Assembly (NCBI RefSeq): GCF_000004075.3
Contig: NC_026655.2
Location: 24,413,489-24,477,488, forward strand
DNA: 64,000 nucleotides
Source: Cucumis sativus
Lineage: Eukaryota; Streptophyta; Magnoliopsida; Cucurbitales; Cucurbitaceae
Reading direction: 5' to 3'
How positions within the stretch are numbered: the stretch's first letter is position 1; each line of letters begins with the position of its first letter. Positions 1 to 64,000 of the stretch are shown here, piece after piece. The position numbers and the translations under genes are program-made. Under the pieces are notes generated by a model that saw only the letters and a list, made by a program, of their open reading frames with translations, was not told the origin of the DNA and did not search any database.

Positions 1-714
1 GTTTGTATAATCAACTATTCCTGCCATCCCTGCACAGATTTACATAAAAATTATTCTTTAAAAAATGGTTTTCAGCACCACTAAGCATGATTTATAGAAT
101 ACAAGAAATGAAGAAAATATACACAAAACTGAAACAAGCGTGAGACTGAAAACACTCAAATGTATACAATATCAACCACAAGGTAGAACTAAAAAATAAA
201 TAAAGAAAAAACATGACAGGGCATAAACAACTTGGTGCAATGGCCAATTTGGACTTCACCATGGAGATTTGGGACTAGAGTTATGTATTCAGAGAGCTCT
301 ATGAAAGGTCTTGTTGACCAAGACATGAAGAATCTATTTGTCTTACCCCAGGTACTTGTTCAAGTTGGGGATTTCAGACCTATCAACCTCATCTCTAACA
401 TGTCTTAAAGAACCTTTTCAACCAGCCTACTGTGTTCATTAATTCACATTCTTTATGAAATAGAATGTGGCAAGAAGGTAATCTAAATAGTGGCAAGAAG
501 GTAATCTAAAAACAAGGATATTTTTTTCATAGAAAAAAATAATACGGAGGTTAATACTGCAATACTAATATCAATCTGCAATGAAGCTGTCCAAAGTCCA
601 AACATGCACATACATTTCAAATATATTGAAAAAAAAAAACATGTGTTTAAATGACACTTGCACAGAGACAGATGTAAGAGCAAATAGAAAGAGAAATAAG
701 TTAATAAGGCATAC
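1..714 (-). other. Intron of the SR30-type gene, running off the window edge
   Basis: No continuation of the SR protein reading frame (the rest of RRM2 and the RS tail) can be found here, and the exon ending at 715 closes with a good donor (GTATGC on the minus strand). I therefore read this stretch as intron whose acceptor lies left of the window. A large intron in the second RRM region is plausible for plant SF2/ASF-type SR genes, which are known for regulated splicing. A short direct repeat (tggcaagaaggtaatctaaa) occurs twice at about 467-510. Nothing else is recognisable. Confidence 0.6.
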
Positions 715-1712
715 CACCACGATCACGGAAAACCTCAGAGAAGCAGACATCACCAGCACGACGCATGTGATCCTGAATATTATCAAATTCACATAGCAAA
801 CTCTCAATTAATAGAAAGGGTGGAGCCATACACTAATTCGTTCTCTCTAATCCGTTCTCTCTAATCGACAAAGATGCTATGATCGAGAAAAGAAATAGAC
901 AACTTACTACAGTAGCATGCCATTTTCAGAAACAGAAATAGTGTGCTTACCTTCAGGTCTTGCCATGAAGCAGAAGAAGGTAATCCAGTAACCAAAACTG
1001 CACAACAAAATATCATCACAAAACTATAATCGGACTTTCACAAAATAAAAAAGTGATAAAATACACACCCCGATAGTCAGTTCGGCGAGGAACACCACCA
1101 CGACTACTTCCACTACGACTGTAACGATCCACAGAAGAAGAATGTCCCCTTCCACCATGTGCAAATTCCACCTACAAAGCAAGCATTTCAAAATTATATT
1201 CAGATATGTGGACAAGACATCACAGGCAAGTAATATCAGCAAGCCCGCGTAGCAACTAGTACCCGCAATCGACATCCATCAAACTTATACCCATCTCGGC
1301 CATAAATGGCATCTTCAGCATCACGAACATCTTCAAACTGAAAAGCAAAGAGTTTTTCCATAAGGACCACTAACAGCTCAGTGCAACTACTTAGCTTCTT
1401 TGAATACCCAAAACTCTAAAACACAATTTGAGGGTCGTAGAATTAGAAACAGGGTTCCAAATATTCCAAAATTTAAATCTCACCTCAACAAAAGCATAGC
1501 CCGGTGGTCGTGGTGGAATCTTCAAATCAATATCAACAATGGGTCCATACTGCAATTATACTAGAATTACTCATCTCAAGACAACAACAAGAAGTTTAAA
1601 ATTATCAAGAACTAAAATTTCAAACCTTGTAGAACAGATCTTCTACTTCTCTCAGACGAATGTCACCAGGAAGATTCCCAACATAGATGGTACGACTGTT
1701 TCTGCTGCTCAT
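715..1712 (-). CDS. SR30: SR30-type serine/arginine-rich splicing factor (5' part, partial)
   Basis: Nuclear pre-mRNA splicing factor of the plant SF2/ASF group, which binds exonic enhancers and recruits the U1/U2 machinery. Six coding exons are visible: 1626-1712, 1484-1549, 1263-1337, 1069-1171, 951-997 and 715-772, all with GT-AG ends and continuous frame, giving about 145 residues. RRM1 carries RNP2 (TIYVGNL, residues 8-14) and RNP1 (GYAFVEF, 46-52). A Gly/Ser/Arg linker follows, then the start of the pseudo-RRM with the SF2/ASF signature SWQDLKD (121-127). The wording ([17 protein letters not shown], then SVDRYS in the linker) fits Arabidopsis SR30 better than SR34 as I remember them. 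The rest of the pseudo-RRM and the RS domain lie outside the window. The start is the only ATG placed to give MSSRNSR, the usual N-terminus of the family. Confidence 0.9.
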
Positions 1713-2151
1713 ATTCTCCTTTGATGTGAACAACAAATACAAAATCTTGAAAAAGATAAGAACAAATGTTACAAAAATCGCATCACAAAGATAGAAAAAG
1801 AACAATATACAGATTTAAAAAGGGATGAAGAAGAATAACCTATTGAGCCATGATCATAGTCATCAATCATCACCATGGCTATCAAAATTAAGACAAAATT
1901 GTAATGAAAAAGAAAATCAACATACAAAGATGACGAGATCTTCTTCTTCTTTCTTCTTTTCTAATTTTCTTCTTTCTTCTATCAAGAATCAAAGAACAAA
2001 AATTCCAAAAAGAAATGAAAATTCAAAACAGAGAAATGGGTACCTGATTATTATAAGGGCAAGAAAGAAGAAAAAAACAGAAGAGATGATTCTTGAAGAA
2101 CTCTGAGTTTCTGGAAAATTCAATAGCGCATAGCGAAATCGGCCTTTTATA
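1713..2151 (-). promoter_or_regulatory. SR30 5' leader with intron and TATA box
   Basis: On the minus strand a TATAAAAGG box lies at 2143-2151, so transcription probably starts near 2115-2120. The leader exon would end at about 2043 with a donor reading CAG/GTACC. The leader intron would end at a CAG- or AAG-type acceptor at about 1737-1757, shortly before the ATG at 1712. Leader introns are common in plant SR genes. No protein is supported in this stretch; the open frame on the plus strand is low-complexity. Confidence 0.5.
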
Positions 2152-3288
2152 ATGTTAAATGGAAGCTGGGGATGGAATCTAGTGTTTTCAGTACCAGTCT
2201 TCTATTTATGAGCTTAATCTTTTTACTATTTTGCCCTCCCGTGTACAACTTCCCGACCTTGGTTCAAAAGGTAATTTCACCATCCCACTTTGTTTAAATG
2301 ATACTAATAAATAAATGTCATTCAATTTATTGATTATTTCCAATATCTTTATCATATCTTATTCTTTCTAATTTATATCGTGAATTTACCGAATGTGCAA
2401 GACCATACACCTTTCTCTTGTCTTTGCTCCCCCTTTCGTTTTTAGTAGGGATAAGAGGAAGATTTTTTTTTGCCTATTTTGTTCTTTTTTAATAATTAGC
2501 TTGACTCAAAATAAATATTGATTGGGAAGAAAATAAAATCGTAGGAGTTTGAATATTTGACCTCACTTAACTATTCGATTTCGTATATATAGTTAAATCA
2601 CTAACTGACCTAAAAGTTTAAGTTTAGACGTGAAAACAATTTTAAGACTCGAAAAAAATGCTAATTAGTTAACTTTAGTATTATTTTCTAGTAAACAAAA
2701 TTAGTTTTGGTATCACGTTTTTTATCTTAGTATTTAGGTTTATTTTTTAATATTACTTGTAATTAATATCAAATACAAGACTATTTTCTTTGCAATAATC
2801 TTATTCGTAAATATAATTTTTTACGAGACATTTATAAAATCTCAACCCAAATGGACCTTTTTTTTTTAAGATAAACAATGTTATCCATGTCTTTGTCTTG
2901 CTTAGTTTACATAGTTGGAGAGGTTATTACATATACCATTAGCCAACAATTCTTGACATTTTCTCATTTTGTTTCCCTTATTTGTGATCCTCATTCATAC
3001 AACTCCTCATCATATAATTCAATAGGGTCATTAATCAGTGTTTCAAAAACATGGCCAATTCAAACTTGTCTAGTGGACTTTCATTCACCACTCCCAATAA
3101 AAGCACTTCAAAGTTTGACAATGGAGTAATCATGTCTACAATTGCAGTCAAACCCCAAGAAATCCTTGTGAGTTTTAATGTTTATAAAGTCATTTCCCCT
3201 TCACTTTCTTGGCATCCAAATACATTTCTTTTCTCAACTTCAATTCACATACAAATCCTTTGTTCATCCCAAAAGCCTCAAGATCCCC
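2152..3288. other. Divergent spacer between the SR30-type gene and the purine permease
   Basis: AT-rich spacer between two divergently transcribed genes, so it should hold both promoters. I see no conserved gene, RNA or repeat in it. The short open frames at 2878-3300 have no recognisable domain and run into the permease start. Confidence 0.5.
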
Positions 3289-4461
3289 ATGGATGAGGCT
3301 ATTGAACTAACTCAAGTTCATAGAAGAGGTATAACCTTTTTTAACAAGATTTTTTTCTCTTTCTTTCCTTTTTTTCTTTTGTTTAACTCATATGGATTTT
3401 GATCAGGTAACCAAAGAGAGCAGAGTTCAAACAAAACTCGAAAACTCGAACGGTATACGTGGTGGAGTCGCATCGGTATCTACACTGTTTTTCTTGTGTG
3501 TGGGCAATCTGCTGCAACTCTTTTGGGAAGACTTTATTATGACAAAGGAGGGAATAGCAAATGGATGGCTACATTGGTTCAATCAGGTGGCTTCCCAATT
3601 CTTCTTCCTCTCCTTTGCTTTTTTTCCCAACCCACCAAATCTTCCTCCAAACAGCCCAATTTCCTCACATTTTCCTTCATTTGCTTTGCTTTTGGCCTTC
3701 TTTTGATAGGAGACAACTTGATGTATTCTTATGGTCTTCTCTATCTTCCTGTCTCTACTTACTCACTTCTTTGTGCAACCCAATTGGCTTTCAATGCACT
3801 TCTTAGCTTCTTTCTCAATGCTCAAAAGTTTACTCCTTACATACTCAACTCCCTCGTCCTCCTCACCGTTTCAGCTTCCCTTCTAGCATTCAACTCTGAG
3901 TCTGATACCACGACTCACTCTAGTAAGGGAAAGTACGTAATCGGGTTCCTTTGCACACTTGGTGCATCTGCTACTTATTCATTGTATCTTTGTCTTCTTC
4001 AAGTGTGTTTTGAGAAGGTTATAAAGAGGGAAACATTCTCCGTAGTGTTGGATATGCAAATATACCCTTCATTTGTGGCGAGTTGTGGTTGTGTTGTAGG
4101 ACTTTTTGGAAGTGGTGAATGGCGAGGCTTGAGAGACGAGGTGAGGGGATATGAAGAAGGGAGAGTTTCCTATTTTATGACTTTGGTTTGGACTGCAGTG
4201 ACATGGCAAGTCTCTTCCATTGGTTTGTTGGGGTTGATTTTTGAAGTGTCTTCATTATTCTCTAATGTGATCAGCACATTGGCTTTGCCTGTGGTTCCAA
4301 TTCTAGCAGTGATATTTTTCCATGACAAAATGAATGGGGTGAAGGCTATGGCTTTAGTGTTGGCTCTTTGGGGATTTGTTTCCTATATTTATCAGAATTA
4401 TCTCGATGAGTCTAAAGCCAAGGCAAACCAACAAAGTGCTGATAATGTAAGTGCAGTTTGA
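3289..4461 (+). CDS. Purine permease (PUP family) transporter
   Basis: Membrane transporter of the plant PUP family (drug/metabolite transporter superfamily), which imports adenine, cytokinins and related bases or alkaloids with protons across the plasma membrane. Two exons, 3289-3328 and 3407-4461, join at a split glycine codon to give 364 aa, normal for the family (about 350-390). Exon 1 encodes the short cytoplasmic tail (MDEAIELTQV). The frame then shows the family hallmark CGQSAATLLGRLYY, followed by about ten hydrophobic segments. The diagnostic C-terminal block runs through SSLFSNVISTLALPVVP and ends with YQNYLDESKAKA. It is convergent with the phosphoacetylglucosamine mutase downstream. 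The exact substrate and PUP number cannot be read from sequence alone. Confidence 0.92.
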
Positions 4462-5135
4462 TAAATCCGATTTGAGTTTGATCCCACAAATCATCCAACC
4501 AAGTCCCAAGAGCAAGGGAGGAGTCGAACCACCTAAGAAGAATAAGAAAGAAGATTACAGTGAAACAGTTTTAGCATATGTTTTAGTTTGTTAGATTTTT
4601 TTTAGTAAGTTGTGGGGAAGATGCTACTGAACTGTTTTTAACATAGGTTTTAGTCTGTTGGGTTTTGTTTTAGTAAACCGTGTAGATGAAGGATTGAATC
4701 TATAGTGTAGAGAAGGCATGTTAATGAACTAAGTTCACTTTGGCTTTTCAAATAATGTTTTGAATGCCCATGTAATTTGGCATCCAAATAATAGCTTTTT
4801 GAAGAGAAAGAAACCAAACCCAGTTCTAAAATATATCAACAAACCAATGGTATGAAAAGTCTGTTCAGTTCCAATGTCACCTTGTGGAGAATGCAAAACC
4901 ATACATTTCAAAAAGAAAAAAGAAACACTTGCTGATGAAGCATAAAGAATGAGTTACACTTCAGCGATTATTACACTAAGAAAATAGTTAAACTTCAAGT
5001 CCACAAGTTAACAAGCATAAACAAAAAGAATCACATCCCAATTTGTACTAGGAAAAAAAATTAACACATGTCAGAAGCTGATAACAGTTATGTGGAACCA
5101 TCATCTGTTTATTTGTCATTGATTAATCTGTTTGC
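4462..5135. other. Convergent 3' spacer
   Basis: Region between the stop codons of the permease (+) and phosphoacetylglucosamine mutase (-), presumably the two 3' UTRs. A partly repeated phrase (gttttagtttgttag / ttttagtctgttggg) occurs around 4580-4665. Nothing else is seen. Confidence 0.5.
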
Positions 5136-8100
5136 TTAATTTGAGCTGCCAACCCCAAGGAATTGGTCTACTAGTTTTGCAACGGAGGTTGCTAGATCAT
5201 CTGCTGCTTCCTGTGTGGATGCCTCCGCATAGACACGAATGACATCCTCGGTTCCTGATGGCCTTATGAAACAGCGTCCTTGAGGATATTTGGCTGCAAC
5301 AAAAGATGAATCCAATCCGGAACATTAGTGCTTGAAGAAAAGGTATGAGATAGTGAATCTATAGCTGATCAAGAGTCCAATTTCAAAGAAGAAACAATCT
5401 CATAATGTGGGAAACAGTCCATCTAGTTTAGTTGGAATGGAATATAAGAAGCATCTCCTATTCAAAAATCCAAACAACAACAAAAAAAATACAAGAACTT
5501 GCAACAGGATGGTGAATTGCGAAGAGGGGAAATAATTACATAATTTTGAAGTTGGACCTCCAGAGAGAAGCAAAGAGAAAACACAACAGAATCACAAATC
5601 TCACTAGGATCTGTTCAAACATCCGAATCACATGGATGCTATTGTTGATCTAAAATAGGCCAACCGGTTGTCTTAAAAGAGACAATAAAAGTCAAAAACC
5701 AAAAGAGACTGTAAAAAGGTGATGAAAGATAATTACGCAGTGTCATTTGAAACTTGCAACAAAATTAACTAAGCGAATTAAGATTACCTATTTCTGAATT
5801 GATTGCTTCTTGTAGCCCAGGTGGCTTCACAACTTCGGTTTCTGCATTGGATGTCTCAACCGCAGTTCTGTCAACAACTTTCACCTGCAAGTTAACAAAG
5901 AAAATTTATGATGAACTAACTCTACATCAAGAGTAAAAACCCAACACCAAGTTAAACTCCGAAAATACCGTCCAAAAGAGAGCTCACTCTAAGCCTCTAA
6001 ATACAGAACACTGATAACATGTTACTCAACCAACATAAATTTTGCCTCTTATCTCTAAAAAATAAAAAATGAAGTACAATAGTGTTGAAAATAATTGTAC
6101 AAAGAGTATTTGTGTAATGTTTATACCCTTGTTTATTTCCTTTTTTGTCAAAGTCCATTGTGGTGTATAAATATTCCATCCCTTGTATTCTTTTGATTAT
6201 AAGAAAAATATACAAAAGACTCATATCGTGGTTTTTTCTCCCTAAACTAGGGTTTTCCACATGTACCCCTTGTTATTCTTTCTTCTTCTTCTTTAATTAA
6301 TTTTTATTAGTAAACTCGCTTCATAACAGTGAAACAGTCAAACAAACCTTAAGCTGCCTACTTGGTAAGTCTTGATAAAGCTCACTCCATTTATGTATCG
6401 ACCAATTTCTGTGTTGTAGAATAGCCTCAACTAGAAGCAAGCCACTCAGAGCATCTCCCACGGCTTGGTTGATCAAGCGGGTGACGGCCAGTAACCTTAA
6501 GGCCGCCTTGTGTGATTCCGAACCTGAAATGGATAATAAAGTAGCTTTCACAATCAAAGTATAGTTGTTAGGATCCTGATTGTATGATACTATAAAAAGA
6601 AAACTAGTCTTTAGGGATAGTGGCTTACGAGTTGGCTCTCTTTCCCAACCAAATCTTAATACCCAATATGTTTCCTCCCTCAAATTTCTAAACTTCCTCT
6701 CCATAATAATCACTCCACCCTAACAAACTCCTCAAACAATTACTAGTACAATAGCCTATTATTCATAATAAAACCTCCAACAGTGATTCAACCAAATAAT
6801 AAATACAATGACTAATCTTACCTGCAGATACATCAGATAGCTCCCAACAAAGGGGTTGTAACACAGAAATGCAGTTATCTGAGAACAAAATAGTTCCATG
6901 ACCATTTGCTTCAAAATAGATCCCAATGTCATAGTCAGCAGCTTTCTCATGTAAGTACTTTACTCCTGTTGGAGTGAATACTACTTCAAGTCCCAACTCT
7001 TTAAGATATTGAGTTGATGCTCCATTAGCATAAGCAGTTTGCACAACACCAAGGGTGGGCTGAAAGTCAATTTTGGTGGCTTTGGTCCTTGCTGCCAAAA
7101 TTGTTAACTGTTCCTTGATGAATATAGCAAATAAAGATAATATCTTGTCCCCATCAACAAGATTGATCCTATTGCTACTTTCTGATGGCACAGTAAAATA
7201 TACTAGTCGATCAGCATCTCCATCAAAACTAGCACACCTGAAAAGCTAGAAGCACCTAAGCATTCAGTATTGCCTCCGATTAAGCTTGTTATCCTTCTCA
7301 ACCATGAAAAGATATAGATTGAACTTGTTATGACTAAAAATTGATATCTATCCCAAGGGTTCATTATGATAATGGTAGGAAAACCAAGGGAGCTATTCTG
7401 TATGACACAAAGCTAAAATGCAAGTGGAAATTCGTATTTTATCAACAAACTATAACCAGGATGACAGTTACCTACTTATAACTTCAAAAGATTCAAAAGA
7501 TGTCAATAATGTGGAGTGTGAGTAACATTATGCAAGGGAAAAGAGTATTGTTGCAATTTGCACCTACCAGGTTGCCATATTAACCAAATATTTGTTTACA
7601 AAACCAAAGATTATTTCTATTAGTGGAAGATCAAGATCTCTCTCAAGTGATATGATGTGCAAGTGTCAGCAACATCATCATAAAATTTTTCATAACCACA
7701 ATAAGCTATATTAATCAACAACATACCAATGACTAACCTGATCCCAACATCTTGTGAACCAATGCCAAGTGGAACTATCTTCTCTTTCTGAACAAAATCA
7801 GCACCCACTCCTTCATTGAGTACACCTTCTCCTTTTCCTGAATTACGAATCTCAATAGCTAGACCATTCAACATTTCCTTCAAAATTTCTAATTTTTGTC
7901 CACCAACACCATTAGCCCCATCAACAACCAACTGGTTATCCCAATCTTTCAGTTTCAGTTCACTGTTATTTGGTTTTGAATTCAACAAGCACCTATCGAA
8001 CATAGAAGTCCTTTCACAAAGAAGTCCACCAAATAAACCAATTTCTCATCTACGTAAATGAAATAAACAACCTGAAGGAGCTTGAGAGCTCATGGAAGTA

Positions 8101-9113
8101 ATCAAGTTCTGATCCTTTCAAGCCTTTATTCCGAACATGAACCATCCAATGCAACTGTGGGGTCGTCAAAATTCCCAAATCATGAGCAACAACCCCAATG
8201 ATTGAGGCAATTCCCTTCATCAAGTTTAACAGTTCAAGTGAACAAAATGAACATTATTTCAACCAAGAATAAACGAAAAAGATAACAGCACAAGAACGAG
8301 ATGAAATATTATTTCAAATGAAGGGCAAATACATGTTTGGCAGCATCAAGTAGCACTTCTCCACTTGGCCTCGTATCTCTTGCGACCAGAACTTGAGCTG
8401 ATTTTGATCCATCTAATAAGATATTTTCCTTCTCCGCAAATTCAATGATTAACTGCTCGTCAATTTAATTACATCGAACATCTTAGGTTCCATGTCCAAT
8501 TATGTTAACGCAAATAAATGAGAAATAATGACAAACTCACTCTCTGCATAATAGTAATAACTGAAAAAAAAAAAAAAAAATGCCCCCTCAACTTTCTTCC
8601 TCGATGGGCCAGTCTCCAATTTCACCCTCATCATTTGTTAATCAAATAAGAAAAAACTAAGAAAACCAAGGCATTGTTGATTTGTAATTGATAGCCATAC
8701 TTGAACGAGATCTTCCGAGGAAGACGCATTGGCCAGGGCATTGGCGAAGGGTTCCCAGTCTTGGGTGAGCATCCCACCACTCGGGTCAGCGACTTTTACC
8801 CCATTATCAGATACTTTGTTGTGAGAGGCTGTTATCATCAATCCAATCAGTTTCCCAGTTTTCAATGCTCTCAAAGCCGCTAGAATTCCCACCCTATACA
8901 TCGTCGATAGAAGCACCGACGCATCTTCCCTAAAACCTGCCGTTCCATAAGATAACCTCACTCCTAACAACGAAAAAAAAAAAAAAACAAGAATCAGAAG
9001 CTATGAACAATGGTTGTTGTAAGAGAAGATGGAGAAAAATGAGGAAAATAACCTTGAGGAGGTGGAAAGCGATCAGATTCCTTAAGAAGAAGATCACGTT
9101 GATTGTCGTCCAT
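5136..9113 (-). CDS. AGM1: Phosphoacetylglucosamine mutase (GlcNAc-6-P to GlcNAc-1-P)
   Basis: Cytosolic alpha-D-phosphohexomutase that makes GlcNAc-1-phosphate for UDP-GlcNAc, used in N-glycosylation, GPI anchors and O-GlcNAc. Nine exons: 9053-9113, 8701-8963, 8333-8452, 8072-8214, 7738-7992, 6822-7237, 6348-6523, 5788-5884 and 5136-5293. All junctions are GT-AG and all phases fit, giving 562 aa (Arabidopsis about 556). The catalytic serine sits in TASHNK (Ser67), the Mg2+-binding loop is DGDADR (286-291) and the phosphate-binding loop is RPSGTED (521-527). The start at 9113 gives [13 protein letters not shown], matching the family. An in-frame ATG at 9194 would add 27 residues but is unlikely. 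The segment after the FEANGHGT block ([12 protein letters not shown]) is where it differs most from the Arabidopsis protein as I recall it. Confidence 0.93.
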
Positions 9114-10490
9114 GACCTCTAATTTGTAATAGTCTCTAAGCAAATTAGCTTCACTACCGCTATTGGTCTCACTGAATCCATTACAATGAAACAAAAATCA
9201 GAGAGAAATACAACAAGTAAATAAGGATAGTTCAAAGTTCAAATAACTGTATTACACAATCATTTAGTATTCCATTCTTTAACTAATTCAATTAAAAAAA
9301 TTTACTTGTTTCCATACACAATATCACAATCAAACTAAAACCCAACAGGCTAAAAGAGGTTAAAAGATGAATGGTCAATTCAATTCCAGGATCAGAAAAC
9401 ACAAAGAAATGGATACTGATTATCATAATTTTTTTTAAAAAAAAATGGATCTGGAAGAAAAAAAAAGGAAGTTAAGAACTAAACCTTTGAATCTTACTCG
9501 CCCGAAGAGGAGAAACGTAAGAATTTAGAGAGATTTATAAGAACCGAAGCTCGAAGGTGATTTGTACGGACGGCCTAAAAAATGGCCTAGATTTGAAAAC
9601 TAATGAAAACTAGCTCACCATTTTGTTAATTTACCAATTTTTTCTTGGAAACCATTTAACTTACAACATCACTCGATCTATAATGCTCGATATTTAATAT
9701 TCTATACTCTATATTATGTACTAGATTCTAGATCCTCGATCTTTAATACTAGAATCTCGATACTCGTTGCTCAATAAACAATATTTGAAGAAATGTTTTA
9801 GAAATTGAAAGAATTTTTTTATAAAAATTATAATAACTAACTTCTAATACACTAAATACTATCTTATAGTCTTCCGATACAATATTTATTATTTGCTACT
9901 TTTATTTTTCTGTTGTAGTGTTACTATCTTCTTTTCAAACTAAATAATACACATTATGATTTAAACGAAAATAACTCATAATCAAACTATAATAACGAAC
10001 TTCTAACTCCAATCGTCCTGACATTTCTATATTATATGATTTATATTTGTGAACTTTATTTTAGGCATCATTTTTATGATAACATTAAAAAATATATTAT
10101 TTAATAAAGAATCGTAAAAAATAACAAATTTAATCAAATATTTACGTAAAAATTTCACAATCTATCGGTAAAAAATCATAAATTTTACAAATAACTAACT
10201 AAGATGTAAGAATTCAATTTGTAAGAGTGGGAATATTTTAAAGGTAAGAACGTAAAGAACATAAATTTGTTAATGTTTATTATTTGAGCTGCGTGGTTTC
10301 TTCTTCCCCGCCCGCCGCCCACTGATTTTCAAGCGTTTGGCAAATTCGACTTTCCTTCCTTTCCTTTCTTTGACAATAAATATAAAATATCTCGCTCTTC
10401 TTTCGCCATTCTCACATTTTCCGAACCCTCCGTATTTTCTCTCCTCTCTTTCTCTTCAATTTCCTTCGCCGATTTCTCTTCCCGTCATCC
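9114..10490. other. Divergent spacer between AGM1 and the HIG1-domain gene
   Basis: The left part should hold the AGM1 leader (a possible leader splice near 9180-9500) and its promoter; the right part holds the promoter of the HIG1-domain gene. A TATA-like tataaaatatctcgc at about 10379-10393 is followed by a pyrimidine-rich leader (ctctcctctctttctctt), typical of highly expressed plant housekeeping genes. A cluster of short near-repeats (ctcgata, ctagattctagatcctcgat) lies at 9675-9775. No gene is supported. Confidence 0.5.
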
Positions 10491-11916
10491 ATGGCTGAAC
10501 CCAAGGGCAAACTCGAATCTCTCAGGGACTGGGTTTCCGAGCACAAGCTTCGCACCGTCGGTATAAATCAACTTATCCCTTCCTCTCCTCCATTTCCTTT
10601 TGTTGATTTCTCCGATTGATTGATCGACTATGTTTAATCTTTTTTTTTTTTTCTTTTTGATTTGGGGTTACGGTTTTGGGTTATAATTGAACTTTTGTTG
10701 TTGTTTTGTGTGAAGGGTCTTTGTGGCTTAGCGGTATTGCGGGTTCTATTGCGTACAATTGGTCTCAACCAAATATGAAGACCAGTGTGAAGATCATCCA
10801 CGCTAGGTGAGTTTCTAATTTTATGTGTTTGATTGTTGATGTTGATGTTCTTCTTTAATTCTGGATTTGAGATTCTGCTATTGCTGATTATTTATGGAGT
10901 TTTTTTTGTTTATTATTATTATTCTGGAATGAATTGATGTTGAATTAACCTTTTCGGATGAAAGTTTTTGAAAACCTACCCTCTTTTGGGGATCTTGTCG
11001 CGGTGTGAAAACTTGAGGAAATTCTGAAGCTTTTGGGTCCTTGGCTTTGTTTGAATGGATGTTTTGGATGGCTTGAGAAAGGTTAAATTTTGATAATTGA
11101 GTTAATGATTTTGTAAGGAGAAAAATTGCGGTTTCTCCCTAACAAACAACAACTTGATTTTGTGTTTGTTCTAGAATTCTGGAAACTGTAATCGGAAACA
11201 GCTTCCAGGAAAACCTTGAACCTTTTTCCCCAAAACACTCTTAGCTTTTGCCTTCTGTGCTTTTGTGCGTTCATCACTTTTTGGTGTCTTCATGGATTAG
11301 AGCTTTGGCTTTTTCTTTATAAAAAAAAAAAACGATTCAAGGACAAATTTAAACAATTTTTTTACAATCTTTAACTATATGATCAGAAGTAATTGCATGT
11401 ATTGAACCAATCTTCTTTCATTCATTAAAATTTTAAAATACATTGTCTAATTATTGGAAATGCGAGACACGCCTTCAATGTAGCTCTTCGCATTATTTCA
11501 TTTTCTTGGTAGGACTATTACATTTGAGATTTCAAACACAGACTACCAATAGAAGGTCGATAAAATTTTGTAAATGATGTATTGGGGATCTAAACTGAAA
11601 AACTTGACAGAAGTTTGAGTGCAAAAGTCCACAGTTTTTTGTTTCGTTTCAGTTCAGATGTAAAGAATAGAAGTTTTTCATTACAGAACATTTTAAATGG
11701 TTTATTTTTGCATTATTTTCCACGTTTCTCTGAATGAGTTTCAATCCTGATGTGTTATGGTTCTTCAAATTTACTGTCAGGTTGCACGCACAGGCTTTGA
11801 CCTTAGCTGCTCTTGCTGGCGCTGCAGTCGTTGAATATTATGAACACAAATCAGGAGCGAAGGCTGAGCGATACGCCAAGTTCCTTCCAATTGATAACTA
11901 CTCACACAAGGAATAA
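10491..11916 (+). CDS. HIG1-domain (hypoxia-responsive) mitochondrial inner-membrane protein
   Basis: Small mitochondrial protein of the HIG1/RCF family, which helps assemble or stabilise respiratory supercomplexes around cytochrome oxidase. Three exons, 10491-10560, 10716-10806 and 11781-11916, give 98 aa. The N-terminus (MAEPKGKLESLRDW) is followed by two hydrophobic segments: LWLSGIAGSIAYNW, and after the LHAQ motif ALTLAALAGAAVVEYY. Between them is the family phrase KTSVKIIHARLHAQA. It closely matches my memory of Arabidopsis At3g05550/At5g27760 (hypoxia-responsive family). The next gene but one is eL22, which is also the neighbour in Arabidopsis. The second intron is about 970 bp and shows no other gene. 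Confidence 0.92.
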
Positions 11917-13637
11917 TTTTTTTTTTGTTTTTTCTTCTCATTCTACCCTGGAGGGTAATAAAATAGTTTCATTCTGAGGCTTAGAATTCTTACTGCTCCA
12001 TTCTTTTTTTAGTTTTATTTTCTTTTCACCAATTTGGCAAATATCAATACTTCAGATGCTCAATTCATGAAAGAAATTTCTTTGTAAACATGGAGAGGTG
12101 AATACTCTTGTATTATGAATGAAATGTTTGGTTTATTTCTGAAGAGTTCTGTTCCATTTGGTCTTAAGACTCTCACCTCGACCTTATCTTATGACTTACA
12201 ATGTTCTTCTATATCATGCATGTGTAATTTCCTCCTCCCGAATTAACAAAGACTTGGGACGGTTGGTGTAAACAGCTACACTTCAATGAAAAATCGAATC
12301 GAATCTCAAATTTTAAGGTTGATTGATCATTGTTTGAACAATTCTCTTTCTTCTAGTAGTTGATTTTTGCTTCTCCAAATTAAACAACAGTGTCCAACAT
12401 ACTTTTTAAAAGAAGAATTAGGACTTGTTAAAATGTTGAAAGTCAGTAGTGCAAGTAAATAGAAAATGTTGTTGATTATGTAGTTGCAAATGTTAGCAAG
12501 ATTAAAATATATTAGTTTGAATTGACCAACTTTACAAGTTTCAATAATTCCATGCATTCCCTTTTTACTATTCTTCTCGTTTCTTCAAAGTAAAACAAAC
12601 ATTGGATATAGACAAACATCTTCAACAAAAATCAATTTTGTTTAATCTACTTCTCTATCAAATTCGAATCAAAACAATAATTCCAACTTGTAATTTCGAG
12701 AAAATAGATAAAAATGCAACGGTGAGTATGAAAAAAATCTGTAGATTCTAAAAAATGTAATGCTGAGTAAGCTCACCGAAAGAAATCCTCCTGGGCAGTT
12801 CCGGTGGCAGTTCTCACCCTCCCCAGTCTTGGGCCGCTCCGTGGGTTTTGTATTAGTCGAGTACATCATAAAGTAGCGGTTGCAGATTCGTGCTCTCGGA
12901 TGCGGCATCCCTTCTTCTTCTAGCCTTCTTAGTAGATCGATCGGTAAGAGTTCGTCTTGAGCCTTCCAATTTCTTTATCGCCCTTTGTTCTTTTTTTTTT
13001 TCTTTTACAAGTTAATCCCAAAAGTTTTAGCTCTACCTTTTTCTTCCATATATATTTATTTTGAAAAAGTTTTATGATCATCAGTATCCTCCCTTGTGTT
13101 TTCTAATCAAAGTTAGAATTGAATCACCCATTCACTTTTTAACCTCTCTTTGCCTGTTGGGTTTTAGTTTGATTGTGATATTGTGTATGGAAACTGCTAA
13201 AGTTTTTTAATTGAATTGAATGGAAAACTTGATGATTGTGTGGTATTGTTATATGTGTTTTTGTCTGTTTTTTGCTTCATTGTAATGTTGCCTGATTCAG
13301 TACTACACATTAGAGGTGATGAACAAAAATCAACATGATCTCCTTATTAGGAAATCTGATCACTTCCACCTCCTCGAGGTTGCTTTCTCCATTTCTCCAT
13401 CTTCTCAAGGAACTTCGTTATTGTTTTCCATTTTGTCTGGAAAAGTTCTATCACAGTAAGGAATTAGAAGCGTCCTCTACCTGTTTGTCGAAATGACTGA
13501 GTGAAGTTTTTGAACCTTCCATGTATGTTTGCTTTAGTTGAGATCACATAAGGCATTTACAAATTGCATCACCAAATCCAGTTTTTTATTGAATACTATT
13601 TGGTTGTTTATTTGAGTGAGTTGAAATGGGCAGATAA
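11917..13637. other. 3' region of the HIG1-domain gene and spliced leader of the OB-fold gene
   Basis: The first part is 3' UTR and spacer. The OB-fold gene probably starts transcription around 12760-12900. A good donor (cggtaagag) lies at about 12942, and an acceptor (gggcag/ataa) at 13633, five bases before the ATG, so a leader intron of about 0.7 kb is likely. The minus-strand open frame at 12669-12908 has no recognisable domain. Confidence 0.45.
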
Positions 13638-14057
13638 ATGATGATACCTCTCAAGGATTTGGTGCCAGCAGCCCAGAACAAAGTGAATACCCAATTCATA
13701 GTTTTGGAGAAAGGCATGACAACGATGGAAGGACAAAACAAGGTATGCCAATCACTGGTGGCCGACGAGACAGCAGCGGTTCACTTCCAGCTATGGGGAG
13801 ATGAATGTGATGTTGTTGAGCCGAGCGACATTATACGGTTAACGAATGGGATATTTTCGTACAGTCGAAACAATAATCTGGTGCTGAGGGCAGGGAAGAG
13901 AGGGAAGATTGAGAAGGTAGGAGAGTTCAAGATGGTGTTCGTAGAGACACCAAATATGAGTGAGATCCACTGGGTTCCAGACACCATTAACTCCAACAAG
14001 TATGTGAAAGAATCTGTTTTATCTCCTTATTCTCGCATCTTTCCTCCCATTCGTTGA
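13638..14057 (+). CDS. SOSS complex subunit B homologue (single-stranded nucleic-acid-binding OB-fold)
   Basis: Single-exon 139-aa protein built almost entirely of one OB-fold (about residues 5-105). It aligns by eye with human SSB1/SOSS-B, the single-strand DNA-binding subunit of the SOSS complex in double-strand-break repair: FIVLEKG near the start, VADETAAVHFQLW in the middle strands, DIIRLTNG, and KVGEFKMVFVETPNMSE at the end of the fold. The short tail lacks the long disordered C-terminus of the animal proteins, as is usual for plant homologues (such as At1g23750, from memory). The start has two adjacent ATGs, at 13638 and 13641; I took the first. A repair role is inferred from the family. 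Confidence 0.82.
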   Translation: MMIPLKDLVPAAQNKVNTQFIVLEKGMTTMEGQNKVCQSLVADETAAVHFQLWGDECDVVEPSDIIRLTNGIFSYSRNNNLVLRAGKRGKIEKVGEFKMVFVETPNMSEIHWVPDTINSNKYVKESVLSPYSRIFPPIR

Positions 14058-14720
14058 TAGTCTTATGCTGGTTGGTTGTAGACCAAATTTGAGAAAGAAA
14101 GGTCAAGGAAAGAGTAGATGCACAAAAACATCTTGATTCTTAATGCAAATGGTTTATTGCAAAAACAGGAATTATCTTTGTACAGATTTGAAAGTTAAAT
14201 TTAAATTTATAGTTTATTCAATAAGTATGATTTATACTTCGATTATGTTGTTTATTCAATTTGTGACAAGCATTTCCACAAAACAATGTTAGATTGAAAG
14301 CTAAAAATAGATTCAAGAAGGCAATGAGAACAAGTAGTTCTTCAATCTCCAAAAGTATCCTCAAATAGAAGAGTAACTACAAGTGTTTGATTTTTGGCAT
14401 AAATACACCAAGAGAACATTAGATATATGTAGATGCAATGTCTCAAGTTGCTGTTTCAAATATAGTAATTAATTTCCTTTTTCATACTTCCAAAATCCTT
14501 TGGCCAAACACCTTTTAGCATATAATAAACCAAACAAATTTATTATATATAAAAACACTATTGAAAGAAAAATAGTTGTTAAACAATAAGATAAACTATA
14601 TTGTTAAATATACGGGTTTTTTCAAAAATATAATAAACTGACAAGTATAAGACAATTTTGAGAACGGAAAATTTCCACATACCTACAATGTAAAATAGCA
14701 AAATTATCCAACATACATGA

Positions 14721-14744
14721 TCTCGGACATACTATGTCCCGAGA
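14721..14744. repeat. Near-perfect inverted repeat
   Basis: TCTCGGACATA followed closely by TATGTCCCGAGA, a short hairpin-capable palindrome abutting the 85/92-bp tandem repeat. The same TCTCGAGAT core recurs twice inside that repeat. Confidence 0.6.
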
Positions 14745-14927
14745 TGAAAGAATTCTTCATTTCGTTACTGTATTTCAGACCTTTATTTTATTCGAACTCT
14801 CACATGCATTGTCTCGAGATGCCACGAGATGAAAGATGAAAGAATTCTTCATTTCGCTACTGTATTTCAGACTTTTATTTTATTCGAACTTTGACATGCA
14901 TTGTCTCGAGATGCCATGAGATGAAAG
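14741..14927. repeat. Two-copy 85/92-bp tandem repeat
   Basis: Unit 1 spans 14741-14825 and unit 2 spans 14826-14917; a third start (gagatgaaag) follows at 14918. The units differ by a 7-base duplication (atgaaag) near the start of unit 2 and a handful of substitutions, so the duplication is fairly young. No coding potential is seen. It lies in the spacer upstream of the eL22 promoter. Confidence 0.85.
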
Positions 14928-15174
14928 ACTGTCTTTGGTTATTCGTGCATTAGGATGACACGCGATTAGTAAATCGTAAGGTCATATATGAAATTTATGA
15001 AAGATGATCATGCATCCTGGACTTTCTTTATTTGAGTTTATAGACTGTAAATATTTTAGGTTTTTGTTAAGTATTTTTAGGTTTTTGTTGAGTATATGTA
15101 AATTAGTATATACATGTGTTGGAGTTAAAACCATCTATTCCAAATTCCCAAATTGAAATGGGTAAACTTCAAGC

Positions 15175-15290
15175 AGCCCATGAACATTAATCTATATAAA
15201 CTTTGAAGCCCAAGTCCATGGAGTTAGAATCCATGAACGGCCCATTTTGTTGCTCCTATATAATATAAACCCTAGCTCGATTAGGGCTTC
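15175..15290 (+). promoter_or_regulatory. Ribosomal-protein-type promoter (site II and telo-box)
   Basis: AGCCCA occurs at 15175 and 15207 and GGCCCA at 15239; these are site II elements. A TATA-like run (ctatataatataa) lies near 15256-15268 and a telo-box AAACCCTAG at 15267-15275. This combination is the known hallmark of plant ribosomal protein promoters driven by TCP factors, and it sits just upstream of the eL22 ATG. Another TTAGGGCTT lies at about 15281. Confidence 0.8.
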
Positions 15291-15448
15291 ATTGGGCGGC
15301 CGTCGATATCTGAATCCTCAACTTCTCTTCACTAACTTGTATTCTCTCTTCCTCTCTCGTATAATTCTTTCCTCGATCCCATTCTTGTTTATGTTCTTCA
15401 ATTCATTGGTTTTTCTTTCTGTTTCTGTAGAGTTTTCTTTAATCGAAA

Positions 15449-16696
<1,248 letters not shown>

Positions 16697-19600
16697 ATTT
16701 ACCAATTTAGACATTGTATTCAAGGAACAAGTGCGTCTATACGTCGCTGGAATCTCTCACTGTTTTTGTTACTAGTGTTGCCTGTGTGATGCTCTCTATT
16801 TTTATTTGAACTAATGCAGTTTAGCAATTTTGTTTTCTTCGACAGACCTAGATTGCTGGTATTTTTTGTGTCATATTTGAGTAAGATCAACAATTTTTCA
16901 CTTTAAATTACCCATGCTTTTCACATGTCTCATGAAATCTAGGTGGATGAATTATATTTATTTGACAAAAAGTTTGAGTTGGTGATTTTATAATGATTCA
17001 CTTCTGCCAAACTCAGGTTTTCAATGTCAAAATTATCCCAAGATCTAGGTTAAAATATACCATTTTGGTTAGTATTATTTTTGGTTTTCAATGTCTAAAT
17101 TGGGTCACTGTAGTTGTCAATCAATGATAAACTAGTCTCTACCCCTAGTTCACTATGTTTACAAACAAGATCTTTCACAAGGTACATGATTATCTTTTCA
17201 TATAAGGTAGTCTTTTGTATCTAAATGTTTTCAACTTTTTATTTGTCTAAAGCCAAGGTAAACCAAGTTATTGTGAGATACAAACAACTTTAAGCACCAA
17301 ATGGATGAAATGCCTTTGATTCTACCCATTATTTAGATTTTCTTTTTATAATGCTTCAAACGGCTAATGTGTTGCATTAAAAAACTTAGAGAAGGTGAGG
17401 ATGATGGAAAAGAAAAGTTGTTGAATTTCTAAGTGGTGGTTGATTTTTTAGTTAATCAATGATCACTCTTTTCAAATAGGAGAGTTTTTCTTAGATATTT
17501 TGCGAGTAGCCTAAGTTACTCTTTGAAAACCACTTTTAACAAACATCCATTTGGCATTCTTTAATTTATTGAATATTTGTTGGGTAAAGTATACCCAATT
17601 TATAATAGCTTACTATGGTATACAGTTGAGTTGGAGGTAAATTATGGACTAACTCGAGGTCTATTGACAAGAACTGAACAATACAATTCAATATTGTTGC
17701 ATTGGGTTGCTTTTCACTAAAATATGAAATTTTGGAATGAACAAAATGTTGGGTTTACCTAAATATGTTAAACCCAATTTTTAAAAAATTTATAATTAAA
17801 CAATAATAAAATTTGGGTTGATCGTGGTACAAATCATATAACTCAACTCAAAATATATTTTAAAATTCTTTTGAAACTCATCCCTTATGATAGCTGCATA
17901 GTTCAAATTGGTCGAATGATCAAGTTTTTTTAATACTTCTAAAAGCTACTTAGGTGTTAGCAATTTATTGAGGTAGTGTGTGGTAAATTTTCAATACTAA
18001 AGTAAGTACCATAAATTTACTTTTGCTCAATTTCTTTGTTTTGTTATATCAGTTTCTAGAGTCCTAATTACAAAAGCAAAAATGAAAAACATCCAAGAAC
18101 TTATTTAACAAAGTTTATGAACCTATTTTATGTAGAAAATTAATCGTTTAAAAAATCAAGATACTTTTTAAAGTTGAAAAATTTACTATTCTTTTTCATA
18201 TTTGCGTGATATACTTCTAACATAATAACTTTTCAAAAGTTGCATCATATACTTCTAACATAATAACACAAATTTGTATATCAAATACAAATTTTTCAAC
18301 TTACAAATATATTAACTTAATACGTAAACATATTAACTACAAATTTCATGAGAATAGACAACAAAACAAAAAGAATGAGATTATGAAACATGAAAACAGT
18401 GGAAAAGATACTTGAATTGAGACCTCCATAAACAAATAAAGTTTTTGTATAAGAAATCAAACCCAAAACGCTACAAACTTTAAATTACATCACATTACAG
18501 ACTCATTTCATGACGAACTTTTCGAGGTAAGTTAAAGATATTTTTGAGTTAATTGCAAGAAAGTCTCTCATTTAATAACCCCACGTGTACAAAGAGAGGA
18601 TGAGCAAACCCTAGAGAGAGAGAGAGAGATGGGTCTTTGTCTTTGGTAATAATAATGATTGATGAAAGAAAAGGAAGAGACAATAAAGAAAATAATGTGT
18701 TTTGTTTTTAGTTTTTGAAGAAGGCCTCTATATTTGTGCATTGCGTGTGAAAAATCTCTCACTTTTTATTCTTTAATATATATATCTCAGAATCACTTCT
18801 TTTTTACTTGCAATATAAGCTAAACCCCAACTCCCAATTTTCTTTCATCATCAATTCTCCCCTTTTCAAACTTCATCCCCTCCTCCACTTGACTTCAATT
18901 TCCAATGCCCTAAACACTTTATTCCACATATACCCTAAACCCTAAACCCCTCCCTTCTTCAAATAAGTCCTACAACTATTGGTGAGAACAATAATATCCC
19001 CCCACTTTTTAAGCCAAAAAACTTGTACTGATTTGACTAATTACATCACATATGAATCATTTATATATCTTTTTCATGGTCTTTCCTCTACGAAAAAAAC
19101 CGAGGTAGGGTGGCCATTCAAATCCTAAAAACCTAACCGTCCAAAAATGCAGTTAAAGATATTTTGGATATCAAACTAAGTACTTAGGTTTGGTTCGGAT
19201 TTCGAGGCTTCGCTCTTATCTTTGTGGTTGATGTACTAAACTTACAAGTTTAAGTGTATCTAGATCAGATAAGATTGTAATTATCTTTGTTTTACAAGTT
19301 GATGTTTTGATCTCTCGTTTTCAAAATTGTTGAGGTTAGAATTAAACAAAGAAGTAGGGTCACAAACGTAGATATGTTTAGACTGTGTTTTAATCATGTT
19401 TTACTTATAACGATGGATTTGTCACATTTACTTTCGCAACGTTGTGGTGGTTGACGGTTCTAGTTTTGTATATATATAGTTGCAAACTTAGCTTGCTCAT
19501 TTATAATCAGTGTTTATCGTATTTTTGTAAGTTGCTCTAAACAACATAATATGACAAAAGACGAATAACAACGTTTTGCTGCACTGAACGTAAACAATAA

Positions 19601-21750
19601 AAAAAGATACAACCTTTTGGAGTTTGGTCGTTTGTCCAAGTTAATCTTTCATCATGTGTGACAATGAATAGTTAAATTAGTTGAAAAATCATTATATTCA
19701 CAACTAATAGTTGCAAGTTGTATTAGATTTAGGAGCTTAATTCTATCGACTCATCATCAAAGATAGGGGGAGCTCACATACTCGATGGCAATACTCCGTA
19801 TGTGCAATATAAACACTTTACATTACAGTAAATCAATCCCTTTTCACCTAGACATAAAAGCGGTTCAGACGAGGTGTGGTTACACCAACTTATTTTATCT
19901 CTCTCTAGCCTTCACTCTTACTTATTGTATTGTGCTTACTTTGCGGCCATCACTGTTGCCCGTAACATTATTTCTATATTCATTCACACCTACTTTTGAT
20001 CGATCAGTATCATTATTGTTATCGTTACAATTATCACTAGGTCATATAATTTGTCGTTTTTTACCGTTTACATACAGTACACAATTAAATCCAAAATCAA
20101 GCACACACTTGGTCTACACTTTTAAATTTATTACATTTAAGAGTGCATGGATAAACACACAATATAATATTGAAAGAAAAGTTATGGGGGTGAAATTAAA
20201 TAGGGATATGGAAATGAAAGAATCCCCCACATTTGAAGGCAAAGGGTTAAAAAGGATGACTTAGGGTTGAAGCAAGCAATGTAAGAGAGAAAGAGAGAGT
20301 GAAATTATAGAGATGAGTGTGTGGAAGAAAAAGAGAAATCACCTGAGGTTCAGAAACCAAATATGAATCATTTTTCATTCGTTTACGCCATCTTCTTTCC
20401 CTTCTGACATAATCTTCTATTTATGTCTCTCTTTCTCTTTTATTACATCATTTCTCTCTTTTCTCTTTTCTCTTTTCTTTCCCATTTCTGTTTTAAATCA
20501 ATGTTTCATTTTTGGACAATTTTTCTCATCAATTTCCATTTAATAATGATGCATTTATCTAATCATATCCCATTCTGATTTCATTATTACCTTCTTACCA
20601 AACAATAATCTCACTTCCACCTCTCTATCTCTTATTCAAATTACAAATTTCTCGTTAACATAAAGGTAGTGAACGTTTTCCTCTATCCAAGATTTGCAAT
20701 CGATAAAATTTGGATTGATCAATTTTAATCTATAATAAACTTTAAGTAAATCCTAAATATAACCACCTCCGTTAGATTGAAATTAATTAAAAAATAACAA
20801 AATTAATTATATCTTAGTTTTTAGAAATTTTAATTCGAGATTTCTTGATTTTCAAATATATATGTACAAGTCTAATTTAGGTAAGCTTTTGTTAACATCA
20901 AAAATGAATTATTGTCTTATTAAATATTAAATCTAGTGTGTTATACCGAGGGATCTAATAAACAAATTTTCTTAAAATTATATATATATACATATATATA
21001 TTTTACTTTAAAAGTAAAAAAAATATTAATCCAAAAACTTCTTATGGTCTCTTAATTAAATTTTAAATTTTATTATTCTATTTTAGATTTTTAGACTTTG
21101 AAATATCTTTTTGGCTTTGAGTTTCAACGTTTTAGTGGACACTGAATTAGATTATAATTAATCATAATCTTGCTTTTGGTTAATCTTTCAACGAACATAA
21201 CATATAACTAATTTTTAACTCTAATTTAAAGTAGAGATAAAATTAGAAATTTAGTTATTTATAGAAAGTCAAAATAAAAGGTGTTTCCATTCGAAACAAT
21301 ACAAAAATTCACATCATTATTCATAATTTCATAATTCATTCTCCAACCATATCATAACATCATGGCTCATTAAATATCCATAAGTACAACTTGAATCCGT
21401 ACCCACAAATGAACCAAACGTTCGTTCGCATTAAATTCCCAATTTATGATTAATAGATTTACATGAATTTGAATGCAATAACAAAGGGATTAGTATACAT
21501 AAACGCTTCCAGCATATTGCTATTACAAACAAAGTAGAAAGCTCCCTCTTGATCTCATGGTCTCCAGACTCAAATTTATCCCTTTTTTTCCCTGCATTGG
21601 AATTAGTAACTGATTAGAAAAGAAGAAGATTAAAGAAAACATGATTTTACTAATAGCCTCCTAATTAATCCTTCTTAGGTAAACAAGAAACAGTGAGAGG
21701 AGAAGAAGAAGAAGAAGGTGAGAAGAATTATGGAAATTGGAGAAGAGAGT
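16697..21750. other. Gene-poor AT-rich spacer left of MIR164
   Basis: The first few hundred bases are the eL22 3' region. I see no supported protein-coding gene in the remaining 5 kb. Notable simple sequence: a GA run at 18613-18629 and telomere-like (CCCTAAA) repeats at 18931-18950. A 159-residue open frame at 19785-20264 has no domain and an odd composition, so I do not call it a gene. The MIR164 primary transcript (minus strand) may extend into the right end. Confidence 0.45.
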
Positions 21751-21753
21751 GGA

Positions 21754-21877
21754 AGAGTGAGAGAGGCATGTTGGAGAAAGGGAGCACGTGCAGTGGAGGG
21801 TGTGTGTATCATGTGTTTGTGTATATATGGCATGTGCCATGCACGTGCCCTGCTTCTCCAGCAGGATTCTCTCACTC
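21754..21877 (-). ncRNA. MIR164: MIR164 microRNA precursor hairpin
   Basis: On the minus strand, bases 21840-21860 read as the 21-nt miR164 sequence (core GAAGCAGGGCACGTG), identical to miR164a as I remember it. The opposite arm, 21770-21790, gives a star strand (core CACGTGCTCCCTTTCTCC). Mature and star pair over 17 of 19 positions, including two G-U pairs, with 2-nt 3' overhangs at both ends as expected from Dicer-like processing. The stem continues below the duplex: agagtgagaga at 21754-21764 is complementary to tctctcactct at 21867-21877. The mature strand is on the 5' arm, as in known MIR164 genes. miR164 targets NAC/CUC transcription factor mRNAs, controlling organ boundaries, lateral roots and ageing. 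Open frames through the hairpin are incidental. Confidence 0.95.
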
Positions 21878-21948
21878 TGTGTTGTTGGCCGCCATTGCTG
21901 AAGCTTGTTCTTCTTCTTCTTCACGAGGATGAAGATGAAGATGATGAA

Positions 21949-21960
21949 GCATTTAAATAG
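21949..21960 (-). promoter_or_regulatory. Candidate TATA box for pri-miR164
   Basis: The minus strand reads CTATTTAAATGC here, about 70-90 bases upstream of the hairpin base. That would place a transcription start near 21915-21925, just before the stem. The spacing is right for a compact plant MIR gene, but the element is only TATA-like. A GA/CT-rich tract (21970-21990) lies further upstream. Confidence 0.35.
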
Positions 21961-22589
21961 GAATTCTAGTGAGAGAGAGAGAGGGAGATGAAATTCAAAA
22001 AAGAAAAAAGGAAAAAGATTGAGTCTGAAAATGGATATTCTTTAAAGAATGGATTCAGAAAGGGGATAAGCAATCATAATGGCTTCTTGTGACAACCAAA
22101 ATTTTTCTTTTACTGATCCACCAAAATCTATGTCTTTATTATTCCTTATTAATGCACCCCATTTGTTTTCTCTCATTTTCTTTTCTTTCTCAAGAAAACA
22201 AAATAACAATAATAAAATAACCTATTTTATTTATACGTATCGTGTCATTTTCGTCAAATTAAACTTTTTTATAACGATCTAGTTCACGTAGTTCTAAATT
22301 TATAATAAATTAGTTTTTAACGTGAAAATTCGAATAATTTAATTGTATTAACACGTCTCTTTTAGAATAATTTATTTTCACTAATCACATGCATCATGTA
22401 TCTTAGAAAAATTAGAAAGTAATACACCCTATTGATAGATATTAACTTTTCATACATTCTTCTCATTCGAATTCAAATTGTCCTAAATTTGTGATTAAAC
22501 ATTCGATTCAAATTTAGATTCACGTACATTAATTTACTAAAGAATAAAAAATGCTTCATTTGTAAAAATGTGAAAAAGAAAAAGGAAAA

Positions 22590-22732
22590 TAAATTTAAGA
22601 AAAATTATAAAAAATAATAAATTTAACAAAATATTTAACCCATATTAAAATTTTAGATTTGATATGTTTTGATATTAACAAATAAACTTATATAAATATT
22701 TTAATTTATTTTGCTATTTAAAAAATGTAATT
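22590..22732. repeat. AT-rich palindromic dispersed repeat, copy C
   Basis: The right arm (22693-22730) is, in reverse complement, nearly identical over about 35 bases to the left arm at 60727-60763 (common core aatagcaaaataaattaaaa). The left arm (ataataaatttaacaaaatattta) is an inverted version of the same motif. It looks like a degraded foldback/MITE-like element. Confidence 0.5.
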
Positions 22733-22994
22733 TGATATATATATATATATGGAAATGAGAAAGGAAGTAAAAATGTGTTGGTGCCGCCAAATGTGGGGTT
22801 TGTTGTTTTGCTTAGAGAAGGCAGACCACAGCAGCAGAGAAGCAGCATCAGCATCAGCAGCAGCGCAGCATCATATCTTTTTTCTTTTCTTTTCTTTTTA
22901 CATCTTTTTTCTTTATCTTTTTATCTTTTTACCTTTCCAATAAAAATCCATTTTCATATCTCTAATTTTGGTTAAAATAAAATATGTTATGAAT

Positions 22995-23300
22995 AGAAAA
23001 GAGAAAGGGTTGAATGAATAATAATAATAATAATAATAATATTGAAAAGGTTGGTGGGTGGTGGTGGTGATGAGAGGACTTAGGAGACAGGAGACTGAGG
23101 GGAAGACAGTGCACGTTGCCCATTGCGTGTTCCACAAACTTCCTTTTTTTAATTGCTTTGTTCCCTCTCATTACATACACACTCACACACACACACACAC
23201 ACACCACTCCCTCACTTCTCTCTTTCTCTTTTCTTTTTTCCAACTTCCAATGAAATCAAATATTATATATTACTTTTTTTTCTTATAATAATAATAATCT
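22995..23300. repeat. Microsatellite cluster
   Basis: Contains (AAT)n at 23020-23041, a (CA)n tract at about 23184-23204 and another short (AAT)n near 23286-23298, with pyrimidine-rich runs between. Open frames here on both strands are made of these tracts and are not genes. Confidence 0.8.
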
Positions 23301-23459
23301 ACACAAATATCCGTTTATACTCTAAACTTTGGTGCATGATAAAATATTAAAAAAGATAGGATTTAATTGTGTAAAGCTTTATTATAAACTTTAAACTTTG
23401 TTGAATCTTCAATTTAGACGAGTTACGTTATGTGAGATCCGTACCTAAATTAGATGGGG

Positions 23460-24815
23460 CAAAATTTTGACTAGGTGTTGTGTTGTGAAAGAAAAGTTGA
23501 AGTTGCGATAAAAAGTTGACATTTTGATTTAAGTTCGTGATGAGGTAAGGTTAGATGATAATATTTTGGATGTTTAAGTATCGTTCGACGTTTGAAGTTC
23601 GTCGTGAGAAGGAGTTAGGTGAGGAAGATGTCTAATCTTGATTTGACAGGGGTGTATGTGTAAGGTTAAGAGCTAAACATGTTTAAAATACACATGAAGC
23701 TTATACGTGTATCACTAAGAGCAAGAATTGCCGATATATTAAGAGATTACGGATGACTAATCTAGTTTGGGATGAGTATAAATAGAGGAAGAAGTCGGAT
23801 TGATAAGGAGTGTTACACTAGAAATCTGAAAGGAAAAGGTTAATTAGTGTAAGCTAACTTTAGGCGAAAAGAAGGAAGTTGAAGCTAAACGTTAAGCGTT
23901 AATGAAGCCAAGTGGTTGTGAGTGATTTCTTTTTAGAAGAGTTTGTTTGTATTAAAAGGTTTTCTTTAAAGTTCTTACTTAATTGAAATTATGTTTTGCA
24001 TATGAATGTTTTAAAGATATTTTCGAAAGGAAGTTTATACTATGCTTTATATGAATGCAAAGTGAAATTGTGTTCAAAACATTATTCTTTCTATCAATAA
24101 GCTAACTGCTATGTGTATATAAGAAATAAAGACAATCATGTAGAAAATGACTGCATAGTGGAGAGAAGTTGGCCAATGCATAAAATATGTGTATTGTGTT
24201 TAGCGACCTGAACAACAAGAAATGAATCATGATATTTTCGGATGTTGTTGATGAAAAGAACATCACAATAGTCTAAACGCGAGATGATGAGTTTTGGTAT
24301 AGAGAATGATTCATGTTCTTGGTGAAAGGCGTGTTTGAGACTAATGTGTGATATTACGATATGATGATGATTATGAAATGTATTCCAAAAAGGTTTCGTA
24401 AAAACATCCTCACTAACTCTTTCGACTTATGTTTTAAATTTTTCACTCTCCAGATGAGCAAACGTTTAAGGCTAACGTAAGGAAAAGGTGTGACGCTGCT
24501 AGACGAGAAAAGTTTGTCATGCGTTTAATTTTAAGTTTTAGTGTTATTTTTCTTGTTTCATGTAAAGTGTGTTGTAGTACACTGGTCAAAAGGTTAATAA
24601 AAGAATGTTTTATCTTATATTGTTGTGTTAAGTGGTTTTTCGTAGCTTTAGTATGAATTTCAGATTAAATGTGAAGTTATCAAGCGATTAAGTAAAGCTC
24701 AAGGACTTAAGTGAGCATTCTGACGTTTTGCTTTAGAGCGCCAAGATTGCTTAAAGTTACGTCGCATACTGCATGGCAAGTTAGGACGTGTGCGAGGCGG
24801 AGCGTGACATGTTTG
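23460..24815 (+). mobile_element. Degraded LTR-like remnant (possibly a solo LTR)
   Basis: The stretch has LTR-type organisation. A tataaatagagg box lies near 23777, followed by a long non-coding leader-like region. A phrase near 24407-24460 (cctcactaactctttcgac, then a pyrimidine run and ctccag) resembles the R/U5 part of Ty3/gypsy-type plant LTRs as I remember it. A poly(A)-signal-like aataaaag follows near 24596. I see no gag-pol around it and no partner LTR in the window, so it would be a solo or truncated copy, old and worn. Family and ends are uncertain. Confidence 0.35.
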
Positions 24816-27544
24816 AATTTAGTCAAATAACAACTAAATTGAGTTAAATTTGACAAATGTTTCAACTTTTGTATTAATTTTATTTTATTTTGTATTTCAG
24901 AGAGTTACTAAGTTGCTAGCCTACAAAATAACAACTTGTTTCTTCATTTGTAGCCTAATCCATTCTAAAATTGAAGAGTTTTTTCCATTCTTTCTTTCTT
25001 CCTTTTGTTCTTGTGTTAACTTGAGAGCAAGTATTCAAGAGTTACTTATACTATATCTAAGTAGTTCAAGGCTACAATTTTATCGAAGTTAGTCGTTGTA
25101 TTCTATAGGGACGACGATTGTTGTAGTCTGCTTGCAATCCTATGTAGAGTGAATAATTGTCTTTAGGACAACACTTATCAAAAACATGTCTCGACTATGG
25201 TTTGAGTATACAAAGGTTTTGAGGTTATTTCAAGTATTTGATTGTTTTCATACCTAAGCTTTATTATATCATTTGGCTTAAATATACTTGTTTCGAATTA
25301 AGTTATAATTAGTTTGCTAGTGTATTTAGTTCATATTATCCCCCACAATCAACAATCAAACTGAATACATGGCGTATGCACGTGGTATTCAACACCTAGC
25401 ATGTCGACATATCACTTGTGGTGGCATGGTCCAAATTGATGAAATGGACAATGACATGGCGTCAAATGAGACGTGGTGTTTTTCATTAATAACAAATCAT
25501 TTTTTTACTCTAATGCAAACTATGCCAACCCCTAGATCATAGTATTACGTTTTTGTTCCCTACTTTGTCATCAAATCATAATCTTTCGTCGTATTTTCAT
25601 AGACGTGTGGGTAAGGACATGGAGAGCATGAAAAAACAGTTCAAGATTCATAATTTTTGTTATTTAATAAGTAATCAATTCCAAAGTTCATAAAAAACCT
25701 ATTCAACAATTAATTTAGTACATCACAATTTCATTATTTCTCTTGTCAAATATTTTTTCTCAATACATGCTATATAAGGTTATGATTCATGTGTTGGTCT
25801 TCTCTCTAACTATACAACTAAGTCTTTACTATATTTATAACCTTCATGGTTTGACCTAATGGTAAAAAAAGAGTCTCAATAACTAACTAAAAGGTTATGA
25901 GTTCAATCCATAAAATTAATTTCTTACAAGTTTTCGACACCCAAATGTTGTAGAGTCTTAAGTTTCTTTTAGCTTCATATCATATAGGCATGACTATATA
26001 ATTGAAGAAGAATAATGTATAGAGTACTGTTTATTCCATTACTAAGCAAGAACACAAGAAAAAAAGAATGTGAAGACTTATCAAATGTAAGCCCTAAGAC
26101 CGTGCAAAAGCACACGCATTCTTGGAGATGTTTTCACATGGATATGAGGCTTTGGCCAAAGCTTCAACTCATTGTGGGTAGCTAGCCGAAGCTTAGCATG
26201 TTGGCTAGTTATAAGTTGCGAGAACTTGAGCCAATAAAGCTAATTGAAACTCTTTTGAGGAACTTTTTGGAATAGAGAAAGTTAAGGTGTTAGGATTTGA
26301 GACAGCTCCTTGAAGATGTTTAATTTGCATCCACCTAATTGTAAGAAGCATGTTGTTTTAACCTTCATTGTTGAGTAATATTGTGTTTTGATTGCTTGGA
26401 GACAAACAAAAGCTTAAGCTTAGGGGTGTGGTATGTGTCATATTTGCATGCTTTTTGTCATTAAATTGAATCATGCGAACATTAGGAAAAAGGTGCATCA
26501 TTAAAAGGCTCCAAAACGTCGTAAGTTAATTAAATGGTAGTTGCATTGGGTAACATTTTTGGATAACCAATTAAAAATATAACGATATTTAAAACATATT
26601 GCAAATATAACAAAATGGTTTGGTTAATACAACCACATTGCATTGTTCTTACTTTTTATCTCATTTGTTAATTTGAATTGATGATCACTCATGACAATTT
26701 GTTGAAACTCATGTTATCTTGTGAATACTTTATGTATAACATGACTTACTCACTGTCGATTTCAACAATGATATTCGCTACTCACTCTCGATACTATGTA
26801 CTAGATCTCATCATCACTTCCTATACCCTCTCATTACTTTGATTCAAAGCTTGGTTCTCTACTCACTACTTGCTTGACTTTTACCTTTTTCTGCTTCTAT
26901 AAAATTTTGTTCACAACAAAACCAAAAATTCTAAACCCTAAAACTATATCTAACAAGCATGAAACACGAATAGAAACAAAAAAGAAACAGTGTTACTTCT
27001 CTCTCGAGAGTCAAGAGTAAAATTTGTCTAAGAAAGATGGGGAATCCACTCTATCTCAATTCAAGCACGGCGGCAAAGTATAAGAAAGATCAAGAATGAG
27101 AAAAATTACAAGTTAATGTTTCTACCGTAAAAAAAACCTAAAATAAAAGGGACTGTGAAAACGAGAGTAAGTAGTGAAAGAAATATTCAAGTTACATCGA
27201 TCTCAAGCTATGTTTTCATAGTCTATATTGCTCTTTCTTTATACATTTTTCTTACATATGCTATCAACAACATAAAGATCAAAATATATTCATATTACTC
27301 TCAATAATCTTTTTTACCATATAATAATATATATATATAGAAATATTATTTTCTACTTCAACACTTTGGTTCTTTCTTCAACACTCTTCTTTTTGTGATT
27401 TCTCCAGTCTACCATTTAACACACCACAAATCGCGTCCTGATTTCGTTCTTCTCCCTCTCCATCACTGCCATTTTCCCTCGCCGGCTCCCCTCCATCTTC
27501 CGTTTTCCGGTCTTTTAACTTCAGATCATACGGCGGCAGAATTT
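24816..27544. other. Spacer upstream of EMC6
   Basis: No supported gene. The section 24840-25350 may also be retroelement-derived (LTR-like wording), but I cannot show it. A SINE fragment lies at 25842-25968. The last 200 bases should hold the EMC6 promoter and leader (a ta-rich run near 27330, then a CT-rich leader). Confidence 0.4.
25842..25968 (+). mobile_element. Diverged Au-type SINE fragment
   Basis: Aligns by eye with the better copy at 30774-30985. Shared phrases are ggtttgacctaatggtaaaa (A-box region), agtctcaataactaactaa, ggttatgagttcaatcca (B-box region) and gacacccaaatgttgtag. The 3' third is missing or unrecognisable. It is more diverged than the EMC6 intron copy, so probably older. 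Confidence 0.65.
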
Positions 27545-30500
27545 ATGGCGGGATACTCCTCCACTGCTTCTGACAAGAAATCGTCTGATTTGGCCGACGA
27601 TATACCGATCTTCAATGCTGAAAATTTGCAAAACAACTTGAAGATCATATATTACAGGTTTTTTCGATGCTTCAATCAACTTTACTTTCTTGTTGATACC
27701 GATTGTCTTTTATTCGAATCCTATCAGTTTTCTTAGAATTGGAATCCTTCCGTGATAGACCTAGACCTAGACCTTGTCTTTTCTATTTCTATCTTCTTAA
27801 TTGACAGCTTATGTAAGTATGGATTTAATTGGTTGACCTAAAATTTTACTGGGTTCTGAACAATCTCGGGATTGTTTGCATTCAAACTGAGTAGCTACTT
27901 AATAATGGACTTGATAAGATTTTTATTGATTATTATGATTTTGTTCTTGAGTTTTGTGAATTTAGATTATGAACGTCTACTATCTTTTGCAGCCGGACGT
28001 TTTTGTCTATAATTGGTGGAGTAATTGCTGGAGTTTTGGGATTCACTGGCCTGACTGGATTTATATTTTATTTCCTAGTCATGGCAATTACTTCAGTTGC
28101 ACTTGCAGCTAAGGCTGGATTTTCCTTTCATTCATATTTTGAAAGCTGTAACCAGATTCTATTCGATGGCTTTCTCAGTGGACTTATGGTATGCGTCCTC
28201 TGCCCTTATTTTTTAGATTGGACAAAGTTGCGAGACACAACAGAGCACGTGAAATAGGATAATTGAATAATTTTATGTACTTGAATGAAACTGACATCTT
28301 TTGATGTTCTATTTTATTTATAAGTGATGAATTTTTAGATCTAATTCTTCTAGGGTGTCTAAGTTACGAATCTTTCTTGTTAATTGCATACATTTGTTCT
28401 GTCTTTAGAAGAAATTAGTTACCAAAGGAGAAGACAAGTCACAGTACTATCTTCAATGTTATTGTTCTGGAGGCTAGTCGAGAAAAAGATAGTAAAATTC
28501 CATTTCTTTTAGAAGGTAGTATGACGCAAGAAGAGGAAGGCCCAATTCTAAGTTCAATGTTCTTTTTAACCCCCTTGGGATCCATTTTAGGGTGATTCTT
28601 ATCCTCCTGGCTAGGTTTCGTACATTGTTGATTTTTGGGCAATTTTCACATTCGCTATTAAGGAAAATATAGGCTAATGCAATTTGAATGAGGTTTCACT
28701 GGGCATAAGAATTAATGAAGATTTTGAAGAAAATTGTAGTTGAAGGTTATTTGAAAACCTTGTCTAAATAAGATATCTTGGACCCTTGGGTATCAGGAAA
28801 TCCATTTCTAAATGGATAAGAAAATGGGATAACAATTTGAGTTTGTTTGATTATACTAGTAAGGAAAGGAAATAAAAAAAGATGAGCAAGTTGATTTTAG
28901 GCAATGTTGAGGGTTTTCTTTTTTTCTTCCTCTATCACTTGCAACAGGATAGAGGTCTCTAGAGCCTTGGGGTTGGATTGGTTCCAATTCCTACAGAAAC
29001 TTGGATAGACTGAAAAGCTGGGTTAGATAAATTCCAGTTTTCTTACGACCCTATGTGGTTTTTTTCAAGATTAAGAAAAATCAAAGAAAGGAAGGAGAAT
29101 TGAAGAAGAAAAAGAGTCAAAGTAGAAACAAAATCATTTTTATTTCTATATCTTGCTTCAAATATTTTTTTCCTCAAGATTATTTGAGTTAATTTCATTC
29201 TAACCTTATGTATTTTTCATTTATTATTTTATTAACTGAGCTTCGCTTCAATCTGGCAATGCCTATTGTTGCCTCTTGCCTTGAGGCCATTAAAAAGTTT
29301 GTGGCTTCAGAGTGCTCCTTGGACTTTGAAAACACTGAATGGGGTGTATTAGTGCTACTCATGTTTGCTTAATGCGTAGTAAGTTTGGAGCTGTGTACTT
29401 CCAGAATTCAGAGGGTAAACCCATATGTAGTTTCAACACTAGCCTAGTCATTGGAAATATTTGTAGGGTGCTAGTTAAGAGAGGTGATGGTCTACCATTT
29501 TTTGAAGGTCCAATGTCATTCTTTCCAAGAAAAATTAAATGAGATTCTGCGAAGGTAAAGCTGTAGGGTTTTTCTTCTGTATGGAGAAGTTAGATTAGTC
29601 TTTAGTGGGCAGTTTGCATCCTTCATTTTTTCCCCATGTTTGTGTGTGAACATGGCGGTAATATTTAGGCTTCAATGGATTTGAGAGCTCAAAGTTTCGA
29701 AGGGAATTGGAGACTTTGGGGCAATGGTGCCTTCAAAAGGCTAATTTCTTTGTCTTATTATGAGAGACCAAGAGTTAAGATTAGAGCAACTAGAGACTTC
29801 TTAGGCTGAGTGTCCCTCTTTTTATGGATGTTGTTTGAAGTTTATTTCTCTACATGGATATTGATTGCAATCAAATTGAAGATTTTTAGTATAGGTGGGG
29901 TGATAAAATCTTCACTTGAGTAGTTTTCAATTTTCTGCTGCTGTTGATAAGAGTTTCTTCTTCTACTTGGAAGAAAAATGCAAAAGGGGTAACCTGTTCA
30001 ATATTGCCAAAGCTTTTGAGATTATGTCAGCCCCTAGGCCGTAAGATCAGCTATAAAAAGGTAGTGTTTGGTCGACTGGAGTCCTTTGTTAGGTTTGTTT
30101 GGCTCTTTTTGAGGCCTGGATTTTTTACTGGAAAAACGAGGGTTGACCCTTGTTATCTCAAGTTTAAAACGTTAGATAAGGTTTTGAGAAAAATTTCGTC
30201 TTTGGTGACACCTTTCTGTTGCATCTTGTGTTGGAGGCCAGATGAAGGGTTGACCTTGAGGCAAGCTGTCACAAATCTTTTAGTGCTTTGGTCGAGGAAT
30301 TCCTCTTCTATCCGCCGTTTTGGGGTAAGAGAGTTTATATATATATGTATGTGTATATATATATGGGAAGCAGGGATGTGTGTTTTGTTTTTGGGAGGTG
30401 GGATTGAGTCTTTTTATGGGGATTTTTTTTATTGCTTTGAATTTTTTTATTTTCTCAATTAAAGTTGGTATATTGTCTAAAAAGCTACAAATGTAGTCAT

Positions 30501-31858
30501 ATTCTAGGTTGGTGTAAACGTTTGCTTGCTTAAAGATTTTAGAGGATTTGGAATTTCTGCTGGAATCCAAAAGTGCAAGCATTTTTCTTATGGTATAAGA
30601 AGTAAATGAGGTATGGATTGCTCTGGATAGTATTTGAAAGAACTTTTAAGATGCAGCATGGAAATCAAGTGTGTATTTCAAATCCTTGGTGAAAGCGTTA
30701 GATAACTCAAAACAAAGGAATGAGAGAAAGAATGAAATTTGGGAGGATTTTCTTATTAATTTAGTGGTCAGATCTCATGGGTTGGCCTAGTGGTAAAAAG
30801 GAGTCATAGTCTCAATAACTAACTAAGAGGTCATGGATTCAATCCATGGTGGCCACCTACTTTGGAATTAATTTCCTATTAGTTACCTTGACACCTAAAT
30901 GTCGTAGGGTCAAGTGAGTTATCCCGTGATATTAGTCGAGGTGCGTGTAAGCTGGTTTGAACACTTACAAATATTAAAAAATAACAGAAAAGATGTTAGG
31001 TTTTGGAGTTTCAATTTCAAGATTCTTACGATCTCCTTTTGTTTCAAGCATATTAATATATTACTGATGTTTCTCAGGTGCTTCCAACCAAATTGCCTAG
31101 TTTTTCAGTGAATATTTCTAAAATTTGTTTTTTTTTTTCTTTTCAAAATGTTATCCTTGTAACATCAATAAGAGTACAAAATATAATTTTGAACTTAAGT
31201 ATCACACCCTTTGAGGGATCAATTATCTATTTATGGTCCCTCCTACTTTGGGGTCTGCGCCTTCATCTTTTGGTGGGACTTCTTGAGTTTCAGAAAGCCC
31301 AGATTGATCTCTATAATTTTTTCATAGTATAGGGGGACTTAAAATTCTTTATGACATTAGAAAATGTTTGTTTCTCAGCATCCAATAGATACTATGATTG
31401 GAAGATTATCTTACACTATATATTATTTGTCTTGTCAATGACTTCTTATTTTTATGTGTTTTGTTATCCAACAACCTATGGACACTAACCCTTTGTTCTA
31501 ATTTTGCAGTCGTTCGTGCTTTTCTGGACGTATCCTTTACATAACTTTATGGTTTATACAAAGTATTTTTTGCCTTTTATTTCAAATACATAAAAAAAAA
31601 TTCCAACATTACACTATCAGAACATTCTGAAGATATTTATTTTCTTTCTTTTCTTTAAGAGGTGGTTTTCATTTACATAGCCAAAGAGTATATAGCTCAG
31701 TTTCATATAAATGAACTATATTGCTTACTTCCTTTGCGTATTTCTATTTTGCTTTTATTTCACCTTCCTTCCAAATGTTTGCTACTATAATTTGTATGTT
31801 GACTGTTTTTTCCTTGACACAAAAAAGTTTTGCGTACGATATCGTTCATATATTCTGA
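27545..31858 (+). CDS. EMC6: ER membrane protein complex subunit 6 (EMC6, Rab5-interacting family)
   Basis: Subunit of the conserved ER membrane protein complex, which inserts tail-anchored and multipass proteins into the ER membrane. Four exons, 27545-27657, 27993-28188, 31510-31529 and 31828-31858, give 119 aa with continuous frame; eukaryotic EMC6 proteins are about 110-120 aa. Family phrases are NLQNNLKIIYYSRTFLSIIGG across the first splice, then GVLGFTGLTGFIFYF, and the end SFVLFWTFAYDIVHIF. Three transmembrane segments are visible. Exon 3 is only 20 nt and lies behind a 3.3-kb intron; exon 4 has only 31 coding bases. Without these two the protein would stop in the intron after GLM. I am sure of exons 1, 2 and 4, and the microexon fits both frame and family. 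Confidence 0.93.
28189..31509 (+). other. Large EMC6 intron
   Basis: 3.3-kb intron between a GTATGC donor and a TTTTGCAG acceptor. It contains an Au-type SINE at 30774-30985 and a short ta-rich tract at about 30337-30363. Open frames at 29339-29542 and 29944-30462 show no domain I can name; part of the stretch 28680-30500 could be an eroded retroelement, but I cannot support it. Confidence 0.7.
30774..30985 (+). mobile_element. Au-type SINE
   Basis: tRNA-derived SINE in sense orientation within the EMC6 intron. The 5' end has an A-box-like ggttggcctagtggtaaaaa, followed by a B-box-like ggattcaatcc near 30836. The 3' part reads gttatcccgtgatattagtc, then gaggtgcgtgtaagctgg, the conserved tail I recall for the angiosperm Au SINE family. 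It ends in an A-rich run near 30980. Length (about 200 bp) fits the family. Confidence 0.8.
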
Positions 31859-32425
31859 GTCCAAATGCTGGCAGGAATTGGAAATTCTAGAGGTAGCTGC
31901 AGCTCTGTACAATTCGACTCAAGAACGGGGAGTTCCAAAGGAGTAAATGAACTTTTGTTCTTCAAAAATGACAACTAGATTGAGTTATATCTTTTGACCC
32001 TTTTTCACCTTAATGATATTGTGTTAAGTTTCTTTCTAATCCTTCATTACTATGTTTAGAATCTTAGAAGAGCGAGGCATTTTCTAGTGATGGGCATAGA
32101 TTTTCTTAATTCTTTCTAGTTTTTTAAGTTCTTGAGCTTTTATTCTGAACTGATATATTTAATTCATCCGTGTTCTTATAAATAGTTCACGAGACAATTC
32201 AGAACCCACAGTGGTAGCTTGCTTGATCGAAGTGATCATTAATAATTTAGACTCGTGTGGACATCAAAAACTTTATTGGTTTTTTGGTAAGCAACTACGA
32301 CGAAGTTAAGTTAGTTTATGGAAACATACATGTGGCTTATTTGATGGGTAGGCATCTATGTGTTAGAGGGCTTCAAATGAAATCAAAGTTTTAATTATAG
32401 TCTAAGGAGGGCTACCTTAGATGAG

Positions 32426-32501
32426 TTAATCGAACAAATGTACACTTTGTTGTTATAATCGGATTAATCGAACAAATGTACACTTTGTTGTTATAATCGG
32501 A
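32426..32501. repeat. Perfect tandem duplication of 38 bp
   Basis: The 38-bp unit beginning ttaatcgaacaaatgtacac occurs at 32426-32463 and again at 32464-32501 with no difference, so the duplication is recent (or an assembly artefact). Confidence 0.9.
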
Positions 32502-33667
32502 CAATCGTACTCGAACTTTATATTCTTTAGTAATTGTAGGAGTGTTGGTGGTTAAGGATCACATCGCGCATTATCTCTATTTTAATGTCAAATTTAGTTC
32601 GAAATAGAATTCGCATTATTGATAAAATACAATGAATGAATTTAGATGTTAAGGGCAACTTCCGTAGAATGAGAAAAGGACTTGTAATGGCAATAAATGG
32701 AGTGATAAGAGAACTCCATGGCGGCTTTGAATTTTATTGAGTAATCCAATGCTCAAAGTGGCATTACTCGTAATTTCTTTCAATTACAAGTCCTTTTTTG
32801 TCAATTAAAATGCCACGTCGTGAAAACCAAAAGAGAGTTATCACGTGACTTGGGCCCACTAATCCATGCCACCTGTATCTTTTGTAGGCCCCAATCTTTG
32901 TGTTTTCTTTTCCCCCATACCTTTCCCATTTGTTTCCCATACTCTCTTCTTCTTCTTCTTCTTCTTCAACTTCTTTTGATTTTAATTATTTCTCTTACAA
33001 GTTCTTCAACTTTATAAGTATTTTAATTTTTGATATGCTTAATATTTCTTAAAATTTAGGGATTAGATTAATTTAATTTATAATTAATTAATTCTCACCA
33101 TTTTTAGAAAAAATTGAAGATTCTAAAACTATAATAAGTCAATTTTAATATAAGTACTTAATTAGCATTTTTCTTTGAAAATATTTCTGCTATTAACAAC
33201 TACCAAAAGTAATTGTAATAAAGAATATAGGTTGAAACATGTATATTAATTTAAATGTTTGAATGCAGCAAACGATTAATGAAATCTACATTACAAAATA
33301 CACTAAAATCTATTAAATAATTTATAACTCATCTAAGCTTTTTCTTTTTTCTTATAGAGAAAAACCTGAAATATCTTATAAATTGAAATAATTACAAAAG
33401 TAAAAATAAATAGACACCATTAATAGTTAATTTGCACTCATTCAAATTTTAATTAATGAGCAGCACAACCCCACTTACTAAATAAAAAAATTATATATAT
33501 TTTTTCATATAAATAATGATAAAAATAGAAAAAAAATTATTTATACTCTCACGTTATTTTTAAAATACATTTGCTAACCAACATTTTTATAAATAAAAAA
33601 ATATATATAAAGAACAAAAAAAAAATAAAATAATGTACATGTATTATTATATTTTTTAAATTATAAA

Positions 33668-33729
33668 AATAGCAAATTTAAAAATCGATACACTATTTAA
33701 TAGCAAATTTAAAAATCGATACACTATTT
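33668..33729. repeat. Perfect tandem duplication of 31 bp
   Basis: The 31-bp unit beginning aatagcaaatttaaaaatcg occurs at 33668-33698 and 33699-33729 without difference. It lies about 50 bp upstream of the G-box cluster of DRM1. Confidence 0.9.
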
Positions 33730-33780
33730 TTATATGAAGGGTTCTTTTCTATTTGAAAATATAAAGAAAGTTAAAAGAGT

Positions 33781-34000
33781 CACGTGAAGATGACGTCACA
33801 CATGGTCCCATGTCCATGACTTTTGGCATCATCACGTGCTATACCCCATTCTTATTTGATCTTATCCACAATACGTGCCTAGTCCACGAACAGGCCACGT
33901 CATTGCTCCTTCTCATCCATCCAACGATCCAGATTCTCTCCCAATGCTACTAACAAACTTGTTCGTCGTTTCATCACATTCCCATTCCCTCTTTATATAA
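33781..34000 (+). promoter_or_regulatory. DRM1 promoter with clustered G-box/ABRE and CRE-like elements
   Basis: CACGTG at 33781-33786, the palindrome TGACGTCA at 33791-33798, CACGTG at 33833-33838, an ACGTG core near 33873 and CCACGTCA near 33896 occur within about 125 bp. A TATATAA box follows at 33994-34000, about 130 bp before the ATG. These are binding sites for bZIP and bHLH factors (ABA, light and sugar signalling), which suits a dormancy gene. Confidence 0.75.
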
Positions 34001-34128
34001 CTTCACACCGTTCTCCCCTCTCCCTTCTTCTCTGTAAACCCTTCCGTTGATTGATCCCAATTTCCTCTCTCTACCTTCCGCCGCGAATTACTCTTAAGTC
34101 CGCCCTCGCCGTCGTAGCGTTGTTGGCG

Positions 34129-35996
34129 ATGGGACTATTGGATCAGCTCTGGGATGACACGCTTGCCGGACCGACCCCGGATTCCGGCCTCGGCAAGCTC
34201 AGGAAGCACCCATCTCTCACTTCCCGATCCGCCGCCGTGAAGGGTATGCCACAGCGGACCCATAAGTTCTAACCATTCATTTCATTAAAAAGTTTCGTTC
34301 TTTTTTTAATACCAAACAGTTTAGTAAGTACTTGACCTTAACAACTAAATATCTGATCTCTTACTTTCTAAAACTTTCAAGATTTGTAACAATTTAGTGA
34401 CTTAATATGCTATGTTTTATAATTTAAATACAAATACTGTTTATTTTCATATTGCTTACTGGTTTTTACACTTTACACTCCTCTCCGATCCCCTTTTCCT
34501 CTAAGACTGTTATATAATTCAGATTAAGTTGGTCCATAGTTCATTACAAACCCTCATACAATAAACTATGGACCCCATATTACTCTAAAACAACAAACTA
34601 TGGACAATAATTACTAACTATATGTCATGACAGTCCGGACTTAATTGTTATACATTTAAAAGTCCAGTTACTAGCAGAACGATTATTATCTTGGGACGTT
34701 GAGTTGACTAGCTATAAGAAGCTCTAACAAAAAACTAAAAGAAAGAAGAGAGCTAGATTTGAAACAATAATAATACGAAAAGTTTAATTATCTCTGTTGC
34801 TAATTTGGGAGCAGAATCCTCCAATGGGAAGAGGTACGAGGAAGGAGTAGTAATGTCGTCATCGTCCTCGGAGGATAGTGTGAAAGTTTCTCGGAGGATT
34901 ATGATCGTAAAGCCACCTGGTGGTTACCAGTATGGTTCACCGCCGGTGTCGCCTGCCGCCTCTTCCACTCCACCGTCATCTCCTTTTTCCGGTAAGTTTC
35001 CCAACCACCGTTCCATGATATGCCACTCTAAGTTAAGTATATGTGTGGCTTTTGATTACGTCTTTTTGTGGGGTTTGTGAGCTGTGCCCTTCTCATTGGG
35101 CATTCCATTAATCCTAAGTTCTAATAATAATTTTAATTCAATATGTATTGATTATTGTTATTATGAAATGACTATTCTACCCCTCCTTTGTACCTACAAA
35201 TAATAATGCATTATTCCCAAATTGCCCATACTCTCTTTTTTTGATGTGAAACAAAATATTTCTTTCAATTTCACTCCTACTATGTTTAGCTATGTATATA
35301 TATACAAACTTTATTCATCAAATTAAAACTTGCCCTAACATGGATTATTTTCTTTTTTCTTTTTTGTTAACTTCAATAATTATAGTCTATAGTGTGAACC
35401 ATTAATTTTTGAGGTGGTAATTATTAGGGGAAAAAAATTAAACTATTGAAATACAAATTGTTTAAATTAGTATGTTATAGGAAATATGAGTGTATTATCT
35501 AAAAGAAAGAGGGAGATATTGTGTTTTCTTTAAGCATTTTATTTTTGTATGCATTTGTCTTGTAATTTTAATATGTAGGGATAGGGGTTGAGATTTGATT
35601 CTTGATATATATTTGTTTGATCGGTCATGAAGGTAATTATTTTTAATAAGTTGAATTGCATCTTAGTGGATCTTGATAAGGGTGGTTTCTTCTTTTTCAA
35701 TGTGGGGACGAATCTATTTTGTATTTAATGAATCTTTTAATTATGCCCACAAGGCTACTTGATGTTGATTTTTCTAGACATAGATTCATCTACTGTAATT
35801 ATTTGATGAAAGTAATAAATGTGATTTAAAAAACGATTATGCAACAAGTCAATATTAACATGGTTGGTTCGGTTGTGTTATTACTTACGGAGGTAGAGAA
35901 TCATTTAGATTTCGAAGAAGATCGACATCGGACGCTTATGGGAAGACGACAAGTGAAGTCGGAGCTCGGACTCCTACTTCTCCTTTTGACATGTGA
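34129..35996 (+). CDS. DRM1: Dormancy-associated / auxin-repressed protein (DRM1/ARP)
   Basis: Small plant-specific, largely disordered protein whose mRNA marks dormant buds and is repressed by auxin; its biochemical role is unknown. Three exons, 34129-34243, 34815-34991 and 35893-35996, with intact junctions give 131 aa. The diagnostic N-terminus is MGLLDQLWDDTLAGP, followed by SGLGKLRKHPS. The middle block is SRRIMIVKPPGGYQ, with a Pro/Ser-rich SPPVSPAASSTPPSSPFSG. The end is RESFRFRRRSTSDAYGK and then TPTSPFDM. Stopping at 35080 without the third splice would lose that conserved C-terminus. The CDS is strongly GC-richer than its surroundings. Introns are 0.57 and 0.9 kb. Alternative splicing near the second exon is known in Arabidopsis but cannot be judged here. 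Confidence 0.93.
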
Positions 35997-37807
35997 GATA
36001 TGACAGTGATATCAACTCGATCATAATCTTCGGCCCCAAAACTTTGGATGAGATCAATGACGAGTGAAAATCCTTGTATCTTTTAGGGTTTGCTTAATAA
36101 TGTCTATAGCTTTTTGTCGAGAAACGTTGAAAGACTTTAGTGAGCCCGTTCGAATTACATAGGTGTGCTTTGGTCATATAATAGATGTGTAGGTTTGTCG
36201 TCCCGTGGCCTGCTGAGAATAATTATAGGAAAGGATTTTGTTTGTGTGGTCTTCATGTTCTTTTGTGTATGGTTTGTAGTTTTATCACTTGTAGTAATAT
36301 CTCTCAGTTGACAATGATGGTGTCTTTACTTTGTGTAAAAGAGAGACCAACATTTTCCTTTTACCTATTTTTTCTGTTTAATTCATCATAATTTTGAGTT
36401 ATAGTTTAAAAGAATTAATGAGTACCAAAGAGATCTATATATACGTGTTAAAGAATCAATGGTATGTCTTAGATATTCAGCAAACATAGAAACTGTTTCA
36501 TTTTCGATATAAAATGATACTAACTTTTTAACGTTGAGAAATTACAAACTATGTAGATTAGCTTTTCTTGAAGTTTTCTAAGTGTACTAAAAAGTTTGAA
36601 ACGTTTTTTTAATACATAGACTGGCTTTTTAAATATTACGTAGATTAGCTTTTTTTTGAAGTTTTCTACGTTTATCGTAGAGTTGAATCTATCTTTGAAA
36701 CGTTCTTTTAATACATTTTGAATTTATTTTCAAATATTATCATGAATTTACAATTTCATCATTTTAATTGAGATTTATAATAAATTACGATGTAGTAAAA
36801 GAGATTTAGTCATTAAAATAGAAAAGAAAAAGATTTGTAGAACTTGTAAATTAAAGTTTGGGATTGACGAATGAATTCGTAGAAGTAGTCAATCGATTTG
36901 GCAATTTACCAATAATATAATATATTCGAATCAAAGAAGAAAGGATGACAGATAGTCTATACTAAACAATAGGTTACATATATAAGATTAGAAAAGACGT
37001 TTCGGACAAATACAAAAGGGGTGACTGAAGTTAGGTAGATGACAACAAAAATATAGCATATGGTAGCATATAGTGGTGGGAGGTCGAAGGCATTTTTGTT
37101 TCTGCCTCCACCATATACTTCTTGGATCTTACCAACTTTTAATCATGGCATAATCTAACGTACATTAACATGACAAAACAAAAAGCTCGGCCAACCGATC
37201 AAATTAAAGTCGTAATATTAAATCAACTGACATCTACTCAACAATGGTTGAAGTTGGTTTGAATATTTACTAAACCAATCGTAATTTCAAAACCAATCGT
37301 AATCAGGGAATGAGAGTATTTGAACTTAGTGTCATCTCATGCAAAGATTAGAACACTAAGAATCAATAGTATAGGAATTATTATTGGGCACCTTAAAACT
37401 ACTGTACTACTAGACAGACAGAAGACTTTGGAAATACTTTTTACACTCAAAGTCTTGAGTCCTCTAAACTCACAAAATACCATCACAAAACAAAGCCAAC
37501 ACAACATGGCATGAAAAAGTGGAAAAGGCATGATCTAAACCTTAACCTATTATTCTCTTCTTAATAAGATGACTGCCAATGTAACAAAAATTAGAAAAAT
37601 TCATCTTTTACCTTCACAAACAGATTCCATCACAGCAAGTGGGCCTTCATATAACCATTCTTCTCTCTTTACTTTTCACCTTCCACAAAATATAGGGGTT
37701 GGTCTCTGCTCCAATTGCGTCCGTGAAATCCTACGATCTTGATGCTAAGTATGGATTGTTCTTTTTACAAGAAGGGGCAACTGAATGAATGGTCGATGAT
37801 TTGGATA
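35997..37807. other. Convergent spacer between DRM1 and the tafazzin-like gene
   Basis: 3' regions of DRM1 (+) and the acyltransferase (-) with AT-rich spacer between. An imperfect local repeat (agattagcttttcttgaagttttct / agattagcttttttttgaagttttct, about 100 bp apart) sits at 36557-36670. No gene is supported; the open frames at 36185 and 37320 show nothing recognisable. Confidence 0.5.
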
Positions 37808-40774
37808 TCATCTCATTAAAACAGTCAAATTGTTGTAACTTGTAATGTTAAGAAGAGTACCACTGCCTCGTTTCATCACATTGGCTTCTACAAATCGTTT
37901 CCATGCCTTCAGTGGTCTATTTGCCTCGTCCAATTCAGAGTTTCCTAATGTTTTATGATTCCTGAACAAGCCTCTTGCTGCAAAACTCATGAACTCGGTA
38001 GGATCGATGTAACCACGCATTCTTGATATGAATCCACCTTCTCGAGAAAGATGCATTCTGAAATTCCAATCAGAAATGGGTTGCTGTTCTGAGGGAACAT
38101 CCAAATCAGACTGTGTTTGAGTTTCTTGGTTGGTGGGGGAATTGTAGTCAATGGAAGTAAAGCTCCCAATACCAAATGACTCCCAATCAATTTGCTGCAA
38201 CATTATGGCTGCTCGTTCTGTGCCACTCATTGAATGATTTTGCATATCCAATGCCCGATCGTGAGCTAGTTTTTCTACTTGAAGTTTCATTTCGAGTAAC
38301 CGATTTCCAACTCTTGAAGTGACTGCATCATATAACTTCCCCCTGGAGAACTTTTGTTCACTTTCAGAATTGAATAAATCTTCAAATTCAATGGGATCAC
38401 CTATAAGAATTGTCACCTAAAGTTTCCATGAAATAACAAGAAGAATATTTAAGAAAGGTAAGAAAAATAACCAACATACTAAAAGCGAAATGTGGAAATG
38501 GAAATTGAAAAGAACAATATGTATATGAGAGACAGAGGGGTAAAATTTATAAAACTCGTAAATATAACGTCGCCATTAACAAAAAAACCTATATTAGGCA
38601 ACCCACCGTCTTTCCGATCCTGGGAATTTTAGCTCCAATCGGCATGATCTCCTGCATCCCCGTGTGAACAAATGGGATAACTGTAGGCACGGTGTCTGCA
38701 TCTAAAACCAGCCTGCCATGATATCGACAAAGAATGGTAAACAGGCTGTGTAAAAACAGAAGAAATAATAGGAACCTATGCTGTGAGAGACATCAAAGAT
38801 TCAATATAAAAATTCAAATTAGAGTTGATGATACTTTAAAGAAGCTACAAAGAATATGGATCTTAAAAAATACTTCAACCCCGTAATTACAAACCAAAAA
38901 ACCAGTTCCACAGATGCTCACCTTCCAATACCTCTTTTTGAAGAACCCATTGTTTTTCCACCATCTCGTGAACGACTTCCCTCTGGAAAGATGTGAACCC
39001 AGCCTCCATGATTTAGCTTTGAAATGGCCATGTCCATCCCCTAGGGCCGCCAAGACAAAAAATATGGTGAGTGAGAAAACTAAAATGCAGATGAAAAATA
39101 AAATTCAAGTTATGAAGCCAAAACTTCAAACACAAGCTTAATCCATTCATAGACCAATTAGAATATGATTTTTCATACAATACTTCACTTGGAGAAATGT
39201 GGAGTTCAATCCATCCAAACAACTTTGTCTATCAATAAAAGAAAATACCAAGAGAGATCATGTCTGTGGTTGCCTTCAATGGTTTATAGACACATCAACC
39301 ACGTTTCAAATGCTAAACACCATGTATTCCAATCCAACTATACAAAATCTTTCAAAAGCCAGTATCTAAGAAGAATTCCAAAGGCTGCAATACCTTTTGA
39401 TAAATTCCATCACCACGAGCAACTGGCAGGACTTTCACAGTACTAAAGAATGCAGAAGTGACAGAATTGTTAAAACATCGATCTGTTGCACATAGAGTCC
39501 ATCTCAAATTCTGGGCATCAAAAAGTACACTTGGAGGAAGCAGTGCTGCAATTACAAAAGGGTCATCTACAGAGGCCACATGATTGCTAACCTGAAAAAA
39601 TAAGAAGAAAAATACAGTGCTCCATCATTCCCAAAATTTATCAAGGAAAAGAGACCCAAGTATTCACATATAATGCCAGCCATATACTTCAAAAAACTAA
39701 AGTATTTCATGTTTTGACAACGCCGCAAAACCAGGAGCAGTGTTTTAAAAAGAACTTCCGGGTGCATGCCTGGGCTCAAGGTGCAAGTCTGGTGCCTTGC
39801 TTTGGAAAGGTGAGGCTCACAAAATCAAGCGCTCGCCTTTTGTGAAGCCCCCAGGCTCAAAGCCATTTTCATATATAATGCAAAATTTCAACTTTACCAA
39901 GTCTAAATGCAAAATTTCTTGCATTTTTTTTCCATATTTCCACTTTTTTTGTGGCTTGCTCTTAAGCCCTAGAAAACTATCGCACTCTAGAAACACTAAG
40001 TAGAGAAAACATGTAAAAAGTGCAATGGAAAAAAGAAATGAATAACGATCCTCACGGTAACAAGAGGTTGGTCCTTTGGTCTTTGCAGCACAGCTTTGTG
40101 TAGTTTCTCAAGACCATAGACCTAAAAGAGAAACCAAACGATCAGATGGCAAATAAATTATTTAATATAAGAAAGAAAACTTCCTAGTACACTAATATTC
40201 AGCACCTGCACACGATTCAAACCATGCATAAACACATGGCAAACATTTCCAAGAACAGGAACAGCAACAGCCTGAAGCATACGAAGAACGGCCGATTCTT
40301 CTCCATCATTAAACTCCTTGCCAACTATTACCGTCAAAATTAAACCACCAAAAAACATAGACAACTCAGCATTGGCAGAAGCCACAACTCAAAACAATCA
40401 TTTCTTGACATACAATCTCTAAAGTATATATAGACAAATACGAAGATAAAATCAGAGATCAATCCCGTAGACTCATACAGAGCATGAAATTACCAGGAAA
40501 CTACACAAGAAATCACTAAAACGTAAAAAGAAAAAAAAGTTGAAAGGGAACCTCGCTTGCGATAGAAAACAGTGGAGGAGGGCAAATCATGGCGAAAATC
40601 ACGAAACCGCTGAAGCCAAAGACGAAGGGTGAAGGAGAAGTAGCCATCAGAGAATATAGTAGGTTTACGTCGATGATTATCGACAGCGACACGGAAGCGG
40701 TCCCTGAGGCGGAGTTGGAGAGAGCGGGCCTTGTTCTTCCAGAGATCAGTCCGGTCGATGAGATTGAGAGCCAT
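37808..40774 (-). CDS. Tafazzin-like phospholipid/glycerol acyltransferase
   Basis: Membrane-associated acyltransferase of the tafazzin group (cardiolipin remodelling in mitochondria; plant relatives also linked to N-acyl-phosphatidylethanolamine). Seven exons, 40552-40774, 40206-40324, 40056-40121, 39394-39591, 38922-39040, 38607-38712 and 37808-38416, give 479 aa. The catalytic HX4D motif is NHVASVDD (His140, Asp145), and the acyl-acceptor motif FPEGSR is at 220-225. Residues 278-479 form one long last exon: after the fold ends at about 300 comes a tail of some 150 residues with conserved-looking blocks (GYIDPTEFM, FAARGLF). That length matches the longer Arabidopsis homologue At3g05510 (about 448 aa, from memory), rather than the short one (At1g78690). 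An unrelated repeat lies in the third intron. Confidence 0.9.
39737..39865. repeat. GC-richer dispersed repeat within the acyltransferase intron
   Basis: Block starting cagtgttttaaaaagaactt and ending ccccaggctcaaagcc, with internal complementary words (ggctcaaggtgcaagtc / gtgaagccccc). It stands out from the AT-rich intron around it. Similar 'ttaaaaag...gccttttgtgaagcc' sequences are common in plant introns in my memory, so it is probably a non-autonomous element; class not established. Confidence 0.45.
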
Positions 40775-41529
40775 GAAATTTAAGAGAGAGGAATCAGAGA
40801 AGAAGGGAAGGAGATTGTAGGAAAGGAAAAGATGAAACGGAAGATCGGAGGGTGGTTTGATCGGAGAAGGGAAGAAGAAGGCGGCGGGGAGTGAGGAGGT
40901 TTTTATTGCGTGCGTGTCGGTGTACGATACACCTGTTTTCCGATCCGACTCAATAAAACTTAAAATTGACAATTTGGCTCTAATAGTTCATTTTTTGAAT
41001 TTTAGACTCCTTTTTAAAAAATTACTCTTTTGACACCTAAATAATTAAAATGTATTATTGTTACCATTATGGTTTGACTGTTGGACGTAAATGTACCTAA
41101 AACGTTAACAATAAATTTGACAAAATTCTTAATAAAAAACAATCAAATTATTTACAATGAATCTATCGATGAATTTTTGTTTCAATTACACTAGTTTTCG
41201 TTACAAATTAGTAAACGTGATCTAAGTTCACAACACATTTATTATCTACAGATAAACCATTTAAGAGAAATTTATCAAATCATGAAAATTAAATTACAAT
41301 TATAATCCACAAAAAATAAGTTAGAACTTTCTTCAATCTATTAAGAACTGAATTTGTAATTTAATCCTTTGTATTTCACCCCATATCGCTTTATTTAAAG
41401 AGAGATTAAGAAACTGGGGCACCATTTAAAATGATGGTTCCAATTGATTCTTCTTCTAAGTTGACAAAATAGAGTGAAGGTATCATAATTGCCAAAGCTT
41501 TGTTCTTCACCCACAGCATTCCCTGATGA
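40775..41529. other. Spacer between two head-to-tail minus-strand genes
   Basis: Holds the leader and promoter of the tafazzin-like gene (GA-rich on the plus strand near 40775-40870) and the 3' UTR of the secreted-protein gene. Nothing else is seen. Confidence 0.5.
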
Positions 41530-44500
41530 TTAGCATATGAAGATTTGATAATTTGCCAAAGCATTGCCAATATCCAAGTAATTGACATCAACCACAGTGT
41601 CTCCAAGATCATCTGTAAAGATCACATGTTTAGCTTCCACTTAGTACTTTCAAGCACAAAATGGTTGAATATCATAATTAGTCCCTAGCATTGGATCTAT
41701 TTAGTCTCTAAGCTTTAAAAGATCTAGATCATGTTTGAACTTTGAATTATGCTTCTATTCAATATCGATAATTAATGTTGTACATGAAAGGTTGATCTAC
41801 TCTAAACACATATAAAATAGAATGAATGTATCAAGTGAATTGATTGAATTCACTTGGATTTGCTTTATTATGTCGTGTCAAATAAATTAGTAGTTATTTG
41901 ATAGGTATATCATGTCAACATTCTATCAATAATGTTAGCAACAAAGACCAAATGATTTTCCTTACTTCAAAGTTAGATAATGTAATGGACAAAAATTCCC
42001 AAAATTTTAAGGATCAGATAAGTATGACATTGCTCAAATTTGGAAGTTCGAAAAAATATCTCATGTCAACATCGTGGAGAAAGATAGAGAAACAAAACCT
42101 TCGTAAACAGTTCTTGCTATATGTACATAGTCAGGTATGATATCTCTGTATATGATTCCATCTGGATGAGCATCCAACACCACAAGAACCCCTATCATGA
42201 ACAGTTCTTAAAAATTTCAACCGATGAAAAAAGAATATTTACTTTTTTTTTTTGGATAAAAGAAGTCAAACTTTCATTATGACCATAAAGAAAAAAAATG
42301 AGTTTGATATAATCTAATATTCATTAAGTGTACTTACTGTTCAACTAATTTCATATAGATTTCAAGTAGTAGGATATTAGGTTTGCAGTATGTTCCTTTG
42401 ACCACTAAACCAACCTAAGAAAAAGATTACCTGGAGCCTCCCAGTCCTTAGTAGAACTGCTGGGCATTGGTGCCAGCCAGAGGATATTTCTCAAGTTCAT
42501 TGAATCATCATAGGATACATTAGATCCTACATTAAAAAAGTCGAGTAATTAGCAAACAATGATTTTGAAGGGGATAAGTGCAGATCAGAAACATCAATAT
42601 TTCCTTATCTTTCAGCAGAGAGAGGGAGGAAATGAAAACAACTTTTCATTGAGAAAAGAACATTTGGAGTTTTGAGTTTTTTTATTAATATTTTTTAAGA
42701 AAACTATATAATTAAATCCCAAAGATCTCAATCTCCTTTCATATTTTCTTCTTAAGTTTAGTCTTTTTTCCATGTTTTCACATCAAATAGAGAGAGAATG
42801 GTCAAACTTCAGGTGAAAAGGTCTAATAAAAGAGAGGCTACAATGTCTGTTTAAGTTCTTCATTTGATTTAGTTTGTTAAAAAGAAGCACATACTCAACA
42901 AGATGGGGAGTCAAATGATCTAGCTTCAACACAAATCATGCTTTTTCAGGCTTTTTAGAACAATTAGCACTAAAACTTTCATTTTAGCTCAAAGCTTATG
43001 GTCTAGCAAAAGCCTTTCACGTCCATGGAAATGATGTGAAAACAGAATTGCATTTGATGCACCAAACAGTTTGTCTTTGTCATACCTATTTGACAATAAC
43101 CCATGTTGCACGGAAAAGTTTCCTTTTCATAAGCTGGGTATTCCTTGGCATGAAACCTGCCAAATGCAAAACTTGTCACATCTCACCTAAAACTCCAGTG
43201 GTTCTTTTTCGAGGAAAAGAAAAAGAAGAAAGAACTCACAAAATACCGAGCCTGTTGTTGTCAAAGGCAAGAAAAAGATGACCATGGAATAAATCGAAAC
43301 GGTTCAATTTAATGTTAAACCCCATAGCAGAAGATCGAGCAGCAATGAACTCAAACAGGAACTGAAGGTATGAATTTAGTTCCTGCAATTTGAATACCAT
43401 ACACCATTTATAAGTCCACATCAAATGTCACAAATATCATAAACAACAGTTTTTCATAGTGTAAAGATAGACCTCGCTTATAAAGCGTCTCCCATATGGC
43501 GTTCTTGTGAGTTCGCATTTGTGTCTTTGTGATCCATGAATGTCAGGTATCTGTTACATTACTAAAGCGAGTAGGAGTTAATAAACTAAACTCTCAATCC
43601 ATTTTGGACATTCAATAAATAAATCAGATGACATATGGCATACACCAATCGAGAAATAAAAGATGCATGAACTCTTGGTGTAAAAAATTCCTACCTAAAC
43701 ACATAAACCCAACCAGTCCTATCTACAAAGTTTAACACTTTACAGTTCGGGGAAAGTTTGGATTTAGTCCTTGTAGTTTATAACTATAGTTTAGTCCCTA
43801 TGCTCGTCCATGAGCTAATTGGGATTCGAGACTGTGTATGCTTTCGACTTTCTACCTCCACATTTTGTGCCTAGCACCAATTGCTTTAGTTAGAAGGAAG
43901 GCAATCTTAGATCTTAGATACTCCATTTTGTGAAATTTATCACAATTTTTATAAATAGTTCCTCCAGTAGATAACTGTTGATTACTGTTTATAAGGATTT
44001 TATCAAACTATTGGGACTATTCATGAGAATTGGTTCTACCTTCTAACTTTTCCCAAAACATAGGAACCAAATTTATAATTTAACTAATCAAATCCCATAA
44101 AACAAGTTAAAGTAGACACACAAAACTCACAGGGATTATAGCAGGATCAAGGGTGCGATGAATAGCCCCAGGGTCTCCACCAGAATCAACACCAAGTCGA
44201 GCGAGTTCAAGAACCGACTGAGGTGGCCACCAAACGAGCTCATCCTCCTCTCTCCAACTCCGATCATCAAATCCCGTCGATCTCAAGCTCCGTCTACCGG
44301 ATAATTTCGCGTTGGATGGGGTTGGATGGAAGGGAACAAGGAATTTGAAACAAGATTTCAGCTCCTTCGCTACACCAGGATTCACAGAAGAAGCTTGAGA
44401 TTTAGAACCGAGAAGATTAAGCAAATCGGAGGGAGTAGCTTTGGGAATTGGGGGTGGTTTGTTGTAATTGGGAAAAAGAGCAAAGGGGGTGACTGAAAGA

Positions 44501-44550
44501 GAGAGGGAGAGGAAAATGGTGAGTTTGAGAGAGATTGAAGGTTTACCCAT
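41530..44550 (-). CDS. Conserved plant secreted/endomembrane protein of unknown function (Expp1-like)
   Basis: Seven exons, 44131-44550, 43473-43550, 43240-43382, 43086-43156, 42431-42526, 42099-42191 and 41530-41612. All GT-AG junctions and phases fit, giving 327 aa. The N-terminus has a signal-peptide-like hydrophobic run (LTIFLSLSLSVTPFALF, residues about 10-26). A Pro/Ser-rich stretch follows, then WWPPQSVLELARLGVDSGGDP, CELTRTPYGRRFISE, LGILFHAKEYPAY, ILWLAPMPS and DIIPDYVHIART. The protein ends in the short motif NYQIFIC. I recognise these blocks from plant proteins annotated 'Expp1' (for example At3g11800/At3g44150), but the name says nothing about function and I am not certain of it. 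No catalytic motif is apparent. The start at 44550 puts the signal peptide first; an ATG at 44645 is in another frame. Confidence 0.85.
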
Positions 44551-45880
44551 TTGAAGGCTGTGTGTGGAGCTGATGAAAATGCATAGTAATGGAGGTTGAA
44601 GAACTGGTAATGGAGTGAGACAAGTGGTTGAATCAGATCGGCCATTTCTTCACCAAACTAAGTAGAAGATAGTTCATGATTGTGGGGAGGTGGGACTCAA
44701 TGGAATGTCAGCAAATCTGCAAATTAAAAATTAGGTCTTTTCTAATGAATGATTGAAGTCAAACACTTTTGTTTTTCCCATCCTCCTAATAATTTATTCT
44801 TCTTTCACCATAATAATTAAAATACTACCCGAATCATTTTGGTTCAAATTGAATTGAATTTTAGTATAAACAAAATTGAACCAATCAAAATTTAAGAAAA
44901 ACTAAAACTATTCTAATCGAATTGTTTTAAGTAAAGAATGAGCCACATCGTTTGATTGAGTTTGGTGTACCCTTAGTCGAAACAACCCAACTATGAGTAA
45001 GATGGGATTGGTTTGGCTAAAAAAGCAGTTTCAATCTTACTCATTTACACCTCTTAACGAGAGAGTTCATTTTTGTTGGTTGTATTTGATTTGATGTCCT
45101 ATGGTTTGTGCACCCAAGCTTTTCATCACAAATTAGTCTCTATCACCGAGCCATGTAAGCTCCATCTCTATGAACACTTGTAAATAATTTCTCCACCCGT
45201 TCAAGCTACTGTCAGTTGGGGTTGGTTTCTCACCTAGTAAACTGATCGAGTTGATTTTGTACGGGCCTCGACTCGACCAATGGTTACCCTAATTTGATGT
45301 TAACTAATCTAAAAAAGATTCAACAAGTATTTTTTTTTAGTTTTACTCAAATATAAAACCAAATATCTAATTTTATACCAAAAATTAAAGCAAAACCATT
45401 AAGTTAATTTTTGTTCATATGATAGGTATCACTTTTCTACCGCCAAACTCTATGCTTGAATTTCCCGCCTTAAAAATGGGTTGCATTTCCAGTGTCCATA
45501 ACTTTTTGTATATTTTCGTCTCCTAATCCTAAATTGCATTTCCGTAATTTGATTTCAATTCTTGATTTTGTGCAAAATTTTCGTTTCAAAATTGATTCGA
45601 TGTGTTAGGCAACGATGGCGGAGGCTGAACTATTTGGTATTCGTTTTATGACGGAGTGTTTCTTTAGCCTCCACTTTGTTCATTAAGTTCATTGGTGATT
45701 GCATGGTTAGAGGTTTCTTTCTTCTTAACTTCTTTGTATGCAACAATGATTTGTCATTTGATATTTTGAACTCAAACTCTTACCGAACTTGGTTTGTTTT
45801 ACTTTCTAACTTTGTATATAAACTAAGATTTAGCGTTTATTTTCTCTTTATCTCTGTTTTTCTTCCTGAATTATGAAATC
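44551..45880. other. Spacer between the secreted-protein gene and the copia fragment
   Basis: Promoter region of the secreted-protein gene on the left; AT-rich sequence with no recognisable gene on the right. The open frame at 45676-45876 is hydrophobic and unremarkable. Confidence 0.45.
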
Positions 45881-45889
45881 TTGGAATTG

Positions 45890-46915
45890 GAATACATAAT
45901 TGTTAGAAATATGGCAGCAAGATTTGAAGTGAAGAGATTCGATGGAAAGGTAGATTTTGTGCTATGGAAAATGAGGATGAAAGCACTTATATTTCTACGA
46001 CAAAGAGGTCTTCTCGAGACAACGACGACGACAACGAATAATCGAGTTCAAGAAATGGAAATTATCGCCTACAGCACTACCATATTCCATTTGGAAGACA
46101 ATGTGCTTCTCCAAGTTGGCGATGTTGAAACAACTGACGACTTGTGGAAAAGATTGGAACAACTATTCTCAAGAAAATCGTTTGGAGATAGGTTGTGTCT
46201 AATGGAAAGACTCTTCAGATACAAAATGGATTCCTTGAAGAATCTTGAAGATAACTTGGAAGAATTTACGAAGATTGTGTGGGACCTTTCGAGGATAGGA
46301 GGAGAGATGTCGGATGAAGATCAAGCAGTGATTCTTCTCAGCTCACTTCCAAGTATGTATAATGAAGTGAAAGATAATTTAATACATGGGGTTAGAGATT
46401 CATGAACTGTTGGGATGGTTATGGCTGCATTGAGAGCAAAGGATAAGAAAATGAATTGAGAAAAAACAAGAAGGTATTGAAGAGGTAGGAAGTGTCACCA
46501 TTGCCATAAAGAAGGGCATATTCGACGAAACTGTTCTGCGTTGCGTAAGAGCAAAGAATGGATAATAAGTTTGGGTTGCACGATGCACATGACACCGAAC
46601 AAAAATTATTTGATTGATTTCGTCGAAACGGAGGAAACAAAAGTGGCAGGATTCATTGATCAGGTTGAAGTTAAGGGTACAGGGTTAGTGAAGATCAGAG
46701 CTCATGATGGGCAAATAAGAACTCTATCAAATGTTAAGTATGTTACAAATTTGACAAGAAATGTTATTTCTTTGGGAGTATTGGATGACAAGGGGTTGCT
46801 TTTTCATGGGAGATAAAGGCACGTTGAGGATATATAAAGATTCTTCACTCAAATTGAAGGGCAAACTTAGTAATGGCCTCTATATATTAGAAGGATCAGC
46901 AATTACAAATTGATT
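45890..46915 (+). mobile_element. Broken Ty1/copia retrotransposon fragment
   Basis: Contains a gag region of the UBN2 type (about 45910-46405, phrases KRFDGKVDFVLWK and LFRYKMDSLKNLEDN), a zinc-knuckle-like stretch near 46490-46535 and the GAG-pre-integrase part of pol (about 46560-46815, SLGCTMHMTPNKNYL). Integrase, reverse transcriptase and RNase H are absent, and I see no LTRs. It is a truncated, inactive fossil with several breaks. Age is not measurable from this piece, but the reading frames are still recognisable, so it is not extremely old. Confidence 0.88.
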
Positions 46916-48126
46916 ATGTGAGTGATGATTCCCTTTCTTTTTTTTCCTTCTGTCTAAAAGATAGTATTTTGCATTTGTGAACATTAAACATACACTAATA
47001 TGATAGCCAAAGGCCAAAGCTTCTACTGACATTTGAAGAACATTGATTTGAGTTGAGTTACTAAGTGTGAAGTTGTTGAGATGAGAACACTATTGAAATT
47101 ACCTAAAAATGTCTGTCTTGGAATGAAATTACTTTTCATTGAAAACTCAAATCTTCAAACTCCCATTATTGGAAAATCTAAAGCGCAAAAGTTTGACAAT
47201 AACTTCGAACATTTTTTTCATATAATATAAAAGAAGTATACAAGTCATACCAATAGTGAACACTATGTATACTCCAACTTCTTTGTCTCCATCGCCTTAG
47301 GGTATGTTCCCATCTTAGTACCTGTCCCACCATTTGAAAGCGGAAAAAGAATGAATCTTCGATGAATTTCTCGTTTTCTTATTATTTGTTAAATTTAAAT
47401 TTGGATCCTTGACTTGTTACTCTTTATATTTTACAAAATTTAAAATTTAAGACTCACCTCGAAACAAAATTAAAATTTAAAAACCATTTCCATGACAATT
47501 CTAAAACTTGTAATTTTACATTTACATAAATATCAAATACATCCTCATAATATCTCAATTAAATAGAATTAATTGCAAAATTATACAAAATCTAAATACA
47601 TAAAGTTCAAATCAACTAAATTTTCTGAAATTAGTTTATTAAAAAATAAAAACAATTTATACATTTATATGTAAGAAAAATTTTAAATAGAATGAGTTTT
47701 CAAAATAGAATTAATTTAATTTAGGTTAAATTAAGTTACGGAGAAGTCAAAAAGATTTTTATTTTCCTCTCATCTAAAACCTAATTAAATTTTTGCTATG
47801 CTACTAACTACACCTCTACAAGTAAAAATGTCCAACTACATCACCATTTGATTAGTTATGTTGAATTTTTGTGTATATATTATTAGAAGGCATTTAAAAT
47901 ATATATTAAAAATACAAAAACCAACCAAATGAGAGTCAAGTGCGACTCTGGCCCCTAAGTAGATTCGTCGATGACTACCACAACGACGAATACAAGTACA
48001 AACTCTTAACTTAGAGATATTAACAAAACAAAACGTGACATAACCACTGAATAAGTTCCCAAACATTCATAATGTGTTTTTTTCTTCTTACAATATCATA
48101 AAAGAAAAAAGAAGCAGGTTTGGGTC
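46916..48126. other. Spacer and 3' region of the LDAP gene
   Basis: AT-rich sequence without a recognisable gene; the right end is the 3' UTR of the minus-strand LDAP gene. Confidence 0.5.
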
Positions 48127-49443
48127 TTAATTCACCAAGGGCTCCATCTCAACTCCGTTCTTGCTGAACACTTTGGCAATTCTCTCAGTAGGGACCAATG
48201 GTAGATATGAAGAGACCTTGTATCCTTTCTTGGCCGAGGTTCGTACTGTCTCGTTGTATTTCTCTGTGCAGTAAGCTGCTGTTGGCAAGATGGCCTGTGC
48301 AACCGTGGGGAAGACAGGAAGCTGGTTGAGCTTGTGCCATGCTGAAGCTGCGCACTGCTCGGCCTTGGGCTCGTATTTGGAGTAGAGTTGCTTTGCGCTT
48401 GGCTCGTACTTGGCATACACAGATTTCACAATCCCAGACACGGAGTCTTTGAGGCCAGCGCGTCGGACCTCAGAGGCTACGCTTCGTGCGACTTCAGGTG
48501 CCTGCTGTGCAGCAAACATGGCTTGTGATGAGGCCTGCTTGACTGTTGGAGGAACGTGGCGGTCGATCTTCGTCACTGACTCGTCCACCTGATCATATTT
48601 ACAATTAAACAAAGTAAGTTTCCTGTGAACTAAACTGTTTCGCAATGTTCTAATGCTCAATGCTCATCAGTTCTTGGCATCATTTCAAGCGAAATAGCAT
48701 AGGCTTTGAGTCTTTGATTAACTACAGAAAATCTTTCTACTTGTAATTTCAACATCAATCTTTCTAATCTCAATTCTAACCCTTGCAGACTCTGAAATTT
48801 AGATCAATTTCTACAAACATCAAGTTTCCTTTAACGAATTACGGTTGTTCAGCCCCGATCTCAATTCAATACTCAATTTTTCGAATTCCTATTATAACAA
48901 GTGTTTCAACACACAAACTATCCATCATCCATCTTGGGGCCTTTCTAATGCAAAATTGGTACAGACTCCATTTTGAATACGAAAGTACGAAAGCATGACA
49001 TTGTATACAATCTCATAAATTTTATAAAATCCTCCAGAAATCATACAAAGTAAGCCATAATTACAAACCATAAAAACAAAATTCTAAATTTAACCTAATA
49101 TATATTCATCCAGCCAAGAAGAAACGAAAGAGAATTATGTTAGAGAAGAATAAAACTCGAGGGATTAAGAAGAAACCTTGCGATCGACGAATTTGAGAAC
49201 CTCAATCGGGACGCCATGAAACTTGTTATACAAAGGAGCAACAACGGATTTCACAGTGCCCTCAACAGTCTCAACGCCGGGCTTCAACGGACCGGACCTG
49301 TCTTTCGCATACCCATAAACATTAAAGAAACACTCGGTTGCTCGAAACGCCGCCGTTTGAACAAATTCCAAATACTTCAGGCTCCCCTGGTCAGCCCTAA
49401 CCGGCATGTCTTGGCGCTGCGATGAAAGATCGGAATCAGCCAT
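48127..49443 (-). CDS. LDAP: Lipid-droplet-associated protein (REF/SRPP family)
   Basis: Rubber elongation factor / small rubber particle protein family member; in ordinary plants these coat cytosolic lipid droplets and are stress-induced. Two exons, 49177-49443 and 48127-48588, join in phase 0 to give 242 aa, the usual length. The REF domain spans roughly residues 20-225. Family phrases: [48 protein letters not shown] across the splice, the tandem [19 protein letters not shown] and [18 protein letters not shown]. No signal peptide or membrane segment is present, as expected. It closely resembles Arabidopsis At3g05500 (LDAP3) from memory. A TATAAAT on the minus strand at 49561-49567 is probably its TATA box. 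Confidence 0.93.
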
Positions 49444-49560
49444 AGGGAAAATTGATATCGGAAATGGAAAAGAAGGAAGATGTAATCGGAGAAATAGAAT
49501 GGAAATGGTTGGAGATACAACGTAGGGATGGATGGAAAGGGAAAAAGGGGGAAAGTGAGG

Positions 49561-49567
49561 ATTTATA
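49561..49567 (-). promoter_or_regulatory. TATA box of the LDAP gene
   Basis: TATAAAT on the minus strand, about 120 bases upstream of the ATG, giving a leader of about 85-90 nt. Confidence 0.55.
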
Positions 49568-49865
49568 GAGGAGAAGAACGCGGCAATGGAGTCGGTGAGA
49601 ACGGACGGCCCGTTGATGGGAAATTGGAAGGTTTTGAGGAAACGTAGATTTAGAAGGCGGAAGGGACGTCGTTGACTGTTCCTTAGCGGTTAAGTTCGTG
49701 ATGAAAGGATCCGAGTAATGGACGGTTCTAGAATTCTCTTCATTACTATTCAATTTTCATACACATCTAATCATTTTTTAGAATTTTTTTTTGTAAGGGA
49801 TGAAAAATAAGAGATTTGATAAAATATTTACCAAACACTCTAAAATTATTTTAAATTTTATCCCT

Positions 49866-50016
49866 AAACAGTATTTGATAGCAAATGATATCATTTTAAT
49901 GATATTGATAATTACTATAGAGAATATCAGTAGTGTTTGTTGTTGATAGAATTAATTTTTTTTTTATAATTTGTAAATGTTTTAATTTATTTTGTTATTT
50001 AAAAAAGTTTAAAAAT
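49866..50016. repeat. AT-rich palindromic dispersed repeat, copy B
   Basis: The right arm (gtaaatgttttaatttattttgttatttaaaaaa) is the reverse complement of the left arm of the copy at 60717-60892 with few changes. The middle contains short tga-ta-rich inverted words (tgatatcattttaatgatat). Probably a degraded foldback/MITE-like element. Confidence 0.5.
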
Positions 50017-50324
50017 TCTTTTACTTTTTTATTTAGTTTTTAAATTTCTAATTTAAATTATATGGCTTTTTTCTAAAAAAAGATATAGACATTTCGATAA
50101 CACAAAATTGAAAGTTGTATAGTATTTAGGTTAAAACAATAATTGGCACGTTTTTTTCTACTATATGTTGAAGGTTTGATTATTTGTTCCATTGTGTGTT
50201 AAAAAAATGGTTCATTCTTTTATAATTGTGTTGTTTTCTTACTGTTGTCTTCATTTTTCTTAAGAAAATATTTTCATTTCTATTTTAAAATAAAAACAAA
50301 TTTTTAAAAGTTGTTTTTATTAGT

Positions 50325-50745
50325 TTTCAAAAGGGGCCTTTTAAAAAATATAACAAATTGTTGAAAATGGAAAAAATCCACCGGTTCACCCAGAAATACC
50401 AAAATGTTGTGTGATTAATTTACATTCAGCGGTGAAATAAAAGAAAATGTAACTCATGATTGAGCTTTATTGAGCTTTTTTTGGTACAGGTTTACATTTG
50501 GTTACTCAATATCTAACAATTAAAATTAAAAAAAAAAATAGATATTTTATATTTGGTACACAGAACCAAATAACAATTCGAAAAAGAAAAAAAATTACAA
50601 AAGAAGGGAAAAAACTCGAAAACGAATGAAAATTTGGAGAATAAAGAAGATGAAAAATGAAAGATGAACCTGAAATATTTATATAAAAAAAATAATCGAC
50701 TTTATGAGCTTTTTTATTTTGTTACATGGACCGTAATTTTTTTTT
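50325..50745 (+). repeat. Dispersed repeat of about 415 bp, copy 1
   Basis: Related along its length to 60708-61310, in the same orientation. Matching blocks in order: ccttttaaaaaata, taacaa...gaaaatg, tgtgattaatttacat / cagtgattaattgacat, gatattttatatttggtacac / aatttatattttgtacac, aaaatgaaagatgaacctgaaatattt / aaaatgaaagacaaatctgaaatattt, then gagcttttttattttgtt / gagttttttcattttgtt. No coding capacity; family unknown. Confidence 0.6.
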
Positions 50746-53700
50746 TTTGTGTTTTGTGTATATTTATGACAATTTCTCTTTTCAAAACTTAGTATAGATT
50801 TTGAAAATATTAGTAAAAAGTGTATACCGAAACAACAAAATTCAATGACAATGAAAAAATATAACAGTGATTTGTAAGTTTAATTTTAAAAAATATATAA
50901 TTAAAGTCCAAATAAGCAAAAGACCTTATTTGAATACGAAGATGAAAGTAACTACGACTTTAGATTGTTTTTGAAGTATAGAAATTTGATAGAACACATA
51001 TTTAAAAGTTTAATGATCAAATTTGCAATCATTTTTGCAAAATATCAAATTATAATTGAAAGAACTTTGTGTTGCTACTTTCCGTTTTTGTAACTCGAAT
51101 AATATGACAAATCATTATGTTTTTCTTTTTATGTAAAATAGAACCGATATACATTAGATGAAATGTAACATGTAAAGGTAAATCAATTATTATATCCCGA
51201 GACTTGTGAAGGTGTGTCCATTATATCATTTCATACTATTCCTTAGTTGAGTAACTATAACATTTGGTTATTCTTAATGACGGCTAGATTGAACTGTATT
51301 GGCTATGATTTATTGATTTCTTAATATAATTTTCTTAAAATTTTATTTTGTTAATTAATTTTAAAAGTTTTCCCAATAATATGGTATTGCAATTAACATT
51401 TAAAGAAACGAAGTAATACCAAAATGTTTAAACAATTAATTTATATATATATATATATATATATATATCATTAAAAATAAGGTTTTCTTTCCTTCCCATG
51501 GGAGAGATAATGCAATTGAAAACATTGATGTTAGAATCTTTTTTATATGGAAAAAGAGTTATAAATGATTTAACTTTTTTTTTTATTGAAATAAATTAAT
51601 TAAGTTGAATAATTTTAAAAATAAATAGCAATAAAAAAAAGTTATTGCTTTTTTTTTCCTTTTCAATTTGAATTTATTTGATTTTCCTAAAATGTTACCA
51701 TAATGTCCTTTTCATATTTTAAATTAATTAAAACATGGCAACTAAATAATATATATATATATATTGTTTATACTTACCATTGTTTATAAAACATACCAAA
51801 ATCTATTAAATTTTCGTCGCATTTTAGTTATTTTCTTTGGCTATATTTTGTAAATAATTTCCTACAAAAAAAAAATTATCTTCTTAAAATCATATATAGT
51901 TGAAAATTGTTAAGTGTTTAAAAAATGACAAGTCATTGAAAAGAAAAGAAAAACGCTAAACTTGATTATTGTTATCGTAAATACAATCTAATGAAAAAAA
52001 TGTTGACGAGTAGAAGTGTCTTTTTTTTTTTTCTTCTTTGTAAAGAATCATTTCTAATGAAGTACGAAGAATGTAGGGGGGAGCGAGCGAGCGTGGAAAA
52101 ATTTATCGTAAGTATCATTTTGTGTAGAGTATTTTTATGGAATTTTGAATATAAATAAAGAATTTTAATTATGAAAACTAAATATTATGTGAATTAAATT
52201 CTAACTTTATATAGAAACTAAATATGTAATATGAAAGAGAAAAATAAAGAGGTAAAAAGAATTGTTAAAGATAGGGCAAGAATTTATGAAAGAGCAAAAA
52301 GAATTGAAAAAGTAAAAGTTATTATTATTATTTTTTTTTGAGATAATTGGAGCCAGAAAAGTTAGATAGTATATGTTTCTCCTGGACAAGAGGTTTCGAG
52401 TTCAAATCTTCATCTCATCATTTATTACAATACCTTTTTTACTACAATATTTACTATTTCGTTCATCCTACTTTTCTTCTTTGCCTACAGTGTTTACTAC
52501 CATCTACACAAACAAAACAATACTAACTATTATAGCCTATCGAGTATAATAAATCAATTCATCGGTGATCCAAACGTCTTTTTTGTTTTATTTTAAAATA
52601 TGAAACCCCATTTCCCAAAGAAGGTAATAATTGAGATGGTAAGGTAAAGGAAATTATGATGATGTTAGAGAAAGAATGTGTCATTGTTATCACTACTACC
52701 TAAGTTGTCTTTATTTATTTAAAATGGAACTTTCACACAAACAAATGCACCACACAAAGCATTGAAGAAAGGTCTAATAAGAAGGGACAAAGAGACACCA
52801 AACATAACCCTAAGTCTGTCATAAAAGCTAAAGTAAGTTTATGGCTTCAATTATTACACTTTCTAAAGTGGGAAAGAAAAGTGATATATAGTAGAGGAGA
52901 AAAATAGAGCCATTTAGAAAGGAGAGCTTTGGAGTTAAGTCTTTCAATTTTCTTAGTTTTTTCATTAATTAGGGATGAAATTGTGAAAATTAATATACAA
53001 ATAACGTAAAGATCGACATACAGATATATGTGGTTCACTAACCGTCAATCAACTATGTTAAAGGACAGAGAGAACAAATATTATTAGAGAGAATGTTTTA
53101 GAATACAACACTGCGCCACTAAGTTAGAAAGTTTATATATCGCACTTTTCTAAACCCTAGGATAAAAAACGTTACTAACTACCTATACTCAATTACGGAA
53201 ACTAAAGAGCTTGTCCGTAGTGCCACGTAATGAAGTCAAAGCATTCCAACGACATAATACTTTTTAACTTCTTATATAGTTATACAAACATTATGTCAAA
53301 CGATAAGAATTAAAGATTTTGAAGATTTGTATTGTTAGAACAACTCTTAAAACGCAATAACGACATGATGCATTTTTCAATAAATTATGTAAATATGTGT
53401 AGCGTATTCATGTTGCTTTTGAATATTTTTATTTGATTCACATAGTTTCTCTAGTTTGCTTTTGGTATGGTTAACTCACTTTCTAAGTTCTAAATCACAC
53501 TTAAAAAAACCATTTCTAAATTCAATTTTACAATAGATATTTTTTTTTGGGTACAAATACTAATATCAATTTCATTACAAAAAAAAAAAGTTATAGAATC
53601 CTCAACTTTACAATTCAATAACATTCTTCCTTTTCTTTTCTCCAATCCAATTCAAAAGCATTTTTAAAGTTTTCCAAATGCATACCTTTATTTTTTTTCA

Positions 53701-54154
53701 ATTTTACAAAAAGAATTCTAAAAAGTATTTTCAATAAACTTCATTTTCACTAGGAAGCAGCCAAAAAATCACTCTCTCAATATATATAAAATTCTAAATA
53801 AACAATAAACACAATATTCAAAATATATATAGAAGATATTTATAATTTAACCTAAAATACAAACACCTAAGAACTAAAGTACATAACCTAACTCACAGTG
53901 CAAATTACTTTTCTTTTTCCTTTCCCAAAAAACTAAAATTTTGAAATAGTAAAGGAAGTGAAGTACACTAAATAAAGCTAAGCACAAAAACCCACAAAGT
54001 TCTTTCTTTTTTTTCCCTTGGTCTTTGCTTTTTCTCTATTTCCCTTTTCTTGGTCACATACTACTCCTATACACTTTTGTTACAATTCTACTCTCATATA
54101 CTTTATACGAGTTGTATACGTTTAGTATCATTTGACTAAGCATAGTCTTGCTCG
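50746..54154. other. AT-rich gene-free spacer
   Basis: Very AT-rich. Contains a (TA)n microsatellite at 51442-51468, a shorter one near 51751-51765, and homopolymer runs. No supported gene; the right end is the 3' region of the HIPP gene. A sequence at 52340-52440 has a tRNA-B-box-like word but is too weak to call. Confidence 0.5.
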
Positions 54155-55934
54155 TCACATGATGGAGCAACCACTCGGATTCTCATCACTAAAGAAGTCG
54201 AATGGACTCGATGGTGGAGAGTTTGATTGTTCCACGACTGGTGGCAGTGATGACAGTGGCGAAATATTTCTTGGTTCGATCGAATGTGCATAGGCATACG
54301 GTTGTTCCATGATTGGTAATGACGACGATAGTGTTGGTGCCATGGAATGTACGTAAGCATAGGAATACGATGGCGGAGAAGCGTAGTATGCGTCGTGGGT
54401 GTTCGTAGGGTATGCGGTATTGTAACTCGCAATGTAAGCGGGTTGCGATAGGGTCGTGTGTAATGGATGGTTAAATGGAGGGCTGTGATTGGATGATGGA
54501 ATTTGATTGGGAGGAGTTGGTGATCCTATGTTTGTTGGTGTGGGAACTGTCTGTGGACTCACCATTTCTCCGGCGACTGCGCCGCTGTTCTTCTCTTTCC
54601 TCTGCGCCTGCGCTTGCTTCTTCTTCTTCTTCTTCTTCTTCCTCATCACTTCTCCGTCGCCACTGCAGCTTGCCTCAATGTCCACCGCGCCGCTTGGCAT
54701 ACCGGGCTGCGTCTCACTGGAGATGTTCGGCGGAGACTCCACAACTCGTTCTACAGGGCCGCCAGTCTCCGTCGCATCTCCGTGGCCATCGTCGCATCTC
54801 CGGACATTCTCATTAGTTCCGGATTTCTCTTCATTTCTTGGTGGGACTTGCAATTCTTCCGCCGGCGGCTCTGTTTCAGTGGTCTGTTTCTTCTTTCCAC
54901 CGTCGCGGACGGAGGCGCTAGTTTCGCCGGGGGGGATTTCGACGGGGATTTGTTTTTCTTTGATGATTTTTGAGATGGGTTTTGTTTCTGGCCATGGTTC
55001 TGCGTGCATTCCTGCCTTGATTAATCTTTTGATGAGAGATTGTTCGTCGATGTTTGTTGTGATTGTGACTTTTTGTTGCTTTCGATCGATTTCTACTGAG
55101 TGAACTCCTGATGATTTCGAAGAATTTTTTTTTGACAAATTTGAGGAATTTCAAGAAGAAAAATTATGAGTATAAGGTAATTGAAGAACACCCATGAGAG
55201 CAAATTGGATAAATTTTGGATTTGTAGGAACTTAAATATCAAAATACAGATGAAAAAATGAGGGAAAGTTTCGATTTTTGAAATGAAACAGTGAACAAAA
55301 TTTGAAGAAATGAAAAACCCAAATTTTTTTTAGGGAAAATAAAGAATTACATGTGAGAAATTGTTGAAAAATTTGGATTTGAACACAATCAAATGTCCAA
55401 ATGTGAAGAAATAAAGCAAAAATTGATGAACTAAGTCATGTTGTTAGAGAGAAAATAAGCAATACAAAAGAAAAGTTCAGATTTTTAAACAAAACCAATG
55501 ATACAAATACAAAGAAATCAACCAAAATCATAGAAAAGAATTATGGTAGAGAGAAAATAAACAAAACCCATGAGAAAAAACACAAAAAACAAAAAACCAA
55601 AATCTGAAAAATTGAAGCAAAATTTGAAATTGAAATAAATCACTAACCCAAATCTAAGAAGAAAAGAAGTAGTAAATATTTTGGCTTGTAATAATAACTA
55701 AACTTACTATATACCATTAATATTATGCAGAATCTTTACGACTTTCCTCTTGCAACCTTCACAATGAATAGAGACTCTCAAAACACATATCTGCAAAATT
55801 TTAGCAAAAACAAAAACATACATCAAACCCCAAAAGAAAAATAAACAAAAATAGTTTAAAATAAACAAAAAATTTACCTTACATTTGAAGGGTTCTAAGG
55901 TCCCTTCAAATTCTTTAGCTTCTACTTTTGCCAT
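54155..55934 (-). CDS. Heavy-metal-associated isoprenylated plant protein (HIPP)
   Basis: Plant-specific metallochaperone-like protein. Three exons, 55878-55934, 55715-55790 and 54155-55107, give 361 aa. An HMA domain occupies roughly residues 18-85, with the metal-binding pair in HCEGCKRKV (Cys29, Cys32). After it comes a long low-complexity region: acidic/Pro-rich, then a run of eight lysines (201-208), then a Ser/Pro/Tyr-rich tail. The last four residues, CSIM, form a CaaX box for farnesylation, so it is probably membrane-anchored. The lysine run is encoded by a trinucleotide microsatellite, so its length may vary. The start at 55934 gives MAKVEAKEF, and the second exon begins with the core phrase ICVLRVSIHCEGC. 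Confidence 0.92.
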
Positions 55935-57082
55935 AAGCACTACAAGAAATGAAAACCAAAGAGAAAGAGAAGTGAGAGGGAAATGAAATGTTGATCAATG
56001 GGTTATGTGCTTTTTAGGGTTATATTTAAATATAAAATAACAAATAAAAAGAAGAAAAATTATATATTTCCCTTTTTCTTTTTAAAGAATGATTTGTTCT
56101 TTAGGGCTGAAAAAGAGTGCTTTTGGGCTGGCAATAGTTTCACTAAAACTATATCTATGTGTGTGAACTTGAATTGCATTAATTCCATTTTGATGCTTTT
56201 TTCCCATTCTTTGTTTATTATGTAAAATTATACATAACTTTATTGCTAAGATGAATAATAAGCATAGTCTAAAATAAAATCATCTTTTTGTATCATCTAT
56301 AAAGAAAAAAAAAAAAAAGAAAGCCTACTTCTGCTTTGTTTTTAGACTATAAAATGGGTGTTATTAAGAATGATTCTACGAGTAGTCGTATAAATTATAA
56401 TTGGTTATAGAATATTAACGATCTTAAAAAATGTCGATATTTGAATTTCTTTCTACTTATTTATGTTGTGATGTTTTAGAAATAAAAGAGTTATTCTTGA
56501 ATTGAAAATTAGAGTGACGCTTCAACTGATAAAGTTTAGTTGATTTAAGAGTCGTTCATTCATCTTATTTATTAGATGATTAATTTGATATAAGGAATAT
56601 ATATTCTAAAAATTAATATATCTATAATGAGTAAAAAAAATGGACTTTTTATTTGATTTATAATATTTATATCATTTTATATTATCAAACTTTTGGAATA
56701 AAGCTTTTATCTTGATTTTATTTGTTGTAAAGTTTTCAAAACGAGAATCATATGGGAAAAAGACATTAGCTTAAACAAATTAACGTAATAACTCATATTA
56801 TTCTCTATGTTTTCAATTTTTGTGTTCTCTCATGTTAAAGAAAAAAAAAACTTAAATAAAATTGTTATAATATTAAATAAGAAAATTCATTATTCAACAA
56901 AGATTTGTATGCTGTAAGAAATATTCAATACAATTTCCTATAGTAATTAAAATTTTGTGTAGAACTACTAAATAAACACATATTGGTAATATACTCAATA
57001 CCAACAGAATAACACTATATTACAATTTCTTTAAAATATAATTTTCTTTTATATAAAAAAATAATTTCAATTTAATTATACT
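55935..57082. other. Spacer between HIPP and RBOH
   Basis: Promoter of the HIPP gene and the 3' region of the RBOH gene, both minus strand. AT-rich, with no recognisable gene or RNA. Confidence 0.5.
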
Positions 57083-60000
57083 CTAAAAGTTCTCCTTGTG
57101 GAAATCAAATTTGGTGGTTGTTTTCCTAGAAAAGTCTTGTGATAATCTCCTTAGCTCTCCTACTAGTCCTTGTGCTCCACAGTAAAACACCCCTGCATCC
57201 ACATTACAATTCAATTACATATGTTTTAGTTGAATTTACACAACGAATGTAATATCAGTGATGATCCAAAGTTCGTTCTGTGGATTAGTATACAGTATGA
57301 TCAGAAGTATATTTAGGAAAGACTTACCAACTCTTTGATCAGGGTGGTTAACAGCAACATGCTTCAAGACATTTCGCCAGTTGGGTCTAGCGAAATGAGT
57401 CTTCACCCTTGTCCCGGACACAATATCGACGCCGTTCTTGGCGTGGTTGAGATCTTGAAGCATGGTAATGAGGGCAGACCGAGCATCACCTTCTTCGTAA
57501 ACGCTGGTGCAGTAGTTGTGCAGTTCAATCACTCTGTCTCTGTCGTTCTCTGCGACTTCATCCATGACACCTCTAAACCATTCGAATGAGCCTTGCTCTC
57601 TTGTCACCCAGTAGAAGTAAGCTCGCTTGGTGACAAAAGGTTTGGCTTGCTTATCACCAACGCCATTTTCGATGTCTTTCTGGTCCTTGATGTTGTTGAG
57701 TACATCCTTGACGATGCTGATCAGTGGGGTGGCGCCGATCCCCAGCCCTACGAGAAGAAGAACGTCGTATTGTTTGTAATCTTGTGCTGGAGCTCCGTAA
57801 GGTCCATCTATCAATAGCCTTGGCAATCTGTAGTACGTCTTTTGAAGTGAGAAAAATTGATGTTTCGGTAAAGATTATCGTGTTCTTATATGCAAAGGAA
57901 AATTTGAAGTAAGTACCTGATTTTGTTGCTGCTTTGGCCAATATCAGCCCTCAAAAGACCACTTTGATTAACAGATGGAGGCTGACATACCTGATGACAG
58001 AGTAAGGCAACATTCTTTTAAACATAAAAGTTCAAAATAATCAAAATCTGTTGGATACAGTGCTGGATTACTAACGAATTTGTTTGTTTTGTAATCTACT
58101 TTTGAAAACAACCTAATTCTTCCAAACATTATTTAACTATAGTTAATTTCAGCCGATGGAAATGTTCCTTTTAGTGTAATCAAATATTTATTAGTACCTT
58201 TGAGAAAATGGTCTTGAGTTGGGAAGTCCAATCTCCTACAGTGCGAATGTGAATGCTTAAGTAATCATCCCCTGGAGCCGAAGTAATCGAGAATGGATGC
58301 CTGCAACAACATTTGATCACATCAGCTAATTCCAGTGAAACCAAACATCGTGTTTTGATTATGATGATCATGGATCAGACGGTGTAGGATTTACCATTGA
58401 AAGGGAGAGATAGCAGAACAGTTCACAAATATGTATTGGCCACTTGTGTATTTGAATCCATGGGGCTTTGACATTTGCAATGCCAGAACATTTCCAGGAT
58501 AAACAGCAACCTGAGATTTTTCCCTTTTCTATCAGCATATAGTTGGTATTTTTTTTTCCTATAAAATTTGTGATTTTTCGAGGCAAACAAACGAAAAGAA
58601 AAGAGCAAGGGTGGGTACAGACCTTTGAGATCCTCACTGTTTTGTAGCCTGATCGAAATGCACGAATCAATCTTTCACATGCATATAACAAAACTGGGAC
58701 AGCTAGATACATCCATGTCTGTAGTTGAAAACAAAACAAAATGTCATTTTTGGATTACGTTTTTTCATTTGCTATAAAGTTTGATATGAACGAGAATGCT
58801 CACCGTCTTTTTGTACCATTTCTTGGAGAGATAGAGGTAGTAGCCATGGATGATGAAGAGGACATAGACAATGACAAAGAGATGGTGAGAGTACCAGAAG
58901 GCATTGAACCCTGTGAGTCTCTTGATGATTTTTGGTAAGTTCAGGCGGTTGCGGCGGAACCACGGCTGAGCTAAGGTGAATGCTATAATCATTAACACCA
59001 CCATCACCACCCCAGTCCACCCTTCCGTCCCCTTCACAAACCACCAATAGTTATTCGGTCGCACTTCACCGAAAAACGGCTTCATTGGTTCATATTCCGC
59101 ATCCGTCGCATGGAGTAGCTTTGGAAAGTCACAGGTAAGATGTGCTCCCGCATGTAAAAGGACTCCAACCGCGATGCCAACAGCAATTACCTAAACCAAG
59201 CAAATGCAAATCTGCATAAGATTTTATGTTATCTATTGCTCTAAATTCTCGACTACTTCTGCTTCTGAGTTTAATTTTATTCATTTAACTTAACAAGTAA
59301 GCCATTGATGTCCATATAAGAGATCAGACATCCAAACCCCTTCCACTCTATACAACTCAACAAAGTTGAAAGAAAAAAAAAAGAAATGAAATTGAAAAAA
59401 AGTTTGAACATTATAAATTAAAATTTTACTCTCTACTAAATCCAAAAACTTTATCAAATCTTTTATGCATGCTATAAGCAATACAGGGACAAAAATGACG
59501 AGACCCAATAAAACTTTACCACGTCAAACTTAACCACTCGAAACCCCACAACAGCACCAAAAAATACAACGAAATTTCAACAAAGACAAATGATCAAACG
59601 CATGGTGGGCAACATAAAGAAAGAAAAGGTACCTTATGGAAATTGACATTATCATCAAAAGGGACAACAGAGCCAAGCTTGGTCTTACTCCGGAGCCAAG
59701 TAATAGTGTTCCTACAAACAGGGAGAAGAATAATAGCCATATTGAACTTAAGGGTCTCGGCAGCGCCTTTAGCAGTGGTTACACAGTAACCCATAACATG
59801 GAAGACAGCTCGATTACGATACTGAATGAACTTCCAAGCGAATAAGCCAGCGCAAATGGCAAGCCATAGAGAGAAAACCCAAATGCGCTTCCAATTGTCT
59901 TCAACAAAGTAGTGGAGTGATCGGTACGTCCGCTTGATGGGGTTGTACTCCTTTGTGGGCACTAGCTTTTGGCTTAGAAGTTGGCTCAACACTCGACTGT

Positions 60001-62936
60001 CCGTGACACGGTTCGGCGCCGTTGCTTGGTTTGGAGCTTGCAACAATAGCATTTCCAAGTTGTATAGCTAAAATTCAAACAAAATTCTCGTCAACAACTT
60101 CACAATTTCATCCATATCTTGATTTGTAATCAAGCTATGAACTTGTTTTTATAAAAAGTACAAAATCATTTTCCATGAATTTAAATACATTTTTCACTTT
60201 TGGTTTGAATGATTTAACATTTTCTAATAAAAAGAGAAATACACACAAACACCAATATGAAGAGACAAAGAGTTTATAGATTTGTTTGTTATTTTATGGT
60301 TTTTTCCTTTATTTCTTAAAGTTCAATAAAGATAGAATTTCCAAACTCTAAGACTCATTAACTATTTAAATATTTCGTCCACTTTTGAGTTCAAATTGAC
60401 TATTAGAAACAAAGTGATGAAGAAATAAAACACTAAATATTTTTAGAAACAATATCTTTAGAGCTTATTTTATAGAGTTGGTGACATTATTAAAGTATTC
60501 CACTAGTCAATATATGTTTTAATTTAATATGGCTAATCTTGACTAATGCACTTACTATATAAATTAGATCAAGCAATATGACAGATAGAAGTAGACATTA
60601 TTGATTGAATTTTAAAAATTTCTATATTTTTTAGATTGTTTACAATAATCATCCAAATAGTAAACTTTTGTTTTGTTTTATTTTTCTTTTAACAATGTGA
60701 TATAAGGGTCTTTTAAAAAATAAGAAACATTTTTTAAAATAGCAAAATAAATTAAAATATTTACAAGTCATAGCAAATTTTTAGATTTTATCAATGATAG
60801 TCTTCTATCACGGTAGCATATTAATGACTATAGTGATATAATTTGTTATACATTGTAAATATTTTGTAAAATTTTCTCTTTTTGAAAATTCCCAACAAAT
60901 ATAACAAGCACTAAAATATTTAAAAACTTCGAAAATGAAACAAACGTCTATGAGAAATATAAAAATGCTCAGTGATTAATTGACATGCATAATATATTTG
61001 AGATCGTTTAGATTTGGCTATTGTTTTCTAGCTGATCCTTTAGATTTGATTGTTATTTATCAAGATCATATTTGATAGACGATCTTAAACAACAAAAATA
61101 AATAATTTATATTTTGTACACGATTTTGTATTAAATAAGAAGAAAAAATGGTAGAAAAAGAAAGATAGCAGAAGAAGAAAGATAGAGAAAAAATTTGCAC
61201 AAGAGAAAGAGAAGAAATATGAGGTAAAATGAAAGACAAATCTGAAATATTTTAAAGAGTCATCTTAACGAGTTTTTTCATTTTGTTTGGTAAATATCTT
61301 GAGTATTTGTTATATTTATGAAAATTAAGCTATGATATATTAGTTTAAGTTATAATGGTGGAAAATATATACAAACCTCAATGTATCCAAGGTTATCAGG
61401 GTCCAATTCTTCCATAATTAGAGCAGCATATTCTTCAGCATCATCTTTAATTTTTGACAACTTATTTGCTGAAGCACTCAATGCAATAATCTAAAAACAA
61501 AACAGAAAACACATTTAACTAAATAATTTTTTAAGAAAAACATTAAGAAGGATAAATATTTAGTTAGTCATTATTGAAATGTATAATAATTTACAAATTT
61601 TTAAAATAATATTTTAGGGTTATATTTGTGAAAATTAACTATATTATAATATAAATAATTAACATATTAATTGATAAAAAAATATTTATTTTTATGGATA
61701 TTTTCATAAACAAAATAAATTTTCCCCATCGCAAATTCACAATTTATATAAAAGAAAAAGAAAGCACATTATCTTATATCGTTTAAATAAAATATTACAA
61801 AGAAAGTAACCAATGAATGTATAGATTAATTAATAATTAGTGATTGTTAATTAACTATAATACATGTGTTAACCATCATCTTAAGAAAACATTAAAAAAT
61901 TATTTATCAGAATTTTATTTTATTATTTTAACATTATATTTGAAATTAATAATAATTAATTATTTATTATTAATATTAATAATTAATTTTCCCTCCAATT
62001 ACCTCTTTGACTTCTTTTCCGGAAATGCGACCGTCAGCATTCTTGTCCACCCTGCAAGATCGTTACCTTCTTGTTAAACCAAGCTCTGTTTCAATGCATA
62101 TCCATGGCGCCTATTCTTCTAGAGAGATATACTATTCATAAAAACAACAAGTTTATTCTTACATATCGAAGAAGATTTGAAGCCTTGCATCGAAGCTTTC
62201 ATCAATAATTTGCTCCCAAAATTCACGCAGTTCCCCTTTACTTATGGAGTTTGAACTTATCCCTCTTCTTCTAGCCAACGCGTCGAACAACTCACCGGCA
62301 AACTCACTCGACTCGTTCATGCCTAATTCATCAACCAATCAAATAACTCTGATGGGTAAATATTTTACAATAATCATTGCTCAAACGTGAGATATACTCA
62401 ATATAACTACCTATGCATCTTGCGAATAACGACTTTGGAAGCTCTCCGTTAATAGCGAGTTGATCGAATCGATTCTCAATCTCTGACCAAGCTTCACTTC
62501 CGACGCTTTTGGTCATGAATCGTAGGCCATTTAAGGCACGACTTGCACCGGATTTGGTTCGGTCGATTCTATTGAAGCTTTTAGAGGAAGTCATTCGTCT
62601 TAGTTCTTGCGAAACTTGTTTCAATTTGAATGATAATTGAGAGCCTAGCGTTGGGCGTTTTGTTTCCAATCGGCTTGCTAGCATTGCTGTTTCTGAATCT
62701 CCTCCTCTGATGTTCTGAACGGAGACTGTGTCGTCACGAACGTCTAAGGTAATCTCCACGTACTGATCATCGTCTTTGATTCTCATGGTGCTTCTTGTGC
62801 TACTACTGTAGCTGTTTGTTCTTTTGTAGGCGACAGAAGCTCCTGTTAATGGACCGCTGAAGCCGACTCTTTTGGAACTTCCTATGCTCTCTGTATCTGA
62901 ACATGAATCCATAGGTTTGTTTTCTTGACTCTCCAT
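57083..62936 (-). CDS. RBOH: Respiratory burst oxidase homologue (RBOH, NADPH oxidase)
   Basis: Plasma-membrane NADPH oxidase that makes extracellular superoxide for defence, root-hair and stress signalling. Twelve coding exons: 62411-62936, 62163-62322, 62003-62051, 61377-61490, 59633-60067, 58804-59190, 58623-58718, 58395-58510, 58198-58300, 57917-57990, 57328-57827 and 57083-57192. All phases fit, giving 889 aa. The N-terminal region has a Ser-rich stretch ([10 protein letters not shown]) followed by [15 protein letters not shown]-hand 1 is [12 protein letters not shown] (231-242), and a second EF-like loop is DPDNLGYIE (274-282). Six transmembrane segments begin at about residue 345; haem-ligand histidines lie in LLHAGAHL and FWYSHHLF. 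The FAD site is [12 protein letters not shown], the NADPH site [12 protein letters not shown], and the C-terminus is KFDFHKENF. It belongs to the large group containing AtRBOHA/C/D/G; I cannot assign the letter. The start is the ATG at 62936; an upstream in-frame GTG is not used. Confidence 0.95.
60708..61310 (+). repeat. Dispersed repeat, copy 2, interrupted by a palindromic element
   Basis: Same family as 50325-50745, lying in the 1.3-kb intron between RBOH coding exons 4 and 5. The match runs up to gtcttttaaaaaata (ending about 60722), stops at a palindromic AT-rich block, and resumes at about 60900 with tataacaa. The copy at 50 kb has no such block at that point. This is best explained by insertion of the palindromic element. 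Confidence 0.55.
60717..60892. repeat. AT-rich palindromic (MITE-like) element, copy A
   Basis: The left arm (aaaatatttacaagtcatagc near 60755-60775) and the right arm in reverse complement (aaaatatttacaatgtataac) pair along about 45 bases. The centre has shorter inverted words (atgatagtcttctatcac). No open frame. It is inserted in the dispersed repeat described above. Confidence 0.65.
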
Positions 62937-63911
62937 TGTTGGATCTGAATCTGAATTTTCTTCTCTATTTCTTCTTATATGCACTGCGATATGCACACCA
63001 GGTGTTTGTTGTTATGCCTGAGAGTCAGAAAAGTTAGTAAAAAGTTAGCCATCAACCCAATTATTAATAGTCCAAATATGATGGCTCCCTAAAGGGTAGT
63101 TTAGGGTTTTCAAATCTTATTGTAAGCTTCAATAATTCCAACACTTATGTATTCATTTCTCTTCCCAATGAAAAAGGAAAATCATAGGATAAATCAAAAC
63201 AAACTAGAGGAAGAAAAAAAAATCTAGTGTTGTTCTTTTACTTTTTATTAGATAATAACGAGATGAGTAGTTTATCTATCTTTAAAATGAGTATTCTACA
63301 TGATTTTTCAAGATGGTGTCTCTTTGAGTTTATCAATCTTGATTGGATTTCAATTCCATTTTATTGGACCATAAGAGTAGTCCATCTAGTTTTTTCAACA
63401 TTCCAAAAATTTAAAAAGATGTCATCTCATTTGTTGTGACGAGGAAATGAAAGAGTAGTTGATCTTAGTTTTGTTTTGTTTAGTCTAAAAAGACCAAACA
63501 ATCTCATCTTTCCAGTGTTGGAAAATGGGCATTAACAATTAACTATTATCCTAAGAGTTAAGCTTGTGAAAAACTACACACAAACCAATGCCTAGAGCAG
63601 AGACTATGAACAGAAGGAGGAGAATCAACAACAATATGGGAAAATAACTAACCCAAAAGAACACTAATAATTACGAAACAAAGAAATCAAGAACATTGTA
63701 ATAAAAAAAAGCTAAGATAAGCAAGAGAACATTTTGAATATATTGAATCTGTGTAAGCCGAGCTGACCTTTTTCTGAAATTTGAGTTCTGGGATTGGGAA
63801 ATATATGTAGTCGTTTTTGGTGGAGAATTAGAAGTAGTACAGTTGAAAGAGAAGAATGGGAAAGGTCATGAAGTTTGAAGGTGAAGAAGGGAAAAAGGAA
63901 AGAGCTTTATA
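62937..63911 (-). promoter_or_regulatory. RBOH 5' leader with probable intron, small upstream ORF and TATA box
   Basis: A TATAAAG box lies at 63905-63911 (minus strand), so the cap site is probably near 63875-63880. A leader exon would end at 63768 with AAG/GTCAGC, and an acceptor GCAG lies at 62984, giving a leader intron of about 0.78 kb. Within the leader exon an ATG at 63870 opens a 13-codon upstream ORF ending at 63829. The first in-frame ATG of the main frame after the acceptor is the start used. Confidence 0.5.
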
Positions 63912-64000
63912 GTTGAAGATATGAAGATTATTCAAAGTTTTAATGGAGGGTTTAATTCTAGGGGCGCATCTGGGTTGTGTGGGAGAGAGAGAGAGTGGGG
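63912..64000 (-). promoter_or_regulatory. RBOH core promoter start (partial)
   Basis: Only 90 bases remain to the window edge. They include a (GA)n/(CT)n tract at 63982-63996, often seen in plant core promoters. The rest of the promoter is outside. Confidence 0.35.

Follow-up and report, generated by a model that had tools for sequence, protein, structure and literature searches.

A cucumber MIR164 gene in a coding desert: published products, predicted NAC targets and a counterpart on chromosome 7

The plant microRNA gene MIR164 is well known as a brake on NAC growth regulators. In Arabidopsis, MIR164C (AT5G27807) and MIR164A (AT2G47585) presumably encode the same mature type as the cucumber gene studied here, and we take their precursors to differ from it in the loop and in the star. 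In cucumber itself, dominant csa-miR164 reads from shoot tips are tabulated in PMC6238408, miR164 in cucumber tissues is likewise reported in PMC5379521 and PMC3316546, and the name miR164f is in use in PMC7113371. In this report we focused on one 64-kb stretch of the genome (hereafter the window), in which an initial annotation, made from the letters alone, had read a MIR164 gene on the minus strand at 21754..21877. We are nearly certain that this C1 locus is one of the four MIR164 hairpins found in cucumber—expressed, processed and NAC-regulating—with a duplicate on C7; the coding desert around it probably came about by gene loss and a repeat. The features on which this reading is built are collected in the table.

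Features of the window and MIR164-related places in the assembly (window coordinates unless preceded by C1 to C7)
Feature	Position	Strand	Evidence
RPL22e, left desert edge	15449..16693	plus	two exons seen, splice sites approximate; Pfam PF01776, 2e-21 and 1.1e-18
MIR164 fold-back (pre-miRNA and lower stem)	21754..21878	minus	RNA fold -52.4 kcal/mol, z -7.5
miR164 star (3p), CACGTGCTCCCTTTCTCCAAC	21770..21790	minus	predicted from fold; single exact copy in assembly
Mature miR164 (5p), TGGAGAAGCAGGGCACGTGCA	21840..21860	minus	exact; unique in window
Lower stem, 5' side	21861..21878	minus	18 nt with 14 pairs in RNA fold
TATA-like box TATTTAA, putative core promoter	21953..21959	minus	pattern match, 99 nt upstream of mature 5' end
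Dispersed repeat, probably transposable-element remnant	23431..25352	.	further matches at 68-83% identity
EMC6, right desert edge	27545..28257	plus	Pfam PF07019, 6.6e-15 on 27973-28257; start by eye, end is open frame end
MIR164 hairpin C1	window locus, within C1:24413489-24477488		exact mature
MIR164 hairpin C7	C7:18557947		exact mature
MIR164 hairpin C3	C3:28664974		exact mature
MIR164 hairpin C4	C4:16015860		mature with last-base change
NAC predicted miR164 sites	C1:1550089, C1:3644846, C2:16348808, C3:15407401, C3:33675783, C4:23669463, C5:30298922		

The hairpin, its relatives and its products in print

The structural reading of the locus stands throughout. The exact miR164-type 21-mer claimed for the minus strand is present at 21840-21860 with 0 mismatches; TGGAGAAGCAGGGCACGTGCA is matched nowhere else in the 64 kb even when 3 mismatches are allowed, and 100 shuffles gave none. 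In the fold of minus 21740-21890 (-52.4 kcal/mol, z -7.5), which none of 200 shuffles equalled, the two arms pair, and the span that results agrees to 1 nt with the one first annotated. The arms are separated by 49 nt, the only unpaired miRNA nucleotides of the miRNA/star duplex are 9 and 10, and two pairs are G-U. The star that the annotation had described, with 2-nt overhangs, is borne out by the fold, which predicts it at 21 nt with 2-nt 3' overhangs, and the extended lower stem is likewise there, its 18 nt and 14 pairs lying near the rule, given in PMC7577975, that a lower stem of 15-17 bp guides base-to-loop processing; a stem of this kind guides the first DCL1 cut. A short frame, MAANNTE (21872-21895), was considered as a microRNA-encoded peptide and dropped because the corresponding 120 nt at C7 contain no ATG.

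To place the gene in its family, the mature sequence was searched at up to 2 mismatches—a threshold at which more diverged MIR164 genes would be missed—across the 226.6-Mb assembly. Four of the 8 places found fold as MIR164, and these fall into two star types, one common to C1 and C7 and the other to C3 and C4. The star of the present locus, CACGTGCTCCCTTTCTCCAAC, has one exact place in a whole-assembly search, and allowing up to 2 mismatches adds only the C7 hairpin, with one difference. Some 0.5 kb away from the C7 hairpin, Rfam detects a tRNA gene (RF00005, 75.2 bits). A plantacyanin gene of the assembly agrees with the cucumber basic protein 2cbp at 61 of 65 aligned residues, which supports cucumber as the species, with small differences. 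One point of conflict with the literature concerns position 14: PMC5379521 states that miR164a of line 9930 has a G there and that the variant is present in 9930 libraries, but none of the 8 places that the 2-mismatch search gave in the present assembly carries this variant, all four hairpins having C14, and the letters of the variant gave no match in a literature text search. The discrepancy could stem from an older assembly, from a gap or from use of another accession.

Reads already in print speak directly to the activity of the locus. In cucumber shoot tips, Table 1 of PMC6238408 gives csa-miR164 a dominant 5p, TGGAGAAGCAGGGCACGTGCA, with a count of 253,447 and a dominant 3p, CACGTGCTCCCTTTCTCCAAC, with a count of 1,649, in a table that pools the family (five members there versus four hairpins here). 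Both printed sequences equal, letter for letter, the mature and the star predicted here. The mature is common to three loci (C1, C7 and C3), so the 5p reads are not locus-specific and therefore prove nothing for C1. That identity at three loci also speaks for a silent or decayed copy, one that is untranscribed, with its sisters supplying the mature reads. However, such a reading is nearly refuted, and in our judgment extremely unlikely, since the star is exact at C1 only and is the dominant 3p of the table in PMC6238408; moreover, the duplication is old (the RPL22e exon stretches of C1 and C7 are 78-79% identical in DNA), yet both arms are intact. Because the locus-unique star is the dominant printed 3p, we conclude that the C1 MIR164 locus is expressed and precisely processed: the star reads by which the initial annotation proposed to check positions 21770-21790 are found in PMC6238408, as an identical 21-mer unique to this locus.

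The same 21-mer has a second name. When the first 18 star letters were searched in literature text, the matches were PMC6238408 and PMC9846352 only, and novel_mir_4 in Table 3 of the latter is identical to CACGTGCTCCCTTTCTCCAAC; judged by that identity, novel_mir_4 is the miR164 star of the C1 locus. Published star reads can now be assigned to one genomic locus, and a "novel" miRNA name in print is corrected. PMC9846352 reports novel_mir_4 as down under hypoxia and up after exogenous treatment (calcium, from its title). That most shoot-tip miR164 comes from C1, rather than from its paralogs, and that this hypoxia/calcium response is regulation of the C1 gene itself is a tentative combination, against which we would lean rather than for it; if it were true, NAC control would be tied to flooding through one testable promoter.

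The route from locus to product can be sketched from these elements. RNA polymerase II most likely transcribes the minus strand from just below the TATA-like box; a TATA-like site precedes the mature 5' end by 86-138 nt in all four hairpins, by a pattern match made with no chance control. DCL1, the enzyme expected from the family, would then cut about 18 nt above the stem base and release the miR164/miR164* duplex, a cut position borne out by the 3p reads printed in PMC6238408, which equal the predicted star. The 5p strand would guide cleavage of NAC-family mRNAs, with the sites predicted from sequence here and the cleavage reported for the family in PMC5379521.

Predicted NAC targets and the antisense strand

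The genome holds 19 sites complementary to miR164 at up to 3 mismatches, versus 3 for the reversed control pattern. Five of the 19 are MIR164 precursor arms. Seven have a NAM domain at most 2.7 kb upstream of them in the same orientation, among the NAM matches listed (160 in all, with sites judged by sequence, position and strand), and for the remaining seven a NAM domain is not nearby among those matches. The reports on targets in cucumber point two ways: degradome data in PMC5379521 show five NAM-family targets of miR164, whereas the degradome table of PMC3316546 assigns miR164 an R3H target in place of a NAC one, which stands against the NAC reading. The NAC site at C5:30298922-30298942 has a C opposite miRNA position 14 and would therefore form a better duplex with the G14 variant of PMC5379521; the gene that carries it may be CsNAM55 of the same paper. 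Separately, four places share a single 21-mer that differs from a perfect miR164 target at 3 positions, and two of these places are separated by 220 bp. None has a NAM domain nearby among the matches listed; the 21-mer may belong to a repeat with a miR164-like site.

A point that could have told against the minus strand is that Rfam, at its gathering threshold, gives 0 matches in the window. The MIR164 model RF00647 scores 50.9 bits on the plus strand and 36.3 on the minus at C1, both below its cut-off of 64. Two other hairpins score 69.7 and 35.3 bits on the antisense strand versus 47.8 and no match, respectively, on the miRNA strand, and the C4 hairpin gives no match at E <=0.01. The antisense strand thus scores higher at 3 of the 3 matching hairpins (4 searched), and the final part of the printed RF00647 consensus is the reverse complement of miR164. 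Because of this consensus end and the same bias at every matching hairpin, we explain the miss here by a wrong-strand model: RF00647 appears, from its letters, to model the antisense strand, i.e., it likely contains a strand error. Such an error would make annotation pipelines miss MIR164 genes or reverse them.

The plus strand nevertheless deserves weighing in its own right. For the same 21740-21890 interval it folds more strongly than the minus strand (-71 kcal/mol, z -6.7, versus -52.4 kcal/mol), which speaks against the minus-strand call, and its 5' arm resembles miR164 at 15 of 19 positions; the CACGTG core is its own reverse complement. An antisense hairpin with a miR164-like 5p arm might be made from a plus strand that is transcribed as well, or instead. 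We regard this as highly unlikely, since all seven NAC sites, among the NAM matches listed, are oriented for the minus-strand product. The reading of the locus as a genuine MIR164 gene of the minus strand is supported by its sequence, its fold, a locus-unique star in print, its paralogs and its targets, and it confirms that a plant microRNA gene can be located from raw sequence with an accuracy of one base.

The coding desert and the C7 locus

The gene stands in a coding desert that extends from the end of RPL22e at 16693 to the start of EMC6 at about 27545. Four stop-to-stop frames of at least 90 aa lie wholly within it (at 19767, 21661, 22962 and 24136), and Pfam finds no domain in these four at its cut-off. 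The one across the hairpin, 21661-22041, is judged spurious because its only match, Ephrin_CRD, is below threshold (17.9 bits versus a cut-off of 27). Both parts of the earlier description therefore hold: the protein-gene desert at 16.7-27.5 kb is real in coding terms, for frames of at least 90 aa, and the frame over the hairpin is spurious. Farther along the window, a Copia-type gag fragment (Pfam PF14223) is present at 45827-46405.

The flanks of the desert connect C1 with C7. RPL22e, whose second exon stretch is 16550-16693 on the plus strand, flanks both the C1 and the C7 MIR164 in the same orientation relative to MIR164, and the two proteins are 88% identical over 68 residues and 97% over 35 residues. 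Of the 29 RPL22e matches in the genome, 4 correspond to the exons of the two genes at C1 and C7—the only ones among 27 places with two adjoining matches. In-frame TGA codons interrupt 24 of the 25 matches elsewhere, many of which are on small contigs and many of which have equal scores; these 25 copies are treated as an amplified pseudogene-like family and left out as intact genes. At C7, the interval from RPL22e to MIR164 contains a PHR2-like photolyase and UTP14. All 5 UTP14 matches are at the C7 locus, with none elsewhere in the genome. The photolyase likewise lacks a second close copy, its 3 further partial matches being 37-53% identical. On the right-hand side, where EMC6 is divergent from MIR164, no synteny between C1 and C7 was found at E <=1e-4 in the 60 kb compared.

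By locus number, the same genes are neighbours in Arabidopsis: RPL22C is AT5G27770 and MIR164C is AT5G27807, and PHR2 is At2g47590 and MIR164a AT2G47585. For a possible place in the MIR164 a/c clade, with RPL22 and PHR2 as putative ancestral neighbours, the observations are RPL22e beside C1 and C7 and a PHR2-like gene beside C7, the Arabidopsis side consisting of locus numbers only. The simplest account is that one ancestral block with RPL22e and MIR164 was duplicated and that PHR2 and UTP14 were lost on C1, a call of loss versus gain that is based on one paralog and the Arabidopsis locus numbers. The C1 locus is a whole-genome or segmental duplicate of the C7 MIR164 locus, with RPL22e in the block; judging from the paralog, C1 would have lost genes between RPL22e and MIR164 and gained a repeat on the opposite side of the hairpin.

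That repeat (23431-25352, about 1.9 kb) has at least 46 further matches, 46 of 46 inside this stretch, from 40 of 1082 candidates scored. It seemingly consists of two abutting units joined near 24809, and it lies about 1.6 to 3.5 kb upstream of MIR164, i.e., on the promoter side, where the nearest 1.5 kb is outside the repeat. In the other half of the desert, 16760-21740, the sequence is almost single-copy and has 10 further matches, all of them short.

The initial annotation had gone further and suggested that the desert may hold regulatory DNA, and a conserved domain of this kind could set the dose of miR164 from afar. The 1.5 kb of repeat-free sequence beside the hairpin on the promoter side would allow for it, and similar gaps are seen at C3 (about 12.8 kb, its right-hand bounding frame having no Pfam match) and C4 (15 kb), judged from the 16 longest open frames in each 60-kb region. 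However, footprinting of the 2-kb flanks between paralogs, against 60 shuffles permuting 2-mers, found no similarity upstream of C1 above that of shuffles: the best score was equalled by 23 (C7), 46 (C3) and 29 (C4) of the 60, and for the 2 kb downstream versus C7 by 45 of 60. The upstream comparison of C3 with C4 gave 15 of 60 and that of C7 with C4 gave 3 of 60, a weak signal in which the C1 locus is not involved. When the whole desert was compared with a 60-kb C7 region at E <=0.01, the hairpin arms were the only matches, and outside the hairpin and the repeat the desert has just two short stray ones, 22177-22222 to C3 (E 0.006) and 18126-18173 to C4 (E 5e-4), which are taken as chance or simple sequence. 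Furthermore, part of the desert is the dispersed repeat, the other half is explained by gene loss on C1, and a 2.1-kb upstream fragment of Arabidopsis MIR164a is said in PMC2809068, citing another report, to rescue miR164 null lines. If that fragment suffices, a long desert is therefore not required. A regulatory role beyond the ordinary is not supported by these paralog comparisons, the repeat and the C7 evidence of gene loss, and we consider the regulatory domain improbable. Because the C7 duplicate keeps the PHR2-like photolyase and UTP14 in this very interval, the desert is best read as the product of gene loss after duplication, together with a dispersed repeat of 1.9 kb in its upstream half.

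Comparison with known systems

How does this gene compare with those already described? From the csa-miR164 of cucumber it shows no difference in kind, the dominant 5p and 3p in the table of PMC6238408 being the same; the passages of PMC6238408, PMC5379521 and PMC3316546 on csa-miR164 give the family, without this locus or its paralogs. Cucurbita pepo MIR164A/B/C, as described in PMC10967242, are likewise cucurbit MIR164 genes regulating CUC-type NAC genes, and that report counts six MIR164 loci versus the four hairpins found in cucumber, a comparison by count and not by sequence. With Arabidopsis MIR164C and MIR164A the likeness extends to the neighbourhood: RPL22C and PHR2 are neighbours there by locus number, as around C1 and C7, and C1 differs in keeping only RPL22e. 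The C1 MIR164 locus is an ordinary member of a known family, and its products are already in print.
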